Position numbers and translations under genes: made by a program
Shown: positions 1 through 64,000 of the stretch, in pieces
How the letters are laid out: every line of letters starts with the position of its first letter
Position numbering within the stretch: position 1 is the first letter of the stretch
Assembly: GCA_016521575.1 (NCBI GenBank)
Contig: JAEKDP010000003.1
Coordinates: 124,001 to 188,000, forward strand
From: Rhodobacteraceae bacterium F11138
Lineage (GTDB): Bacteria > Pseudomonadota > Alphaproteobacteria > Rhodobacterales > Rhodobacteraceae
Length of the DNA stretch: 64,000 nt
Direction of reading: 5' to 3'
Notes under the pieces: generated by a model
What the model was told of the DNA's origin: nothing
The model's database searches: none
Seen by the model: the letters and a program-made list of their open reading frames with translations, nothing else

Positions 1-369
1 CAGCAGGACCGCCCCAAGGAACACGCTGAACAGCGGGTTGATGTAATAGCCAAGGGCGGCGTCCAACGCGTGACCGGCGGCGATCGACCAGACATAGATC
101 CCCCAGTTCAGCGACACCAGCGTGGCGGTCACCATCGCCATGCCCAGCATCCGCGGAGTCATCAGGGCGGTTTTCAACTCGCCGGTGCGCCCTGTCAGCC
201 AGAGAACGACGGCTGCGATGGGAAACGACCAGATCACCCGATGCGCGATGACTTCGCTGGGCGGGATATGGGCCACGGCTTTCATGTAGATCGGCAGAAA
301 TCCCCACAGCACATAGGCTGTGACGGCAAAGGCAAAGCCACGCGGGCTGTCTTGGTTCAAAGCAGACAT
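1..369 (-). CDS. rarD: RarD-type EamA/DMT family transporter (3' part off window)
   Basis: Inner-membrane drug/metabolite exporter of the EamA superfamily; the RarD subfamily has about ten membrane helices and about 300 residues. Only the first 123 codons are present, from an ATG at 369 to the window edge. The visible N terminus reads MSALNQDSPRGFAF and continues with AYVLWGFLPIYMKAV, the helix-1 signature of RarD proteins (LWGFLPIYWK type), then IPPSEVIAHRVIWSF, also characteristic of the subfamily. Several hydrophobic segments follow. The substrate is unknown, as for most of this family. Family assignment is secure; the chloramphenicol-sensitivity name is historical. Confidence 0.85.
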   Translation of the reverse strand, partial: MSALNQDSPRGFAFAVTAYVLWGFLPIYMKAVAHIPPSEVIAHRVIWSFPIAAVVLWLTGRTGELKTALMTPRMLGMAMVTATLVSLNWGIYVWSIAAGHALDAALGYYINPLFSVFLGAVLL

Positions 370-515
370 GATGGGCCTCGGAAACTGGCGGCGCGCTGCT
401 GAATACACGACGCCCGCTTGCACGGTTAACCATCAACCCGCAGAAGGCGCAATGCAAGACAATATGGCGCGGCGCAATACGGTCCAGCCGTTTGCGCCCC
501 GGTCTGCGTTGCGCC

Positions 516-833
516 CTACATCAATTCGTCTTCGGCGTCGCTGGCCGAGATGCCCAGTGCATCAAGCCCGTTTTCCAGGTGATCCGTCATGTGCGGGGTG
601 CCAAGGATATAATCGGCGCATGGAACCGTCGCTTCGGCCTTGGCGGTGGCGATGGCCTCGGCCAGATCGTCCACATCAAAGCTTTCGCGCCCGATCCACA
701 TGATCGCGACCAGCTCGGCCTGTTCATCTTCGCTGAGCCGCTCGATAAAGGCGCGCAACTCGCCCTCGGCCCGGTTCAGTTCGCGGCCCATCAGAATGAC
801 CTGAGCCACTTTGCGCGGGGAAATTTCCAGCAT
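516..833 (-). CDS. DUF3775 family protein
   Basis: Small soluble protein of 105 residues that I match to DUF3775, a family of unknown function common in alphaproteobacteria. It begins MLEISPRKVAQVI and contains the acidic helix stretch RLSEDEQAELVAIMWIGR, typical of the family, and ends in an acidic tail rich in Asp and Glu. There is no signal peptide, membrane segment or recognisable catalytic motif. It sits alone on the minus strand between rmuC and the RarD gene, about 80 bases downstream of rmuC, so it could be read from the mutL-rmuC transcript. Confidence 0.75.
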   Translation of the reverse strand: MLEISPRKVAQVILMGRELNRAEGELRAFIERLSEDEQAELVAIMWIGRESFDVDDLAEAIATAKAEATVPCADYILGTPHMTDHLENGLDALGISASDAEDELM

Positions 834-915
834 CCCTTACCCTCCTGTACACGTCTATGCAGCGTATCAGATAATCGGCTCGCGGTCAGTGTCTTTGATC
901 TTGCGCAAGCCGGTG

Positions 916-2145
916 TCAGGGTTTGCCGGTTCCCAGGGCGACGGCTGTGCTGGCATCGCCCTCCTGCAATTCTTCAAAGTCGAAATTGTCCAGCCGTTGC
1001 GCCCGCCGCCCGGCCTTGTCGGCGCTTATCTTGATTTCGGCGATGTCCTTGGCGGCCTGTCCGAAATGGCGGTCCAGGTTGACAACCCGGTCGCCCAGTC
1101 GCTCGACATCCTTCTGCAGCAATCCCAGTTCCTTGCGGATTGCGCCCGCCTGTTCGCGCATCCGCGCATCTTTCAGAATCGCGCGCATGGTGTTCAGGGT
1201 TGCCATGCAGGTGGTCGGCGAAACGATCCAGACCCGCGCCGCGAAACCGTCGCGCACGACATCGGGGAAGTTGGCGTGCAGCTCGGCGTAGACGGCTTCG
1301 GACGGCAGGAACATCAGCGCGCCATCGGCTGTTTCACCCTCGATGATATAGCGTTCGGAAATGGCCTTGATATGGGCGCGAACGGCGGTGCGCATCTGCC
1401 GCGCGGCGTCGGTCATCTGTGCCTGTGTTTCGGCCCGGCGCAGGGCTTCATAGGCTTCCAGCGGGAATTTGCTGTCGATGACGATGGGGCCGGGCGGGTT
1501 GGGCAGGTGAATCAGGCAATCCGCCCGTTTGCCGTTGCTCAGCGTGGCCTGCAATTGATAGCTGTCGCTGGGCAGGGCCTTGGACACGATATCGTTCAGC
1601 TGGATTTCCCCGAACGCCCCGCGGGTCTGCTTGTTGCTCAGGATGTCCTGCAGGCTCAGCACATCGCCGGACAGCTTGGTGATATTGTCCTGCGCCTTGT
1701 CGATGGTCGCCAGCCTTTCCTGCAATTGCGTCAACGACGTCGCTGTTTGCCGGGAACTGCCATGCAGCGTTTCCTTCATTCGCTCCTGCATCTCGGTCAG
1801 GGCGCGGTTCTGGCGCATCATGTTGTCGGCCAGCCGGTCGTTCATATGTTGCTGAACATCCGCCAGGCGCGTCTCTACGGTCTGCACCAATTGCACCTGG
1901 GCATTGGCCTGGGCGTCCGAAACATGCTGTAGCCCGCCGCGCAGCTGTTCCTGCCCCATGCCCAATTGCTGCATGTTCTGAGCCAGTTGAGAGGTCTGGC
2001 GGATCAGCGGTTCCAGGTTCTGCGCCGATCGGGATGCGGCGCGCAGGGACAGGTACAACATGCCCAGCACCAACAGGATCAGCCCGCCGCCCAGCAAGAC
2101 CAGCGGATCGTCCAGCGCGACAGCGGTGTTGCCGATCTGTATCAT
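916..2145 (-). CDS. rmuC: DNA recombination protein RmuC
   Basis: RmuC-family protein of 409 residues, implicated in limiting recombination at inverted repeats. I chose the ATG at 2145 because it overlaps the mutL stop as ATGA; longer in-frame versions run into mutL. The N terminus has one membrane helix (about residues 11-29, [20 protein letters not shown]), followed by a long coiled coil (about 35-165) and the RmuC nuclease-like domain (about 180-370) with [26 protein letters not shown] and [11 protein letters not shown]. The four-base overlap with mutL implies translational coupling. The C-terminal tail is low complexity. Confidence 0.92.
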
Positions 2146-3986
2146 GTGCGTCCAAACAGCCGCTCGATATCGGCCAGTTTCAGTTCCACATAGGTCGGGC
2201 GTCCGTGGTTGCATTGCCCGGAATGGGGTGTTGCTTCCATCTCGCGCAGCAGAGCGTTCATTTCTTCGCCGCGCATCCGGCGACCCGAGCGGACCGACCC
2301 ATGGCACGCGATCCGCGACAGGATGGCTTCGATACGGGCCTGAACGGTCTGGCTGCTGCCCAGGTCGATCAGTTCGTCCAGAATGTCGCGGACCATTGCC
2401 TGCGCATTCACCTCGCCCAGAATTGCCGGGGTTTCGCGGATTGCGATGGCTCCGCCGCCAAAGGGTTCGATCGTCAAACCCAAACGCGACAGGTCGTCGG
2501 CAATCTCCAGCAGCTGGGCGGCTTCGCTGGCGGACAGATCGACAATTTCCGGTATCAGCAACGCCTGTGCCGCCACCCCATTGTCGGCCATCTGCCGTTT
2601 CAGTTTCTCGTAAACCAGCCGCTCATGTGCCGCGTGCTGATCCACGATCACCATGCCGGTCTCGGTTTGGGCGATGATATAGTTTTCGTGCACCTGCCCC
2701 CGCGCGGCACCCAATGGCAGAGATTCGGGCGCTGTCTCCGCGGCGACGGGTTCATCGGGTGTCTCAACGAGACGCGCGCTATAGCTGTCGCTCATCTCGG
2801 AAAAACCCGGCGACTGCGCCACATAGGCGGCGGTGCGCGCGGTGCTTGACGGGCGGTCCATCTGATAGACCCGCGCGCCGGTGGGTTCCGGGGTCATCGC
2901 GCCCAGCGTGGCATTGGCCACCGTGCTCGAAGCCCGGTGCCCTGTTTCGGCCAGCGCATGGCGCAGGGCGGATACGATCAGGCCACGCGCCACGCCCGGG
3001 TCGCGAAACCGCACCTCGGACTTGGCGGGGTGCACGTTCACATCCACCAGCGTCGGATCGCATTCCAGAAACAGCGCCGCCGCCGGGTGACGGTCACGGG
3101 ACAAGAAATCGAAATAGGCCGCACGCAGGGCCCCGCCCAGCATCTTGTCCCGGACCGGACGACCGTTCACAAAAAGGTATTGCGCCACCGCCGCGCCGCG
3201 CGAATAGGTCGGCAAGGCGGCGTAGCCGAACAGCCGGATGCCGTCGCGCGTGGCGTCGATGCGCAGCGCATTTTCTGCGAAATCGCGGCCTAGGATCCGG
3301 GCCAACCGCCCCTGCAACGCCTCAAACAGATTGCCGGATTCCCGGTCGGACCGGAACACCACGCGTCCTTCGCCTCCGCCGCTGACGTCGCGCAATGTGA
3401 ACCCGATGGCGGGTTCCGCCATTGCCAGCCGCTTGACCGTGTCGCCGATCGCCCGTGCTTCGGCGCGGTCCGTGCGCATGAATTTCAGCCGCGCCGGAGT
3501 CGCATAGAACAGATCGCGCAGATCGACGACGGTACCGCCGTTCAAAGCCGCCGGTTTCACCGGTTCCGCCCGTCCGCCCGCGACCCGGATGCTGGCGGCA
3601 TCGGCCGCGGCCACCCGGCTGGTGATGGTCAGACGCCCCACCGCCCCCAGGGATGGCAGCGCTTCACCGCGAAACCCGAAGGTGTGGATGTTCAGCAAAT
3701 CGGTGCCGTCGATTTTCGACGTTGCATGGCGCGACAGGGCCAGATGCAATTCATCCGCCGGGATGCCGCACCCGTCATCGGTTACCCGGATCAGCGTCTT
3801 GCCCCCATCGGCGATATCGATCCCGATGCGCGTGGCACCGGCGTCGATTGCATTTTCCACCAGCTCCTTGACCGCCGACGCGGGGCGTTCGACGACCTCT
3901 CCGGCGGCGATGCGGTTGATCGCCGACTCGTCCAGTTGGCGGATGATACGGGGGGCTTCGCCGATATTGGGGTGTGATTGCGCCAT
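2142..3986 (-). CDS. mutL: DNA mismatch repair protein MutL
   Basis: MutL, 614 residues, links mismatch recognition by MutS to strand incision. The N-terminal GHKL ATPase domain shows [23 protein letters not shown] and the DDGCGI and GFRGEAL motifs (first 110 residues). A variable linker (about 330-430) is followed by the C-terminal dimerisation domain. That domain carries [12 protein letters not shown] near residue 446, which fits the DQHA-x2-E-x4-E endonuclease motif, plus ACHGSVR and CNHGRPT near the end. It should therefore nick DNA itself, as expected where MutH is absent. It is the first gene of a mutL-rmuC operon and diverges from the helicase gene. Confidence 0.97.
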
Positions 3987-4260
3987 ACCCCAAAACCTAG
4001 CATATGCGCCAACGATTCTACCACCCGAATGATGCGGGTTCCGCCACAGTGGCGTTGAAAAGCCAGGCCACCCTCAGGCCCATCCGCGCTTGTTGCTACC
4101 TGGCCGCCAGCGCGGTGTTCGGCATGTTTGCGCCCAAGGGCGGCGGTCGGCGAATCCGCGGTCAGGCGTTTGTGCTATACATTGCGTCGGCAACCGGATA
4201 GGAGCCGTCGCCTGATCCATGCGCGCGGCCCTTTGTGCCGGCACAACAAAGGCGCCCGAC

Positions 4261-6303
4261 GTGAAACAGACACTTGCAGATGCGCTGAGCCAACAGGGCT
4301 ATGACACCCTGACCCAGGTTCAGCAGGCCGTGACCGATCCTGATCTTGGGGATTCGGACCTGTTGGTGTCGGCCCAGACCGGTTCGGGCAAGACGGTCGG
4401 GTTCGGTCTGGCCATCGCGCCGACGATCCTGGGGGCGCAGGATTGTTTCGACCCCGCCGCGGCCCCGCTGGCCCTGGTCATTGCGCCTACCCGCGAACTG
4501 GCGTTGCAGGTGAAACGCGAACTGACGTGGCTGTATGGCAAGGCGGGCGCATATCTGGCGTCCTGTGTCGGCGGCATGGACATGCGCGACGAACGCCGCG
4601 CTTTGGCGCGGGGGGCGCATATCGTGGTCGCGACGCCGGGCCGGTTGCGCGATCATATCATGCGCGGGTCCATCGACATGACGGCCCTGCGCGCCATCGT
4701 ATTGGATGAGGCCGACGAAATGCTGGACCTGGGGTTCCAGGAGGACCTGGAATTCATCCTGGCCGAGGCCCCCGAAACCCGCCGCACGCTGATGTTTTCA
4801 GCCACTGTGCCGCGCGGGATCGCCCATCTGGCGGGCAAGTACCAGACCGATGCGCGGCGCATCACCACAGCCGCCGAAACCCGTCAGCACAGCGACATCG
4901 AATATCGTGCCCTGTCGGTTGCCGCGCGGGACACTGAAAACGCCATCATCAACGTCCTGCGGTATTACGAAGCCCCGAACGCGTTGGTTTTCGCCAACAC
5001 CCGCGCCATGGTCAACCGGCTGACCACGCGGCTGTCGAACCGGGGATTTTCCGTGGTGGCCCTGTCAGGCGAGTTGTCGCAATCGGAACGCACACATGCG
5101 CTGCAGGCGATGCGCGACGGGCGTGCGCGGATCTGTGTCGCCACGGATGTCGCCGCGCGTGGAATCGATTTGCCCAGTCTGGATCTGGTGGTGCATGCGG
5201 AACTGCCCAACAGCCATGAAACCCTGCTGCATCGGTCGGGCCGCACCGGACGGGCCGGCCGCAAGGGGGTCAGCGCGCTGATCGTGCCCCCGGCGGCGCG
5301 CAAGAAATGCGAACGTCTGTTGCGATTCGCCAAGTTGACGGCGCAGTGGGGCGAAGCCCCATCCGCAAGCGCGGTGCGGGATCGCGATGGGGAACGCATG
5401 CTCGCCGACCCGATCTGGCAGGAACCGGCGGATATGTCGGATGCGGCGCAGACATTGGTGGCGCGGTTCAGCGCGGAACAGATCGCAGCGGCCTATGTGG
5501 CGCTGTACGAATCCCGCCATTCCGCCCCCGAGGAACTGACCGCACCGGGTCCGGCGGGCAAGCCGGAACCCCGCGCCGCCTTTGGACCCAGCGTCTGGTT
5601 TTCCGTCGCTGGCGGCAAGAAGGCCGGGATCGAGACACGGCGGTTGCTGCCGATCCTGTGCAAGGCAGGCAATATCACCAGGGACGATATCGGCGCGATC
5701 CGCATTCAGTTCAACGAAAGCTTTGTCGAGATCCGACAGGCCAGTGCCGATGCTTTTGCCGCCGCCCTTGGGCCTGGCATGACCGTCGAAGGCGGCGCAA
5801 AGGTCACGCGACTGGACAAGGCGCCCGATCTGGGTGGCGCGTCGCGCCCCGGCGCGAAACCCACCGGTGGCAAGCCCTTTGGCGGCAAGCCCAAACCGCA
5901 TCGCGGCGCGGCGCGGGCTGAACCTGCCGCTGCACCAGAGAAACCGGCTCGGGCTGCGCCTGCCCCGGCCAAACCGGACGCAAAGCCGATCGATTGGAAC
6001 GATGCGCCCACGCCACGGGTGAAAAAGCCCAAACCGGCGGGCAAACCCAAGGCTGCCGGGGCGAAATTCAAACCACGCCAGCGTTCTGGTTCAGAGCGGG
6101 CTGAAGATGCGGATCAACCCTATCGGCCGCGCGGAACGACACCGGGCAAGCGAAAATCGAAAGCCGCCGCCCCGGGCAAGGCACCGCCTGTGGGTAAACC
6201 GAACAGCAAGAAGAACAAGGCCCGCGCAGCAGCAGCGGCGGCTGCCGCAGCCAAATCAAATGGCGGGGACAAGCCACCCCGGCGGCGCACGCCAAAAACC
6301 TGA
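4261..6303 (+). CDS. DEAD-box ATP-dependent RNA helicase with basic C-terminal tail
   Basis: RNA helicase of about 680 residues. In order it shows a Q-motif region (GYDTLTQVQQAV), Walker A AQTGSGKT, PTRELALQ, TPGR, DEAD, SAT, VATDVAARGID and HRSGRTGRAGR, so both RecA-like domains are complete. After these comes a DbpA-type RNA-binding region (about 440-530, VWFSVAGGKKAG), then roughly 150 residues of Lys/Ala/Pro/Arg-rich sequence that is probably disordered and binds RNA. I prefer the GTG at 4261 (VKQTLADAL, matching how relatives begin) to the ATG at 4219, which would add 14 residues without homology-like features. Likely role: ribosome assembly or RNA turnover. Confidence 0.93.
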   Translation: MKQTLADALSQQGYDTLTQVQQAVTDPDLGDSDLLVSAQTGSGKTVGFGLAIAPTILGAQDCFDPAAAPLALVIAPTRELALQVKRELTWLYGKAGAYLASCVGGMDMRDERRALARGAHIVVATPGRLRDHIMRGSIDMTALRAIVLDEADEMLDLGFQEDLEFILAEAPETRRTLMFSATVPRGIAHLAGKYQTDARRITTAAETRQHSDIEYRALSVAARDTENAIINVLRYYEAPNALVFANTRAMVNRLTTRLSNRGFSVVALSGELSQSERTHALQAMRDGRARICVATDVAARGIDLPSLDLVVHAELPNSHETLLHRSGRTGRAGRKGVSALIVPPAARKKCERLLRFAKLTAQWGEAPSASAVRDRDGERMLADPIWQEPADMSDAAQTLVARFSAEQIAAAYVALYESRHSAPEELTAPGPAGKPEPRAAFGPSVWFSVAGGKKAGIETRRLLPILCKAGNITRDDIGAIRIQFNESFVEIRQASADAFAAALGPGMTVEGGAKVTRLDKAPDLGGASRPGAKPTGGKPFGGKPKPHRGAARAEPAAAPEKPARAAPAPAKPDAKPIDWNDAPTPRVKKPKPAGKPKAAGAKFKPRQRSGSERAEDADQPYRPRGTTPGKRKSKAAAPGKAPPVGKPNSKKNKARAAAAAAAAAKSNGGDKPPRRRTPKT

Positions 6304-6448
6304 CGTTTCAGCCGGTGTGCCGACAGGCAGCGGCAGCCAGCAGATCCTGCCCGACCCGACGCGGCGGTGTTGGCGGCAAAAGCGTCCTTGTGTTCAGCAG
6401 GCGTTCCGGCGTGCGTTCGTCGTCGTGGCCGCGCAACACCTTCCGAAA

Positions 6449-7156
6449 TCAGTCAGCCCGGACTGCGTTACGCGGCGGAAAAATCTGCTGGGCGATGCCG
6501 GCAAACAGCAGATAGATGCTGCTGATGACCAATCCCCAATGGGCCCAGCTTTCCGGGTGGAAATCCACCCAGGCCGCCCAGCCTGCGAAAAAGGTCCAGG
6601 CCAGCGCGACAGGCAGCGTGACGGCGCGCCAGCGTTCGGTGCGTACCGGGTGTACGAATTTCAGCGGCGTGAACATCGTGACCGCAAGTGCGGTGACCAG
6701 AGAGAGAATGACCCAGAAATTCGGTTCCAGCGCGAATACGACCAGCACAACCATGTTCCAGCAGCCGGGAAAACCGGCAAATGAATTGTCCTTTGTTTTC
6801 ATGCGCGTATCGCAAAAATACATGGCGCTGGCAAAGGTGATCACGATGATGGCGACCCAGCCGGTCCAGCCGTTCATCAAGCCGGATTGAAACAGCGCAA
6901 AGGCGGGGATGAACACATAGGTCAGATAGTCGATGATCAGATCCAGCAGAACGCCGTCGAATTGTGGCGCATAGTGTTTGACCTTGTATTTCCGGGCCAG
7001 TGGGCCGTCGATCCCATCGACGAAAAACGCCACCACCAGCCACAGAAACATGAGGCTCCATTTGGTTTCCGCCGCCGCCAGCATCGCGAGCATGGCGAAA
7101 ACCGCCCCGGTGGCGGTGAACAGGTGGACGAGAAGCGCGCTGAAGGATCGGGTCAT
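6449..7156 (-). CDS. pcs: Phosphatidylcholine synthase
   Basis: Integral membrane enzyme (235 residues) that condenses choline with CDP-diacylglycerol to make phosphatidylcholine in one step. The CDP-alcohol phosphotransferase signature is present as DGPLAR, then twelve residues, then G-x3-D-x3-D (GVLLDLIID), the wider spacing characteristic of Pcs rather than the usual spacing in PssA/PgsA. Six to eight hydrophobic helices follow. I chose the ATG at 7156 (MTRSFSALLVHLF); an in-frame upstream start would add about 21 residues. It converges on the helicase gene and follows xerC on the same strand. Confidence 0.93.
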   Translation of the reverse strand: MTRSFSALLVHLFTATGAVFAMLAMLAAAETKWSLMFLWLVVAFFVDGIDGPLARKYKVKHYAPQFDGVLLDLIIDYLTYVFIPAFALFQSGLMNGWTGWVAIIVITFASAMYFCDTRMKTKDNSFAGFPGCWNMVVLVVFALEPNFWVILSLVTALAVTMFTPLKFVHPVRTERWRAVTLPVALAWTFFAGWAAWVDFHPESWAHWGLVISSIYLLFAGIAQQIFPPRNAVRAD

Positions 7157-7238
7157 GGCCCCGTTGTGCCGGATGGGGGCCGCCGATGCAAAGCAAAAGG
7201 CGGGAACCGGATGTGGCATTGCCGATCTGTTGCGGAAA

Positions 7239-8159
7239 TCAGGCCTTGGGGTGGGCGCGGTTGTAGACCTCCATCAGCCGGGCCGTGTCCACGGCGGTAT
7301 AGGCCTGGGTGGTCGACAGCGAGGCATGGCCCAACAATTCCTGGATCGCGCGCAGATCGCCCCCGGCGGCCAGAAGATGGGTGGCAAAACTGTGGCGCAT
7401 GGCGTGCGGCGTGGCGGTCGAGGGCAGGCCCAGCTGCATCCGCGCCCGCGCCATGACACCCCGGATGATGCGGGGATTCAAGGCCCCGCCCCGCACACCG
7501 CGAAACAGGGGCGCGTCGGGGTCTTGCGGGTGCGGGCAAAGCTGCAGGTAATCCCCCACCGCATCGCGCGCCGCGTCCAGTACCGGCACCACCCGTTCCT
7601 TGCCCCCCTTGCCGATGATTCGCAGGGTCGCGGGCAGGGGGGCGTCCGCCCCGGTCAGCCCCAGTGTTTCGGATATGCGCAGACCGCAGCCGTACATCAC
7701 CGTCACCACCGCCACGTCCCGGGCCGCGACCCAACTGTCTCTGGATTGCAATTCGACGGTGTCGATCATCGCCCGCGCGGCATCGACCGCCAGGGGGCGG
7801 GGCAGTTTCTTGGTGAATTTGGGGGCGCGGGTGGCCAGGACGGCGGTTGGCTCAAAGCCTTCGCGCTCTGCCAGCCAGCGATAGAAGCTCTTGACCGCAG
7901 ACAGTTTGCGCGCCAGCGACCGGGCACCAACGCCGCTGTTGCGGGTTTGGGCCATCCAGGCCCGCATGTCGGCGACGGAAATCCGTGCAAGCGCAGCCAA
8001 GCCCTGGCTGCTGCCGTGATGCAGGGTCATGAAAGACAGGAATTCAGTGACATCGCCGCGATAGGCGATGATGGTGTTTTCGGACGCACCTGCCAGCGCG
8101 CTTTGCCCTTCCAGCCACAGCTGCAAGGCATCGCGGCAGGCGGGTGAGATCAGGCTCAC
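7239..8159 (-). CDS. xerC: Tyrosine recombinase XerC
   Basis: Site-specific tyrosine recombinase, 306 residues, that resolves chromosome dimers at dif together with XerD. An N-terminal SAM-like core-binding domain (about 1-100) precedes the catalytic domain, where the catalytic set is visible: Arg in YGCGLRISETLGL, Lys in GKGGKERVVPV, HAMRHSFATH, the LLGHASLS histidine and the nucleophile Tyr in TTQAYTAVD. The start is GTG at 8159, overlapping the DUF484 stop as GTGA, so the two genes are coupled. DUF484-xerC is a conserved pair in proteobacteria. Confidence 0.95.
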   Translation of the reverse strand: MSLISPACRDALQLWLEGQSALAGASENTIIAYRGDVTEFLSFMTLHHGSSQGLAALARISVADMRAWMAQTRNSGVGARSLARKLSAVKSFYRWLAEREGFEPTAVLATRAPKFTKKLPRPLAVDAARAMIDTVELQSRDSWVAARDVAVVTVMYGCGLRISETLGLTGADAPLPATLRIIGKGGKERVVPVLDAARDAVGDYLQLCPHPQDPDAPLFRGVRGGALNPRIIRGVMARARMQLGLPSTATPHAMRHSFATHLLAAGGDLRAIQELLGHASLSTTQAYTAVDTARLMEVYNRAHPKA

Positions 8160-8863
8160 GACAGCCAGCGGCGCATGGATCGTTCGAACACGCCGCCGAA
8201 AAAGCCTAGCAGATCGGTGCCGTGCTGGGGGGTGAACTGGGTCGGATCTCCGGATCCCAGAACCAGAAGCCCGGGCAGGCGGCCCGGCCCCAGATCAAGT
8301 TTCAGACAGGCTTCGGACCGGATCTGAGCGGCCTTGTCACCATAGAGCCGGTCAGGGGCCATCTGCACCGGGCGCAACGTGACCTGACGGGGCGATCCGC
8401 CGCGCATTTCGGTGATATAGCTGTCGACAAAGCCGGGTTCGACCAGGGTCAGGATTTCACCCATCTGCGCCAGCGCCGGTTCCGTGTTGTCCTGCGTGGT
8501 TTCCAGCACCAGGGTCATGGCATCCACGCGCAGCGTCCCGGCCACGTCGCCGTTCAGGTCGCGCAGGAAGTCCTCGAGCGTCGCCGCATCGAGCAGGCGC
8601 AGGACCGCGCGGTGTATCTGATTGGTCCCGGCCAGGTTTTCATAGGCCGCCGCGATCACGTTGCGATGGGTATCTTCCAGCCGGTCCAGACGGGATTCCA
8701 GCCGTTCCATCGCGACGCCGCGCAGATCGACGATATTGCCGCCCATCAGGCGTTCGTTCGCCGCCACCAGCGCGCGCATCACGTCCTTGTCGTCCAGGAT
8801 CGCGTCCGGTTCGGCGATGATCGCCTTGCGCAGGGCGTCTTCCAGTTTTGCTTCGCTGCTCAT
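8156..8863 (-). CDS. DUF484 family protein
   Basis: Protein of 235 residues in the DUF484 family, a GAF-like fold of unknown function regularly encoded just upstream of xerC. The chosen ATG at 8863 gives MSSEAKLEDALRKAI; an earlier in-frame start would add 27 unlikely residues. A helical region (about 40-75, rich in Arg, Leu and Glu) precedes the GAF-like part, with the family-typical GLLVLGSGDPTQFTPQHGTD near the C terminus. It may sense a small ligand, but nothing in the sequence identifies one. Confidence 0.9.
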   Translation of the reverse strand: MSSEAKLEDALRKAIIAEPDAILDDKDVMRALVAANERLMGGNIVDLRGVAMERLESRLDRLEDTHRNVIAAAYENLAGTNQIHRAVLRLLDAATLEDFLRDLNGDVAGTLRVDAMTLVLETTQDNTEPALAQMGEILTLVEPGFVDSYITEMRGGSPRQVTLRPVQMAPDRLYGDKAAQIRSEACLKLDLGPGRLPGLLVLGSGDPTQFTPQHGTDLLGFFGGVFERSMRRWLS

Positions 8864-8958
8864 CGGGGCCTCGTTCTGTTTGGCACGTCTATAGCACGCC
8901 TGTTCCTGTTTCGGGGCCGAAACGTTAGCGGGAAAGGCAACCATTGTCCTAATTGCAA

Positions 8959-8985
8959 CAGCCCGGCCGCATCGCCGCCGGGCTG
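8959..8985 (-). terminator. Candidate terminator hairpin after the fsa-type gene
   Basis: A perfect 9-bp inverted repeat, CAGCCCGGC and GCCGGGCTG, with a nine-base loop. On the minus strand it lies about 30 bases past the aldolase stop and is followed by TTGCAATTA, a poor U tract. It would separate the aldolase gene from DUF484. Confidence 0.45.
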
Positions 8986-9015
8986 CAAGGCCGAATGGCC
9001 GCGTCAGGGTGCGGT

Positions 9016-9669
9016 TCAGATGATTTTCTGACCCGTCTTGGCCCAGTCCGCCATGAAGGCATCCAGGCCCTTGTCGGTCAGCGGATGGCTTGCCAGTGCC
9101 TTGATCACGCCCGGCGGTGCGGTGATCACGTCTGCCCCGATGCGGGCGCTTTCGGTGACGTGGTTCACGGTGCGGATCGAAGCCGCAAGGATCTGGGTGT
9201 CAAAGCCATAGTTGTCATAGATCGTGCGGATATCGGCGATCAGCTCCATTCCGTCGATGTTGATGTCGTCCAGACGTCCGATGAACGGGCTGATGAAGGT
9301 TGCACCGGCTTTGGCGGCCAGCAACGCCTGGTTGGCCGAGAAACACAAGGTGACGTTGACCATCTGGCCTTCGCCGGACAGTACCTTGCAGGTTTTCAGC
9401 CCGTCCCAGGTCAGCGGCACCTTGACCGCGATGTTGTCGGCGATCGCCGCCAGCTTGCGGCCCTCGGCGATCATCTCGTCCGCTGTCAGGGCCACCACCT
9501 CGGCCGAGACCGGACCGTCGACCAGATCACAGATCTCTTTGGTGACTTCAAGAATATCGCGGCCCGATTTCAGGATAAGCGAAGGGTTCGTGGTGACGCC
9601 ATCCACCATGCCCAGGTCGTTCAGTTCGGCAATGGCGTCGATTTCGGCGGTGTCGACGAAGAATTTCAT
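9016..9669 (-). CDS. fsa: Fructose-6-phosphate aldolase / small transaldolase
   Basis: Class I aldolase of the compact transaldolase family, 217 residues, the length typical of FSA and TalC (classical transaldolases exceed 300). The start is ATG at 9669 ([13 protein letters not shown]), matching the family's beginning. The TTNPSL motif occurs near residue 27 and the Schiff-base lysine lies in [12 protein letters not shown] near residue 85. [14 protein letters not shown] is also diagnostic. It interconverts sedoheptulose/fructose phosphates or cleaves fructose-6-phosphate; the two activities cannot be told apart from sequence. It diverges from priA with under 100 bases between them. Confidence 0.9.
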
Positions 9670-9760
9670 GGGGCTTGCTTCCTTTGATGGGTTGGCCTTG
9701 GTTCGTGATGGCTTTACCCCATGTGCCCAAGTGCTGAAACCCCCAAGGAGCCAAGTCACC

Positions 9761-11956
9761 GTGAGCGATCCGGAATTCTATGACCAGGATGCTTTGGTTG
9801 CGGTTCTGACCACCCAGCCGCTGGACCGGACGCTGGACTACAAGGCCCCCGAAGGCGGATGCCTGCGGGGCGCGTTTGTCGAGGTGCCGCTGGGCCCGCG
9901 CAAGGTGATCGGCGTGGTCTGGGGGGCGGGTCGGGGCGATTTCGACCGCAGCCGGATCCGATCTGTGATCCGGGTGCTGGATGTTGCGCCGATGCGCCGG
10001 GAAATGGCGCGTTTTCTGACCCGGGCCGCCGAATACACATTGACGCCGATGCCTTCGATGCTGCGGCTGGCGACGCGCGCTCCGGGGTTGGGTGATCCGC
10101 CGTCGATGCGCAAGGTGTACCGGCTGGGGCAGGGCGAGCCGGACCGGATGACCGATGCGCGTCAGCGGGTTCTGGCAACGTTGCGCGAATATGGCGGGCT
10201 GGCCTTTACGCTCAAGGAACTGGCGGATCTGGCCGGGGTGACGCCCTCGGTGGTCAAGGGGTTGGTCCAGAAGGGTGCGGTGGCCGAAGAGGACAGCCCG
10301 CGCGACACGCCGCTGCCGCCTTTGGACCCCGAGCGCCCCGGTAAAGAACTGACCGAGGATCAGGCGAAGGCGGCGGCCATTCTGCGTGATGCGCTGCGCA
10401 GTCGGACCTATGGCACCACATTGCTGCGCGGTGTGACCGGATCGGGCAAAACCGAGGTATATCTGGAAGCGGTCGCGGAATGCCTGCGCATGGGGCGGCA
10501 GGCGCTGGTGCTGCTGCCCGAAATCGCCCTGACCGCCGAGTTCCTGACCCGGGTGGAGGCCCGGTTTGGCGCGCGGCCCGCCGAATGGCATTCGGGCGTC
10601 ACCATGACCGAACGCCGCCGGATCTGGAAGATGGTCGGGCAGGGCAATGCACAGCTGGTGGTCGGCGCGCGGTCGGCCCTGTTTCTGCCGTTTCGGGACC
10701 TTGGTCTGATCATTGTCGATGAAGAGCACGACACCAGCTACAAGCAGGAAGACGGCGTGCTGTACAATGCGCGGGACATGGCTGTGCTGCGTGCGGCGAT
10801 CTGCGGCGCACGCGTGGTTCTGGCCAGCGCCACACCCAGTCTGGAAAGCTGGGCCAACGCGCAGTCGGGAAAATACGACATGGTGGAACTGAACGCCCGG
10901 TTCGGGGCGGCGGTTCTGCCTGCAATGCGTGCAATAGACATGCGCGCCGAAAAGCTGAAGGCGGGGACTTGGATATCGCCGACCCTGGGTGGCGCGGTGC
11001 GGGACCGGCTGGCCCGGAACGAACAGGCGATGCTGTTCATCAACCGGCGTGGCTATGCCCCGGTGACCCTGTGCCGCGCCTGTGGGCAACAGATCGGTTG
11101 TGACCATTGTGACGCCCGCATGGTCGAACACAGGTTTCTGAAACGTCTGATGTGCCATCAATGCGGTGACACCCGCCCCATGCCAGCCGTCTGCCCGTCC
11201 TGCGGGGCCGAGGATCGGCTGGCCCCGGTGGGTCCCGGCGTCGAACGGCTGGCCGAAGAGGCGGCGGCGATGTTCCCGGAGGCGCGGGTCGTGACGCTCA
11301 GTTCGGACCTGTTCGGCAGCGCGCGGGCCCTGAAAACGGAAATCGAACGGATCGCGGCGGGTGAGGCGGATATCATCATCGGCACCCAACTGGTGGCCAA
11401 GGGGCACAACTTCCCGCTGCTGACGCTGGTCGGGGTGATCGACGCCGATCTCGGGTTGCAGGGCTCGGACCTGCGGGCGGCCGAACGCACGTTTCAGTTG
11501 ATGCGGCAGGTGGCCGGGCGGGCGGGGCGTGCGGAACGCCCGGGCGTTGCGTTGTTGCAGACCTTTCAGCCGGAACATCCGGTCATCCGCGCCATTCTGG
11601 CGGGCGATGAAACCGGGTTCTGGCGGGCCGAGGCCGCCGAGCGCGAAGCCGCCGGCGTGCCACCCTACGGGCGAATGGCCGGGATCATCCTGTCGGGCAC
11701 GGATGTGGCGCAGGTGTTCGATCTGGGCAACGCGCTGGCGCGCAATGACGGCGCGCTGCGTCAGATCGGGGCGCAGGTGTTTGGCCCCGCCCCCGCCCCC
11801 ATCGCCCGTGTGCGGGGGCGCCATCGTGTGCGGCTGCTGGTCAAGGCCGCCAAGGGCGTGGCGTTGCAGGATGCGCTGGCGCGCTGGATCGCGCCGATCC
11901 GTCTGAAGGGCGATTTGCGGCTTAGCGTCGATATCGATCCGCAGAGTTTTCTATGA
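9761..11956 (+). CDS. priA: Primosomal protein N' (PriA replication-restart helicase)
   Basis: 3'-to-5' DNA helicase of 731 residues that reloads the replisome at stalled forks. I placed the start at GTG 9761 ([15 protein letters not shown]) because AAGGAG lies ten bases upstream; the open frame continues further back across the divergent aldolase gene. Visible in order: the N-terminal DNA-binding domain, a winged-helix part, Walker [20 protein letters not shown] box [12 protein letters not shown], the inserted zinc-binding region (CRACG, CDHC, CHQCG, CPSCG) and C-terminal helicase motifs with [13 protein letters not shown]. Complete and ordinary. Confidence 0.96.
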
Positions 11957-11970
11957 CCGGGCCGGTGGTG

Positions 11971-13326
11971 TCAGATCGCTGAACTGTGTCCGGCCTTGCT
12001 GAGATCATAGGCGTCAAAGGCGCGGGCGATGATCCGGGTCATGGCACGAGACGCCGGCGGAATGACAAGACTGTCGGGTGTCATCGAAAGAATACCGGGA
12101 AAGGCACGATCCGCCGCGTCGAACATCTGTTGCAGCGCCGGACGCGTGATCGCGAACCGGGATGTGATTTCGTCCATATCGATCCGAAAATCGCACATCA
12201 GCGACTCGATCATGCGTGCGCGCATCCGGTCTTCTCCGTGGAACGCGTGGCCGCGGCAAACCGAGAACTGCCCGGCGCGGATCTTGGCCGTATGGGCCGA
12301 CGTCGCCGGGGCATTCTGGGCGAACCCCTGCGGAAACCGCGAGATAGACGACGCGCCGACGCCGATCAGAACCTGGGATGTGTCATCGGTGTAGCCCTGG
12401 AAATTGCGCCGAAGCCGTCCGGTTTTCTGCGCAATGGTCAGACCGTCCTGATGGCTGGCGAAATGGTCGATGCCGATTTCCGCATAGCCGTCCCAAAGGA
12501 ACAGTTTGCGGGCGGTTTCGAACAGCGCCAGCCGCTCTTGCGGGGTCGGCAGCGCGTCCGACGGAATCAGTTGTTGCCGCTTGGCCATCCACGGCACATG
12601 GGCATAGCCATACAGCGCCACGCGATCCGGGACGAGCGACAGCAGTTTCTGCACGCTTTCGGTCATCCGGGCCTGTGTCTGGTGTGGCAGTCCGAACAGG
12701 ATATCGGCGTTCAGGCTGGCGATGCCACGCGCGCGGATCATCTCGACCGCATCGCGGGTTATGTCATAGCCCTGAATGCGGCCGATGGTCTGCTGGATTT
12801 CATCATCAAAGTCCTGCACGCCGATCGAGGCCCGCGTCAGCCCGGCCGCCGCCAGCGCATCCAGCCGCGCCGCGTCGATTTCGTTCGGGTCGATCTCGAC
12901 CGAGAATTCGGCATCCCGACCCAATGGCGCGACGTCGAATATCGCATCGGCCAGTTGCTGCATCATGTCCGGATCAAGCAAGGTAGGCGTTCCGCCGCCC
13001 CAATGCAGGCGCGACAGGGTGATGCCGCTTGGCAAATGCTGTTTCAGCAGCGCAAGTTCGGCCTTGAGCGTCTCAAGATAGGCCCGCACGGGCGCATCGT
13101 TTTGCGTGCCCTGCGTGCGGCAGGCGCAGAACCAGCACAGTCGCCTGCAGAACGGGACGTGCACATACAACGAAACCGTGCCGTTTTCGGGAATCCGGTG
13201 AATCCAGTCGGTATAGACGTCCGGCCCCACGCCGGTGCCGAACTGGGGGGCGGTCGGGTAGCTCGTATAGCGTGGAACCTTGGCGTCAAAGAGTCCCAGC
13301 TTTGCCATTTGAGATTGTGTTGCCAT
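11971..13326 (-). CDS. hemN: Oxygen-independent coproporphyrinogen III oxidase
   Basis: Radical SAM enzyme (about 451 residues) that converts coproporphyrinogen III to protoporphyrinogen IX without oxygen. The Fe-S cluster motif is CRRLCWFCAC (CxxxCxxC, with the extra Cys typical of HemN), preceded by VSLYVHVPF. PRYTSYPTAPQFG near the N terminus and GVGASSISRFPQGF are family signatures. Three candidate starts exist: 13332, 13326 and 13308. I chose 13326 because it gives the N-terminal length usual for relatives, but none has a clear Shine-Dalgarno. An FNR box lies just upstream and is shared with divergent fnrL, consistent with induction at low oxygen. Confidence 0.93.
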   Translation of the reverse strand: MATQSQMAKLGLFDAKVPRYTSYPTAPQFGTGVGPDVYTDWIHRIPENGTVSLYVHVPFCRRLCWFCACRTQGTQNDAPVRAYLETLKAELALLKQHLPSGITLSRLHWGGGTPTLLDPDMMQQLADAIFDVAPLGRDAEFSVEIDPNEIDAARLDALAAAGLTRASIGVQDFDDEIQQTIGRIQGYDITRDAVEMIRARGIASLNADILFGLPHQTQARMTESVQKLLSLVPDRVALYGYAHVPWMAKRQQLIPSDALPTPQERLALFETARKLFLWDGYAEIGIDHFASHQDGLTIAQKTGRLRRNFQGYTDDTSQVLIGVGASSISRFPQGFAQNAPATSAHTAKIRAGQFSVCRGHAFHGEDRMRARMIESLMCDFRIDMDEITSRFAITRPALQQMFDAADRAFPGILSMTPDSLVIPPASRAMTRIIARAFDAYDLSKAGHSSAI

Positions 13327-13361
13327 GTGCATACTGTAGGCGACTGCGATGATGTAAATCT

Positions 13362-13375
13362 TTGACCCAGATCAA
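13362..13375. promoter_or_regulatory. FNR box between hemN and fnrL
   Basis: TTGAC-CCAG-ATCAA matches the FNR/FnrL consensus TTGAT-N4-ATCAA at 9 of 10 arm positions. Its centre is about 42 bases from the hemN ATG at 13326 and only about 20 bases from the fnrL ATG, so it is better placed to activate hemN and, if bound, to repress fnrL. Confidence 0.85.
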
Positions 13376-13387
13376 GTGGGGTTCCCA

Positions 13388-14131
13388 ATGAACGCGCCCA
13401 ATCAGACGATTTCACCGAATTGCAGCGACTGCCCCATACGGCATCGTGCGGTTTGCGCGCGCTGTGAAGCGGACGAATTGCAGACGCTCGAAGCCATCAA
13501 GTACTATCGCAGTTTCGAGGCCGGCCAGACCATCATCTGGTCCGGGGACAAGATGGATTTCGTCGGATCGGTCGTGTCGGGGATCGCGACCCTGACCCAG
13601 ACGATGGAGGATGGACGTACCCAGATGGTCGGCCTGTTGCTGCCGTCCGACTTCGTGGGTCGGCCGGGGCGGTCCGGAACGCCCTATGATGTGGTGGCGA
13701 CCACCGACATCACGATGTGCTGCTTTCGCAAGAAACCGTTCGAACAGATGATGGCCAATACGCCTCATGTCGCGCAACGTCTGCTGGAAATGACCCTGGA
13801 CGAACTGGACGCGGCGCGGGAATGGATGCTGGTGCTGGGGCGCAAGACGGCGCGCGAAAAGATTGCAAGCTTTCTCAGCATCCTGGGGCGGCGCGATGCG
13901 TCCCTGAAACAGGATGGCAATTCCGGGCCGATGGTTTTCGACCTGCCGCTGACCCGCGAGGCGATGGGGGACTATCTGGGCCTGACGCTGGAAACCGTCA
14001 GCCGGCAGATGACCGCCCTGAAAAAGGACGGCGTCATCACATTGGACGGCAAGCGCCGCGTCACCGTGCCGGATATGTCCCGGCTGATGGAAGAAGCGGG
14101 CGATGACGCGGATGGCGGCGTCTTTGCCTGA
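13388..14131 (+). CDS. fnrL: Crp/Fnr family oxygen-sensing regulator FnrL
   Basis: Fe-S oxygen sensor and transcription factor, 247 residues. The N-terminal cysteine cluster is CSDCPIRHRAVCARC (Cys at about 13, 16, 24 and 27), then a cyclic-nucleotide-binding-like beta barrel, a dimerisation helix (WMLVLGRKTAREKIASFL) and a C-terminal helix-turn-helix whose recognition helix reads TLETVSRQMTALKK; the E-SR set is what reads TTGAT half sites. ATG 13388 is chosen over a GTG at 13376. FnrL should control the FNR boxes upstream of hemN, ccoN and ccoG in this window. Confidence 0.95.
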   Translation: MNAPNQTISPNCSDCPIRHRAVCARCEADELQTLEAIKYYRSFEAGQTIIWSGDKMDFVGSVVSGIATLTQTMEDGRTQMVGLLLPSDFVGRPGRSGTPYDVVATTDITMCCFRKKPFEQMMANTPHVAQRLLEMTLDELDAAREWMLVLGRKTAREKIASFLSILGRRDASLKQDGNSGPMVFDLPLTREAMGDYLGLTLETVSRQMTALKKDGVITLDGKRRVTVPDMSRLMEEAGDDADGGVFA

Positions 14132-14283
14132 ACCTGGGCCTGAAGCCGGCTGATGTTCCTGTGATGCAGATGATTCCGCGCATGTGCTGACCGGGTGGTG
14201 GTGGCCACCGCGCGGTGGCGATGGCTTGATTCCCCGGCGTCCGGGTGCGACCATGTCCCGAGCAGGGAACAACGGAGATCGAG

Positions 14284-14538
14284 ATGGATTTCAACAGTGT
14301 AATTGCCATGCTCCTGGTCGGCGCGATCGCGGGCTGGCTGTCGGGCAAGCTGATGCAAGGCCGGGGGTTCGGCCTGATTGGCAATATCATCGTGGGGATC
14401 GTGGGGGCATTCCTGGCCGGTCTTATCTTTCCGGCGCTGGGCTTTGCCGTTGGCGGCGGGATGATCGCATCGATCTTTCATGCCACGATCGGGGCGGTCA
14501 TATTGTTGTTCCTGATCGGATTGATCCGCCGCGCCTGA
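14284..14538 (+). CDS. GlsB/YeaQ/YmgE family stress-response membrane protein
   Basis: Small inner-membrane protein of 84 residues with three hydrophobic segments and the family pattern GAIAGWLSGKLMQGRGFG followed by IGNIIVGIVGAFLAG. The start is ATG 14284 (MDFNSVIAML), with GGAG upstream. The family is associated with general and acid stress and has no known enzymatic activity. It follows fnrL by 150 bases on the same strand and converges on the universal stress protein gene. Confidence 0.88.
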   Translation: MDFNSVIAMLLVGAIAGWLSGKLMQGRGFGLIGNIIVGIVGAFLAGLIFPALGFAVGGGMIASIFHATIGAVILLFLIGLIRRA

Positions 14539-14623
14539 CGCTGGCCCACTTTGCGGCAGGACGCCCACCCGGCAGGGTGGGGCCGATCCGATTGCGGTGC
14601 CGTCAGGTCAATAGACCATGAAA

Positions 14624-15463
14624 TCAATGGGCCATGAAGACAGGGACAGCGGATGTTTCAAGCATGTTGCGCGTGGCTCCGCCCAGGATTGCTTCGCGGA
14701 AACGCGAATGCCCATAGGCCCCCATCACCATCATGTCCGCCTCGATGTCGGTCGCGTGCCGGTTCAGAACATCCGATACGCGGGTCATGGTCTTGCTCAG
14801 CACGTCGATTTCGCAATTGATGCCATGCCGGGCCAGCATTTGTGACAACAGACCGCCCGGGTCCGAGCGTTCGGGACCATGGGTAGGCGGGTCGATCACG
14901 ACGACATGAACCAGATCCGCTGCCCGCAGGAAAGGCAGCGCGCGGCGAATGGCGTTCAGGGCTTCGACGCTTTCGTTCCAGGCCGCGAGAATCGTTCGCG
15001 GCCGCGTCAGCGGGGGGTGATCGTCGGGCAGCACCAGAACCGGGGCATGGCCTTCGAACAATGCGGCCTCGACAACCGGTTCCACTTCGGACCCGCGGTT
15101 CTTGCCGTAGGGACGCGGCATGATGACCAGATCCGAAAACCGGGCGCGGTGCGCAACGTGACGCCCCAGATCGGCGATCTGGGCCACGCCGCTCTCGGCG
15201 GACCAGCGCACCCCGGATTTGCCCAGAAGACCGTTGGCATATGCCAGAATTTCATCCGCTTCCGCGGTGGCCCGGGTCAGGGTTTCCTGCAGAACCATCG
15301 CGCTGGCACCCGCGTAATAGTAACCGGTCTGGGTGCGGTCCACACCCAGGCACAGGGCTTCGGCATGGGCGTCTTGCGACCCGGCCATGGCCACCAGCTG
15401 ATTGAGCGGTGCCTCGGCCAGTTGAACATCGGTCAAAACGGTGAGCAGGGATTTGTAAGCCAT
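14624..15463 (-). CDS. Tandem-domain universal stress protein (UspA family)
   Basis: Protein of 279 residues made of two UspA-like folds. The second domain ends with MGAYGHSRFREAILGGAT, matching the ATP-binding G-x2-G-x9-G-(S/T) motif apart from small deviations; the first domain is degenerate, a common arrangement. It is divergent from ccoN and shares a 200-base intergenic region containing an FNR box about 94 bases from its start codon, so low-oxygen induction is plausible. Usp genes beside cco clusters are frequent in Rhodobacterales. Confidence 0.88.
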   Translation of the reverse strand: MAYKSLLTVLTDVQLAEAPLNQLVAMAGSQDAHAEALCLGVDRTQTGYYYAGASAMVLQETLTRATAEADEILAYANGLLGKSGVRWSAESGVAQIADLGRHVAHRARFSDLVIMPRPYGKNRGSEVEPVVEAALFEGHAPVLVLPDDHPPLTRPRTILAAWNESVEALNAIRRALPFLRAADLVHVVVIDPPTHGPERSDPGGLLSQMLARHGINCEIDVLSKTMTRVSDVLNRHATDIEADMMVMGAYGHSRFREAILGGATRNMLETSAVPVFMAH

Positions 15464-15550
15464 TTATGTCTCGCGATTTTCTGGTTCCGGACTGGTCACA
15501 GGTCCGAATTGATATAGCATGAAATCTGTCACAGTATGACGGCAGGTGTC

Positions 15551-15564
15551 TTGATTCAGATCAA
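15551..15564. promoter_or_regulatory. FNR box upstream of ccoNOQP and usp
   Basis: TTGAT-TCAG-ATCAA is a perfect match to the TTGAT-N4-ATCAA consensus. Its centre is about 110 bases upstream of the ccoN ATG; at the usual -41.5 position the transcript would start near 15599 with a leader of about 70 bases. It could also serve the divergent usp gene. Confidence 0.92.
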
Positions 15565-15666
15565 TGCGGCGCGACTCGGCGTATTGCATCTAGCGGGCAG
15601 TCTTGGACCCCGATGCGGCGAAGCGCGGCGCCGGGTTCGACCTTGGGACGAAAAGAGGGACGTAAA

Positions 15667-17274
15667 ATGTCGAATTATATCAAGCTTGTCGCGCTTGGCC
15701 TGGTCACGATGGTTGCAATGATCGGGATCAACTATGCGCGCGATACGGCTTACATGGTCCATGCCATCATCGTCATGCTGACGGCCGGCGGATTGTTTCT
15801 GTACACGTTGCGCCGCACCGATGAGCCGGCCGCCCCGGCCGCATCGCAGAACGAATATTTCGATTCCGTGGTGCGCGCGGGTGTGATCGCGACCGCCCTG
15901 TGGGGTGTCGTCGGTTTCCTGGTCGGCACGTTCATCGCCTTTCAGCTGGCCTTTCCGCAGCTCAATTTCGACTGGCTGAACGGGTTCGGCAACTTTGGCA
16001 GACTGCGTCCCCTGCACACATCGGCGGTGATTTTTGCCTTTGGCGGCAATGCCTTGATCGCCACGTCCTTTTTCGTGGTCCAACGCACCTGTGCCGCCCG
16101 CCTTTGGGGCGGCAATCTGGCGTGGTTCGTTTTTTGGGGCTATCAGCTGTTCATCGTGCTGGCCGCGACCGGCTATCTGTTCGGTTCGACGCAATCGCGT
16201 GAATATGCCGAGCCGGAATGGCATGTGGACCTGTGGCTGACCATAATCTGGGTGGCCTATCTGGCGATTTTTCTTGGCACCATCGTCAAACGCAAAGAGC
16301 CGCATATCTATGTGGCAAACTGGTTCTATCTGGGCTTCATCGTTACCGTGGCGATGCTGCACATCATCAACAACATGGCGGTGCCGGTCTCGTTCTGGGG
16401 CAGCCGTTCCATTTCCCTTTTTTCCGGGGTGCAGGACGCCATGACGCAATGGTGGTATGGGCATAACGCGGTGGGCTTTTTCCTGACCGCCGGTTTCCTG
16501 GGCATGATGTATTATTTCGTGCCCAAACAGGCCGAACGCCCGGTGTATTCCTACAAGCTGTCGATCATCCACTTCTGGGCGCTGATTTTCCTGTATATCT
16601 GGGCCGGGCCGCATCACCTGCATTACACCGCCCTGCCGGACTGGGCGGCGACGCTGGGCATGGTGATGTCGGTCATCCTGTGGATGCCCAGCTGGGGCGG
16701 CATGATCAACGGTCTGATGACCCTGTCAGGGGCCTGGGACAAGCTGCGCACCGACCCGGTGATCCGCATGATGGTGATTTCGATCGGCTTTTACGGCATG
16801 TCGACCTTTGAAGGCCCGATGATGTCGATCCGCGCCGTCAACAGTCTCAGCCACTATACGGACTGGACCATCGGCCATGTGCATTCGGGCGCATTGGGCT
16901 GGAACGGCATGATCACCTTTGGGGCGCTGTACTATCTGGTGCCGGTGTTGTGGAAACGCGAACGGCTGTATTCCCTGTCGCTGGTCAGCTGGCATTTCTG
17001 GCTCGCCACCATCGGTATCGTGCTGTACGCCGCGTCCATGTGGGTGACCGGCATCATGGAGGGCCTGATGTGGCGCGAGGTGGATGCCAATGGTTTCCTG
17101 GTGAACTCGTTCGCCGATACCGTGGCGGCCAAGTTCCCGATGTATGTGGTGCGCGGTCTGGGCGGGGTCATGTTCCTCTCGGGTGCAATCATCATGTGCT
17201 ATAATCTGTGGATGACTGTAAGGCGTGCGCCGGCCAAGGAAGCCAGCCTGACCCATGCAGTCCCGGCTGAATAA
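15667..17274 (+). CDS. ccoN: cbb3-type cytochrome c oxidase subunit I
   Basis: Catalytic subunit (535 residues) of the high-affinity cbb3 terminal oxidase, an integral membrane haem-copper oxidase holding haem b, haem b3 and CuB. Haem and copper ligands are visible in [36 protein letters not shown] (the His-His CuB pair) and [13 protein letters not shown]. About twelve or more membrane helices fill the sequence. ATG 15667 begins [12 protein letters not shown]; a longer open frame upstream lacks family similarity. It is first in ccoNOQP and downstream of a perfect FNR box. Confidence 0.97.
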
Positions 17275-17288
17275 GGAGGGCCGGAACC

Positions 17289-18014
17289 ATGTCGATTCTG
17301 GACAAACACAAGTTCATCGAAACCAATGCGACCCTCCTGCTGGTGCTCAGCTTTCTGGTGGTCACAATCGGCGGGTTGGTGCAGATCGTGCCGTTGTTCT
17401 ATCTTGAGAACACGATCGAAAAGGTCGAAGGCATGCGACCCTATTCACCGCTGGAACTGACCGGGCGCGAGATCTATGTCCGCGAGGGCTGTTATGTCTG
17501 TCACAGCCAGATGATCCGCCCGATGCGGGACGAGGTCGAACGGTACGGACATTACAGCCTGGCAGCGGAATCGATGTACGATCATCCGTTCCAGTGGGGG
17601 TCCAAGCGGACCGGGCCGGATCTGGCCCGGGTCGGCGGGCGGTATTCCGATGACTGGCACCTGGACCACCTGCGCGATCCGCAGGCGGTGGTGCCGGAAT
17701 CGGTGATGCCGAAATACGGCTTTCTCGAACGCAAGCTGATCGAACCGACCTATATCGAGGATCTTCTGGTCGCTCAGCGTCGGGTCGGGGTGCCTTATAC
17801 CGATGATATGATCCACGCCGCCGCGGCCGATTTCCGCGCCCAGGCCGATCCCGACAGCGATTACGACGCGATGCTTGAACGCTATCCCGGTGCGCAGGTG
17901 CGCAATTTCGACGGGCAGCCGGGGATTTCGGAAATGGACGCGATGATTGCCTATCTGCAGATGCTGGGCACGTTGGTCGACTTCTCGACCTTCACCCCGG
18001 ACGCAAGCCGCTAG
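17289..18014 (+). CDS. ccoO: cbb3-type cytochrome c oxidase subunit II
   Basis: Membrane-anchored monohaem cytochrome c subunit (241 residues) that passes electrons towards CcoN. One N-terminal membrane helix (about residues 13-38, [19 protein letters not shown]) is followed by the single c-type haem site CYVCHSQM, with a candidate axial Met in [11 protein letters not shown]. It begins 14 bases after ccoN with AGGAGG in the gap, and lies in the standard N-O-Q-P order. Confidence 0.97.
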
Positions 18015-18023
18015 GAGGGCAGG

Positions 18024-18233
18024 ATGGAAGAATACACCTTTCTGAGACAGTTCGCGGACAGCTGGATGCTGGTGGTGCTGTTCCTGTTCTTCATCGGGGT
18101 CGTGGTCTGGGTTTTCCGGCCCGGCAGCAGCAAGACCTATGAAGACACGGCCAACATACCGTTCCGCCACGAAGACAAACCCGCCCCGCAGGCGGACGAC
18201 ACCACCGCCACACCCAAGGAGGCGCGGTCATGA
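18024..18233 (+). CDS. ccoQ: cbb3-type cytochrome c oxidase subunit CcoQ
   Basis: Small accessory subunit of 69 residues with a single membrane helix (about 13-33, [19 protein letters not shown]) followed by the motif [16 protein letters not shown] that typifies CcoQ. It stabilises the assembled oxidase. Nine bases separate it from ccoO and its stop overlaps the ccoP start as ATGA. The C-terminal tail is polar and variable. Confidence 0.93.
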
Positions 18234-19102
18234 GCGACAAGAAAAGCAACAAGACCAGCGAACAGGGTCACGGCACCACGGGCCACGAATGGGACGGTAT
18301 CGAAGAATGGGACAACCCGATGCCGCGGTGGTGGCTGTGGACATTCTATGCCACCATCGTCTGGGGCGTGGGTTATACCATTGCCTATCCGGCCTGGCCG
18401 CTGATCAATGGCGCAACTGCCGGTATTCTTGGCTGGTCCACGCGCGGCGAGCTGGCCCAGGAGGTCGCCGCCGTCGATGAGGCCAATGCGGCGATCAACG
18501 CCAAGCTGGTCGCGACGCAAATCGACGCGGTCACTGACGACCCCGAGCTGTATACCTATGCGGTTTCGGCCGGTGGCGCGGTGTTCCTGACCTGGTGTTC
18601 GCAATGTCACGGGTCCGGCGCGGCCGGGGCCAAGGGTTATCCCAACCTGCTGGATGATGACTGGTTGTGGGGCGGCGACGTCGATACGATCTATGCGACC
18701 GTCCGGCACGGCATTCGCAACGAAGAGGATGACGATGCCCGGTATTCGCAAATGCCGGCCTTCGGTGAGGTTCTAGAGCCGGAGGAAATCTCGCAAGTGG
18801 TCAACTATGTGATGACCCTGTCCGGGGCTGCCCCGCAGGATCCGGCACAGGTGGCCCCCGGCGCCGAGGTGTTTGCCGACAATTGCGCGTCGTGCCACGC
18901 CGAGGACGGGACCGGCGACCGCGAACAGGGTGCGCCCAACCTGACCGATGCGATCTGGCTGTTCGGGGGCGATTACGACACGGTTGCCGAAACCGTGACC
19001 TATAGCCGCTTTGGGGTGATGCCCGCCTGGTCCGGGCGGCTGACCGACGCGGAAGTGCGCGCTGTGTCGATATATGTGCATCAGTTGGGCGGCGGCGAAT
19101 AG
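18230..19102 (+). CDS. ccoP: cbb3-type cytochrome c oxidase subunit III (dihaem)
   Basis: Dihaem membrane cytochrome c, 290 residues, the entry point for electrons into the cbb3 oxidase. The N terminus has the conserved [17 protein letters not shown] stretch before one membrane helix. Two haem-binding sites follow, CSQCH near residue 124 and CASCH near 222, each with a downstream methionine ligand (SQMPAFG and FGVMPAW). It is the last gene of the operon and is followed by a candidate terminator. Confidence 0.97.
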
Positions 19103-19114
19103 CCCTGCGCGACC

Positions 19115-19145
19115 ATATCCGGGCTGCCGCCGGCCGCCCGGATAT
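19115..19145 (+). terminator. Candidate terminator after ccoNOQP
   Basis: A perfect 10-bp inverted repeat, ATATCCGGGC and GCCCGGATAT, with an 11-base GC-rich loop, starts 12 bases after the ccoP stop. There is no T tract, so it may act as a 3' stabilising hairpin rather than a strict terminator. Confidence 0.5.
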
Positions 19146-19314
19146 ATGGCGCCGGATTACGATCTGTTCGCGCGTTTGTAGAAAACCCGTGCCTTCTTTA
19201 ACGCTCCGATAACGCGGGTAGGGGCAAGCTGCGGACGAATTGGTCAGATTCCCCTTGCCTTGCCGGGATGCTCGTATATCCGGTTGGGCAAAGACAATCC
19301 AACACAGCAGGCGC

Positions 19315-20358
19315 ATGAGCATTTCCAAACCCAGCGATCCGAAAGAACCCGGGGCCAATTCGGCGCGCGAATGGGTTCAGATTCTGTCAAAGTACCGCGA
19401 ACCGCAGCTGTGGCGCAGCCTGTTTGAACTGGGTGTCAGCTTGGGGCCGTTCATTCTGTTGTGGGCGCTGGCCTGCTGGGCGCTGTCGGTCAGCTATGGG
19501 CTGGCGTTTGCGATTTCGGTGCTGAATGCCGGGTTCCTGGTCCGCCTGTTCGCCATCCAGCACGATTGTGGCCATGGCGCATTCTTCAACAACAGGCAGG
19601 TCAGCGATTGGGTCGGACGGGCCTTGGGCGTTCTGACGCTGACACCCTATGACGTATGGCGCAGGACCCATTCGATGCACCATTCGGCCGCCGGAAACCT
19701 GGCGCGCCGCGGGATCGGGGACGTGCACACGATAACGGTGGATGAATATCGCGCCTTGTCGCCCTTGTGGCGGCTGCATTATCGGATGTATCGCCATCCG
19801 CTGACCCTGTTCGGCTTGGGGCCGGGATATATCTTCATTTTGCAGAACCGGTTGCCGATCGGCTTGATGACCGCTGGCTGGCGCTATTGGACCAGCGCCA
19901 TGGGCACCAATCTGGCGCTTGCCGCCGGTGTGGCCCTGATTCTGTATTTCGGCGGTCTGGCAGCGCTGCTGCTGGTGTTCCTGCCAACCATCCTGATCGC
20001 GGCGTCGATCGGGGTCTGGCTGTTTTTCATCCAGCATCAGTTCGAGGAAACCAGCTGGGACCGGGAAGAAGACTGGCAGTTGCACGATGCCGCGCTGCAT
20101 GGAAGTTCGTACTACGATCTGCCGACCATATTGCGCTGGTTCTCGGCCAATATCGGGGTGCATCACGTCCACCACCTGTACAGCCGTATCCCGTTCTATC
20201 GTCTGCCCGAGGTGTTGCGGGATCATACGGTTCTGACGGGCATGAACCGTATGACACTGGCGGAAAGTTTCGCCTGCAGCCGCCTGCATCTGTGGGATGA
20301 GCGCAGCAAGCGTCTGTTGTCGTTCCGTCAGGCCAACGCCCTCTATGGCGCGCCCTGA
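19315..20358 (+). CDS. Membrane fatty acid desaturase
   Basis: Integral membrane di-iron desaturase of 347 residues that introduces a double bond into acyl chains of membrane lipids. All three histidine boxes are present: HDCGH near residue 83, HSMHH near 119 and HHVHH near 283, with the extra histidines FFIQHQFEE between the second and third. Hydrophobic helices lie around 40-80 and 185-245. The box spacing is that of acyl-lipid delta-12/omega desaturases, but regiospecificity cannot be read from the sequence. ATG 19315 (MSISKPSDPKEP) is the start. It stands between ccoNOQP and ccoGHIS. Confidence 0.9.
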   Translation: MSISKPSDPKEPGANSAREWVQILSKYREPQLWRSLFELGVSLGPFILLWALACWALSVSYGLAFAISVLNAGFLVRLFAIQHDCGHGAFFNNRQVSDWVGRALGVLTLTPYDVWRRTHSMHHSAAGNLARRGIGDVHTITVDEYRALSPLWRLHYRMYRHPLTLFGLGPGYIFILQNRLPIGLMTAGWRYWTSAMGTNLALAAGVALILYFGGLAALLLVFLPTILIAASIGVWLFFIQHQFEETSWDREEDWQLHDAALHGSSYYDLPTILRWFSANIGVHHVHHLYSRIPFYRLPEVLRDHTVLTGMNRMTLAESFACSRLHLWDERSKRLLSFRQANALYGAP

Positions 20359-20376
20359 CGGAGACGGTTTCGCAAA

Positions 20377-20553
20377 TCAGCGGTCCGATGTCCGTTCAGA
20401 GCCGCCTTTCAAGACCTGATCACGTTCTCTGTTCAGCCACCAATGGCCCGAAGGCAACCAGCGACGTTCGCTGGTTTGTGCGGTTTGAGCAGGGTGTGTC
20501 TGGCCTGTTGTTCCGGTCGCTGTCATGAAACTGCGAGCATAAATTCCCAGCAT
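20377..20553 (-). CDS. Small hypothetical protein, divergent from a LysR gene
   Basis: Open frame of 58 codons starting MLGIYARSFMTATG and ending in a polar, Arg/Ser-rich tail that includes SGHWWLNRERDQVL. It is preceded by CAGGAGATCGCC immediately before the ATG, a strong and well-spaced ribosome-binding site, which is the main reason to accept it. It has no signal peptide, membrane segment or known motif. It diverges from the LysR-type regulator with about 100 bases between, the usual position of a LysR target. I do not recognise the family. Confidence 0.5.
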   Translation of the reverse strand: MLGIYARSFMTATGTTGQTHPAQTAQTSERRWLPSGHWWLNRERDQVLKGGSERTSDR

Positions 20554-20636
20554 GGCGATCTCCTGTACTGGCTGGTGTTGATGCGCTTGTTGTTGACCAA
20601 ATCGCAAAACTCTGCGACTCACTATGGTATGCAATA

Positions 20637-20653
20637 TGTAAGTGGTATTTACA
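20637..20653. promoter_or_regulatory. Candidate LysR-type operator at the regulator's own start
   Basis: TGTAA and TTACA flank a seven-base spacer; inside it is T-N11-A with dyad symmetry, the classical LysR-type binding pattern. It ends one base before the LysR ATG, where no Shine-Dalgarno is visible. A second small palindrome, TCGCA-N6-TGCGA, lies at 20602-20617 in the same divergent region. Confidence 0.4.
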
Positions 20654-20654
20654 C

Positions 20655-21524
20655 ATGGATTGGCTGACCCTGCCGCCGCTGGCCAGCCTGCGGGCCTTTG
20701 CCGCATTTGCGGAAACCGGATCGGTCGTGGCGGCGGGGCGGGCTTTGAACATCAGCCACGCGGCGATCAGCCAGCATGTGCGCAGTCTTGAGAATCGCCT
20801 GGAGACCCGGCTTGTGGATCGCTCGGGCCGCGCTCTCGTGTTGACGGAAGAGGGCCAGAGGCTTGCGGATGCGCTGATATTGGGGTTCAGCGCCATCGGC
20901 AACGCGGTTCAGGAACTGTCGGCCGCCGATGAGCAGCGTCCGTTGCATATTTCGACCACACCCACCTTTGCCGCGCTCTGGCTGATGCCCCGGCTGCCCG
21001 ATTTCCGGGCCCGCCATCCGGAAATCGATCTGGTGCTGGACCCCAGCGCACAACTGGCCGAATTTTCGCCGGGCGGTATCGACGTTGCCCTGCGCTATGG
21101 TCAGGGAAACTGGTCCGGGCTTGTATCCGAACAGCTGCTGGCCGCGCCCATGGTGATCGTCGGCGCGCCTTCGCTGTTGCGGGGGCGCACGATCGCAAGC
21201 CCGGATGACCTGGCCGAACTGCCCTGGCTGGAAGAGCTGGGCACCACAGAAGCGGGCCGTTGGCTGCGCGCCAAGGGCGTGCACCGTGGTCTTGTCGGCG
21301 GGCGGATTCAATTGCCGGGCAACCTGTTGCTGGACGCGGCCCGCGACGGGCAGGGGGTTGCCGTGATGGTGCGCCGGTTCGTCGAGCCCGATCTGCGATC
21401 GGGACGGTTGATGGCCCTGTTCACCGAAGACAGCCCGGCGGCCTATCATATTGTCACCCGTCCCGGGGTGATGCGACCGGTGGCGCGCGTCTTCCTGCGC
21501 TGGTTGCGCCGTCAAAAGGGCTGA
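20655..21524 (+). CDS. LysR family transcriptional regulator (GcvA-like)
   Basis: LysR-type regulator of 289 residues. The N-terminal winged helix-turn-helix includes LPPLASLRAFAAFAETGS and the recognition region ISHAAISQHVRSLENRL. The C-terminal periplasmic-binding-like effector domain (about 95-285) includes TTPTFAALWLMPRLPDF and GIDVALRYGQGNW, which place it in the GcvA/AmpR-like branch. The effector is unknown. The start ATG 20655 has no obvious ribosome-binding site. A likely target is the divergent small gene, with autoregulation through the palindrome covering its start. Confidence 0.9.
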   Translation: MDWLTLPPLASLRAFAAFAETGSVVAAGRALNISHAAISQHVRSLENRLETRLVDRSGRALVLTEEGQRLADALILGFSAIGNAVQELSAADEQRPLHISTTPTFAALWLMPRLPDFRARHPEIDLVLDPSAQLAEFSPGGIDVALRYGQGNWSGLVSEQLLAAPMVIVGAPSLLRGRTIASPDDLAELPWLEELGTTEAGRWLRAKGVHRGLVGGRIQLPGNLLLDAARDGQGVAVMVRRFVEPDLRSGRLMALFTEDSPAAYHIVTRPGVMRPVARVFLRWLRRQKG

Positions 21525-21630
21525 CTGCCCCAGGGCGCCGCAACGATTTGTCGCCCCGGCGAAGGGGCGGCAGCGGGTGCGGACGCTTCGCGGTTGCGAT
21601 ATGCTTAAAACAAGAGTGTCCGATGCGCTT

Positions 21631-21644
21631 TTGATTCAGGTCAA
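21631..21644 (+). promoter_or_regulatory. FNR box upstream of ccoGHIS
   Basis: TTGAT-TCAG-GTCAA matches the FNR consensus at 9 of 10 arm positions. Its centre is about 70 bases before the ccoG start, leaving a leader of about 28 bases if FnrL binds at -41.5. Confidence 0.85.
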
Positions 21645-21706
21645 GGTTTGTATCCGGCGCTTCTGTGACAACGTCGACGCCAGTGACCTGAAATCGGAGT
21701 GAGTCC

Positions 21707-23137
21707 GTGAGCAACACCGAACCAGCCCCCGGGCTTTATGCCGCAAGGGAACCGATTTTTCCCCGGCGGGTCTCAGGCCCGTTTCGCAATCTGAAATGGA
21801 TCATCCTGGCGGTCACACTGGGAATTTATTACCTGACCCCGTGGATACGGTGGGATCGCGGCCCCAGCCTGCCCGATCAGGCGGTGCTGCTGGATCTGGC
21901 AAGCCGGCGGTTCTATTTCTTCTGGATCGAAATCTGGCCGCATGAATTCTACTTTGTTGCCGGTTTGCTGATCATGGCCGGGCTGGGGCTGTTTCTGTTC
22001 ACCTCGGCGCTGGGGCGCGTCTGGTGCGGCTATGCCTGTCCCCAGACGGTTTGGACCGATCTGTTCATTCTGGTCGAACGCTGGATCGAAGGCGACCGGA
22101 ATGCGCGTCTGCGTCTGCACCGCCAGAAGAAGATGGATCTGCGCAAGGCCCGTCTGCGCGTGACCAAATGGGCGGTCTGGCTGCTGATCGGGCTGCTGAC
22201 CGGCGGGGCGTGGGTGTTCTATTTTGCCGATGCGCCCACCCTATTGCGGGATCTCGTGTCGTTGAACGCGCATCCGGTGGCCTATACCACCATTGCGGTG
22301 CTGACCCTGACCACCTTTGTGTTCGGCGGCTTCATGCGGGAACAGATCTGCATCTATGCCTGCCCATGGCCGCGCATCCAGGCCGCGATGATGGACGAGG
22401 ACACCCTGGTCGTTGGCTATCGCGAATGGCGGGGTGAGCCGCGCAAACATTCCGATGCCGCCAAGGCCGGAGCGCCGCAAGGGGATTGTATCGACTGCAT
22501 GGCCTGCGTGAATGTCTGCCCGATGGGGATCGACATCCGCGACGGGCAACAGATGGAATGCATAACCTGCGCGCTCTGCATAGATGCCTGCGATGACGTC
22601 ATGGCCAAGATCGGCAAACCCCGTGGCCTGATCGACTATATGGCGTTGTCGGACGAAAGCCGTGAACGCGCGGGTGAGCCGCCGCGCAACATCTGGCGGC
22701 ACATCCTGCGTCCGCGCACGATCATGTATACGGCCTTGTGGTCTCTGGTCGGGCTGGGGTTGCTGTTCGCGCTGTTCATCCGTCAGGATATCGAGATGAC
22801 CGTGGCCCCGATCCGCAATCCGACCTATGTTACCATGTCCGACGGTTCGATCCGCAACACCTATGATGTGCGTCTGCGCAACAAGAACGGTGAGCCGCGT
22901 CAGTTCCAGCTTTCGGTCGCCGGGGATCCGACCCTGCGGATCCAGATCGAAGGCACGCCCTACGCATCAATCGAAGTCCCGGCGGACACAGCGCTGCTGC
23001 AACGTGTATACATCGTGTCTCCGGGCGGGTCAGGACCGTCCATGTCGGCCCATACCGAGATCCGCCTGTGGGTCGAAGACCTGGGCAATGGCGACCGGGC
23101 GTATCGGGACACCACGTTCAACGGGAAAGGGAACTGA
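21707..23137 (+). CDS. ccoG: Cytochrome c oxidase accessory protein CcoG (RdxA/FixG)
   Basis: Membrane ferredoxin-like protein, 476 residues, that helps deliver reduced copper for assembly of the cbb3 oxidase. Five or so membrane helices surround two 4Fe-4S motifs, CIDCMACVNVCPMGID near residue 263 and CITCALCIDACD near 286. WCGYACPQTVWTDL near residue 106 is the NapH/FixG signature. A C-terminal Ig-like domain (about 365-476) ends the protein. The start is GTG 21707 with GGAG upstream. It is the first gene of ccoGHIS. Confidence 0.95.
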   Translation: MSNTEPAPGLYAAREPIFPRRVSGPFRNLKWIILAVTLGIYYLTPWIRWDRGPSLPDQAVLLDLASRRFYFFWIEIWPHEFYFVAGLLIMAGLGLFLFTSALGRVWCGYACPQTVWTDLFILVERWIEGDRNARLRLHRQKKMDLRKARLRVTKWAVWLLIGLLTGGAWVFYFADAPTLLRDLVSLNAHPVAYTTIAVLTLTTFVFGGFMREQICIYACPWPRIQAAMMDEDTLVVGYREWRGEPRKHSDAAKAGAPQGDCIDCMACVNVCPMGIDIRDGQQMECITCALCIDACDDVMAKIGKPRGLIDYMALSDESRERAGEPPRNIWRHILRPRTIMYTALWSLVGLGLLFALFIRQDIEMTVAPIRNPTYVTMSDGSIRNTYDVRLRNKNGEPRQFQLSVAGDPTLRIQIEGTPYASIEVPADTALLQRVYIVSPGGSGPSMSAHTEIRLWVEDLGNGDRAYRDTTFNGKGN

Positions 23138-23140
23138 GCC

Positions 23141-23599
23141 ATGGCAGAACGTGAATTCACGGGCAGACATGCGGCGATCCTGTTCGTGGGGGCCTTTGCT
23201 GTCATCATCACGGTCAATCTGGCGTTGGCTTACAACGCGGTGCGCACCTTTCCCGGTGTCGAGGTGCAGAACTCGTATGTGGCGAGCCAGGAATTCAACA
23301 CCCGGCTGGCGCAACAACAGGCTCTGGGTTGGTCGGTGCGGGCCGATGCACAGGGCGGGCAGGTGATCCTGTCGATCACGGATACGGACGGGGCTCCGGT
23401 CCGGGTTGCGGAACTGACAGCGACACTGGGGCGGGCAACCCACGTCCAGGATGATATTGATCCCGCGTTCGTCTTTGACGGCGCGGCCTATGTCGCCCCG
23501 GTTGATCTGGCACCCGGCAACTGGAACATCCGGATGGTGGCAAAGGCTGCGGACGGCACCCGGTTCAGCCAGCGCGTGGTTCTGCATGTGCGGGGCTAG
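23141..23599 (+). CDS. ccoH: cbb3 oxidase assembly protein CcoH (FixH)
   Basis: FixH/CcoH protein of 152 residues with one N-terminal membrane helix (about 11-32, ILFVGAFAVIITVNLALAY) and a periplasmic domain containing NSYVASQEFN and LAQQQALGW, both typical of the family. It is required for stable assembly of the oxidase with CcoN. Three bases separate it from ccoG and six from ccoI. Confidence 0.94.
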   Translation: MAEREFTGRHAAILFVGAFAVIITVNLALAYNAVRTFPGVEVQNSYVASQEFNTRLAQQQALGWSVRADAQGGQVILSITDTDGAPVRVAELTATLGRATHVQDDIDPAFVFDGAAYVAPVDLAPGNWNIRMVAKAADGTRFSQRVVLHVRG

Positions 23600-23605
23600 G
23601 CAAGC

Positions 23606-25786
23606 ATGAGCGCCCGTCTTCATCCGCAGCCGGCTGCGGCCTGCCCCGGATGTCTGGCGGCGCCGGTTCAGGACATCGTCCCTGCGCCCGAGGATGCCCG
23701 CATCGCGTTGTCGCTGCCGACGATACATTGCCAGAATTGCATTTCCGCCGTCGAACGCGGGTTGATGGCGCATCCCGGCGTGCAGGACGCGCGGGTCAAC
23801 CTGACCCTGAAACGGGCCATGGTGCGGGCGGATGACGGGTTGACGGCGGCAGACCTGATTCCGGTGCTCGAACGTCTGGGCTATGAGGCGCATGAACTGG
23901 ACCCCGGAGCCTTGCAGGCGACCCGCACGGACCGGGCCGGGCGCGATCTGCTGATCCGGCTGGCGGTGGCGGGCTTTGCCTCGATGAACGTGATGCTCTT
24001 GTCGGTTTCGGTCTGGTCCGGGGCCACGGACGCCACGCGGGATATGTTTCACTGGATTTCTGCGGCGATCACCCTGCCGGCCATTGGCTATGCGGCGCAG
24101 CCGTTTTTCCGCAACGCCTGGAGCGCGCTGTCGGCGGGGCGGCTGAACATGGATGTGCCGATCGTGCTGGCCATCGTGCTGGCTTTGGTGACATCGCTTT
24201 GGGAAACCGCGCTGTCCGGCGAACACGCCTACTTCGATGCGGCGCTGACATTGACGTTTTTCCTGCTGGCCGGGCGCTATCTGGATTTCCGCACCCGCGC
24301 CATCGCCCGATCCGCAGCCGAGGAACTCGCCGCGCTGGAGGTGCCCAGGGCCATTCGCATCGGCGGGCAGGACAGCCACGAGGTCGCGGTCTCGGAACTG
24401 GGAGTCGGCGATCTGGTGCTGGTGCGGCCCGGCGGGCGGATGCCGGTGGACGGGCAGGTCGTGACCGGGCAATCCGAACTGGACCGTTCGTTGCTCACCG
24501 GCGAGACCCTGCCGGTGTTCGCCGGGCCCGGGCGGGCGGTGAGTGCGGGCGAGGTCAACCTGACCGGCCCGCTGACCATAAAGGCGACCGCGGTGGGGCA
24601 GGATACCTCGCTGCACCGGATGGCGGATCTGGTGGCCATCGCGGAATCCGGGCGCGCGCATTATACGTCGTTGGCGGATGCGGCGGCCAGGCTTTATGCG
24701 CCGGGGGTGCATTTCCTGTCCGCGCTCAGTTTCGTCGGCTGGTATCTGTGGTCGGGCGATCTGCGCGTGGCCCTGAACATCGCCGCCGCCGTGTTGATCA
24801 TCACCTGCCCCTGTGCGCTGGGGCTGGCGGTGCCTGCGGTGACCACGGCGGCGTCGGGGCGGCTTTTCCGGCGCGGCATGTTGATCAAGCATGGCACCGC
24901 GCTGGAGCGGCTGGCGCAGGTGGATACGGTCGTATTCGACAAGACGGGCACCCTGACCACGGGAACGCCGGAGGTGACGAACCTGGACAGTTTTTCCCGC
25001 CAGGACCGCGCGTTGGCTCTGGCGCTGGCGCAGGGGTCCGCGCATCCCTTGTCGGTTGCGTTGACCAAAGCGATGCAAGACATGGGCATCGAACCGGCAG
25101 ACGTGCGGGATATAACCGAGCATCCGGGATATGGGACCGAAGGAACTTACCGGGGGCAAACCGTGCGCCTGGGACGTGCCGCATGGGTGGGCGCGACGCA
25201 GGGTGATCGGACAGCTGCCTGGCTTGCCGTGGGCGATGCCGCGCCCCGGGGTTTTCTGTTTACCGACAGCCTGCGACCCGGAGCAACCGAAGCCGTGGCG
25301 CGTCTGCGACAGTCGGGCAAGCAGGTGATGCTGATCTCGGGCGACAGCCCCGGGGCGGTTCAATCCCTGGCGCGGCGGCTGAAGATCGACGACTGGGCCG
25401 CCGAAGCCTTGCCGCAGGACAAGGCCGAACGGATCGCGGCATTGACCGAACAGGGCCACAGGGTGCTGATGGTGGGCGACGGCTTGAACGATACGGCGGC
25501 GCTGGCAGCGGCGCATGTCTCGATCTCGCCGGCCTCGGCGCTGGATGCGGCCCGGGTGGCGTCGGATATCGTGTTGCTGGGACAGGATCTGTCACCCATC
25601 GCCGAAGCCTGCGACACCGCGCAACGTGCGACGCGTCGCATCCGCGAGAATTTCCGCATCGCCACCCTGTACAACCTGATCGCCGTTCCCTTGGCCGTGG
25701 CCGGGCTGGCCACGCCACTGATCGCCGCGCTTGCAATGTCGGCCAGTTCGATCACGGTATCTCTGAACGCGCTGCGCCTGAGGTAG
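23606..25786 (+). CDS. ccoI: P1B-type copper-transporting ATPase CcoI (FixI)
   Basis: Copper-exporting ATPase of 726 residues that supplies copper for the CcoN active site. A short N-terminal CPGCL motif precedes a heavy-metal-associated domain with HCQNCI (about residues 41-46). The transmembrane metal site CPC lies in ITCPCALGLAV. The phosphorylation site is VFDKTGTLTTG, the actuator motif LLTGE, the nucleotide-binding HP in SAHPLSVAL and the hinge MVGDGLNDTAAL. Eight membrane helices are expected. It belongs to the slow, assembly-linked CopA2/FixI branch by its context. Confidence 0.96.
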   Translation: MSARLHPQPAAACPGCLAAPVQDIVPAPEDARIALSLPTIHCQNCISAVERGLMAHPGVQDARVNLTLKRAMVRADDGLTAADLIPVLERLGYEAHELDPGALQATRTDRAGRDLLIRLAVAGFASMNVMLLSVSVWSGATDATRDMFHWISAAITLPAIGYAAQPFFRNAWSALSAGRLNMDVPIVLAIVLALVTSLWETALSGEHAYFDAALTLTFFLLAGRYLDFRTRAIARSAAEELAALEVPRAIRIGGQDSHEVAVSELGVGDLVLVRPGGRMPVDGQVVTGQSELDRSLLTGETLPVFAGPGRAVSAGEVNLTGPLTIKATAVGQDTSLHRMADLVAIAESGRAHYTSLADAAARLYAPGVHFLSALSFVGWYLWSGDLRVALNIAAAVLIITCPCALGLAVPAVTTAASGRLFRRGMLIKHGTALERLAQVDTVVFDKTGTLTTGTPEVTNLDSFSRQDRALALALAQGSAHPLSVALTKAMQDMGIEPADVRDITEHPGYGTEGTYRGQTVRLGRAAWVGATQGDRTAAWLAVGDAAPRGFLFTDSLRPGATEAVARLRQSGKQVMLISGDSPGAVQSLARRLKIDDWAAEALPQDKAERIAALTEQGHRVLMVGDGLNDTAALAAAHVSISPASALDAARVASDIVLLGQDLSPIAEACDTAQRATRRIRENFRIATLYNLIAVPLAVAGLATPLIAALAMSASSITVSLNALRLR

Positions 25787-25790
25787 AAGC

Positions 25791-25949
25791 ATGTCGATTC
25801 TGGCCTATCTTATCCCGATTTCACTGACCCTGGGTGCGGTCGGTCTGCTGGCTTTCGTCTATACGGTGCGCAGCAATCAATATGACGACCCCGAAGGCGA
25901 CAGCCGCCGCATCCTGTCCGATGAATGGGACGATCACCCCAGACCGTGA
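25791..25949 (+). CDS. ccoS: cbb3-type oxidase assembly protein CcoS
   Basis: Short membrane protein of 52 residues that closes the ccoGHIS operon. It starts MSILAYLIPISLTLGAVG with one membrane helix (about 4-26), followed by the family-defining segment QYDDPEGDSRRIL and an acidic tail. It begins four bases after the ccoI stop. CcoS is needed for cofactor insertion into the oxidase. Confidence 0.93.
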   Translation: MSILAYLIPISLTLGAVGLLAFVYTVRSNQYDDPEGDSRRILSDEWDDHPRP

Positions 25950-26070
25950 CCGCGGCGTCGTTCCAGGGCCCGAGGTCGGTTTTGCGCGGATTTGGGTCGG
26001 ATCGATTTGGCGCGTTGGCCGGGTCTGGGCATAAACCGGGACAAACAGAGTCAAGCCGGGGAGTGGCGCA

Positions 26071-28578
26071 ATGAAAACCCAAGTCAAAGCACTGGTTGTC
26101 GGTGGCGGTGCCGTCGGAACCTCGATCGCCTATCACCTGGCCAAAGCGGGCTGGGATGACGTCATGCTGCTGGAACGCGACGAGCTGACCAGCGGCAGCA
26201 CCTGGCATGCGGCGGGTCTGTTGCCGCTGTTCAACATGTCATACGCCACCACGCATATCCACAAATACTCGGTCGATTTCTACAAGACGCTGGAAGAGGA
26301 AACCGGGCTGAACGCCGGATTTGCGGTTGTGGGCAATCTGCGTCTGGCACAGACACAGGAGCGCATGGATGAATACATGCTCTATGCCAGCACTGCCGAA
26401 ACCTGTGATGTGCCCTATGTTTTCCTGTCGCCTGACGAGATCAGGAACCGCTGGCCCCTGATCCGCACGGATGACCTGAAGGGGGCGCTGTATCACCACA
26501 CGGACGGCTATATAAACCCGGCGGATGTGACCATGGCGATGGCCAAAGGCGCGCGGCAGCGCGGTGTGTTGATCGAGCGCAAATGGCAGGCGGACGCGTT
26601 TCACTGGACTGGCGAAGCCTGGGAAGTGACCGCCACCAAGATGATTGAAAAGGGCGGCAATCTGGTGCCCTCCGACGAACAGGTCGTGATCACGGCCGAG
26701 CATGTCGTCACCGCATCCGGCAACCATGCGCAGCGCACCGCAAGGATGCTGGGCATCAAGATGCCCGCGATCCCGGTCGAACATCAGTTCATCGTGATGG
26801 ATCAGGACCCGGAACTGGTCGAATTCCGCAAGACCCACCCGGAACACCCGGTGATCCGCGATGCCGATGCGCAAAGCTATGTGCGCGAAGAACGGGGCGG
26901 CTGGATATTGGGGGTTTATGAAAAGAATGCCCCGGCGCGGTTTGAATATGGCGTGCCCGACAGTTTCCGCGCTGATCTGTTCCAGCTGGATCTCGACCGG
27001 ATCGAAGACCAGTACATGGCGATGAACCACCGGATGCCAAGTGCCGAGAATTGCGGCCTGAAGGATGATTTCAACGGGCCAATCTGTTACACGCCCGACG
27101 GCAACCCGCTGGTCGGCCCGGCCCCCGGTTTGCGCAACATGTGGCTGGCCGAGGGGTTCAGTTTCGGCATCACGGCAGCGGGCGGCACCGGCTATTATCT
27201 GGCGCAGATGATGGTGCAGGGCGAGGCCGAGATCGACATGGCGTCACTGGACCCCAAGCGGTATTCGCAAAGCTGGATGACCACCGAGTTCGCGGCGCGC
27301 AAGAACGAAGAATGCTACGACCACGTCTATATCCTGCACCATCCTGACGAAGAACGCCCGGCCTGCCGCCCGCTGCGCACGGCACCGGCCTATGACCGGC
27401 AAAAGGCCCGAGGCGCGCAGTTCGGGTTTGTCAACGGCTGGGAACGCCCGAACTATTTCGGCCCGCTGGATGCCCCGGAACATTTTGACCATGATGCGCG
27501 CAGTTTTCGCCGCGGGGGCTGGTGGCAACATGCGGTCGATGAGGCAAAGGCGATCCGAGAGGGCGTTGGCCTTATTGATGCGACGGCGTTTGCCAAACAT
27601 GCGCTCTTCGGCCCGGGCGCGACCGAATTTCTGGACTGGTTTACCTGCAACAAGTTGCCTCGGGTGGGGCGTATCAACCTGACATATGCGCTGACCGCAC
27701 ATGGCACGACGCGGACGGAATACACCATCGTCCGGTGGGCTGAGAATGAGTACTATCTTGTTTCTGCCGGTGCGTGGACGGAATACGATCAGGATTATCT
27801 GCTCAAGGCCATCGAAGACTGGAACCCGGCGAGCGACGGCAAGTGGGTGGGGGTGCAGGACGTGACCACGCAATGGGGTGTCTTTGCCATTGCCGGACCG
27901 AAGTCGCGTGATGTGCTGCGCGAGGTCATCAACGATGCCGATTGTGATACCGCGCTCAGCAACAAGCGTTTCCCGTGGCTTTCCGCGCGAAAGATCGAAT
28001 TGGGCATGTGCCCCGTGAATGCCATCCGTGTGGCCTATACCGGAGAGCTGGGGTACGAGCTGCACCACCCGATGGAAATGCAGAACTATCTGTTTGATCT
28101 GCTTGAAAAGGCCGGTGAAAAGCACGGCATGAAACTGGTGGGTGCGCGGGCGCAGAACTGGCTGCGGCAGGAAAAATCCTATCGCGCCTTCGGCACTGAA
28201 CTGGGCCGGGATGCCACGCCGCTTGAGGCGGATCTGCCCAGGTTCGTCGACCTGTCAAAGAAATTCCACGGCAAGGCCGGGATGCAGGCCAAGGGCATCC
28301 GGTCAAAATGCGTGACGCTGCTGATCGACGGGCCAGACGATGTCGACCCCTGGGGGCGCGAGGCGCTGTATCACGGGGATGAACGGGTGGGGCGGCTGAC
28401 CTCGGGGGGGTATTCGGTCGTCTTTGGGAAAAGCATCGGCATGGGCTATGTCCCGCCTGATCTGGCGGTGCCGGGAACCCGGCTGAAGGTTCGGATGCTG
28501 GACCGGCTCTGGGAGGCCGAGATCGTCGAGGACAGCCCCTATGACCCTGGAAACGAGGCGATCCGAAAAGACGTCTGA
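26071..28578 (+). CDS. GcvT-type FAD-dependent oxidoreductase (dimethylglycine/sarcosine dehydrogenase family)
   Basis: Four-part enzyme of 835 residues: an N-terminal FAD-dependent DAO domain starting ALVVGGGAVGTSIAYHL, an FAO_M linker region, a GCV_T folate-binding domain and a C-terminal GCV_T_C barrel. SGSTWHAAGLLP near residue 47 contains the histidine that carries FAD covalently in dimethylglycine dehydrogenase. GELGYELHHP and TSGGYSVVFGKSIGMGYV are T-protein signatures. It probably demethylates a methylated glycine, passing the one-carbon unit to tetrahydrofolate. The substrate is uncertain because Rhodobacterales carry many paralogues. GGGAG precedes ATG 26071; no partner genes adjoin it. 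Confidence 0.88.
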   Translation: MKTQVKALVVGGGAVGTSIAYHLAKAGWDDVMLLERDELTSGSTWHAAGLLPLFNMSYATTHIHKYSVDFYKTLEEETGLNAGFAVVGNLRLAQTQERMDEYMLYASTAETCDVPYVFLSPDEIRNRWPLIRTDDLKGALYHHTDGYINPADVTMAMAKGARQRGVLIERKWQADAFHWTGEAWEVTATKMIEKGGNLVPSDEQVVITAEHVVTASGNHAQRTARMLGIKMPAIPVEHQFIVMDQDPELVEFRKTHPEHPVIRDADAQSYVREERGGWILGVYEKNAPARFEYGVPDSFRADLFQLDLDRIEDQYMAMNHRMPSAENCGLKDDFNGPICYTPDGNPLVGPAPGLRNMWLAEGFSFGITAAGGTGYYLAQMMVQGEAEIDMASLDPKRYSQSWMTTEFAARKNEECYDHVYILHHPDEERPACRPLRTAPAYDRQKARGAQFGFVNGWERPNYFGPLDAPEHFDHDARSFRRGGWWQHAVDEAKAIREGVGLIDATAFAKHALFGPGATEFLDWFTCNKLPRVGRINLTYALTAHGTTRTEYTIVRWAENEYYLVSAGAWTEYDQDYLLKAIEDWNPASDGKWVGVQDVTTQWGVFAIAGPKSRDVLREVINDADCDTALSNKRFPWLSARKIELGMCPVNAIRVAYTGELGYELHHPMEMQNYLFDLLEKAGEKHGMKLVGARAQNWLRQEKSYRAFGTELGRDATPLEADLPRFVDLSKKFHGKAGMQAKGIRSKCVTLLIDGPDDVDPWGREALYHGDERVGRLTSGGYSVVFGKSIGMGYVPPDLAVPGTRLKVRMLDRLWEAEIVEDSPYDPGNEAIRKDV

Positions 28579-28605
28579 GCCACCGCCGGATATCGCCGCC
28601 CGGGC

Positions 28606-29262
28606 TTAGCCGGTGGGCTTTTCCAGCACAATCGCCAGGTTGTTTGCGGGCATTTCGACAACTCGGAACGGCACCAGCCCGGAGGTTTCGGCCCAGTCCA
28701 GCACGTCGAAGTCGTCCTTGTACCCGATCTGGGGATCATGGGCGGTCAGGCTGGCGTGAAACTTTGCGTCCCCCGGGCTGGTCAGTTCCCCGGCCCGCAT
28801 GAACGGGCCGTAGATCACAAATCGCCCGCCCGGCACCAGGGCATCCGCGGCTTCTGCGATGGTCAACTGCGCCTCGGGTGTCGAGATCAGGTGCAACAGG
28901 TTGCACAATACGATCAGATTCTGGTTGCCATGGTGCTGCCCCCAACCCGGCTGCGCGGCGTTCAGTTCGATGGCCGGCGCGAGATTGCCCAGGGCGGCGT
29001 CGGCGCGATAGGCGTCGATACTGGCGCGCCGCGTCGGGTCGGGATCACTGGGGCACCAGTGCAGCCCGGGCAGCTGCGCCGCAAAGGCCACCACATGCTG
29101 CCCGGTCCCGCTGGCCAGTTCCAGCGCCCGGCCGCGATCTGGCGCGACCTGTGCCAGCAAAGCACACAAGGGGTCGCGATTGCGCTGCGCGGAGGGGGCG
29201 CACAGCTTGGCCCCGTCGCCGGGCAGCGCGATGCTGGCAGTTTCTGGCGGTTGACGGATCAT
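28606..29262 (-). CDS. DUF938 family class I SAM-dependent methyltransferase
   Basis: Soluble protein of 218 residues in the DUF938 family. The SAM-binding motif I appears as ALELASGTGQHVVAFA near residue 45, with WCPSDPDPTRRASI after it and LCNLLHLIS as motif IV/post-II. FVIYGPFMRAGELTSPGD is diagnostic for DUF938. The substrate is unknown. The ATG at 29262 (MIRQPPETASI) is chosen; the open frame runs much further upstream but overlaps the divergent intergenic region without family similarity. Confidence 0.88.
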   Translation of the reverse strand: MIRQPPETASIALPGDGAKLCAPSAQRNRDPLCALLAQVAPDRGRALELASGTGQHVVAFAAQLPGLHWCPSDPDPTRRASIDAYRADAALGNLAPAIELNAAQPGWGQHHGNQNLIVLCNLLHLISTPEAQLTIAEAADALVPGGRFVIYGPFMRAGELTSPGDAKFHASLTAHDPQIGYKDDFDVLDWAETSGLVPFRVVEMPANNLAIVLEKPTG

Positions 29263-29424
29263 CGGCGCGGATCCGTCGTTGCCCGAAAGAACTGGCCTGG
29301 GCTGTGGCGGGAAACGATGGCGAGACACTTCATGGGCTGACCATGGCACAGCATGCAGGTGGCGAAAAGAGGCTCTGCGCCGCCCGTCATTCATATTGCT
29401 CCTGTCAGGGTCTTGGATCATACT

Positions 29425-29814
29425 ATGCAAACCATCCCGAAAGCAGAGCAGAGCACCTACATGGAACCACCCCGAATGCACCCGATGGCACCGGAACATC
29501 TGCCGGGTTTCTTGCCGGCCGCGGACGGCAGTGATCCGTTTTTCACCGGCGTCGTCATCTTTGTCATTCTGTTGGTTGTCGGTCTGGGGGTGTTGTATCT
29601 TTCGTTGCATTCCTTGCCCGAACGCATGGCGCATGGCTATCAAAGCAGCCAGTTGCAGTTGATCGGGATTCTGGCTGTGGTGGCCCTGTTCACCCACAAC
29701 AACGCGCTCTGGATGGCGGCGCTGATCCTGGCGGCGTTCCGAATGCCGGATTTCATGACGCCGCTGCGGTCGATTTCGGATTCGCTTGAAACCATCAAGC
29801 TTCAAGGGCGCTGA
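29425..29814 (+). CDS. Small two-helix membrane protein upstream of an HlyD gene
   Basis: Protein of about 129 residues (117 if the ATG at 29461 is used; neither has a clear ribosome-binding site). A Pro/Met-rich N terminus containing MHPMAPEHLPGFLP precedes a hydrophobic helix (FFTGVVIFVILLVVGLGVLY) and a second segment (LQLIGILAVVALFTH and NALWMAALILAAF). It ends three bases before the HlyD-like gene, so the two are surely cotranscribed. The layout resembles the pairing of a small membrane protein with an HlyD subunit as in YiaW-YiaV, but I see no sequence similarity to YiaW. Confidence 0.75.
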   Translation: MQTIPKAEQSTYMEPPRMHPMAPEHLPGFLPAADGSDPFFTGVVIFVILLVVGLGVLYLSLHSLPERMAHGYQSSQLQLIGILAVVALFTHNNALWMAALILAAFRMPDFMTPLRSISDSLETIKLQGR

Positions 29815-29817
29815 TGT

Positions 29818-31050
29818 ATGCTCGAATTCCTGTTCTGTTCGCTGCTGACGATCGTGCCGGACTACCTGTATCGCCGATATGCGCAAGACAAGCGGCTGGG
29901 CCGTGAGATCACGTTCTTTTCGGTCTGGCACGAGCTGCGCTGGGGCATCACGCTTTGCGCGATCCTGACCACGACGCTGATCACTATCGTGTTCTTCTAT
30001 CACCCATCCAGCAAGAGCGTGCGATCGTATTTTCGCACCGTGACCATTCTGTCCGAAACAGGCGGGCGCGTCAGCGAAGTATTCGTGACCAACAACCAGA
30101 AGGTCGAGGCGGGCACGCTGTTGTTTCGTTTGGATTCAAGCAGTCAGCGGGCTGCGGTCGAGACTGCCCAAAGGCGGATCGAAGAAGTCGATGCCCGGCT
30201 GCAGGCCGCCGGGGCCGAACTGGAGGCGGCGACCGCCGGAGTGCGTGAAGCCCAGGCAGCGGTGGATGTGATCGAGGACGACTACCGGCGCAACAAGGCC
30301 CTGTTGGATCGTGGATCGTCCGCCGTGCCGGTGGCCGAGGTGGAGCGGCTGGAAAATGAGCTGCATGTGCGCCAGGGGGCGCTTGAAGCGGCTGTCGCGA
30401 ACCAGGTCTTCGCCGAGGAAAAGATCTCGATTCAGCTGCCCGCCGAACGTGCGACGGCGGTGGCGTCGCTGGAACAGGCCCGCGCAGAACTGGCCAAGAC
30501 CGAAGTGTTCGCAGGCGAAACCGGGCGTGTGGAGCAGTTCGGCCTGCAGGTGGGGGATTACATCAACCCCATTCTGCGGCCTGCCGGAATCCTGGTGCCC
30601 AGCTCATTCGACGGGCAGCGGTTCGCGGCGGGTTTCGACCAGATTACCGCGTCGGTCATCAAACCCGGCATGGTTGCGGAAATGGCGTGTCTGGCGGAAC
30701 CCTTCACCATCATCCCGATGGTCGTGGCCGATATTCAGGATGTCATCCCATCAGGACAGATTCGCCCCACGGATCGATTGGTCGACCCGCAGGACAACCC
30801 GCGGCCGGGCACATTGACCGTTTTTCTGGAACCGCTCTATGCGCAGGAAAGACTTACAATGCCGCCGGGCAGCACCTGTATCGCCAATGCCTACAGCAGC
30901 ATGCATGACAAGCTGGAAGACCCCGATCTGGGTCTGGGCCGGTGGCTCTATTATCACATGGTGGACACGGTCGCTCTGGTTCATGCTGCGATCCTGCGTA
31001 TCCAGGTCCTGGCGATGCCGGTTCAGACACTGGTCTTTTCCGGGCATTGA
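29818..31050 (+). CDS. HlyD family membrane fusion protein
   Basis: Periplasmic adaptor of 410 residues anchored by one N-terminal helix (about 43-61, LCAILTTTLITIVFFY). The biotinyl-lipoyl-like half motif ETGGRVSEVFVTNNQKVEAG lies at about 80-99, followed by an alpha-helical hairpin (about 105-235) and the returning half VFAGETGRVEQFGLQVGDY. This organisation matches EmrA/YibH-type adaptors. No ABC transporter, MFS pump or outer-membrane channel gene is adjacent, so the inner-membrane partner may be the small protein encoded just upstream. The C-terminal part has an unusual conserved-looking Asp/Pro-rich stretch. Confidence 0.85.
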   Translation: MLEFLFCSLLTIVPDYLYRRYAQDKRLGREITFFSVWHELRWGITLCAILTTTLITIVFFYHPSSKSVRSYFRTVTILSETGGRVSEVFVTNNQKVEAGTLLFRLDSSSQRAAVETAQRRIEEVDARLQAAGAELEAATAGVREAQAAVDVIEDDYRRNKALLDRGSSAVPVAEVERLENELHVRQGALEAAVANQVFAEEKISIQLPAERATAVASLEQARAELAKTEVFAGETGRVEQFGLQVGDYINPILRPAGILVPSSFDGQRFAAGFDQITASVIKPGMVAEMACLAEPFTIIPMVVADIQDVIPSGQIRPTDRLVDPQDNPRPGTLTVFLEPLYAQERLTMPPGSTCIANAYSSMHDKLEDPDLGLGRWLYYHMVDTVALVHAAILRIQVLAMPVQTLVFSGH

Positions 31051-31066
31051 TCCCCTTGGCTGTGTG

Positions 31067-31699
31067 TCAGGCTTTTTCAAACAGCGCGATCACGGCGATG
31101 TCATCCTTGTGCGGGCCGGATGCCAGATCCCCGTAGATGCGGGTTTTCTGCAGGGTCAGTTTGCGTATGCCTGAGTGTTGCAATGCGTTCAGCCTGTTGG
31201 CGAAACCGGCTTCGTCATAGTGTTTGGCATTGATTGAAATCGCAAACTGTGCGCCGGGGCGGGCGACGTCCAACAGCGCCTGCAGCGCATCCGGCCCGAC
31301 ATGGCCGGTGGTGAAAGTCCCCGAGGATACGATGCCGGAATAGCTGTCGCGCGGCGCGGGAATGCCCAGGTTGAGGTCGGCCTCGATGGCATCGCGGTAG
31401 ATATCCTTGAGCATGGCCTGCTGCAGCATTTCGGCGCTGATGTCGGTTGCGTCGATGGGCCCGACGCCCAGGTCGGCCAGAACCGCGCCGCACAATCCGG
31501 TCCCCGCGCCCACATCCAGCACCGGCCCTTGCCCGCCGGCGGCCACGAAGGCGCGGGCGGTCTGAATGTGCAGTTGATAATCCTCGCGGGCGGCAAAGCT
31601 GTCGTCATAGTCGCCGGCCCACTCGGCATAGAGCCGCCGCGAATCGTCGGGCGTTTTCAGCGCATAGGCTGTTTTCAGGCCGGGTTCTTTCTTGCTCAT
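31067..31699 (-). CDS. Class I SAM-dependent methyltransferase
   Basis: Methyltransferase of 210 residues. Motif I is PVLDVGAGTGLCGAVLADLG near residue 55 and the acidic post-I region reads IDATDISAEMLQQA. YAEWAGDYDDSF near the N terminus resembles the Williams-Beuren/UbiE-like subgroup. Substrate unknown. The ATG at 31699 (MSKKEPGLKTAYAL) is preferred over an upstream in-frame start that would add 20 basic residues. It converges with the HlyD gene and diverges from the SDR gene. Confidence 0.82.
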   Translation of the reverse strand: MSKKEPGLKTAYALKTPDDSRRLYAEWAGDYDDSFAAREDYQLHIQTARAFVAAGGQGPVLDVGAGTGLCGAVLADLGVGPIDATDISAEMLQQAMLKDIYRDAIEADLNLGIPAPRDSYSGIVSSGTFTTGHVGPDALQALLDVARPGAQFAISINAKHYDEAGFANRLNALQHSGIRKLTLQKTRIYGDLASGPHKDDIAVIALFEKA

Positions 31700-31812
31700 G
31701 AATCCATCAAAGGCGGATTGGAGGATTCGATCAAGCGTTCTGAAGGGGCGGCGCGTCAAAACATCCGGCTTGCGGCTCTTGTATTTGGCGGTTGCCCGGA
31801 CAATCTAGGGGC

Positions 31813-32673
31813 ATGAAAAGAACTTTGCTTTCGATCGGGCACGGCTATTCGGCGCAAGCCCTGGCGCGTATTCTTTTGCCGCGTGGCTGGCGTGTCATCG
31901 GCACCACCCGTTCCGCGGACAAGGCGCGCGCCCTGCGCGCCACCGGGGCTGAAATGATGCTGTTTCCGGATCCCGACGGGTCTGTGGCGTTGGGTGCGGC
32001 CCTGAAGGCGGCCACGCACCTGCTGGTTTCGATCGGACCGAAAGGTCATGGCGATCCGGTCCTGAACGCGATGCGCGACCGGATCGAGGACGCGGATCTG
32101 CAATGGGCGGGGTATCTGTCTACGACCGGTGTCTATGGTGATCACGCCGGAAGGTGGGTGGATGAAACCTCGGCCCTGAACCCGGGCACGGAACGCGGGC
32201 GCTGGCGGTTGCAGGCGGAACAGGACTGGTCGTCGATTGCCGGTTTGCCGCTGCATATCTTTCGGCTGGCCGGAATCTATGGACCCGGACGCGGACCATT
32301 CGCCAAGGTGCGCAACGGCACGGCGCGGCGGATCATCAAGCCGGGACAGGTCTTTTCGCGCATTCACGTTGACGATATCGCACAGGTCCTGGCGGCGTCG
32401 ATCGACCGGCCTGATCCGGGCGCGGTCTATAATCTGTGCGATGATGATCCGGCCCCGCCACAGGACGTCATTGCCCATGCGGCGGCATTGCTGGATCTGC
32501 CCCTGCCGGAGGCGCAGGATTTCGACCGGGTCGAGATGACCCCGCTGGCGCGCAGCTTTTATTCCGAAAACAAGCGTGTCAGCAATGATCGGATCAAGCG
32601 CGATCTGGGGGTGAAGCTGTTGTATCCGTCCTATCGCGACGGCCTGGCCGCAATGGTGCCCCAACCCGACTAA
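31813..32673 (+). CDS. Extended SDR family NAD(P)-dependent epimerase-like protein
   Basis: Protein of 286 residues with a Rossmann N terminus MKRTLLSIGHGYSAQALAR, a variant nucleotide-binding glycine motif (GHGYSA) like that of the YeeZ/atypical SDR group. LSTTGVYGDHAGRWVDET contains the Ser/Thr and Tyr of the active site, although the usual YxxxK lysine is replaced (WRLQAEQ follows), which is also seen in the atypical SDR5 group. FRLAGIYGPGR and RIHVDDIAQVL are conserved epimerase features. ATG 31813 is the start. Function unknown; the weak catalytic set suggests binding or a changed chemistry. Confidence 0.78.
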   Translation: MKRTLLSIGHGYSAQALARILLPRGWRVIGTTRSADKARALRATGAEMMLFPDPDGSVALGAALKAATHLLVSIGPKGHGDPVLNAMRDRIEDADLQWAGYLSTTGVYGDHAGRWVDETSALNPGTERGRWRLQAEQDWSSIAGLPLHIFRLAGIYGPGRGPFAKVRNGTARRIIKPGQVFSRIHVDDIAQVLAASIDRPDPGAVYNLCDDDPAPPQDVIAHAAALLDLPLPEAQDFDRVEMTPLARSFYSENKRVSNDRIKRDLGVKLLYPSYRDGLAAMVPQPD

Positions 32674-32681
32674 CGGCGCGG

Positions 32682-32743
32682 ATCACGGCGGGTGGCTGTT
32701 GCGCGATTGTTGCTATCACATCCGCGTCTCCACCCGCCATGAT
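32682..32743. repeat. Long inverted repeat after the SDR gene
   Basis: Arms ATCACGGCGGGTGG (32682-32695) and CCACCCGCCATGAT (32730-32743) pair at 13 of 14 positions across a 34-base interval. The first arm starts nine bases after the SDR stop. No T tract follows. It could be a terminator-like 3' hairpin, a small RNA fold or a protein-binding dyad. Confidence 0.5.
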
Positions 32744-32869
32744 TGTGTCAGCGCGTGCTGATTGCTAGAGTGGTTCGGCAACTGAAAGCCGGGGACTGTA
32801 TGACGCTGTTTTTGCTGGGAACAGATCGGTCAGAGCCTGACGCACCAAACAGGACGCCGGGATTGCGCC

Positions 32870-35350
32870 ATGTATGAATCGTTCTTCGGCCTGACGGCGC
32901 TGCCATTCAAGATCACGCCTGACCCGGCCTTTATCTACTGGAACAAGCAGCACCGCCGCGCGGCCAGCATTCTGGCGTTCGGGATCGAGCAGCTTGTGCC
33001 GATCACGGTGGTGACGGGCGATGTCGGGGCGGGAAAGACGACCCTGCTGCAACAGTTTCTGGAAGACGCCCCGGCGGATATGACCGTCGGGCTGATTTCG
33101 AATTACTGGAGCGGCATGGGCGGCCTGTATCAGTGGATACTGAACGCCTTTGATTTGCAGGCCAGCGGCAACGAAGTCGAATTGTTTCGGGTGTTTCAGG
33201 ATTTTGTGGTCCAGGAATACGCCGAGGGTCGGCGGTGCGTCCTGATTGTCGATGAAGCACAGAATGTTGCGGATGCCGATCTGGAACAGCTGCGGATGTT
33301 GACCAATATCAATGCGGGCAAGGATTCGCTGTTGATGCTGTTTCTGGTCGGGCAGCCGCAGTTGCGCGACCGTTTGCGGCAACCGAACAACAATCAGATC
33401 GCCCAGCGGGTCGGCGCGTCCTTTCATCTCAAGGCGATGTCTGCCGAGGATACCTGCAACTATGTCCGCCACCGGCTCAAGGTTGCGGGCGCGGAAGATG
33501 AAATTTTCGACGATGCTGCGTTGAAACGTATTCATGAGGTGTCGGGCGGGGTGCCGCGTCTGGTCAATGTGGTTTGCGAACTTGCGCTTGTGGCCGCGTT
33601 CGGGGATGAGGTCCGGCACATCGACGGGGCCTATCTGGACGCGTTCCTGAAAGAGGCCGCGGAAAGCGGGATGATGGATCACCTGCCCGTCACGCTGGGC
33701 CTGCAAGACGATGAAAGCCCGGTCAGGCCGGATGCGTCGCAACCCTCGCCGCCTTTGGCCATCCCCCGGTCAGGGCAGGGGGCGCAATGGATCCGTCTGG
33801 TTGACGATCCCGTGGCCGAACCGGCCGAGAGGAAACTGGACCGGCCAAGCCCGGCGGCCCGTTTTGCGGACCCGGCAGCACCGGCCACGCAACCGACCGC
33901 GTCCGAGGATGCCAGCATCATGGAAAACCTCATGGCGCCCAGCTTGGCGCGGCGCACGGCTGCGCAACAAGAGCCAGAGGCGGCCAGCGCCCCCCCGGAA
34001 GTCGCCGCCATGACGGATGAACCGCTGGTGGATGACGCCACCGACGAGCAGAACGACGAGGCAGCGGATCAGTATCGTCCGGATGAGTCTGAACTGGTCG
34101 ATCTGCCGGAGATCTTTGAAAAGGTCGCGGAACCCAAGGCGCACGAGCCAGCCCCGGATGTAGCCCCGGTGGACCAGGATGCGGCGGTTTCCGGCCCAAA
34201 GGACACTGATGAAGATCCGGTCATCCCGGCGGATGCTGAAACGCCCGCGGCGTCTCTGACGGCGCGAGACGTGATATTTGCAACCGTGGATCACGGTCTG
34301 GATGCGGTGTTGGTTCTGCTTCTTGCGGGCGCGGTCTATTCGGGCGGGGTCATGGCCTTGCGCGATGCCAGCCGCGCGCCCCAGGCCGGGCAAGGGGGTG
34401 CGGAAATGCCCGAAGCTGCGCCTGATCCCGGCGGGGCAGAGGCACCGGGCAATCCGGGCATCGCGCCAGACAAGATCAGGTTTGATCCGCCGGTTCCGCT
34501 GGATGACCCGGATGGGGCGGCCTTGCTCGACCGGGCGCTGAACGGTGGGGACAGCGCGCCGCTGGAGTATGCCCGGGCCGCCCTGCGCGGTGAGCCGCGT
34601 GCGGCCTATTACCTTGGACAGCTGTATGAAACCGGGGACGGTGTGCCGCGGGATCTGGCCTTGGCGCGGGCGTGGTATGGGTTGGCCGGACCGGATGTGC
34701 GCAGTGCGCGGCGGCGGCTGACAGAACTGGGGGCCCCGGAGCCGGGTTCTCTGGCGGCTCCTCACCCGGTGCTGGGGGGGCTTTTGCCGGACGGCAGCGG
34801 GGAATTCATCTGGACCGCTGGTAAAGGCGCAGACGCGGCGCTGTATCTGTTGGAACTGGCACAGACCCCTGACGGCCCCGTGCGGCGCTTGCCGCCGCAA
34901 TCGCTTTCGGCGGTGCGGGTGCCCGATGTTGGGGATGCGCGTCTGTGGCGGGTGGTTTCGGTGGACCCGGAAACCGGACGCTATGCCGTCTCGGGTTGGC
35001 ATCTGCTGAGCGCAGACACCGCAGCGGTTTATGCCGGTCCGGTCGCGACGCCATTTGATGTGGCCCCATTTGTCACCGTGGTCTTGCCTGCGGACATCAC
35101 ACCGGCGCAGAAAACGCTGGCGACCGAGGATCTGATTTCGGCGGGGTTTCAGGTCAACACCCGCGAGGGCGGGGCCGGAGCGGGTTCCGAGCCGCTGATT
35201 GCCCATGCCTATGAAAGCGACAGCGAGATGGCGAAACGCGTGGCCCGGCTGCTGGGAGCGGAGGCGGCGATCAAGCTGGAACCAAATCCGGGGCCGAATG
35301 GTGCGCCCCCCTTGCCGGGCGAAATTCTGGTGACCTACCCGACAAAATGA
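32870..35350 (+). CDS. ExeA-like AAA ATPase fused to a membrane segment, Sel1-like repeat and C-terminal extension
   Basis: Protein of 826 residues. Residues 1-270 form an ExeA/GspA-type AAA domain: MYESFFGLTALPFKITPDP opening, Walker A GDVGAGKTT at about 50-58, Walker B CVLIVDEAQN at about 123-132, and GVPRLVNVVC as sensor 2 region. Residues 280-465 are acidic, Pro/Ala-rich and probably disordered. A single membrane helix lies at about 476-496 (VLVLLLAGAVYSGGVMAL). Then a Sel1-like repeat (about 578-606, YYLGQLYETGDGVPRDLALA) and a C-terminal domain with VTVVLPADITPAQKTLA. The topology puts the ATPase in the cytoplasm and the C terminus in the periplasm. No secretin or GspB gene is adjacent. 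Confidence 0.82.
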   Translation: MYESFFGLTALPFKITPDPAFIYWNKQHRRAASILAFGIEQLVPITVVTGDVGAGKTTLLQQFLEDAPADMTVGLISNYWSGMGGLYQWILNAFDLQASGNEVELFRVFQDFVVQEYAEGRRCVLIVDEAQNVADADLEQLRMLTNINAGKDSLLMLFLVGQPQLRDRLRQPNNNQIAQRVGASFHLKAMSAEDTCNYVRHRLKVAGAEDEIFDDAALKRIHEVSGGVPRLVNVVCELALVAAFGDEVRHIDGAYLDAFLKEAAESGMMDHLPVTLGLQDDESPVRPDASQPSPPLAIPRSGQGAQWIRLVDDPVAEPAERKLDRPSPAARFADPAAPATQPTASEDASIMENLMAPSLARRTAAQQEPEAASAPPEVAAMTDEPLVDDATDEQNDEAADQYRPDESELVDLPEIFEKVAEPKAHEPAPDVAPVDQDAAVSGPKDTDEDPVIPADAETPAASLTARDVIFATVDHGLDAVLVLLLAGAVYSGGVMALRDASRAPQAGQGGAEMPEAAPDPGGAEAPGNPGIAPDKIRFDPPVPLDDPDGAALLDRALNGGDSAPLEYARAALRGEPRAAYYLGQLYETGDGVPRDLALARAWYGLAGPDVRSARRRLTELGAPEPGSLAAPHPVLGGLLPDGSGEFIWTAGKGADAALYLLELAQTPDGPVRRLPPQSLSAVRVPDVGDARLWRVVSVDPETGRYAVSGWHLLSADTAAVYAGPVATPFDVAPFVTVVLPADITPAQKTLATEDLISAGFQVNTREGGAGAGSEPLIAHAYESDSEMAKRVARLLGAEAAIKLEPNPGPNGAPPLPGEILVTYPTK

Positions 35351-35351
35351 A

Positions 35352-35380
35352 AAACCCGGCTGTGAAAGCCGGGTTTCTTT
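35352..35380. terminator. Bidirectional intrinsic terminator between convergent genes
   Basis: Perfect 10-bp stem AAACCCGGCT / AGCCGGGTTT with a five-base loop, flanked by A-rich and T-rich tails (TTTCTTT). It starts two bases after the AAA ATPase stop and 18 bases before the TAXI gene's stop, so it can end both convergent transcripts. Confidence 0.9.
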
Positions 35381-35397
35381 GGGCGCGCTGCACGAAT

Positions 35398-36459
35398 TCA
35401 ACAGCCGATCGATTCGCAGATCCGTTGCCGATAGGCCGAATTCGCGGCGCTGTCCGGGGCCGCCTGTGCCGGTGTGGCCGGGGCGTCTCCTTCGCAGACC
35501 AGATTATAATTGGGGTCCAGACCGGCATTGACACAGCCGCCGATGTTCCAGCCCGGAGGCAGATCGCTCAGATCCACCTGCTGCCATTTCGGATGCCCTG
35601 TCTTGCGCAATTCGTCAAAGCGGGTGGCAATCACATTGGTGATGTCCGATACGGCCTTGCAGCTGGCGCGGTGGTACGCGTTGCGGCCGGGGTCGTATTC
35701 ATAGGTCATCAGGACAGCCTTGACCGCGATCACGTCGACGGCCTGATCCTGAAACGGATAGGCGTCCGCAGGGATTGTTCCGGGCTGATAGACCGCCTGC
35801 AGGGTGGCATCATTGATCGGCAGCAGGTGGAATTTCGCAGCGTCGATGCGGGGGGACAGAAAGATCTCGGTCGGCGCTCCGGCCACATAAAAGAAGGCAT
35901 CGATCTGTCCGGCCAGCAGCGCGGTCAGCGATGCTTCGGCATCGATGGTCCGTCGCTCTGACGGGTTGACCTGCGCCAGATCCAGCACCAGCGAAGCGGT
36001 CAGAAACGTGCCGCTGTCCTCGACGCCGATTGCCACTTTCTTGCCGTTCAGATCCTCCAGCGACTTCAGATCGCGGCGGGCCAGGATATGCACTTCTTCG
36101 TTATACAGTGGAAACGCGATGCGCACGCCCTTGACGGCCCGCGCGACACCTGGATCGTCGGCGGCAAAGGTCTTGAGATATTCCAGAACGTCCGACTGCA
36201 CGATTCCCAATTGAGTGAACCGGCGTTTGCGCACACCCAGGAAATTTTCCAGCGAACCCGCGCTTTCATGCACGTTCAGGGTCACGCCGCATTTTGCGGC
36301 GGCCTCGCTAATGTTTCTTCCGAACTGTATGTAGGTCCCGCTGGGGCCACCCGTCAGGATGTTTTTCTCGAATTCCTGCGCCTGTGCCGGACCCACAAGG
36401 CAGCCCAGGGTGGCGGCAAGCGCCAGCAACCGTGTCGTGAACGTGGATTTCAGTCTCAT
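35398..36459 (-). CDS. TAXI family TRAP transporter solute-binding protein
   Basis: Periplasmic binding protein of 353 residues. A signal peptide ends at about residue 27 (GCLVGPAQA-QEF). ILTGGPSGTYIQFGRNISEA is the opening strand and loop of the TAXI fold, and VAIGVEDSGTFLTASLVL and IDAFFYVAGAPTEIF are further family landmarks. TAXI proteins normally feed a fused TRAP membrane subunit, but none is encoded here. A C-terminal extension of about 60 residues carries several cysteines (CVNAGL, CEGDAP, CESIGC) separated by an Ala/Pro linker, which is unusual. It lies 33 bases downstream of the coiled-coil gene and is probably cotranscribed with it. Confidence 0.88.
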   Translation of the reverse strand: MRLKSTFTTRLLALAATLGCLVGPAQAQEFEKNILTGGPSGTYIQFGRNISEAAAKCGVTLNVHESAGSLENFLGVRKRRFTQLGIVQSDVLEYLKTFAADDPGVARAVKGVRIAFPLYNEEVHILARRDLKSLEDLNGKKVAIGVEDSGTFLTASLVLDLAQVNPSERRTIDAEASLTALLAGQIDAFFYVAGAPTEIFLSPRIDAAKFHLLPINDATLQAVYQPGTIPADAYPFQDQAVDVIAVKAVLMTYEYDPGRNAYHRASCKAVSDITNVIATRFDELRKTGHPKWQQVDLSDLPPGWNIGGCVNAGLDPNYNLVCEGDAPATPAQAAPDSAANSAYRQRICESIGC

Positions 36460-36492
36460 TCTATTAACTCCAATTCAATCTGTTCAATGCGT

Positions 36493-38781
36493 TCAGCAGG
36501 GGCCCAGGGATCGCACCAGGGCAACAAGCGTCTGTCGGTTGATCTGGCCAAAGCTTTCCCGCAGCGCGTCCGTCGGGCACGCGCCCTGAACCAGCAGGGT
36601 TCGCAACTGCCTGACGCGCGCATTGCCGGCAGCGGGCAGACCGGGGGCATTCTGAAGCGCCGCGGCCACCAGCGTCGGGTTGCGCCCTTCGCCCATGGCC
36701 AGCGGTTGGGCTGTATCGGGCGCAGAGGGTGTATCTGACGGGGCGCTCTGGGCGGCGGACAGGCTGTTGCGGGCCGCGTCGATCTGTTGTTGCAGCGCGG
36801 CCAGCTGGGCCTGACCATCGGTGCGGGCGCTGGTCAGTTCGTCCAGATCCGCCCGGATCTGATCGCGCTGGGTTTGCAGCTGCGCAATTGCCGCGCGCCC
36901 GTCCGCGATCTGCCGGTTCAGACTGTCGGCCTGTTGGCGGGTTTCGGCCAGCGCCGCCTGACCGGCCTGTTCCTGTCGTTGCAGCCGAGCCAAGCGCGCC
37001 TGCATTTGCTGCGCTTCTTCGGATTGGTCCTGCTGGTTTTCCTGAACCTGACCTTGCAGGCTGGCGACCTGTTTTTCCAGCTCGGCCTTTTGCTGTGTGG
37101 TTTCTGCAAATTCGGTTTTGGCAGCCTCCAGCGTGGCCTGTTGTTGGGTCAGTTCATCCTGCAGATCGGCCAGCCGGGCCTGGGCCTCTTTGGTTTGCGC
37201 GGCTGTCTGTTTGATCTGCTCGGCCTGGGCTTCCAGCTTTGTGTTGTTGTCCGAGGCGCGCGCCTCCATCTGCTGCAGGTCTGCGGCTTTGGCCTGAATT
37301 GTCTGCTCCAGTTGCGACTGCTGGTCCTGCAATGCGGCGACCTGTTCGGTCAGTCCGGCCTTTTGGCTTTCGGCTGCGTCCAGTTCGCTCTGCATTCCGG
37401 TCAGGCGGGATTGCGCTTCGGTGACGCGGGCTTCGGTCGCTGTGATCAGCTGGGCCTTTTCCGCCAAGGCCTGATCTGCTTCGCTCAGCCGCGTCTTGCG
37501 CTCGGCCAGGGCCTGTTCAAGATCCGCCAGCACGGCATCGCGCTCGGCGGCGGCGGATTGCTGTTCTTCGGTCGCGGCGGCAATTTCGGCCTGAAGCCCG
37601 GCCAGTTCATCGGCGCGCGCCGCAGCGGTTTCCTGTGCCTGCGCCTCCTGCGCTGAAAGCGTGGCAATGCGGTCTTCAGCCGACTTGGCCTCGGCATTCA
37701 GCGAATCGATGCGGTTCGTCAATTCGATGTCGCGCGCTTCCAGTTCTGCGATTTCAGCCTTGCGCCCTGCAATGCGCTCTTCGAGATCGCTCAAGGCGGC
37801 CGATTGTTCCCCGGTTTGGTCCGCAGCGGGCTGGGTTTCTGCGCGTTCCTCTTGCAGCGCCGCCAGTTCGCTTTGCGCGGCGCTCAGCGCGCTGCGTTGT
37901 TGATCCAGTTCGGCGGTCAGTGCCGTCAGGTCCTGCTGACCGGCTTCGATCTGGGCGGCAAGGGCTTCGGATTGCTGGGAAAGCTGGGTCAGTTTTTCCT
38001 GTTCCGCCTGGATGGCCGCCTGTTTTTCTTCGGCCTGCGCGGTCAGGTCGGCCAGCGCGGCTTCTGCTTCGGACCTGGCGGCCTGGGTGGCGTTCATTGC
38101 GGCTTCGACTTCGGCGCCGGCGGTGGCAAGTCGAATGTTGTCGTCTTCGATCTGGGCCAGTTCTTTCTTGGCCTGTTTCAGTTCGTCGTTGATTGCGTTG
38201 ACTTCGTCCTGGGCCTGCATACGGCTGGCGCGGGCTTCGTCGCGGGCTGTTTCGGCGCGGGCCAGTTCGTCCTGCGCCGCCCGCAGGGTTTCGGCGACTT
38301 CGGCCAGCTGGGCCTCTTTGGCTTTGATCTCGGCACTCAGATCAGCCTGTTGCGCGGTTGCTGCGCGGGCGCTGTCGGTTTCAGCTTGCAGGTTTTGCAG
38401 CTGCTGTTGCGCGGCTTCGATGTCGGCGGTCAACCCGTCCTTGCGCGCTGTCAGCTCGGCCAGTTCGGCAGCCGCCGTGTCGCGCGCCTGAACCGCGGTC
38501 GCACGGGCTGTCTCTGCCTGTGTCAGAGCATCCTGGGCTTGTTGCAGTTTCGCTGTCTGAGCTTCGCGCGCGTCTCTTGCGTCGGCGATATCCTCTTCCA
38601 GCGCGGCAATATCTTCTTCCAGCAATGCGATGATCCGCCGGAACGACGCGGCCTGTTCCGATAATGCCTGTGTGTCTTCCTGTGTCGCCGGATCCGTCTG
38701 TTGAGCGGCGGCGGCTTCTGGTTGCATGGCCCAAAGGCCCATGAGCAACGCAACACCCGACAATCGCATGTAATCACCCAT
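36493..38781 (-). CDS. Large secreted coiled-coil protein of unknown function
   Basis: Protein of 762 residues. I start it at ATG 38781 because GGGGGAAG precedes it; an in-frame frame start upstream adds 30 residues. A signal peptide (MRLSGVALLMGLWAMQPEAAAA) sends it to the periplasm. From about residue 35 to 670 it is nearly continuous coiled coil, extremely rich in Ala, Gln and Glu, with heptads such as LEEDIAALEEDIADARDARE. A short C-terminal globular part (about 690-762) ends LVQGACPTDALRESFG and LVALVRSLGPC, with two cysteines. Cotranscribed with the TAXI protein gene. I do not recognise a named family; the coiled coil alone matches many unrelated proteins. Confidence 0.8.
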   Translation of the reverse strand: MGDYMRLSGVALLMGLWAMQPEAAAAQQTDPATQEDTQALSEQAASFRRIIALLEEDIAALEEDIADARDAREAQTAKLQQAQDALTQAETARATAVQARDTAAAELAELTARKDGLTADIEAAQQQLQNLQAETDSARAATAQQADLSAEIKAKEAQLAEVAETLRAAQDELARAETARDEARASRMQAQDEVNAINDELKQAKKELAQIEDDNIRLATAGAEVEAAMNATQAARSEAEAALADLTAQAEEKQAAIQAEQEKLTQLSQQSEALAAQIEAGQQDLTALTAELDQQRSALSAAQSELAALQEERAETQPAADQTGEQSAALSDLEERIAGRKAEIAELEARDIELTNRIDSLNAEAKSAEDRIATLSAQEAQAQETAAARADELAGLQAEIAAATEEQQSAAAERDAVLADLEQALAERKTRLSEADQALAEKAQLITATEARVTEAQSRLTGMQSELDAAESQKAGLTEQVAALQDQQSQLEQTIQAKAADLQQMEARASDNNTKLEAQAEQIKQTAAQTKEAQARLADLQDELTQQQATLEAAKTEFAETTQQKAELEKQVASLQGQVQENQQDQSEEAQQMQARLARLQRQEQAGQAALAETRQQADSLNRQIADGRAAIAQLQTQRDQIRADLDELTSARTDGQAQLAALQQQIDAARNSLSAAQSAPSDTPSAPDTAQPLAMGEGRNPTLVAAALQNAPGLPAAGNARVRQLRTLLVQGACPTDALRESFGQINRQTLVALVRSLGPC

Positions 38782-38949
38782 TGAAATGTCTTCCCCCAAT
38801 ATTTGCAACAATTGCACATTTGATTTTTTACACAACTTTTCATTGCGGTCGAATCTTTGTGGGTAAAACATTTGGTCCCGCGCCCTGCGGTTGAACAGGG
38901 CCGGCGGCAGATGCCGGGGGTTGCAGGTGGTCGGGGCCTGGTTGGCAGA

Positions 38950-39219
38950 TCAGCCCGGGTCGCGGCGCGCAGGACTGTCAAACGAAGAGCGCGCCAGGAT
39001 TTTCCCGTCGGTATCCACAGTCAGCCGCAGACTGCGGCCAAGGTGGAAAAAAGTCAGGCGAAACCGTCCGGCATCGTCATCGATGCCGGTTTCGCTGCGG
39101 CTGGTGATCTGCCCGGATCGCAACAGACCCGGGACATCCGCCGGATCCAGGCCAAAGCCTTTGCCGATGATTTCGGCGTCGACAGTGAAGCCATCCGGCG
39201 ATGGCGTGATCCCCGTCAT
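38950..39219 (-). CDS. DUF6522 family protein
   Basis: Small cytoplasmic protein of 89 residues. GFTVDAEIIGKGFGLDP, DVPGLLRSGQITSRSETG and GRFRLTFFHLGRSLRLTVD are the conserved blocks of DUF6522. The ATG at 39219 overlaps the stop of the preceding haem-protein gene as ATGA, which fixes the start and implies coupled translation. Function unknown; its place behind nsrR and the HTHP gene suggests a role in haem or nitrosative stress. Confidence 0.8.
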   Translation of the reverse strand: MTGITPSPDGFTVDAEIIGKGFGLDPADVPGLLRSGQITSRSETGIDDDAGRFRLTFFHLGRSLRLTVDTDGKILARSSFDSPARRDPG

Positions 39220-39449
39220 CGCGCCTCTTTCCAATATCCGTTCGCGGCCGCGACGGTGGCGAAATGGGTGGCAACCACCTGACTGACGGCGATCAGAGAT
39301 TCGGCGTCCTGGGCGTATTCCGGGCGCAACTTGTCGCGGACATCGGCGTCCGGTTGGGTCAGCTTGACGGCGACGCGGGACAGTTTCACCGCCAGATCAT
39401 AGCCGTCCTGCGGTGTTTCGGTCAGAAGTGAGGGAAGCCATTTTTCCAT
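39216..39449 (-). CDS. Hexameric tyrosine-coordinated heme protein (HTHP)
   Basis: Protein of 77 residues matching HTHP, a homohexameric haem protein with peroxidase and catalase activity in vitro that binds one haem per subunit through a tyrosine. The conserved stretches DGYDLAVKLSRVAVKLTQPD and VRDKLRPEYAQDAESL are present, and the tyrosine of RPEYAQD falls at position 45, the haem-ligand position in the characterised protein. The C-terminal part VVATHFATVAAANGYW is also conserved. It lies between nsrR (36 bases upstream) and DUF6522 (overlapping). Confidence 0.9.
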   Translation of the reverse strand: MEKWLPSLLTETPQDGYDLAVKLSRVAVKLTQPDADVRDKLRPEYAQDAESLIAVSQVVATHFATVAAANGYWKEAR

Positions 39450-39485
39450 TTTTTTGCCTTTCGTGTCGGTTGGGTTCGGAAACGG

Positions 39486-39908
39486 TCAAACCGGGTGAGG
39501 TTGGATTCGGGGCAGGGCGATGTCCGCCAGGGTCGTGCGGTCCAGATCGGACAGGAATGCGGCCTCGGCGGACCGCAGCCGCGCCTTCAGCTTGCAGCAT
39601 CCGGCGATGGTGCAGTCGCCGCCATCATGTTCGAAACATTCGACCAAAGCCTGCCCCTGTTCCAGCAATCGGACGACTTCGCCCAACCGGATGCGATCAG
39701 GCGCGCGTGCCAGCCGGGCACCGCCGCCGCCGCCGCGCCGAGTTTGGACAATGCCACCCTGTGCCAGGCGCTGCACGATCTTGCTGAGATGGTGACGCGA
39801 CAGCCCGAATTCATCGGCCAGTTCGGCGGTGGAAAATCCCTGGGCAGGATTGCTGGCAATCCGCATCAGCGCGCGCAGGCCATAATCGGTGAAAGAGGTC
39901 AGACGCAT
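39486..39908 (-). CDS. nsrR: Rrf2 family nitric-oxide-sensitive repressor NsrR
   Basis: Regulator of 140 residues with an N-terminal winged helix (MRLTSFTDYGLRALM is typical of NsrR) and recognition region SRHHLSKIVQRLAQGG. Fe-S ligand cysteines are seen in ECFEHDGGDCTIAGCCKLK, close to the NsrR arrangement (C-x7-C-x4/5-C before LK). NsrR senses NO through this cluster and releases genes for NO detoxification. It is divergent from a truncated hemoglobin gene with a strong dyad in the gap. ATG 39908 is used; an upstream start would add four residues. Confidence 0.85.
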   Translation of the reverse strand: MRLTSFTDYGLRALMRIASNPAQGFSTAELADEFGLSRHHLSKIVQRLAQGGIVQTRRGGGGGARLARAPDRIRLGEVVRLLEQGQALVECFEHDGGDCTIAGCCKLKARLRSAEAAFLSDLDRTTLADIALPRIQPHPV

Positions 39909-39921
39909 CGGTGTTTCCAAC

Positions 39922-39946
39922 GAATAGGTATTTACAATACTTATTC
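39922..39946. promoter_or_regulatory. Probable NsrR operator between nsrR and the hemoglobin operon
   Basis: Eleven-base arms GAATAGGTATT and AATACTTATTC pair at 10 of 11 positions across a three-base centre (TAC). It is 14 bases upstream of the nsrR ATG and about 63 bases before the hemoglobin ATG, so one site could govern both operons. The form resembles other long AT-rich NsrR dyads. Confidence 0.75.
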
Positions 39947-40008
39947 ACTGGATTACGCCTGAGGACAACCCCATTTGTGGGAAACACAGGCAACAAGGAC
40001 GCACAGAT

Positions 40009-40455
40009 ATGTCCGAAACACCACAGATCCTGTCGGCGCGCCCCGCCATGACCGCCGCGCTTATGGCCAAAACCGGATTGGACCAGGACCGTATCGTCAG
40101 CCTGGTGCATCGGTTCTATGACAAGGTGCGGGCTGATCCTGTGCTGGGGCCGATCTTTGCTGAACGTATCCGCGATTGGGGCCCCCATCTGGAACGGATG
40201 GTTGCGTTCTGGTCGTCGGTTGCGCTGATGACGGGGCAATATCACGGCGCGCCGGTCCCGGCGCATCAGACCCTGCCGGTGAACTGGGATCATTTCGAAC
40301 GATGGCTCGAACTGTTTCGTGAAACCGCCGGGGAAACCTGTCCGCCCGCCGGTGCGGCGCATGTGATTGAACGGGCCGAACGCATTGCGCGTTCCCTGCA
40401 TTTTGCGGTTCAGGATCACGCGGGGGCCGCGCGCGGTTCGGTTCCCGTTTTGTAG
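40009..40455 (+). CDS. Group III truncated hemoglobin
   Basis: Small globin of 148 residues. VSLVHRFYDKVRADPVLGPIF near residue 30-50 is the group III trHb signature region, WGPHLERMVAFWSS contains the helix E tract with a distal-side His, and GAPVPAHQTLP contains the proximal haem-ligand histidine of helix F. Likely roles are NO dioxygenation or handling of reactive nitrogen. AAGGA stands ten bases before ATG 40009. First gene of a five-gene operon and divergent from nsrR. Confidence 0.9.
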   Translation: MSETPQILSARPAMTAALMAKTGLDQDRIVSLVHRFYDKVRADPVLGPIFAERIRDWGPHLERMVAFWSSVALMTGQYHGAPVPAHQTLPVNWDHFERWLELFRETAGETCPPAGAAHVIERAERIARSLHFAVQDHAGAARGSVPVL

Positions 40456-40476
40456 ACTGTGCAGAAAGGGTTTGTG

Positions 40477-40812
40477 ATGACTGATTTGAATTTTCCCAAG
40501 GCCACGCGCGATCTGATCGAAAAACGGCAGGCGCTTGCGCCCGACGCCGAAGCCGCCTTTCGCGCGTTTTCAAAGACGGTTCTGGCCGAAGGCGCGCTGG
40601 ATGCGCGTACCAAGCAACTGATTGCCGTGGCGGTGGCCCATGTGACGCAATGCCCGTGGTGCATCGAGGGCCATGTAAAAGGGGCGCAGCGCGAAGGGGC
40701 CAGTTCCGAACAGATCATGGAAGCGATCTGGGTCGCGGCCGAGATGCGCGCCGGGGCGGCCGTGGCGCATTCGCTCAAATCGCTGGATCTGATGGACGAA
40801 AAAGCGTCATGA
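40477..40812 (+). CDS. Carboxymuconolactone decarboxylase / AhpD-like protein
   Basis: Protein of 111 residues with the AhpD core: KQLIAVAVAHVTQCPWCIEGH, containing the redox CxxC-x2-H motif at about 61-67. Such proteins act as small thiol peroxidase partners or alkylhydroperoxidases. The start is ATG 40477 (MTDLNFPKATRDL), preceded by AGAAAGGG. Its stop overlaps the DUF488 start as ATGA. Confidence 0.9.
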   Translation: MTDLNFPKATRDLIEKRQALAPDAEAAFRAFSKTVLAEGALDARTKQLIAVAVAHVTQCPWCIEGHVKGAQREGASSEQIMEAIWVAAEMRAGAAVAHSLKSLDLMDEKAS

Positions 40813-41192
40813 CCGGCACGGGTCCGATCCATCTGGCACGGGTTTATGATGCGCCCGACTCCACCGTCGGAGGCCGGTTGCTGGTGGATCGGTTGTGGCC
40901 GCGTGGGGTGGCGAAAGCCGACTTGCCACTGGACGGTTGGCCCAAGGACATTGCCCCCAGCGACGATCTGCGCCGCTGGTATCATGAACATCCGGCGCGC
41001 TGGTCGGATTTCAAATCCAGCTATCTGGCTGAACTGGATGCGGCACCGGATGCCGTCCAGGAGGTGGTCGATCGGTGCTGCGCGGGGCCTGTTACGCTGT
41101 TGACGGCGGTGCGCGATCCCGGCCACAGCCACGCGTCGATCCTGCAGGATTATGTGCTGCGCAAGATGAACACCCGGGAAGGATGCAGATGA
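40809..41192 (+). CDS. DUF488 family protein
   Basis: Protein of 127 residues. RLLVDRLWPRGVAKADLPLD near the N terminus and the LRRWYHEHPARWSDFKSSY block are diagnostic of DUF488 (YeaO-like). Function is not established; members turn up with stress and detoxification genes. Both ends overlap neighbours as ATGA, so its translation is coupled to the AhpD-like and nitronate monooxygenase genes. Confidence 0.88.
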   Translation: MTGTGPIHLARVYDAPDSTVGGRLLVDRLWPRGVAKADLPLDGWPKDIAPSDDLRRWYHEHPARWSDFKSSYLAELDAAPDAVQEVVDRCCAGPVTLLTAVRDPGHSHASILQDYVLRKMNTREGCR

Positions 41193-42220
41193 CGCGGACC
41201 ATTCTGCATACGTCGCTTTGTGATCTGCTGGGCTGCGACGTGCCCGTGCTTCTGGCCGGAATGGGCGGCGTGTCGCGGTGGGAACTGGCCGCGGCGGTGG
41301 CCAATGCGGGCGGATTTGCCATGCTGGGCATGGTGCGCGAAGACCCCGACCTGATCGCGACCGAGGTGGCGGCGCTGCGGGCGGCCACGGATCGCCGCTT
41401 TGCGGTCAACCTGATCCCGGCTGCCACCGAACCGGATCTGTTGAACCGCCAGATCGATCAATGCCTTGCCCTGAAGGTGCCCGCATTTACGTTCTTCTGG
41501 GATGTCGTGCCCGAAGCGGTGGCGCGGGTGAAACAGGCGGGCTGTCTGGTGCTGCACCAGGTGGGCACGGTTGATGCGGCGCAGGCGGCGCTGGACGCGG
41601 GGGCGGATGTTCTGATCGCGCAGGGGGTCGAGGCCGGGGGGCATGTGCATGGCCGTACCGGAACATTGGCCTTTGTCGAGGCGGTCGTGGCAATGTCGCC
41701 GGTTCCGGTGGTGGCCACGGGCGGCATCGCCACCGGTGCCGGACTGGTGTCGGCCCTGTCGCTGGGGGCGCAGGGGGTACAATGCGGTACGGCGTTTCTG
41801 GCCACGGATGAATCGTTTGCCCATGATGCGCACAAGCGCAGCGTGGTCGATGCACGGGCCGACGACACGCTGCTGACGGATGTGTTTGTGCTGAACTGGC
41901 CCGCGCAGGCGGCGGTGCGGGTTATTGGCAACAGTGTGACCGATGGCTTGGGCTATCGCCATCTGGGCCATGATCCGGCCCAATTGGGGCATGAGGTGAT
42001 CGCGCATGAAGGCGACCGGCCGATCCTGCGCTACAGCACCGATTCCCCCCTGCGCAACACCATGGGGGATCTCGAAGCCATGCCCCATTTCGCCGGGCAC
42101 AGCGTGCAGGCGATCACCGATATCGTGCCCGCGGCCGAGCGATTGAACCGCATCGTCAACGAGGCCGAATCCCGTTTGATCGCGTTGCGGCATATGAACA
42201 GAGAGACCGCCCATGTCTGA
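41189..42220 (+). CDS. Nitronate monooxygenase (2-nitropropane dioxygenase family)
   Basis: FMN-dependent TIM-barrel enzyme of 343 residues that oxidises alkyl nitronates to carbonyl compounds and nitrite. Features include PVLLAGMGGVSRWELAAAVA at the N terminus, QGVEAGGHVHG near residue 152 with the catalytic-position His, ATGGIATGAGLVSALSLGA as the phosphate-binding loop, and GVQCGTAFLATDES. The ATG at 41189 overlaps the previous stop. The 3' end overlaps the next gene by eight bases. Its place behind a hemoglobin under an NsrR-type site suggests detoxifying nitrated products. Confidence 0.9.
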   Translation: MTRTILHTSLCDLLGCDVPVLLAGMGGVSRWELAAAVANAGGFAMLGMVREDPDLIATEVAALRAATDRRFAVNLIPAATEPDLLNRQIDQCLALKVPAFTFFWDVVPEAVARVKQAGCLVLHQVGTVDAAQAALDAGADVLIAQGVEAGGHVHGRTGTLAFVEAVVAMSPVPVVATGGIATGAGLVSALSLGAQGVQCGTAFLATDESFAHDAHKRSVVDARADDTLLTDVFVLNWPAQAAVRVIGNSVTDGLGYRHLGHDPAQLGHEVIAHEGDRPILRYSTDSPLRNTMGDLEAMPHFAGHSVQAITDIVPAAERLNRIVNEAESRLIALRHMNRETAHV

Positions 42221-42911
42221 ACACGAATCTGAAACCGATGGGGCGGGCGGCGGCTACGCCTCTTCTCCGTGCATGGCCAACGAGATCGCGCCGGACTATT
42301 TCGATCCGCTTGCCACCGATCCGCAACAGGCACGGGATGTGGCGCAGTGGCGCAAGGGGCGCCGCCGTGCCTTGTTGGATGCTCGCCCCGGCGCGGAACC
42401 GCGCAAGGCCATCGCGCAGGCGCTGTCGGACCATCTGGATGCGCTGCTGGCGGATCGTTTCGGTGATCTGACAGGGCAGGTGGTATCCGGATACTGGCCG
42501 ATCAAGTCCGAAGCGGACCTGCGGCCCTGGATGCAGCGCCTGACGGATGCCGGCGCGACCGTGGCGCTCCCCGTGGTGGCAACCCGTGCCGCGCCTCTGG
42601 TGTTTCGCCCCTGGGGGCCGGATGCGCCGATGCGGCGTGGCCATTGGAACATCCTGGAACCGGATACCGAAGACACGGTGATCCCGACGATTGCGCTGGC
42701 ACCGCTGGTGGGCTGGGATGACGATGGCTATCGCCTGGGATATGGCGGCGGCTATTTCGACCGCACCCTTGCGGCCTTGACGCCGCCCGCGTTTGCCATT
42801 GGGGTCGGGTTTCAGGGCGCGCGGCTGCGCACGATCTATCCGCAACCCCACGATGTCCGTCTGGACGCGATTGTGACCGAAGCCGGGCTGCAATGGTCCG
42901 CCGCTCGCTGA
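42213..42911 (+). CDS. 5-formyltetrahydrofolate cyclo-ligase
   Basis: Enzyme of 232 residues that converts 5-formyl-THF to 5,10-methenyl-THF with ATP. The hallmark [13 protein letters not shown] lies near residue 180, with [16 protein letters not shown] and [16 protein letters not shown] upstream. The first 20 residues ([14 protein letters not shown]) are a low-complexity extension; an internal ATG at [10 protein letters not shown] could be the true start. It overlaps the nitronate monooxygenase gene by eight bases and ends the operon. This is a one-carbon enzyme in unexpected company. Confidence 0.88.
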
Positions 42912-42993
42912 TCATCGCGGGTGTCCTGCGGTTTTCGCGATGCGGGGGCAAATCGGGCTTGCGGCAAGGCACCGGATCGGGTCAGCAAGTGGG

Positions 42994-43624
42994 ATGATCT
43001 CTCCCGATGACACATTCGAACGTGAGGCCCGGAAACGGGGCTTTCTGCGTATCGCCGGCGTGGACGAAGTCGGCAGGGGGCCGCTGGCGGGGCCGGTGAC
43101 GGCAGCCGCGGTGGTGCTGGATCTGCATGCGCTTCCCGAGGGGCTGAATGATTCCAAGAAACTGACGCCCCGCCGACGCGAGATGCTGTCGGCCCAGATC
43201 CTGGCCGGGGCTGCGGTCAGCATTGCCCATGCGTCCGTGCCCGAGATCGACCGGCTGAACATACTTCGGGCCAGCCATCTGGCGATGCAGCGGGCTGTCG
43301 CGGGTTTGGACCCCGCGCCCGATTTTTTGTTGATTGACGGCCATCTGGTTCCAAAGGACCTGATGATCCCGGCGCAGGCCGTCGTGCGCGGCGATGCGCG
43401 ATCCGTGTCGATCGCGGCGGCTTCGATTGTTGCCAAAACAGCACGCGATCGCATCATGGTGGATTTGGCGCAACAGCATCCCGGCTATGGTTGGGAAAGC
43501 AACGCGGGCTATCCAACGAAAAGTCACAGGTTGGCGCTTCAAAATCTTGGTGTGACCCCACACCATAGACGTTCGTTCAAGCCGGTACACAATATATTGT
43601 ATCAAGAGAAATCAATAAGTACCT

Positions 43625-43626
<2 letters not shown>
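42994..43626 (+). CDS. rnhB: Ribonuclease HII
   Basis: RNase HII of 210 residues, which removes ribonucleotides from DNA. The catalytic acidic residues appear in [16 protein letters not shown] and near LLIDGHLVP, with the downstream block [17 protein letters not shown] and a conserved [16 protein letters not shown] 42994 (MISPDDTFE) is chosen; an upstream in-frame start would add 18 residues. It sits 90 bases before ccrM, an order seen in other alphaproteobacteria. Confidence 0.94.
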
Positions 43627-44820
<1,194 letters not shown>

Positions 44821-44907
44821 ACATCCCGGGCGTTGGATGACAACGCCAGTTTCATGAACATTCGTTTACCGCCGGTGCCTGTGGCCTGTCATGGGGCACC
44901 CGACTAT

Positions 44908-44934
44908 GCCCCGCCTTCATGGCGGGGCTTTTTT
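44908..44934 (+). terminator. Intrinsic terminator after ccrM
   Basis: Perfect 8-bp GC stem GCCCCGCC / GGCGGGGC with a five-base loop followed by TTTTTT. It stands between convergent ccrM and alkB. Confidence 0.9.
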
Positions 44935-44967
44935 GCGTTCCGGGCGGTTCTGGCTGTACGGACTGGC

Positions 44968-46101
44968 TCAGCGCGGTGGCGGCAGGGTCATCTTGTTATA
45001 GGGCTTCCAGTCGGTGATTTCGGGATAATACATCGCGCGCCAGCGGCGAACCCGGGGGTTCATCATGCGGCGCCACAGGGATGGGATCATCGCCGCCACG
45101 GTCATGACGGGATAGCCATAGGGCAGCTGTGGCGCCACATCGCGCGCGTGGTTCTGCAACAGCGGAAAGCGGCGGTTGGGCTTGTAGTGATGATCCGAAT
45201 GGCGCTGCAAATTGATCAGCAGCCAGTTTGAGACCCTATGCGCGGCATTCCAGGAATGGCGGGGCTGGACGTGTTCGTATTTGCCCTGACCCAGATGCTT
45301 GCGGCTCAGCCCGTAGTGTTCGACATAGTTGACCAGTTCCAGTTGCCAGATTGCGACCCCGGCCTGGATCAGGAACAGCCCGACACCGCCCCATCCACCC
45401 AGCACCCAGGCCAGCACCAGCATTGCGGCCTGCAAGATCGCGTATCTCCAGAATGGATTGCGCATGTTCGACCAGGACAGATCCTTGCGCGCCAGTTTGT
45501 CCCGTTCCGCGCGAAAGGCCGAAATCAGGCTCTGCCGCAGGACGCGGGGGTAAAAGCGGTAGAAGCTTTCGTTGTACCGCGCGGTCACCGTGTCACGCGG
45601 AGTGCCCACATGGCGGTGATGAACCAGCAGATGTTCGCTGCGGAAATGCGAATACAGCACCATGGCCAGCAGGATGTCCGCGAGGTTGCGTTCGAGCCGG
45701 GACTGTTGGTGCATCAGCTCGTGGCTGTAGTTGATGCCGATCGTGCCGGTGACAACGCCAACGCCGAAGAACACGAGACATTTTTCCAATACCGAAAGAT
45801 GATCGCTGCCGGCGACATACCAGATCAGCGCAAACACGGTCACGAATTGCACCGGAACCCATAGGATTGTCAGGATCTTGTACCATTCCAGATCATCCTC
45901 GGGTGTGTTCGGGTCGGCGTTTTGCAGGTTCAGCCCGGCCAGACTGTCCAGTATTGAAAACAGGTACCATGTGACCAAAGGCGGTAGCACCACGGCCCAG
46001 CCGCCCTGGACCGCGCTGAACCAGATCAGCGGGATCAGCAGGAATGAAATCCAGAACGGCGCGATGCTCTGCCAGCGGGCAAGGTTTTGGGATGCGGTCA
46101 T
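44968..46101 (-). CDS. alkB: Alkane 1-monooxygenase (AlkB)
   Basis: Integral membrane di-iron hydroxylase of 377 residues that oxidises n-alkanes to 1-alkanols. The histidine boxes are NYSHELMHQQ near residue 131, SEHLLVHHRHVGTP near 160 and LQRHSDHHYKPNRR near 300, plus the AlkB signature NYVEHYGLSR near 258. About six membrane helices lie before and between the boxes. Electrons normally come from rubredoxin and rubredoxin reductase, neither of which is encoded in the window. It converges on ccrM. Confidence 0.93.
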   Translation of the reverse strand: MTASQNLARWQSIAPFWISFLLIPLIWFSAVQGGWAVVLPPLVTWYLFSILDSLAGLNLQNADPNTPEDDLEWYKILTILWVPVQFVTVFALIWYVAGSDHLSVLEKCLVFFGVGVVTGTIGINYSHELMHQQSRLERNLADILLAMVLYSHFRSEHLLVHHRHVGTPRDTVTARYNESFYRFYPRVLRQSLISAFRAERDKLARKDLSWSNMRNPFWRYAILQAAMLVLAWVLGGWGGVGLFLIQAGVAIWQLELVNYVEHYGLSRKHLGQGKYEHVQPRHSWNAAHRVSNWLLINLQRHSDHHYKPNRRFPLLQNHARDVAPQLPYGYPVMTVAAMIPSLWRRMMNPRVRRWRAMYYPEITDWKPYNKMTLPPPR

Positions 46102-46168
46102 CTGCGGTTCCGGCGGTTTTGCGGCGATGTGTCGATCCTAGCCGGTTTCGGCGCGTGACCCAAGAGGA

Positions 46169-47221
46169 TCAGCCGTCGCGGGCAAGGTCAAATGCCTTGC
46201 GCATCACGGTTGGCAGATCCGACGGGCGGAACTGATCCGGCGGTATGAAATGACCGATGTCCGGCGCGCTGTCCGCGCCAAGCGTCGCGGTCATCACCGT
46301 CAGCACAAGATGGAAATGCGTGAAGGTGTGCCGCACCTCACCCGGCAACGCGGTCCAATCGGCGGCGACAGGGGGGGCGTGTCGCGCAGTGTCGGACCAG
46401 TCCGGCCCCGGCCAGCCCAGCATTCCCCCCAGCAATCCGCGCTCGGGGCGCCGTTCCAGCAACCAAGCGCCATCTTCGCGCCGTCCCAGATAGACGATGC
46501 CGCGCCGGGTGGGTTTCGGTTTCCGGGGTGTCTTCTTGGGCAGTTCCGCTGCCGTGCCGGCCTGTCGCGCGGCACAATGGTCCATCAGGGGGCAGATTCC
46601 GCAGGCGGGCGACTTGGGGGTGCAGATCGTGGCCCCCAGGTCCATCACGGCCTGGGCGTAGTCGCCGGCGCGTGCGCGGGGCGTGAGGGCCGCGGCATGT
46701 GCGCGCAAGGCGGGTTTCGCGGCGGGCAGGGGGGTGTGCAGATCGTGCAGCCGGGCCATGACACGCTCGACATTGCCGTCAAGGACGGTTTCGGGCTGAT
46801 CGAACGCGATGGCGGCAATCGCGGCTGCGGTGTAAGGGCCAATGCCGGGCAGTTTGAGCAGCGCGTCATGGCTGTCGGGAAACTTGCCGCCATGTCGTTC
46901 GGTAACCATGCGCGCGCATTTCAGCAGGTTGCGCGCCCGGGCATAATATCCGAGACCGGCCCATTCCCCCATCACATCCCCATCCGGGGCTGCGGCCAGA
47001 TCGATGACGGTCGGCCAGCGCGTGGTAAAGCGGTGAAAATAGTCCCGCACAGTGGCCACTGTGGTCTGTTGCAGCATCACCTCGGACAGCCAGATCCGAT
47101 AGGGGTCGGGCGGCGTGGGATCGCCGGGCGGCATCCGCCAGGGCAACGCGCGGGCATGGTGGTCGTACCAGCCCAGCATGACAGCGGCCAGGTCGTGTTC
47201 TTGAAGTCCTGTGTCACGCAT
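46169..47221 (-). CDS. mutY: A/G-specific adenine glycosylase MutY
   Basis: Base excision glycosylase of 350 residues that removes adenine opposite 8-oxoguanine. The helix-hairpin-helix with catalytic Asp is in LPGIGPYTAAAIAAIAFD followed by VLDGNVERVMARL, and the 4Fe-4S loop is C-x6-C-x2-C-x5-C in CTPKSPACGICPLMDHC. WLSEVMLQQTTVATV is the recognition region. A C-terminal NUDIX-like domain (about 230-345, including PERGLLGGMLGWPG and VRHTFTHFHLVL) reads 8-oxoG. Divergent from dciA. Confidence 0.95.
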   Translation of the reverse strand: MRDTGLQEHDLAAVMLGWYDHHARALPWRMPPGDPTPPDPYRIWLSEVMLQQTTVATVRDYFHRFTTRWPTVIDLAAAPDGDVMGEWAGLGYYARARNLLKCARMVTERHGGKFPDSHDALLKLPGIGPYTAAAIAAIAFDQPETVLDGNVERVMARLHDLHTPLPAAKPALRAHAAALTPRARAGDYAQAVMDLGATICTPKSPACGICPLMDHCAARQAGTAAELPKKTPRKPKPTRRGIVYLGRREDGAWLLERRPERGLLGGMLGWPGPDWSDTARHAPPVAADWTALPGEVRHTFTHFHLVLTVMTATLGADSAPDIGHFIPPDQFRPSDLPTVMRKAFDLARDG

Positions 47222-47302
47222 TCTTTATGTGGTCCCTCGCCGGTTTCGCTGGCATCCCTCTGTATGTTCACTACATTAGGGCAACTGCAACGGAAACCAG
47301 TC

Positions 47303-47809
47303 ATGGCACGTCGGCAATCATCTACTCGTGGGTTCAAGCGCACCGCCAGCGTTCTGACCGAACGTATCCGTCGTGCCGGTGAAAGCCGGGGGTTTGCGGT
47401 GTCGCGGCTGTTGACACATTGGAGCGAGATCGCCGGGCCAGAGATCGCCGCGATCGCCCGCCCGGTCAACATCGGCTATGGGCGCGGGGGGTTGGGGGCG
47501 ACGCTGACCGTGCTGACCACGGGGGCGCAGGCACCGATGCTGGAAATGCAAAAGGAAAAGCTGCGCGAGAAAGTGAATGCGGTCTATGGCTATAATGCCA
47601 TCAGCCGCGTTCGCATCACCCAGACGGCCCCGACCGGGTTTGCCGAAGGGCAGGCGGTGTTTCAGCCACCGCGCCCCGAGGCCGCGCCGGCCCCCGATTC
47701 CGCAATCATCGCACAGGTGGCCAGTACGGCCCGCCCGATCGAGAATGACGAACTGCGTGCGGCCCTTGAACGGCTGGGCCGCAATGTTCTAAGCAAGCCG
47801 AAACACTGA
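47303..47809 (+). CDS. dciA: DUF721 / DciA family replication protein
   Basis: Protein of 168 residues in the DciA (DUF721) family, the loader of replicative helicase DnaB in bacteria without DnaC. The KH-like N-terminal part (about 20-105) has the conserved LTHWSEIAGPEIAAIARPV and LTVLTTGAQAPMLEMQKEKL. The C-terminal tail is Pro/Ala-rich with a final helix (NDELRAALERLG). ATG 47303 is the start. It lies between mutY and a DsbA-family gene, a neighbourhood common in Rhodobacterales. Confidence 0.85.
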   Translation: MARRQSSTRGFKRTASVLTERIRRAGESRGFAVSRLLTHWSEIAGPEIAAIARPVNIGYGRGGLGATLTVLTTGAQAPMLEMQKEKLREKVNAVYGYNAISRVRITQTAPTGFAEGQAVFQPPRPEAAPAPDSAIIAQVASTARPIENDELRAALERLGRNVLSKPKH

Positions 47810-47821
47810 GAAAGGCAAGAC

Positions 47822-48490
47822 ATGAACCGAAGAGTTGCTCTGCTTGGCGCTGCGGCCGCGATTGCGGTCGGGGGGTACGCATACCGGGCCGGCACCGGGT
47901 CCACCGCGGGCAATCCGCTGGTCGGAATGGCCAATGCCCAGGATGCGGCCGACATCGACACATCGAGCATTGTCGAGATGGTGCAGGGCGCCGAAGATGC
48001 ACCTGTGACGATGATCGAATATGCTTCGTATACCTGTCCGCATTGTGCCGCGTTTCACGAAGGGGCGTATCAGCAGATCAAGAAGAACTATATCGACACC
48101 GGCAAGGTCAAGCTGATCTACCGCGAGGTCTATTTTGATCGATATGGTCTGTGGGCGTCGATGGTGGCGCGTTGTGGCGGCCCCGAAAAATTCTTTGGCA
48201 TTTCGGATCTGATTTTCAAGGGACAAGACGAATGGGCGCGGGCCGGGGACGGCGAAGCCATCGTGGCCGAGCTGCGCAAGATCGGCAGGCTGGCCGGGTT
48301 GGACGATGCCACGCTGGACGCCTGCATGCAGGATGGCGACAAGGCACAAACCCTGGTCGCATGGTTCCAGAAGAATGCCGAAGCCGATGAAATCCAGTCG
48401 ACCCCCAGCTTTGTCATCAACGGCAAGAAGGTTGCGAACCAGTCCTATGAGGACTTCGCGGCATTGATCGACGCCGAGCTGGACAGCTGA
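47822..48490 (+). CDS. DsbA family periplasmic thiol oxidoreductase
   Basis: Thioredoxin-fold protein of 222 residues. An N-terminal signal or anchor (RVALLGAAAAIAVGGYAYR) directs it to the periplasm. The active site is YTCPHCAAFH with Cys72 and Cys75; the cis-Pro loop is STPSFVINGKKV. CPHC is the DsbA-type motif, so it probably oxidises cysteines of secreted proteins. It follows dciA by 12 bases and its stop overlaps the next start as TGATG. Confidence 0.9.
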   Translation: MNRRVALLGAAAAIAVGGYAYRAGTGSTAGNPLVGMANAQDAADIDTSSIVEMVQGAEDAPVTMIEYASYTCPHCAAFHEGAYQQIKKNYIDTGKVKLIYREVYFDRYGLWASMVARCGGPEKFFGISDLIFKGQDEWARAGDGEAIVAELRKIGRLAGLDDATLDACMQDGDKAQTLVAWFQKNAEADEIQSTPSFVINGKKVANQSYEDFAALIDAELDS

Positions 48491-49614
48491 TGGCCGCGCC
48501 GCTGACCGGGCTGAAGGTTGTGGAACTGGCCCGCGTGCTGGCCGGTCCCTGGGCCGGTCAGACCCTTGCGGATCTGGGGGCCGAGGTGACCAAGGTCGAA
48601 GCGCCGCGCGGCGACGACACCCGCGCCTGGGGTCCGCCATTCGTGAAACGGGGTGACGACGAATCCGCAGCCTATTTCCACTCGACCAATCGGGGCAAGG
48701 CTTCGATCGTGGTGGATCTGGCGTCTGAGCAGGGGCAGGCGCGGATGCGCGACCTGATCAGCGATGCGGATGTTCTGATCGAGAATTTCAAGGTCGGCGG
48801 GCTGGCCAAATACGGGCTGGATTACGACAGCCTGTCCCGGATCAATCCGCGCCTGATCTATTGTTCGATCACGGGGTTCGGGCAGACCGGCCCCTATGCC
48901 CATCGTGCGGGATATGATTTCATCATTCAGGGCATGTCGGGGTTGATGTCGATCACCGGAGAACCCGATGGGCAACCGCAGAAAACCGGCGTGGCAATTA
49001 CCGATATCTTCACCGGGGTCTACAGTGTCGCGGGCATTCTGGCGGCTTTGCACCAGCGCGGACGGACCGGCAAAGGGCAGCATATCGACATGGCGTTGAT
49101 GGATGTGGCGGTGGCGGTCACAGCCAATCAGGCGTTGAACTATCTGACCACCGGCGTGCCGCCCCAGCGGATGGGAAACGGGCATGTGAATCTGACGCCT
49201 TATCAGGCCTTTGATTGTGCCGACGGCCATATCATCATTGCGACGGGCAATGACGCCCAGTATCAGCGTCTGTGCCGTCTGTTGGGGTTGAACGACATGG
49301 CCCAGGCGCCGGAATTCGCCCGCAACAAGGACCGCTTGGCCAACCGGCGTGTCATGATCGCGCGGCTGAACGGGGCAACCGCGGGTTGGACCAAGGCCGA
49401 TCTCTTGGCCGGTTGCGAAGCCGAAGGCATCCCGGCCGGGCCGATCAACGATCTCGCCGAAGTGATGGCCGATCCGCAAGTTGTGGCACGCGGCATGCAG
49501 ATCGAACTGGACGGCGTGCCGGGGGTGCGGGCTCCGTTCAGTTTTTCGGAGTCCGAACTGGCCTTGGACCGCCCGGCCCCGAAACTGGGTGAAGATGACA
49601 CGTCGTCTGTTTGA
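48490..49614 (+). CDS. CaiB/BaiF family CoA-transferase
   Basis: Class III CoA-transferase of 374 residues. LTGLKVVELARVLAGPWAGQ opens the fold, VTKVEAPRGDDTRAWGPPF and FHSTNRGKASIVVDLAS follow, and ITDIFTGVYSVAGILAALH lies near the catalytic Asp region (Asp in MALMDVAVAV or ITDIF area, about 165-200). It transfers CoA between acids; the substrate cannot be inferred. One-base overlap with the DsbA gene suggests cotranscription, though the functions look unrelated. Confidence 0.9.
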   Translation: MAAPLTGLKVVELARVLAGPWAGQTLADLGAEVTKVEAPRGDDTRAWGPPFVKRGDDESAAYFHSTNRGKASIVVDLASEQGQARMRDLISDADVLIENFKVGGLAKYGLDYDSLSRINPRLIYCSITGFGQTGPYAHRAGYDFIIQGMSGLMSITGEPDGQPQKTGVAITDIFTGVYSVAGILAALHQRGRTGKGQHIDMALMDVAVAVTANQALNYLTTGVPPQRMGNGHVNLTPYQAFDCADGHIIIATGNDAQYQRLCRLLGLNDMAQAPEFARNKDRLANRRVMIARLNGATAGWTKADLLAGCEAEGIPAGPINDLAEVMADPQVVARGMQIELDGVPGVRAPFSFSESELALDRPAPKLGEDDTSSV

Positions 49615-49680
49615 CCGGGGTGTTCGGGAAAGGCGCGCCTGCGGCGCATTCGATCCAAATGCGTTCAGGCCACGCGGGCC

Positions 49681-49701
49681 TTGAGGGGCTTTGCCCCTCA
49701 A
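49681..49701. terminator. Inverted repeat between convergent genes
   Basis: Perfect 9-bp stem TTGAGGGGC / GCCCCTCAA with a TTT loop, followed by AACTCCC. It separates the convergent CoA-transferase and lpxK genes and probably works as a terminator in both directions. Similar GGGGC-TTT-GCCCC hairpins are common between genes in this group of bacteria. Confidence 0.6.
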
Positions 49702-49734
49702 ACTCCCTGGTGCGTCCGTGGCAGGCGGGTCGTA

Positions 49735-50733
49735 TCAGGGTGGCGAGGCGGCGGTCAGGATCCGGTTCAGAACTGTTTCGGTCTGGTCCACGTTCAGGCG
49801 CACGGGCAGGGTGACGACCTTGTTGCGAAATGACGCGGGCAGGCGTACGGCGTCTTTTTCCGTGGTCACCAGCTGAGCGCCAAGAGACCGGGCGTCGGCT
49901 TCCAGTCGGCCCAACAGCGCCGGGGTCAGGGGTTGATGGTCATCCAGCGGTTCGCCACGTCGCAGATCGGCCCCGAGGTTTCGCAGGGTATCAAAGAACT
50001 TGTCCGGGTGCCCGATCCCGGCGAAGGCCAGAACCGGGGTGTCCCGCCAGTCCATTCCGGTCTGCAACGGGGCAACCATGCCGGTGTAGTGTGGCACGGA
50101 TATGCTGCTGGCCCAGATTTTCCTGAAATGGGCCTGTGCGGTTTCGCTCCCGAGAGAGAGCAGCATATCGGCCCGTGCCAGGCCGGGTTTCACCGGTTCG
50201 CGCAGGGGTCCGGCGGGCAGGCATCTGCCGTTGCCGAACCCCCGCGCGGCGTCGACGACGATCAGGGACAGGTCTTTGGAGACCGAGGGATTCTGAAATC
50301 CGTCATCCAGAACGATGACGGTTGCCCCGGCATCTTCGGCGGCCCGCGCGCCGGCGGCGCGATCGATAGACACCCAGACATCGGCGAAGGCGGCCAGAAG
50401 CAGCGGTTCGTCGCCAACCTGGGATGCAGAATGTTGCATGGGGTCGACGCAAACGGGGCCGGTGAGGGTGCCGCCATGGCCGCGGGTGACGACATGGGGG
50501 TCGTGACCGGCATTGCGCAGCGTTTCGAGCAGCCAGATCACCGTTGGTGTCTTGCCGGTTCCACCTGCGTTCAGATTGCCCACGCAAATGACGGGCACAC
50601 CGGGGCGTGCCGCATCCGGTCGCGCCACGCGCCGTGCGGTGGCGGCACCATAGATCCAGCCCAGCGGGGCCAGCAGGCGGGCACGCCAGTCGGGCTGATC
50701 CGGGGGGGTATTCCAGAAGTCAGGGGCGCGCAT
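49735..50733 (-). CDS. lpxK: Tetraacyldisaccharide 4'-kinase LpxK
   Basis: Lipid A biosynthesis kinase of 332 residues, phosphorylating the 4' position of the tetraacyldisaccharide precursor at the inner membrane. The P-loop is [20 protein letters not shown] near residue 50, and [18 protein letters not shown] is the conserved DDGFQ motif. [10 protein letters not shown] is also family-typical. The ATG at 50733 overlaps the preceding transferase gene by 14 bases; a TTG further upstream is less likely. Last gene of the pmbA-cysQ-DUF4170-transferase-lpxK run. Confidence 0.95.
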
Positions 50734-51955
50734 CGGAATTTCCCGGGTTTTCAAGGCTGTCGAGGATCATGTCCATCAGGCTGTCGGTCAGATGCGCGCC
50801 TTCGGTCACGACTTCCCAGCCTGCCAGGGCCATCGCCGCCGCATGATCCGGGGCGGACAGTTGGACCACGGCTCCGGCCAGCCCGTCGCCATCGCGGACC
50901 GCCCGTGCTGCCCCGGCGGCGGCCAGGCGGGCATAGGCTTCGAGATGGTCTTCAACATGTGATCCATAAAGCACCGCCGATCCCAGTGCCGCAGCGGCCA
51001 ATGGGCTGTGGCCGCCAGAACCCGGCAGCAGTGAGCCGGCCATGAACGACAAGGGGGCCAAACGGTACCAAAGCCCCAGGCTGTCTTCATCCCGGGACAC
51101 CACCACCTGTGTGTTGTCGTCAATCGCCCCGCCGGTATCCCAGTCGGTGCTGCGCAGGTTCATTCTGGCCATTTGCCGTATCAGGGCGTCCGCGTCGGCC
51201 TGAGGGTCGGTAACCACAACCAGCAGCAGCCTGTGCAGCAATCGCAGCGCGGCGCGATGGGCGGTCAGGATCTGTTCGAACTCGTCTGTTCGCACATGAG
51301 CCGCCAGCCAGACCGGGCGGCTGGCAACGTCGCGGGTGGCATCGCTGAGTTCTTCGTCCGAGCAATGCGGCGGCGCGGCGCTGTTCTGCAGTCGGCCCGT
51401 GACGCGGATTTCGGGGGTGCTGACGCCCAGCCGCAGCAATTCCGACCGCGTGTCCGGGCTGACGGCCAGGATCACATCGAACCGGTTCAGACAGGCGCGG
51501 GCCATGTCGAAAAGCCATCGGTATCGGCGTATCGTCAGATCGGCCTCGCTGACATCCAGCAGGATCAGGGGTATTTCGCGATTGGCGGCCGCCCCGATGA
51601 GCGTCGGCATGAGATCGCCCCCGGTCCACAACAGCACGTTCGGCTGCCATTGATCCAGAAAGCTGCGGGCGGCTCCGGCTTGATCCGGTCCCAGCCCGAT
51701 CAACCGGTCGCACCCTTCCAGAGGGATCGGAGGGGGATACAGCCGCGCGGCGTCATAGGTGATCAGAAAATGCAGGTCCGGTTGCAGCGAACGCAGGCGC
51801 AGACCCAGATCGCACAGGGCGGAGTATCGCGCATGATTGGTGGCGTGGGCCCAGACCAGATCGCCCTTGGGGCGCGATTGCTGCACCGCGTTTGTGGCCC
51901 CACCGGCTTGATCCACCGGGATCCGAAATGCCATGGGGCCATTTCGAGGGGCCAT
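50720..51955 (-). CDS. 3-deoxy-D-manno-octulosonic acid (Kdo) transferase family protein, WaaA/KdtA-like
   Basis: Glycosyltransferase of 411 residues in the Kdo-transferase family, which adds Kdo to lipid A precursor. [29 protein letters not shown]-type and [15 protein letters not shown] segments match the family, and [20 protein letters not shown] corresponds to its GGHNPLEPA motif, though altered. In the N-terminal part, [11 protein letters not shown] stands where typical members have a catalytic Gly-Glu, so that Glu is not seen. The N-terminal membrane anchor is also weak. ATG 51955 begins four bases after DUF4170. It is either a divergent WaaA or a paralogue with another role. Confidence 0.72.
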
Positions 51956-51959
51956 CGGT

Positions 51960-52202
51960 TCAACCCAGCTCTTCGGTCGAAGAGGCTTCGGATTCTTCTT
52001 CGCGCAGGCGATGGATGTGGGCGATGAAATACCGCATGTGCGCATTGTCCACCGTCCGTTGCGCGTTGTCTTTCCAGGCATCGAAGGCGGATTGGTAGTC
52101 CGGGAACATGCCGACGATGTGGATGTCATTCACATCCTTGAACGCATTCTTGCTGGGGTCGATCAATTCGCCGCCAAAGACCAGATGAAGACGTTGAGCC
52201 AT
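51960..52202 (-). CDS. DUF4170 family protein
   Basis: Protein of 80 residues matching DUF4170. MAQRLHLVFGGELIDPS, VNDIHIVGMFPDYQSAFDAW and MRYFIAHIHRL are the conserved blocks, followed by a Glu/Ser-rich tail. ATG 52202 is chosen over an upstream start that adds 15 residues. Function unknown; it always seems to travel with the Kdo transferase-like and cysQ genes in related bacteria, hinting at envelope metabolism. Confidence 0.88.
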   Translation of the reverse strand: MAQRLHLVFGGELIDPSKNAFKDVNDIHIVGMFPDYQSAFDAWKDNAQRTVDNAHMRYFIAHIHRLREEESEASSTEELG

Positions 52203-52269
52203 GCGCGGTTTCCTTTGCATCAAAGAGCTTTTCGGGAGTCGCCGCAACCTACGCCATGGGAGTCGTGCG

Positions 52270-53058
52270 TCAAGCCATGTCCGGGCGCAGGGCGGTCTGC
52301 AGCGTGTGATGGACCCGTGGCCCGCCTGCGATCACGCCGTTCAGGGTGGGATGCGGGTTGTTGAATCGCAGCGGCGCGCCGGCGCGGTCGGTGCAGATGG
52401 CACCGGCTTCGCGCAGGATCAGTTCGCCGGCGGCGATGTCCCATTCCCAACTGGGGCGCAGGGTCAGCATCCCGTCAAAACGCCCCTCAGCCACCAGCGC
52501 CATGCGATATGCCAATGACGGGCGGTGCGCGCGGGCAAAACCGGGTACATGGCCGTCGCGCCAGTGGTGTTCGTCCATGTTCGGACGGCTGGCCAGGATA
52601 TCGGCATCGTCCAGTGTCACTTGTTCGCTGGGGGCGATCGGTGTGCCGTTGACATGGGCGCCCTGACCGGCGGCGGCGGAATACAGCAGACCGCGCATCG
52701 GCAGGAAGATCACACCGGCCGTGACCACGCCATGATCGGCCACGGCCAAGGCATGGGCCCAGGTCCTTGCCCCTTCGGCAAAGCTGCGGGTTCCGTCGAT
52801 GGGATCGATGATGAACACGCAATCCCGGCTCAGGCGGTCGGCATTGTCTTCGGTTTCTTCGGACAACCACCCATAGTCCGGCCGCGCCGCGCGCAGACGT
52901 TCCTGCAGCATGTCGTTGACCGCGATATCGGCTTCGGTGACCGGGCCCGCACCCTCGGGTTTGTCCCAGCGCCGGGTCGTGGCGCCCGAGAATGTCAGCG
53001 CGATTTCACCCGCCGCCCGTGCGGCTTCGATAAGCAAGGCAAGGTCAGTTGCCGGCAA
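52270..53058 (-). CDS. cysQ: 3'(2'),5'-bisphosphate nucleotidase / inositol monophosphatase family
   Basis: Mg-dependent phosphatase of 262 residues. The metal site motifs are WLSEETED near residue 64 and FIIDPIDGTRSFAEG near 82, with WEWDIAAGELILREAG near 205. The family hydrolyses PAP/PAPS or inositol phosphates; WLSEE plus operon position favour the CysQ branch. It overlaps pmbA by 14 bases and leads into DUF4170. Confidence 0.85.
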   Translation of the reverse strand: MPATDLALLIEAARAAGEIALTFSGATTRRWDKPEGAGPVTEADIAVNDMLQERLRAARPDYGWLSEETEDNADRLSRDCVFIIDPIDGTRSFAEGARTWAHALAVADHGVVTAGVIFLPMRGLLYSAAAGQGAHVNGTPIAPSEQVTLDDADILASRPNMDEHHWRDGHVPGFARAHRPSLAYRMALVAEGRFDGMLTLRPSWEWDIAAGELILREAGAICTDRAGAPLRFNNPHPTLNGVIAGGPRVHHTLQTALRPDMA

Positions 53059-54391
53059 GTGTCATCCCTTCGATCAGCAGCGACGGCACCACCCGCGACA
53101 GGTGGCTGCGGGCATCGTTGGCGGGAATGATCCGGCGCAGCATGTCGCGCAGGTTCCCGGCGATGGTGCATTCGTTCACCGGCCCGACGATGTCGCCGTT
53201 CTCGACCCAGAAACCGGATGCGCCCCGCGAATAGTCGCCCGTGTTGGGGTTGATGGTGCTGCCGATCATCGACGTAACCAGCAGGCCGGTTCCCATGTCG
53301 GCCATCAGGTCGGCGCGCGTGGCATCGCCCTGTGTCAGTTCCAGGTTCCAGCACGCCGGTGATGGTGCCGACGATACGCCACGCGCCGCGTTTGCGGTCG
53401 GTTCCATGCCCAGTTTGCGCGCGCTCGCCAGATCCAGCGTCCAGCCCGTGAGCACACCGTTTTCCACGATCGCGCGCCGCTGGGTTGGCAATCCTTCGGC
53501 ATCGAACGGGCGGGACCCCGAGATGCGCGGGCGGTGGGGGTTCTCGATCAGCGACAGATGGTCGGGCAGGACCGGCAAACCCAGCTCACCCTGCAACCAG
53601 GATGAGCCGCGCGCAATGGCGGCCCCGTTGGCTGCGGCGACCAGATGGCCGATCAGAGAGGACGAAATGCGTTCATCGAACAGGACCGGATAGGTGCCGG
53701 TTTCGGGTTTGCGGGCGTTCAACAGCCGCACCGCACGTTCCCCCGCAGTGCGGCCGATGTCTTCGGGGCTGCGCAGATCGCTCTGATAGGTCCGCGATTC
53801 CCCGTCATAGTCGCGCTCCATTCCCGTACCGCTGCCTGCAATCGCAACACAGCTGATGGAACGGCTGGTTCGGGCGAACCCCTGGCTAAAGCCGTTGCTG
53901 GCTGTCAGGTGAAACCGGTGTTCGCCATATGACGCATTGGCCGATTGCACCTGTGCCACGCCTGAAACCGCCAGACCGGCGGCCTCGGCGGCCAGGGCGT
54001 CCTGTTCCAGCGCCGCAGGGGATGGTTCGGGGGCGGGATCGACCAGGTCCAGTGCGGCGCAATCGGGATGCTGCGCCAGTTGTTCGGGATCCGCCAGACC
54101 GGCGAACGGGTCCTCTGGGGCTTCGCGGGCCATCGCCACGGCGCGTTCGGCAACGGCGGCAATGGTATCCGGGCTGCTGTCAGAGGCCGAAACGATGGCC
54201 TGGCGTTGGCCCACGAACACCCGCAGCCCCAGATCGATCGCTTCGGAACGTTCGGCCTGTTCCAGCTTGCCGGCGCGCACGTCAATCGAGATCGACGTGC
54301 CCCGAACCGTCAGCGCATCAGCCGAGTCCGCGCCCGCCGAACGCGCGGCCGCAAGCAAAGCATGGCCCAGCGTTTCCAGTGACTCTGTCAT
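53045..54391 (-). CDS. pmbA: TldD/PmbA family metalloprotease-like protein PmbA
   Basis: Protein of 448 residues in the TldD/PmbA family (TldE), the inactive-site partner of a TldD/TldE protease that cleaves unfolded or modified peptides. SISIDVRAGKLEQAERSEA near residue 30, RISSSLIGHLVAAANGAAIA near 230 and NPNTGDYSRGASGFWVENGD near 385 are family hallmarks. First gene of the five-gene operon ending at lpxK. It overlaps cysQ, so the proteins are made together although their functions appear unrelated. Confidence 0.93.
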   Translation of the reverse strand: MTESLETLGHALLAAARSAGADSADALTVRGTSISIDVRAGKLEQAERSEAIDLGLRVFVGQRQAIVSASDSSPDTIAAVAERAVAMAREAPEDPFAGLADPEQLAQHPDCAALDLVDPAPEPSPAALEQDALAAEAAGLAVSGVAQVQSANASYGEHRFHLTASNGFSQGFARTSRSISCVAIAGSGTGMERDYDGESRTYQSDLRSPEDIGRTAGERAVRLLNARKPETGTYPVLFDERISSSLIGHLVAAANGAAIARGSSWLQGELGLPVLPDHLSLIENPHRPRISGSRPFDAEGLPTQRRAIVENGVLTGWTLDLASARKLGMEPTANAARGVSSAPSPACWNLELTQGDATRADLMADMGTGLLVTSMIGSTINPNTGDYSRGASGFWVENGDIVGPVNECTIAGNLRDMLRRIIPANDARSHLSRVVPSLLIEGMTLAGN

Positions 54392-54505
54392 ATGTTTCTT
54401 TCCCGAAGGTTGAGTGCCGAAACCATGGCTGCGGGGCAGTCGTCACCCGCCCCGGACCGCTGGCGGTTCCAAGGCGCATGAATGGTTGCGTCTGTTCGAC
54501 CACGC

Positions 54506-56032
54506 CTATTTGATGCGCTGCCCGTTGGCCAGCACATGGCCCTGCGCATTGATTTCGAGCTTCGAGTTCAACGTATCCGGTTCGGACCCCGGAACGGCCA
54601 GCATTCCCATCATCATCCGTGCGCCCATGGCCTCTTCGTCGCCGACAAGACCCATGGCAATCAGCTTGTCCAGCAACGCGTTGCTGCCGACCAGTTCCAG
54701 GTCGATATGACCCGTCGGGCGAGGCATGCCATCGAAGGTTTCGGTGTCGCTGTTGTCAAAGGTGAAATCGCCGGTGCCGGCCAGTTTGGCCCCGACCATC
54801 GAGATCAGAAGCTTGTTGATCGTCAAGGCGTTCAGTTCCAGCGGAGTCTCTCCCGAGGTTTCCAGAGATGCGGCCACAGCCGGATCGAGGAAATTGAACA
54901 GAACCCTGGCCTTGCCTGTCAGGTCCAGCGCCAGGGTGGCAGGGTCGCGCGGCAGTTGGGCGGCCGGATCGAACATCGCCCACAGCATGTCGGACATGGT
55001 GAAATCGGACAAGGTCAGGCCTGCCGCAAAATCCTGTTCGGCGTCGGATTTCGCAACCGGGATCGCGATGTTGAATGCGGCCACCGCTGCGTTCACCGCC
55101 AGCGGAAACGGCAGTTCGTCCCCCGTCATCGTCAAGGCGGTTTGCTGCTGTTCGACGTCATAGGCAATCCGGGTTGCGTCCATCTGCACCGAAAGTTGAC
55201 CGCCCTGTGACGCGCTGGCCATGGCAAATTGCGTACCGTCGCCGGTGCCTTCGATGTCCGAGCTGCCCGCGCCGTAGCGCAGCGTGCCATCAATCACGAA
55301 CCCATCCGCCAGCATCTGGTTGAAGTCCGAGGGATCCATCTGCATCGGGATCTTGCCGCTGCTGTCGAACGCCACATCCTGCAACGCGCCCTTGAGCGAG
55401 GCGCGATCCTCGCTTTCCGGATCGGCGAAGGCAAAGTCGAACGTCAACGCATCTGCGCGCAGATTTTGTTCGTAGTTGCGCATGTCGTCGATCTGCATCC
55501 GGGTATTGCTGGCGATCTTGTCCGCCTGGACAGCGACCCGCGCCAGATCCGACGGGACCGTTTCGCCCTCTACCACCAGCGATGTCAGATTCAGCGCGAT
55601 GCGGTCGGCCCCGTAGACATAGTTGATATCTTCGGTGGTGCCGGTCGCGGTCAGGTCGCTGCCGGACTGGGTATAGGTGATGACACCTGAAACGGCGTCC
55701 TCGCCAGCGTCCGAACCGGAAAAGGCCATCGGGATGCTGTCGGGCATGACGATGCTGATCGAACCGTCGCCGTTTTCGGTGAACGCCAGGCTGTCCATGC
55801 TAACGGAAAACACCCCGTCGTCTTCGGGCAACGCCATCGAAAGCGCCAGGTTCTGAATGTTCACTCCGTTGCCGGTCTGCTGTTCGTCGCCGGTGACGGA
55901 ATAGCCGGCCGAGGCCAGATAGCTCTGCAAGTCAGACCAGACCTGCTGGGCCGTCAGATCCGCATACGCGGCCTGGGTCGCGATGGTATAGGCAAGCGCG
56001 GCCCCGGCACTGCGCGCAAAGAACTTGGACAT
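54506..56032 (-). CDS. DUF2125 family secreted protein
   Basis: Periplasmic or outer-membrane-associated protein of 508 residues. A signal peptide ends near residue 24 (GAALAYTIATQAAYA-DLT). The rest is rich in beta-strand-like repeats with many Asp, Thr and Gly, including ATGTTEDINYVYGADR and LNALTINKLLISMVG, matching DUF2125. ATG 56032 (MSKFFARSAGAALA) is preceded by AGGAAGGG. It is followed by pmbA 113 bases on, same strand. Function unknown. Confidence 0.85.
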   Translation of the reverse strand: MSKFFARSAGAALAYTIATQAAYADLTAQQVWSDLQSYLASAGYSVTGDEQQTGNGVNIQNLALSMALPEDDGVFSVSMDSLAFTENGDGSISIVMPDSIPMAFSGSDAGEDAVSGVITYTQSGSDLTATGTTEDINYVYGADRIALNLTSLVVEGETVPSDLARVAVQADKIASNTRMQIDDMRNYEQNLRADALTFDFAFADPESEDRASLKGALQDVAFDSSGKIPMQMDPSDFNQMLADGFVIDGTLRYGAGSSDIEGTGDGTQFAMASASQGGQLSVQMDATRIAYDVEQQQTALTMTGDELPFPLAVNAAVAAFNIAIPVAKSDAEQDFAAGLTLSDFTMSDMLWAMFDPAAQLPRDPATLALDLTGKARVLFNFLDPAVAASLETSGETPLELNALTINKLLISMVGAKLAGTGDFTFDNSDTETFDGMPRPTGHIDLELVGSNALLDKLIAMGLVGDEEAMGARMMMGMLAVPGSEPDTLNSKLEINAQGHVLANGQRIK

Positions 56033-56155
56033 GAATGAACCCTTCCTGAGTAACTTGCGGCGCATGGTCTGCGCTTGGCGGTCGGGCGTCAAGGGGTGGA
56101 CCCGTTCAATTCTCGGCATTACGACGTTGGCACAGCAATGTGAAAGGTCGACCAG

Positions 56156-56905
56156 ATGGACATGAAGGACAAGACGGTGCTGATTACCGGGGCCAGCCGG
56201 GGCATCGGTGCAGAAGCCGCGCGGGTTTTCGCCCTGGCGGGGGCGAATGTGGGTTTGCTGGCGCGCAATCAGAACAAGGTCGAGGCTTTGGCCGAGGATC
56301 TGGGCCCGCGCGCGTTCGGGATGGCATGTGATGTCAGCGACTATGCCCAGGTCGAAGCCGCGGTGCAGGCCTGTGTCGACCGGTTCGGCGGGCTGGACGT
56401 GCTGATCGGAAATGCAGGGGTGATCGAGCCGATCTCGCACCTGTCCAGTGCCGATCCGGCCGGCTGGGGGCAAGCGGTGGATATCAACCTCAAGGGTGTC
56501 TTTCATGGTATGCGGGCCGCTTTGCCGGTGATGATCGAGTCGGGCGGCGGTACGATCCTGACGGTCAGTTCCGGCGCGGCGCATGGCCCCGTCGAAGCCT
56601 GGAGCCACTATTGCGCCTCCAAGGCGGGAGCGGCGATGCTGACCGCCTGTGCGGACAAGGAAAACCGCCATCAGGGCATTCGCGCCATGGGGCTGTCGCC
56701 GGGCACGGTCGCCACCCAGATGCAGCGCGAAATCAAATCCAGCGGCATCAATCCGATCAGCAAGCTGGACTGGGGCGACCATGTTCCGGCCGACTGGCCG
56801 GCGCGCGCCTTGCTGTGGATGTGTTCACCGGATGCGGATGAGTACGTCGGATCCGAGATTTCGTTGCGCGACGAGTCAATTCGTCAGCGGGTTGGATTGG
56901 TATGA
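56156..56905 (+). CDS. Short-chain dehydrogenase/reductase
   Basis: Classical SDR of 249 residues. The cofactor motif is VLITGASRGIGAEAA near residue 8, NAGV near 88, and the catalytic residues appear as Ser in TVSSGAAHG and HYCASKAG (YxxxK) near 155. The start is ATG 56156 or the ATG two codons on. Its stop overlaps the crotonase gene start as ATGA. A SDR plus a crotonase suggests acyl-CoA or ketone metabolism; the substrate is unknown. Confidence 0.9.
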   Translation: MDMKDKTVLITGASRGIGAEAARVFALAGANVGLLARNQNKVEALAEDLGPRAFGMACDVSDYAQVEAAVQACVDRFGGLDVLIGNAGVIEPISHLSSADPAGWGQAVDINLKGVFHGMRAALPVMIESGGGTILTVSSGAAHGPVEAWSHYCASKAGAAMLTACADKENRHQGIRAMGLSPGTVATQMQREIKSSGINPISKLDWGDHVPADWPARALLWMCSPDADEYVGSEISLRDESIRQRVGLV

Positions 56906-57534
56906 TCGAGCTGGACAGGGATGGCGGGCTTTGGACCGTCACGTTGAACCGGCCCGACAAGGCGAATTCCCTGACCGGCGAGATGCTGACCGAACTGGTT
57001 CGGATCGCGCAGGCCGCGACCCAGGCCCGGGCGCTGATCCTGACCGGACGCGGCACCGTGTTCAGTGCCGGGGCCGACCTGGAAGAGGCCCGCGCCGGGC
57101 TGGCGACGTCAGAGCTGTGGGAGCAACTCTCGGGTGCGATCGCACGTTTGCCCTGCCTGACCATCGCGGCGCTGAACGGAACCCTGGCTGGCGGGGCCAT
57201 GGGCATGGCGCTGGCCTGCGATCTGCGGCTTGCGGTGCCGGGGGCACGGTTCTTTTATCCGGTGATGAAGCTGGGTTTTCTGCCGCAACCTTCTGATCCG
57301 GCGCGGATGGCGGCCCTGATTGGCCCGGCGCGCAGCCGGTTGATTCTGATGGCCGGTCAGAAGGTCTCGGCGGACGAGGCGCTGGCCTTTGGTCTGGTGG
57401 ACCGCATCGTGCCGCCCGAGGAACTGATGGCCACGGCGACGGCCTGGACCGCCGATTCGCTGGCTGCAGACCCCGAAACCGCCGCGGCAATAGCAGCCCG
57501 GTGCGGCAAGCCTGGGTCTGAAATCCCCGGATGA
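56902..57534 (+). CDS. Enoyl-CoA hydratase/isomerase (crotonase) family protein
   Basis: Crotonase-fold protein of 210 residues, somewhat short for the family. VTLNRPDKANSLTGEML, the oxyanion-hole region GRGTVFSAGADLEEA near residue 55 and LAGGAMGMALACDLRLA near 95 are clear. The two glutamates of true enoyl-CoA hydratases are not seen: the first position reads GAMGMA and the second reads YPVMKLGF instead of a PE pair. It may therefore be an isomerase, hydrolase or other crotonase. Coupled to the SDR gene by a four-base overlap. Confidence 0.85.
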   Translation: MIELDRDGGLWTVTLNRPDKANSLTGEMLTELVRIAQAATQARALILTGRGTVFSAGADLEEARAGLATSELWEQLSGAIARLPCLTIAALNGTLAGGAMGMALACDLRLAVPGARFFYPVMKLGFLPQPSDPARMAALIGPARSRLILMAGQKVSADEALAFGLVDRIVPPEELMATATAWTADSLAADPETAAAIAARCGKPGSEIPG

Positions 57535-57588
57535 CGTTCGCCAGTCGCTGAAAAATTTAACCCGACTAAAAAACTAGGATTGACTAAT

Positions 57589-57605
57589 CTGACAATAACA
57601 GTCAG
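57589..57605. promoter_or_regulatory. Iron-responsive operator candidate (TGA-N9-TCA) upstream of hemP
   Basis: CTGAC-AATAACA-GTCAG is a 17-base dyad with perfect five-base arms and contains TGA-N9-TCA, the iron-Rhodo-box/RirA-type motif linked to iron-repressed genes in alphaproteobacteria. It lies about 35 bases before the small ORF and 209 before hemP. A second small dyad, GATT-GACT-AATC, precedes it at 57578-57589. Confidence 0.6.
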
Positions 57606-57640
57606 CTTTGGGCCGAGTTCGGTACAAAGGGTATTTGCAG

Positions 57641-57814
57641 ATGCAAGAGCAAGGGGCTGTCAAGGTCGGTCGATCCGGCACCATGCATGCGCATCAGCCG
57701 CGTGAGCGCCTGCGCCCGGGGTCGGCTTTGATGGGCGCGCAGCACTCTTGGCCTTCGGACTGGAATCTCGAGGTCCTGCTGGACCGCCTAAATGCAGACG
57801 AAAGGACAGATTGA
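57641..57814 (+). CDS. Small hypothetical protein overlapping hemP start
   Basis: Open frame of 57 codons starting MQEQGAVKVGRSGTMHAHQP, with AAAGG about ten bases upstream, and ending NLEVLLDRLNADERTD. Its TGA shares one base with the hemP ATG (TGATG), the layout of translational coupling. Middle section is basic and His/Arg-rich; no signal or membrane segment is evident. I do not recognise it; it might be a leader peptide or a small iron-regulated protein. Real expression is uncertain. Confidence 0.5.
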   Translation: MQEQGAVKVGRSGTMHAHQPRERLRPGSALMGAQHSWPSDWNLEVLLDRLNADERTD

Positions 57815-57978
57815 TGCAGGTTGAAAGCAAACCGCAAATCGAAACTACGCCACAGGCCGTTCCCAGTTGGTCGGCCGAGGATCTGACCCAGGGCGGCGCG
57901 ACCGCGCGGATCAAGCTGGGCGAGGCCGAGTATGTGCTGCGGATCACCCGTGCCAGCAAGCTGATCCTGACAAAATGA
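57814..57978 (+). CDS. hemP: Hemin uptake protein HemP
   Basis: Small protein of 54 residues recognised by its C-terminal block ARIKLGEAEYVLRITRASKL followed by ILTK, the HemP/HmuP consensus. ATG 57814 is preceded by AAAGGA. HemP proteins are small regulators or accessories of haem uptake. It is coupled at both ends (TGATG with the small ORF, ATGA with the next gene). No haem receptor or ABC transporter is nearby. Confidence 0.9.
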   Translation: MQVESKPQIETTPQAVPSWSAEDLTQGGATARIKLGEAEYVLRITRASKLILTK

Positions 57979-58445
57979 ACGCGTTGACGAACCCCCGTGG
58001 CGGGGCGCCGGTCGGGCATCTGGTCCATCTCGGATCGGTCGAGCAGGCCGCTGTTCGTCTGTTGCGGGCCTGGAGCAATGGTGCCGACACGCTGGGGGAA
58101 GTCATCGAGATTTTCCGGGCCGATCTGGGGCCGACCCGCGCCGAATTGATCCGCGATGCCCTGTGCCAGCTGTGTGAACTCTGTTGCCGTCATGGCCGCC
58201 GTCCGCTGATGTGTCATCATACCAGCTGTTCCTGCCTGGGGGCCGATGAATCCTGTTTCGCGCATTTCATCGCCAATGCCACCGAAGGGCGGCGCGAAGA
58301 TGCGTTGTTGATGGCAACCTTGCTGGTCCGGGCGGATTGCGTGCTGCATCTGTTGACCCATGCAGAAACACTGGGCCGGGCGCTGTCGTTGTATTGCGTG
58401 CAGGCCGCACCCCGGCCCACTGAAACGCCAACCATACTCCACTAA
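57975..58445 (+). CDS. Cysteine-rich hypothetical protein in the iron locus
   Basis: Protein of 156 residues starting at an ATGA overlap with hemP. Eight cysteines fall in residues 64-94: CQLCELCC (64, 67, 70, 71), MC (80), SCSC (85, 87) and SC (94), with His 73, 81 and 82 nearby. The rest is helical, with an Asp/Ala-rich stretch (EGRREDALLMATLLVRAD) and no signal peptide. The cluster suggests metal, Fe-S or haem binding. Similar proteins appear beside hemP in related bacteria, but I know no assigned function. Confidence 0.75.
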   Translation: MNALTNPRGGAPVGHLVHLGSVEQAAVRLLRAWSNGADTLGEVIEIFRADLGPTRAELIRDALCQLCELCCRHGRRPLMCHHTSCSCLGADESCFAHFIANATEGRREDALLMATLLVRADCVLHLLTHAETLGRALSLYCVQAAPRPTETPTILH

Positions 58446-58456
58446 AGGGAATGACT

Positions 58457-59719
58457 ATGAAATCTGTGCTACTCGCGACCACGCTTTTGGGTTTTGGCCT
58501 GAGCTCGGCAGCCATGGCAGCCACAAAATCCGACGTGTTGACCACCTATGCCGATATCGCCGAGGCGACCTATGCCGACAGCCTTGCCGCTGCCAAGGTG
58601 TTGCAGACCGCAATCGACACGCTGATCGCGGACCCGACGGACGCGAACCTGCAGGCGGCGCGCGAGGCGTGGCTGGCGGCGCGCGTCCCCTATCAGCAAT
58701 CCGAAGTGTTCCGGTTCGGCAATGCCATCGTCGACGATTGGGAAGGCAAGGTGAATGCGTGGCCTTTGGACGAAGGGCTGATCGACTATGTCGACAGCAG
58801 CTATGGCGGCCCGTCGGATGAGAACGATTTCGCCGCGCTCAACGTCATTGCAAACCCCCAGTTCGAGCTGTCCGGCAAGGCCGTGGATGCACGGCAGATC
58901 ACTCCGAACCTGTTGGCGGACACCCTGCACGAGGCGGATGGCATCGAGGCCAATGTCGCCACCGGATACCACGCGATCGAGTTTCTGTTGTGGGGCCAGG
59001 ACCTGAACGGCCATGGGGCAGGGGCGGGCGAACGCCCGGCCAGTGACTATGCGCAGGGTGATGCCTGCACGGGCGGAAATTGCGAGCGTCGCGCCGAATA
59101 TCTGTCGGCGGCGGCCGATCTTCTGGTCAGCGATCTTGAATGGATGACGGCGCAATGGGCCAAGGACGGTGCGGGCCGCTCAGCCGTGACCGCGGACGAA
59201 AACCAGGGCATCGTGGCGATGCTTACCGGTATGGGCAGCCTGTCCTATGGCGAACAGGCCGGGGAACGGATGCGTCTGGGCCTGATGCTGAACGATCCCG
59301 AAGAAGAGCATGATTGTTTTTCCGACAACACCCACAACAGCCACTATTACGACGGGCTGGGCATTCGGAACGTGTATCTGGGCAGCTATACCCGTACCGA
59401 CGGATCAGAGCTGAAAGGCGCATCTCTGGCCGACCTCGTGGGCGATGCGGATCCCGAACTGGATGCCGAAATGCAGGCCAAGCTGGATCAGACCATGGAT
59501 GCCCTGGGCGCGATCAAGGCCGAAGCCGACGGCGGATTCGCGTATGATCAGATGCTGGAACGTGGCAACGAAAAAGGCGAGGCGCTGATCATGGGCGGCG
59601 TGAATGCTCTGGTCGATCAGGCAAAAACCATCGAGCGGGTGGTGACCGGGCTGGGGCTGGACAATATCGCGTTCGAGGGATCGGACAGCTTGGACAACCC
59701 CGGCGCGGTCTTTCAGTAA
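58457..59719 (+). CDS. Imelysin family iron-regulated protein (IrpA-like)
   Basis: Periplasmic protein of about 420 residues. The signal peptide ends near residue 21 (GFGLSSAAMA-ATK). The imelysin motif GxHxxE is present as GYHAIEFLLWG near residue 169, and the paired helical domain with DVLTTYADIAEATYADSLAA follows the family pattern. Imelysins lack proven peptidase activity and are tied to iron uptake. ATG 58457 is preferred over the ATG at 58451 because of spacing to AAAGGGA. Followed by a hairpin, then bfd. Confidence 0.92.
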   Translation: MKSVLLATTLLGFGLSSAAMAATKSDVLTTYADIAEATYADSLAAAKVLQTAIDTLIADPTDANLQAAREAWLAARVPYQQSEVFRFGNAIVDDWEGKVNAWPLDEGLIDYVDSSYGGPSDENDFAALNVIANPQFELSGKAVDARQITPNLLADTLHEADGIEANVATGYHAIEFLLWGQDLNGHGAGAGERPASDYAQGDACTGGNCERRAEYLSAAADLLVSDLEWMTAQWAKDGAGRSAVTADENQGIVAMLTGMGSLSYGEQAGERMRLGLMLNDPEEEHDCFSDNTHNSHYYDGLGIRNVYLGSYTRTDGSELKGASLADLVGDADPELDAEMQAKLDQTMDALGAIKAEADGGFAYDQMLERGNEKGEALIMGGVNALVDQAKTIERVVTGLGLDNIAFEGSDSLDNPGAVFQ

Positions 59720-59721
59720 CC

Positions 59722-59742
59722 GGTGCGGTGCTGGCCCGCACC
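59722..59742 (+). terminator. Hairpin after the first imelysin gene
   Basis: Seven-base stem GGTGCGG / CCGCACC with a seven-base loop begins two bases after the stop. No T tract follows, so termination is uncertain; it may simply protect the 3' end. Confidence 0.35.
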
Positions 59743-59895
59743 TGATGGTCGGCACCGCAAAGACGCGCAAAACCGTGTCATGAGAATTTTCCGATCAAAA
59801 CAGTAAAGAATTTTCTGGCGCGCCCGTCCTTTCCCGATTAACACTTGGGAAAGGCGATTCACCCGGACCCGACACCAGCAACGAAAGACGCCGCG

Positions 59896-60189
59896 ATGAT
59901 CGTTTGTCATTGCACAATGATTACGGACCACGAGATCCACGCCGCCATTGACTGGATGCGGGCCGCCGATCCGGATACGGTCATCAGCCCCGGCAAGATC
60001 TATCATGCGCTCGGCAAGGCAGCGGATTGCGGCGGCTGCATGTCGCTTTTCCTAGACACGATGCGTTCGAATGCTAACTTGAGTATTCCACTGGAATTGC
60101 GCAATCTGCGCGGCGGAATACACAAGGAGACTTCATATGAAGGGCGATCCGAAAGTAGTCGACTATCTCAACAAGGCGCTGCGCCATGA
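59896..60189 (+). CDS. bfd: Bacterioferritin-associated ferredoxin (Bfd)
   Basis: 2Fe-2S protein of up to 97 residues that reduces bacterioferritin to release iron. The ligand cysteines are CHC at residues 4 and 6 and CGGC at 45 and 48; the 38-residue gap between the pairs is slightly wider than the usual 31-32. The C-terminal 18 or so codons run into bfr in another frame, a 53-base overlap. Near the stop the sequence is Ser/Gln-rich and is likely dispensable. ATG 59896 opens [10 protein letters not shown]. Confidence 0.88.
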
Positions 60190-60622
60190 GCTGACCGCGG
60201 TCAGCCAATACTGGTTGCACTACCGGCTTCAGGACGATTGGGGCCTTGGTCACATGGCCAAGAAAAGCCGCGAGGAATCCATCGAAGAGATGCAGCATGC
60301 GGACCAGCTGATCGAGCGGATTCTTTTTCTGGAGGGCCACCCCAACCTGCAAAAGCTCGACCCGCTGAGAATCGGACAGAATGCGCGCGAAACGCTGGAA
60401 TGCGATCTGGCCGCAGAGGTGTCCGCCAGGGCCTTGTACAAGGAAGCTCGCGAAGCCTGTCACGAAGCGGGCGATTATGTGACCATGAAACTGTTCGAAG
60501 ACTTGATGGCGGATGAAGAAGGGCATATCGACTTTCTGGAAACCCAGCTGGAACTGCACGACACCGTCGGCGCAGAGAAATATGCGCAACTCAATGCTTC
60601 GAAAATGGACGAATCCGAATAG
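60137..60622 (+). CDS. bfr: Bacterioferritin
   Basis: Haem-containing iron storage protein of 161 residues. The di-iron ferroxidase residues are visible (Glu18 in [11 protein letters not shown], Tyr25, Glu51 and His54 in EEMQHADQL, Glu127 and His130 in DEEGHIDFL), and Met52 is the haem ligand that separates Bfr from non-haem ferritins. AAGGAG lies seven bases before ATG 60137. It is translated from within the end of bfd. Confidence 0.96.
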
Positions 60623-62120
60623 GATCTTCATGCTGGTTGCCGTTTCGGCGGCAACCGGTCTCTCTGCCGCCGAACTTGACGACCCGCATCTTTCCACGGT
60701 TCCCAGAACGCCCGAGGAAACAGAACGTGTCACGACGGCAACCGCCCCGACCACGGATTTCACAACCCCCGAACGGTTCGAGGAACTGCCCGCAGGGGCC
60801 GCCACGGTGCGGGCCCGCGCCAACCGCGATGCGTTTTCACTGCCTTCCGGCAACATCGACTTTGAGCGCGAACTGGATTTCAAGGTCGGCAACGGGCTGT
60901 TTCGCAAGATCTGGGTGACCTCGCCGTCGTCGACACTGGCATCCGACGGGTTGGGGCCGCTGTTCAATGCCCGGTCCTGTCAACGCTGCCATATCAAGGA
61001 CGGGCGCGGCCATCCGCCCGAAGGGGCCGGGGATACGTCGATCTCGATGTTCCTGCGGGTGTCGGTACCCGGCGGCGAGACGTATGGCATTCCCGGCTAT
61101 CACGCGACCCGAAATCACCCGGTCTATGGTGGTCAGCTTCAGGATTTCGCGGTCGCTGGCGAACCTGCCGAATACCGGCTGGATATCGCGTATCAGGATA
61201 TTACCGTGGCGCTTGAAGATGGCGAAACCGTTCTTCTGCGCAAGCCGGTCTATACCGCCGCCGATCCCGGGTATGGTCCGTTCGGGCCGCAGACCATGTT
61301 CAGCCCCCGGGTTGCGCCGCAGATGATCGGTCTGGGTCTGCTTGAGGCGATCCCCGCCGCCGATATCCTGGACGCGGCGGATCCCGACGATGCCGACCGA
61401 GACGGTATTTCCGGGCGTCCCAATATTGTCTGGTCGCGCGAATACGACCAGCCGATGCTGGGCCGGTTCGGATTGAAGGCCGGCATGCCGACGATCCGGG
61501 AACAGTCGGCGTCGGCATTTGCCGGGGACATCGGCATTTCGAACCCGCTTTATCCCGAACTGTGGGGCGATTGCACCGAGGCACAGACCGGTTGCCGTGC
61601 GGCACCGCATGGCGACGACGACGCCCGTGACGGGTTTGAGATCGACAGCGAAGGGTTGGATCTGGTGACGTTTTACAGCCGCAACCTCGCCGTGCCCGCG
61701 CGGCGGGACGTGGACGACCCCCAGGTGCTGCGCGGCAAGCAACTTTTTCATGAACTTGGCTGCGCGTCCTGTCACCGACCGAAATTCGTCACCCACAGGC
61801 TGACGGATCGCCCGGAACAGAGTTTCCAGTTGATCTGGCCCTATACCGATATGCTTTTGCATGACATGGGCGAAGGCCTGGCCGACCACCGGCCCGAAGG
61901 GGTCGCCAATGGCCGCGAATGGCGTACGCCGCCGTTGTGGGGGATCGGTCTGACCGAACGGGTCAGCGGGCACAGCAATTTCCTGCATGACGGACGCGCG
62001 CGATCGCTTCTCGAAGCGGTCCTGTGGCATGGTGGCGAGGCACAGCAGGCCCGCGACGCGGTGACCGGTTTGCCGCAACAGGAGCGGGAGGCCTTGCTGC
62101 GCTTCCTGGGAAGCCTGTGA
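60594..62120 (+). CDS. Diheme DUF1111 oxidoreductase (di-haem oxidoredictase family)
   Basis: Periplasmic dihaem protein of about 508 residues related to cytochrome c peroxidase/MauG. Two haem sites are present, [16 protein letters not shown] near residue 136 and CASCHRPKF near 395. Start is unsettled: ATG 60594 gives a good signal peptide ([20 protein letters not shown]) but overlaps bfr, while ATG 60630 has AGGA upstream but almost no n-region. I use 60594. In many bacteria this family sits between two imelysins, exactly as here, and is linked to periplasmic iron handling. Confidence 0.87.
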
Positions 62121-63133
62121 TGCGGCGGCTGGTGGCTCTGGTGCTGGTGGTGTTGCCGCCTCTGCCGGTTCTCGCGGATGTGCCGTCCGTGGTGCAGGAC
62201 ACGGTCGAGGAACATATCCTGCCCCGCGTGGATGCGTTTGCCGGTGCTGGTGCCGATCTGGCGGCGGTGGCGGCGTCGACCTGTGATCCGGATGACGACG
62301 GGCTGCGCGCGGCCTATACTGTTGCTTTCGATGCCTGGATCGACATGAGCCACCTGCGCTTTGGCCCCACCGAAGTGGCCGACCGGGCATTTGCCATCGC
62401 GTTCTGGCCTGACAGTCGCGGTGCCACGCCCAAGGCACTGGCCGCGATGATCGTCAACAAGGATCCCGCACTGGCCGATCCGGTTGCGTTTCGTGATGTC
62501 TCGGTGGCGGCGCGTGGACTTTATGCGCTGGAATATCTGTTGTTTGACGACGGGCTGCGGCAACTGGGTCAGCCGGAAACCCGCTGCGCCCTGACCCGGG
62601 CGATCACCTATGATGTCGCGGCAAACGGGGCGGCCATCGCAGCGGATTGGCACGATTCCTACGCCGCCAGGCTGATGGAGCCCGGCCCCGACGGCCCCTA
62701 TCAGACCGATGCGGAAGCAGTGCAGGAACTGTTCAAGGCGCTTGGCGCGGGGCTGCAGTTCACGGCGGACGTGCGTTTGGGCAGGCCAATGGGCACGTTT
62801 CAACGCCCACGTCCGAACCGGGCCGAGGCGCGGGGCTCGGGGCGGTCCCTGCGCCATGTTGTCTTGTCCTTGCTGGCAACACAGGATCTGGCCCTGCATC
62901 TGGCGGCGGACGATCCCGAATTGGCCTCGCGCCTGTCTTCCGCCTTCGAGATCGCGCTGGCCACGGCGGCGCGGCTGGACGATCCGGTGTTTGCGGGCGT
63001 CGCATCGCCGCAGGGGCGGATCCGGGTCGAGGCCCTGCAAACCGAAATCAACAAGATCCGTCAGATCGTGGCCACGGAACTGGGGCCGCAACTGGGTGTC
63101 GCGGCAGGTTTCAACGCGCTGGACGGCGATTGA
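62120..63133 (+). CDS. Second imelysin family protein
   Basis: Periplasmic protein of 337 residues with a signal peptide (LVALVLVVLPPLPVLA-DVP). It matches imelysins of the dihaem operon type, including SHLRFGPTEVADRAFAIAFW and VAARGLYALEYLLFDDG. The latter is where GxHxxE normally lies, but the His is replaced by Tyr (GLYALE near residue 137), so the metal-site motif is incomplete. It starts at a TGATG overlap with the DUF1111 gene and converges with maiA. Confidence 0.88.
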   Translation: MRRLVALVLVVLPPLPVLADVPSVVQDTVEEHILPRVDAFAGAGADLAAVAASTCDPDDDGLRAAYTVAFDAWIDMSHLRFGPTEVADRAFAIAFWPDSRGATPKALAAMIVNKDPALADPVAFRDVSVAARGLYALEYLLFDDGLRQLGQPETRCALTRAITYDVAANGAAIAADWHDSYAARLMEPGPDGPYQTDAEAVQELFKALGAGLQFTADVRLGRPMGTFQRPRPNRAEARGSGRSLRHVVLSLLATQDLALHLAADDPELASRLSSAFEIALATAARLDDPVFAGVASPQGRIRVEALQTEINKIRQIVATELGPQLGVAAGFNALDGD

Positions 63134-63205
63134 TCCAGAGCTGCTGCCGCTCAGCCGGTGGATCGGTCCGGAGATGGCCGGCCGTGTGGTTTTGATGCGG
63201 ATACG

Positions 63206-63850
63206 TCAGGTCGGCGCGGGTTTGCATGTCTCGGGGTACGCGGCCGCGAAAGCAGGATGCGCGGCACAGGCGGTTTCCACCGACAGCAGACGGGGCAGGT
63301 CGGATATATCCACACCCCAGCGCCGGGCGTTGTAGATCTGCGGGATCAGGCAGAGGTCGGCCAGACCTGGTGTCGCACCACAACAGAATGGTGCCTGCTC
63401 AAAATCATCCAACATGCGTTCGAACGCCATCAGCCCGGGCCGGATGAACCTCTGCATCCAGTCTTCGCGCGCGCCCTCGCGCCCGTCGGCCAACTGCGCC
63501 GCGTAAGAAACGACCGACAGATTGCAGACCGGGTGGATGTCCACCGCGATGCTATGGGCCAGCGCCTGTTGTTGCGCGCGTGCGCCCGGCTCCGTCGGCA
63601 ACAGGTTCAGCGCGCGGGTGTGATCCAGATATTCCAGAATCGCCAGCGACTGGGTCAGACGCATGCCGTCGATGTCCAGTACCGGTACCAATCCTTGCGG
63701 ATTGCGGGCCAGATGCTCGGGGGATTTCTGTGCGGTTTTCAGCAGATCGACCGACACGGACCGATATGAAATTCCAGCCAGGTTCAGCGCGATGCGGACG
63801 CGATAGCTGGCCGAGCTGCGCCAATAATCATACAATACGACTTCAGTCAT
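63206..63850 (-). CDS. maiA: Maleylacetoacetate isomerase (zeta-class GST)
   Basis: Glutathione-dependent isomerase of 214 residues in tyrosine/homogentisate breakdown. The N-terminal motif WRSSASYRVRIALNLAG holds the zeta-class SSxS/A-x-R-V-R-I-A-L signature with the active Ser, and NPQGLVPVLDIDG and TQSLAILEYLD are glutathione-binding blocks. The C-terminal all-helical domain has ADLCLIPQIYNARRWG. It overlaps the upstream DUF2783 gene by eight bases. Confidence 0.92.
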   Translation of the reverse strand: MTEVVLYDYWRSSASYRVRIALNLAGISYRSVSVDLLKTAQKSPEHLARNPQGLVPVLDIDGMRLTQSLAILEYLDHTRALNLLPTEPGARAQQQALAHSIAVDIHPVCNLSVVSYAAQLADGREGAREDWMQRFIRPGLMAFERMLDDFEQAPFCCGATPGLADLCLIPQIYNARRWGVDISDLPRLLSVETACAAHPAFAAAYPETCKPAPT

Positions 63851-64000
63851 TGGAATAGCTCCGCGCGGATTGCAGCAATTGCGTCAGCACATTCACATCC
63901 CCGATCCGATTGGCCAGCATCAGCACCAGCCTTGCATTCAGGGCGTGGCTTTCGGTCTCGTCAAGACCGGCGTGGGCCGCCATCAGGGCTTGATAGAATT
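63843..64000 (-). CDS. DUF2783 family protein (5' end off window)
   Basis: The last 51 codons of a small gene whose start lies beyond the window. The visible sequence includes AAHAGLDETESHALNARLVL and MLANRIGDVNVLTQLL, typical of DUF2783, proteins of about 60 residues found in aromatic degradation operons. It ends inside maiA (eight-base overlap), so it belongs to the same transcript. Confidence 0.8.
   Translation of the reverse strand, partial: FYQALMAAHAGLDETESHALNARLVLMLANRIGDVNVLTQLLQSARSYSND

Follow-up and report, generated by a model that had tools for sequence, protein, structure and literature searches.

Known Systems and the Locus Studied

Proteins of the TAXI family are usually read as parts of transporters, and the periplasmic binding proteins AioX and ArrX, from another family, are used as sensors. 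A peptidoglycan-binding domain is a feature of the ATPase ExeA. TRAP and GltS have been described as partners of TAXI proteins in the available text of PMC11574862, PMC12344293 and PMC12632250. For VcGluP, the accessible part of PMC11574862 gives Y45, S75, Q93, E125 and Y200 as the glutamate-contact residues and reports that Y45, Q93 and S75 matter, while changing E125 or Y200 has little effect; the ligands of other TAXI systems are 2-oxoglutarate or orthophthalate according to the same part and to that of PMC12344293.

We analysed a locus in which a TAXI protein has as its constant companion a coiled-coil protein, with an AAA ATPase as a frequent neighbor. No description of this gene set, with or without the ATPase, was found in the open-licence literature, and our results suggest an apparently undescribed sensing or envelope-control module. 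The reading we favor, tentatively and with somewhat less than even confidence, is that of a periplasmic two-protein receptor unit, made of the coiled coil and a glutamate-class TAXI protein, which would act as a sensor or adaptor and for which the ATPase would be the likely output in many Rhodobacterales.

Organization of the Locus

The three genes stand together in the window, i.e., the whole stretch of 64,000 nucleotides that was analysed, and a check of the open reading frames found them where the initial annotation had put them. The ATPase gene (32870..35350, + strand) encodes an ExeA/XrtA-type AAA ATPase fusion of 826 amino acids and, at its 3' end, meets a two-gene unit of the opposite strand, so that the stops are convergent. 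In this unit the coiled-coil gene (36493..38781, − strand; 762 amino acids, exported and Ala/Gln-rich) comes first, and the TAXI gene (35398..36459, − strand; 353 amino acids), coding for an orphan solute-binding protein with a signal peptide and a Cys-bearing tail, follows 33 bases downstream. Between the convergent stops lies a terminator-like stem-loop of 12 pairs (35350..35378, reported on the − strand), in agreement with the terminator proposed there before. The ATG giving the 762-residue coiled coil is preceded by what looks by eye like a Shine-Dalgarno stretch; a farther ATG would give 792 amino acids.

Constant Pairing of the Coiled Coil with TAXI

Used as a search seed, the ATPase tail gave matches in 19 of 120 genomes, five of them below E 1e-9; since these were mostly short Sel1 matches, the TAXI protein was taken as the seed. 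It was aligned with six orthologues and then used to search named genomes, which gave 216 relatives; the best 80 were used, corresponding to 53 Rhodobacterales and 27 Rhizobiales loci (two metagenome records were assigned by the TAXI tree). The coiled coil was represented by a profile of its C-terminal domain, made from the last 62 residues in seven genomes. At all 80 loci (the best 80 of 216 relatives) this domain immediately precedes TAXI in the same orientation, which argues against the possibility, raised earlier, that the coiled-coil gene is independent of TAXI.

Because the 80-locus set was seeded by TAXI, both profiles were also run over the same 394 sampled Rhodobacteraceae genomes. 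TAXI was found in at least 14 of them and the coiled-coil domain in at least 15, these counts being lower bounds since the best few candidates per genome were scored. In each of the 14 TAXI genomes the domain lies beside TAXI, the gap from one matched stretch to the other being 28-79 bp, and the 15th domain match (G728) is weak and partial. The co-occurrence has a Fisher p of 7.6e-25 when genomes are treated as independent and kinship is ignored. Found in 14 of 394 genomes, the pair has a patchy distribution in the Rhodobacteraceae, and this TAXI clade is present in Rhizobiales too. One orthologue, in G549, carries an internal stop. A class-wide search with the A1 query and a strict limit found 3 of 385 genomes and is too sparse for mapping the range.

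Pairwise distances of TAXI and of the coiled-coil domain are correlated in Rhodobacterales (r 0.68, 0 of 2000 permutations; 51 of the 53 loci), as would be expected for genes travelling together, and such a correlation is compatible with the two proteins making no contact. In the TAXI tree Ruegeria occurs in two places (L079, L083 and L085 versus L089 and L092) and so does Jannaschia (L070 and L071 versus L082); nearest neighbors by coiled-coil domain agree inside each Ruegeria group. These split genera and agreeing neighbors suggest that the pair may have been transferred between lineages as one unit. TAXI orthologues are also found on large plasmid records, NZ_CP023549.1 of Rhodobacter sp. 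CZR27 and NZ_CP067132.1 of Paracoccus seriniphilus.

Apart from the ATPase, the flanks of the pair in Rhodobacterales are shuffled. At E 1e-10, and omitting one reading frame antisense to TAXI, the TAXI family recurs at 53/53 loci, the ATPase at up to 31/53 and any other family at no more than 22/53, these other families sitting at scattered places. In Rhizobiales the pair lies between genes for IalB (PF06776) and YccV-like proteins on one side and genes for glutamine synthetase and PII on the other, the last two, recognised by sequence, being near the pair at 23/27 and 22/27 loci; L116 (6660-7797) and like regions of other Rhizobiales loci show this arrangement. As the whole stretch is generally syntenic there, neighboring genes are weak evidence. 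In Sinorhizobium meliloti, locus tags close to glnA and glnB pointed to SMc00950/RgsG. RgsG was considered as a member of the pair and set aside, for it is described in the available text of PMC7327166 as an IalB-domain protein and polar growth factor, and matches the IalB neighbor instead.

The coiled coil itself gave matches of coiled-coil type in Pfam and NCBIfam, all below the cut-offs. Its length varies widely: counted from the first start codon, it ranges from 289 to 1072 residues at 46 of the 53 Rhodobacterales loci (five truncated or doubtful reading frames and two missed loci being omitted) and from 331 to 514 residues at the 27 Rhizobiales loci. By eye, most Rhodobacterales coiled coils begin with a signal-like sequence, and those of Rhizobiales with a hydrophobic helix resembling an anchor. 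The conserved part is the C-terminal domain (36496..36690, − strand), 65 helical residues holding the only two cysteines of the protein, 735 and 762, which are invariant in 23 rows. No convincing family match to this domain was found by sequence in Pfam, NCBIfam or the PDB sequences; a Pfam match of one member to PT-TG (E 0.0019) was set aside as chance. The domain is predicted to be compact and helical, with pLDDT block means of 85-96 over residues 11-80 of the joined chain described below.

The TAXI Protein, Its Pocket and the Question of a Transporter

The TAXI protein scores 124.2 bits with TRAP_TAXI (TIGR02122), over a curated cut-off of 84.35, and cysteines 348 and 353 confirm the Cys-bearing tail noted earlier. 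In Rhodobacterales the C-terminal extension (35401..35535, − strand; amino acids 309-353) finishes with an ICxxxGC-like motif; in Rhizobiales it finishes with a Lys-rich helix that has no Cys. Four cysteines are invariant in the 58 alignment rows, and the Rhodobacterales tail has two more. The predicted fold, taken from the joined-chain model, resembles the solved glutamate-binding TAXI proteins (Z 28.5 to VcGluP, 9ibo, over 276 residues at 2.6 Å); AioX and ArrX structures appear in the same search at Z about 13.

The five glutamate-contact residues of VcGluP, Y45, S75, Q93, E125 and Y200, align with Y43, S69, Q88, E121 and Y191. Among the best 80 of 216 relatives, Y43, Q88, E121 and Y191 are kept in 80/80 and S69 in 79/80, with Ala in L106. 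By comparison, the TAXI paralogues that are linked to TRAP in this genome retain 4, 3, 2 and 1 of the five, the one with 4/5 being L001, which is paired with a TRAP permease. We infer that the ligand is an amino acid of the glutamate class; conservation of the pocket leaves the ligand unfixed, because the effects of E125 and Y200 in VcGluP are small and other TAXI ligands differ, as reported in the available parts of the studies cited above.

Such a pocket is also what one would expect if TAXI served uptake, passing glutamate on to some permease, TRAP or not, whose gene lies elsewhere, while the coiled coil merely holds TAXI. A distant permease could serve this TAXI protein, the available text of PMC12344293 refers to orphan TRAP binding proteins, and this genome has four TRAP_fused permeases over the cut-off. 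However, each of these four adjoins its own strong TAXI gene, and the nearest TRAP permease match on the contig of the orphan TAXI lies about 50 kb off, with 30.7 bits, below the cut-off. This speaks against a TRAP membrane subunit pairing with TAXI from elsewhere, an outcome that the initial annotation had considered. Over the 7 genomes examined, no TRAP permease above the cut-off was found adjoining TAXI, and sub-cut-off DctM-like matches lie at a distance of roughly 10 kb in G107 (97.5 bits) and roughly 18 kb in G106 (61.9 bits). By neighborhood, then, TAXI is not a TRAP subunit, as had been suggested. A search for GltS (PF03616) gave no match in 9 of 11 genomes, that of the window included; G106 has the gene on a different contig, and G035 has it some 700 kb from TAXI. 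With a coiled coil as the adjoining partner at 80/80 loci, again among the best 80 of 216 relatives, we consider the uptake role unlikely.

The ATPase: Domain Structure and Optional Linkage

The ATPase combines, in order, an N-terminal ATPase domain, an acidic and Pro-rich linker, one transmembrane helix, and Sel1-like, FN3-like and probable LytR_C-like domains. Pfam and NCBIfam recognised AAA_22 and one Sel1 repeat; Walker A is at amino acid 50 and Walker B at 125. By hydropathy there is one strong membrane segment (34304..34360, + strand; amino acids 479-497), which bears out the single helix of the earlier description, as the Pfam match does its Sel1-like repeat. The Sel1 repeat (34595..34687, + strand; amino acids 576-606) scores 31.1 bits with PF08238, over a cut-off of 30.7, and the predicted fold of this region superposes on 6onw (Z 13.3, 76 residues, 1.2 Å). 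The FN3-like domain (34742..35014, + strand; about amino acids 625-715) was recognised by its predicted fold (Z 10.0 to 3mpc, 87 residues, 2.5 Å), a Pfam search giving no match in this stretch. The terminal domain (35069..35341, + strand; about amino acids 734-824), present in the window ATPase and in 4 of the 17 other aligned rows, is probably LytR_C-like, judging from a fold resemblance and profile scores below the Pfam cut-off: PF13399 matched the relatives L066 and L067 at E 0.006 and 0.002 (17.9 and 19.3 bits against a gathering cut-off of 22.2) and gave no match in the ATPase tail of the window, L064 or L065. For this domain Foldseek returned 2m5y at E 0.005, which we take to be the LytR_C-type C-terminal domain of Rv0431. 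A structural check of the ATPase C-terminus thus yields a Sel1 and an FN3-like domain, and only perhaps a LytR_C-like one.

In NCBIfam the nearest family is the XrtA/PEP-CTERM-associated one (TIGR03015), with 240 bits, below the curated cut-off of 324.5. No peptidoglycan-binding domain was matched by sequence in Pfam or NCBIfam, and the GspB profile (T2SSB, PF16537) matched 0/7 genomes and likewise 0/14 control genomes. Among 18 aligned ATPases, three (L076, L084 and L085) have arginine in place of the Walker A lysine, which suggests that they may be past ATP hydrolysis though the gene is kept, and that hydrolysis may be dispensable in some members. In four of the 18, a coiled-coil-like insert is seen by eye after the transmembrane helix.

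The initial annotation expected the three genes to co-occur; they are co-located beyond chance, and the constant part is the coiled coil and TAXI rather than one fixed trio. Among the best 80 of 216 relatives, the ATPase is convergent with TAXI at 32 of 52 Rhodobacterales loci (one of the 53 was too short) and was not found beside the pair at the other 20 nor at any of the 27 Rhizobiales loci. Of the genomes lacking it at the locus, 21 were searched for it elsewhere, 7 being from Rhizobiales and 14 from the 20 Rhodobacterales. A full-length relative turned up in one, a tail-only match in two, and a short ExeA-type ATPase lacking the tail in six, with some overlap among these groups. In the 7 Rhizobiales genomes searched, no ATPase relative was found anywhere at E 1e-15. 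Across the 394 Rhodobacteraceae genomes the ATPase tail was detected in at least 9, seven having it beside the pair in convergent orientation and two having no pair; its co-occurrence with the pair has a p of 4.3e-10.

These results bear on a role in envelope polymer export or wall remodelling, in which the ATPase would be the engine and the coiled coil and TAXI its periplasmic guides. The nearest ATPase family being the XrtA/PEP-CTERM-associated one, as well as the Sel1, FN3-like and LytR_C-like domains of the tail, would fit such a machine. So would the two further proteins with a Sel1-FN3 tail in G048 (L054, L055), one of them without the ATPase part, which lie near genes for a Wzz-kinase, a Wzy-type ligase and sugar-nucleotide enzymes, and also near glycosyltransferase genes and the HlyD and ABC exporter genes of type I export. 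The gene set may have a cell-wall role. However, an engine absent beside the pair at all the Rhizobiales and many Rhodobacterales loci, the lack of any further gene family recurring beyond 22/53 Rhodobacterales loci and the lost Walker A lysines make this machine an unlikely explanation.

A Proposed Receptor Unit and Its Possible Output

The receptor or adaptor reading remains the best one because the pocket is conserved, no TRAP permease is adjacent and the coiled-coil partner is fixed. According to it, TAXI would bind a glutamate-class amino acid in its Venus-flytrap pocket and form with the coiled coil a two-protein periplasmic receptor. The coiled coil would be held in the envelope, apparently anchored by its N-terminal helix in Rhizobiales and exported in Rhodobacterales, and its two-cysteine C-terminal domain would most likely carry or read TAXI. 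The unit would sense or adapt, and would not feed any transporter. In many Rhodobacterales the single-pass ExeA-like ATPase with its Sel1/FN3-like tail would be the likely lineage-specific output or partner, a role made plausible by the convergent linkage and by the coiled-coil-like inserts of four members. The ATPase missing from Rhizobiales loci and the absence of the pair from 2 of the 9 genomes that have the tail count against this reading. We modelled the C-terminal domain and TAXI as a joined chain with AlphaFold2, from an alignment of 58 rows of which 16 were joined, and obtained a pTM of 0.78, which falls between rough estimates for docked and for free domains and gives no ground for claiming an interface. 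What we observe is the genes, their constant pairing, the optional ATPase, the conserved pocket and the lack of a TRAP permease next door; a physical contact between TAXI and the coiled coil, a signalling role and the ATPase as output are what we infer.

In a bolder version, which we regard as rather improbable, the locus would encode a ligand-gated envelope machine: TAXI would close on its glutamate-class ligand, the rod would relay this over tens of nanometres via the C-terminal domain of the coiled coil, and in Rhodobacterales the ATPase would be switched and act on the wall or on a surface polymer. Less likely still is a purely structural scaffold, in which the TAXI fold has been co-opted to cap the coiled coil passively and ligand binding is irrelevant; the constant pairing, the extra conserved cysteines and the tail of TAXI would suit it, but the TAXI pocket residues are kept in 79-80 of 80 orthologues, a degree of conservation that the TRAP-linked paralogues in this genome do not reach. 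That independent genes lie together by chance is hardly credible: the ATPase is indeed on the opposite strand, inconstant and, in 2 of its 9 genomes, unaccompanied by the pair, but its tail is convergent with the pair in the other 7, and the counts for the coiled coil and TAXI (80/80 loci, 14/14 genomes) already speak against it.

Taken as a receptor unit, the pair offers a way to test how amino acids, or glutamate derived from the wall, might be detected in the periplasm of alphaproteobacteria.

Comparison with Known Systems

Compared with the binding proteins of TAXI-TRAP systems, such as VcGluP and TtGluBP of Thermus, the TAXI protein described here shares the fold, the export signal and the five glutamate-contact residues, but it has no adjacent TRAP permease and differs by its constant coiled-coil partner and by its extended, Cys-bearing tail. 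AioX and ArrX are likewise periplasmic binding proteins without a transporter for which signalling was proposed; they belong to another binding-protein family, and no histidine kinase is seen in the present unit. As for the ATPase, it has in common with the XrtA/PEP-CTERM-associated ATPase and with ExeA/GspA an N-terminal ATPase domain and a single hydrophobic segment, whereas it falls below the TIGR03015 cut-off and carries a tail built from Sel1 and FN3-like domains and perhaps a LytR_C-like one. Finally, the available text of PMC12344293 describes in TAXI-GltS of Bordetella pertussis another TAXI protein that departed from TRAP to a new partner and that also has a helical region, but within the same chain. 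Here the partner is a separate coiled coil and not a GltS symporter, and this TAXI clade, with its glutamate pocket, suggests a third type of partner after TRAP and GltS.
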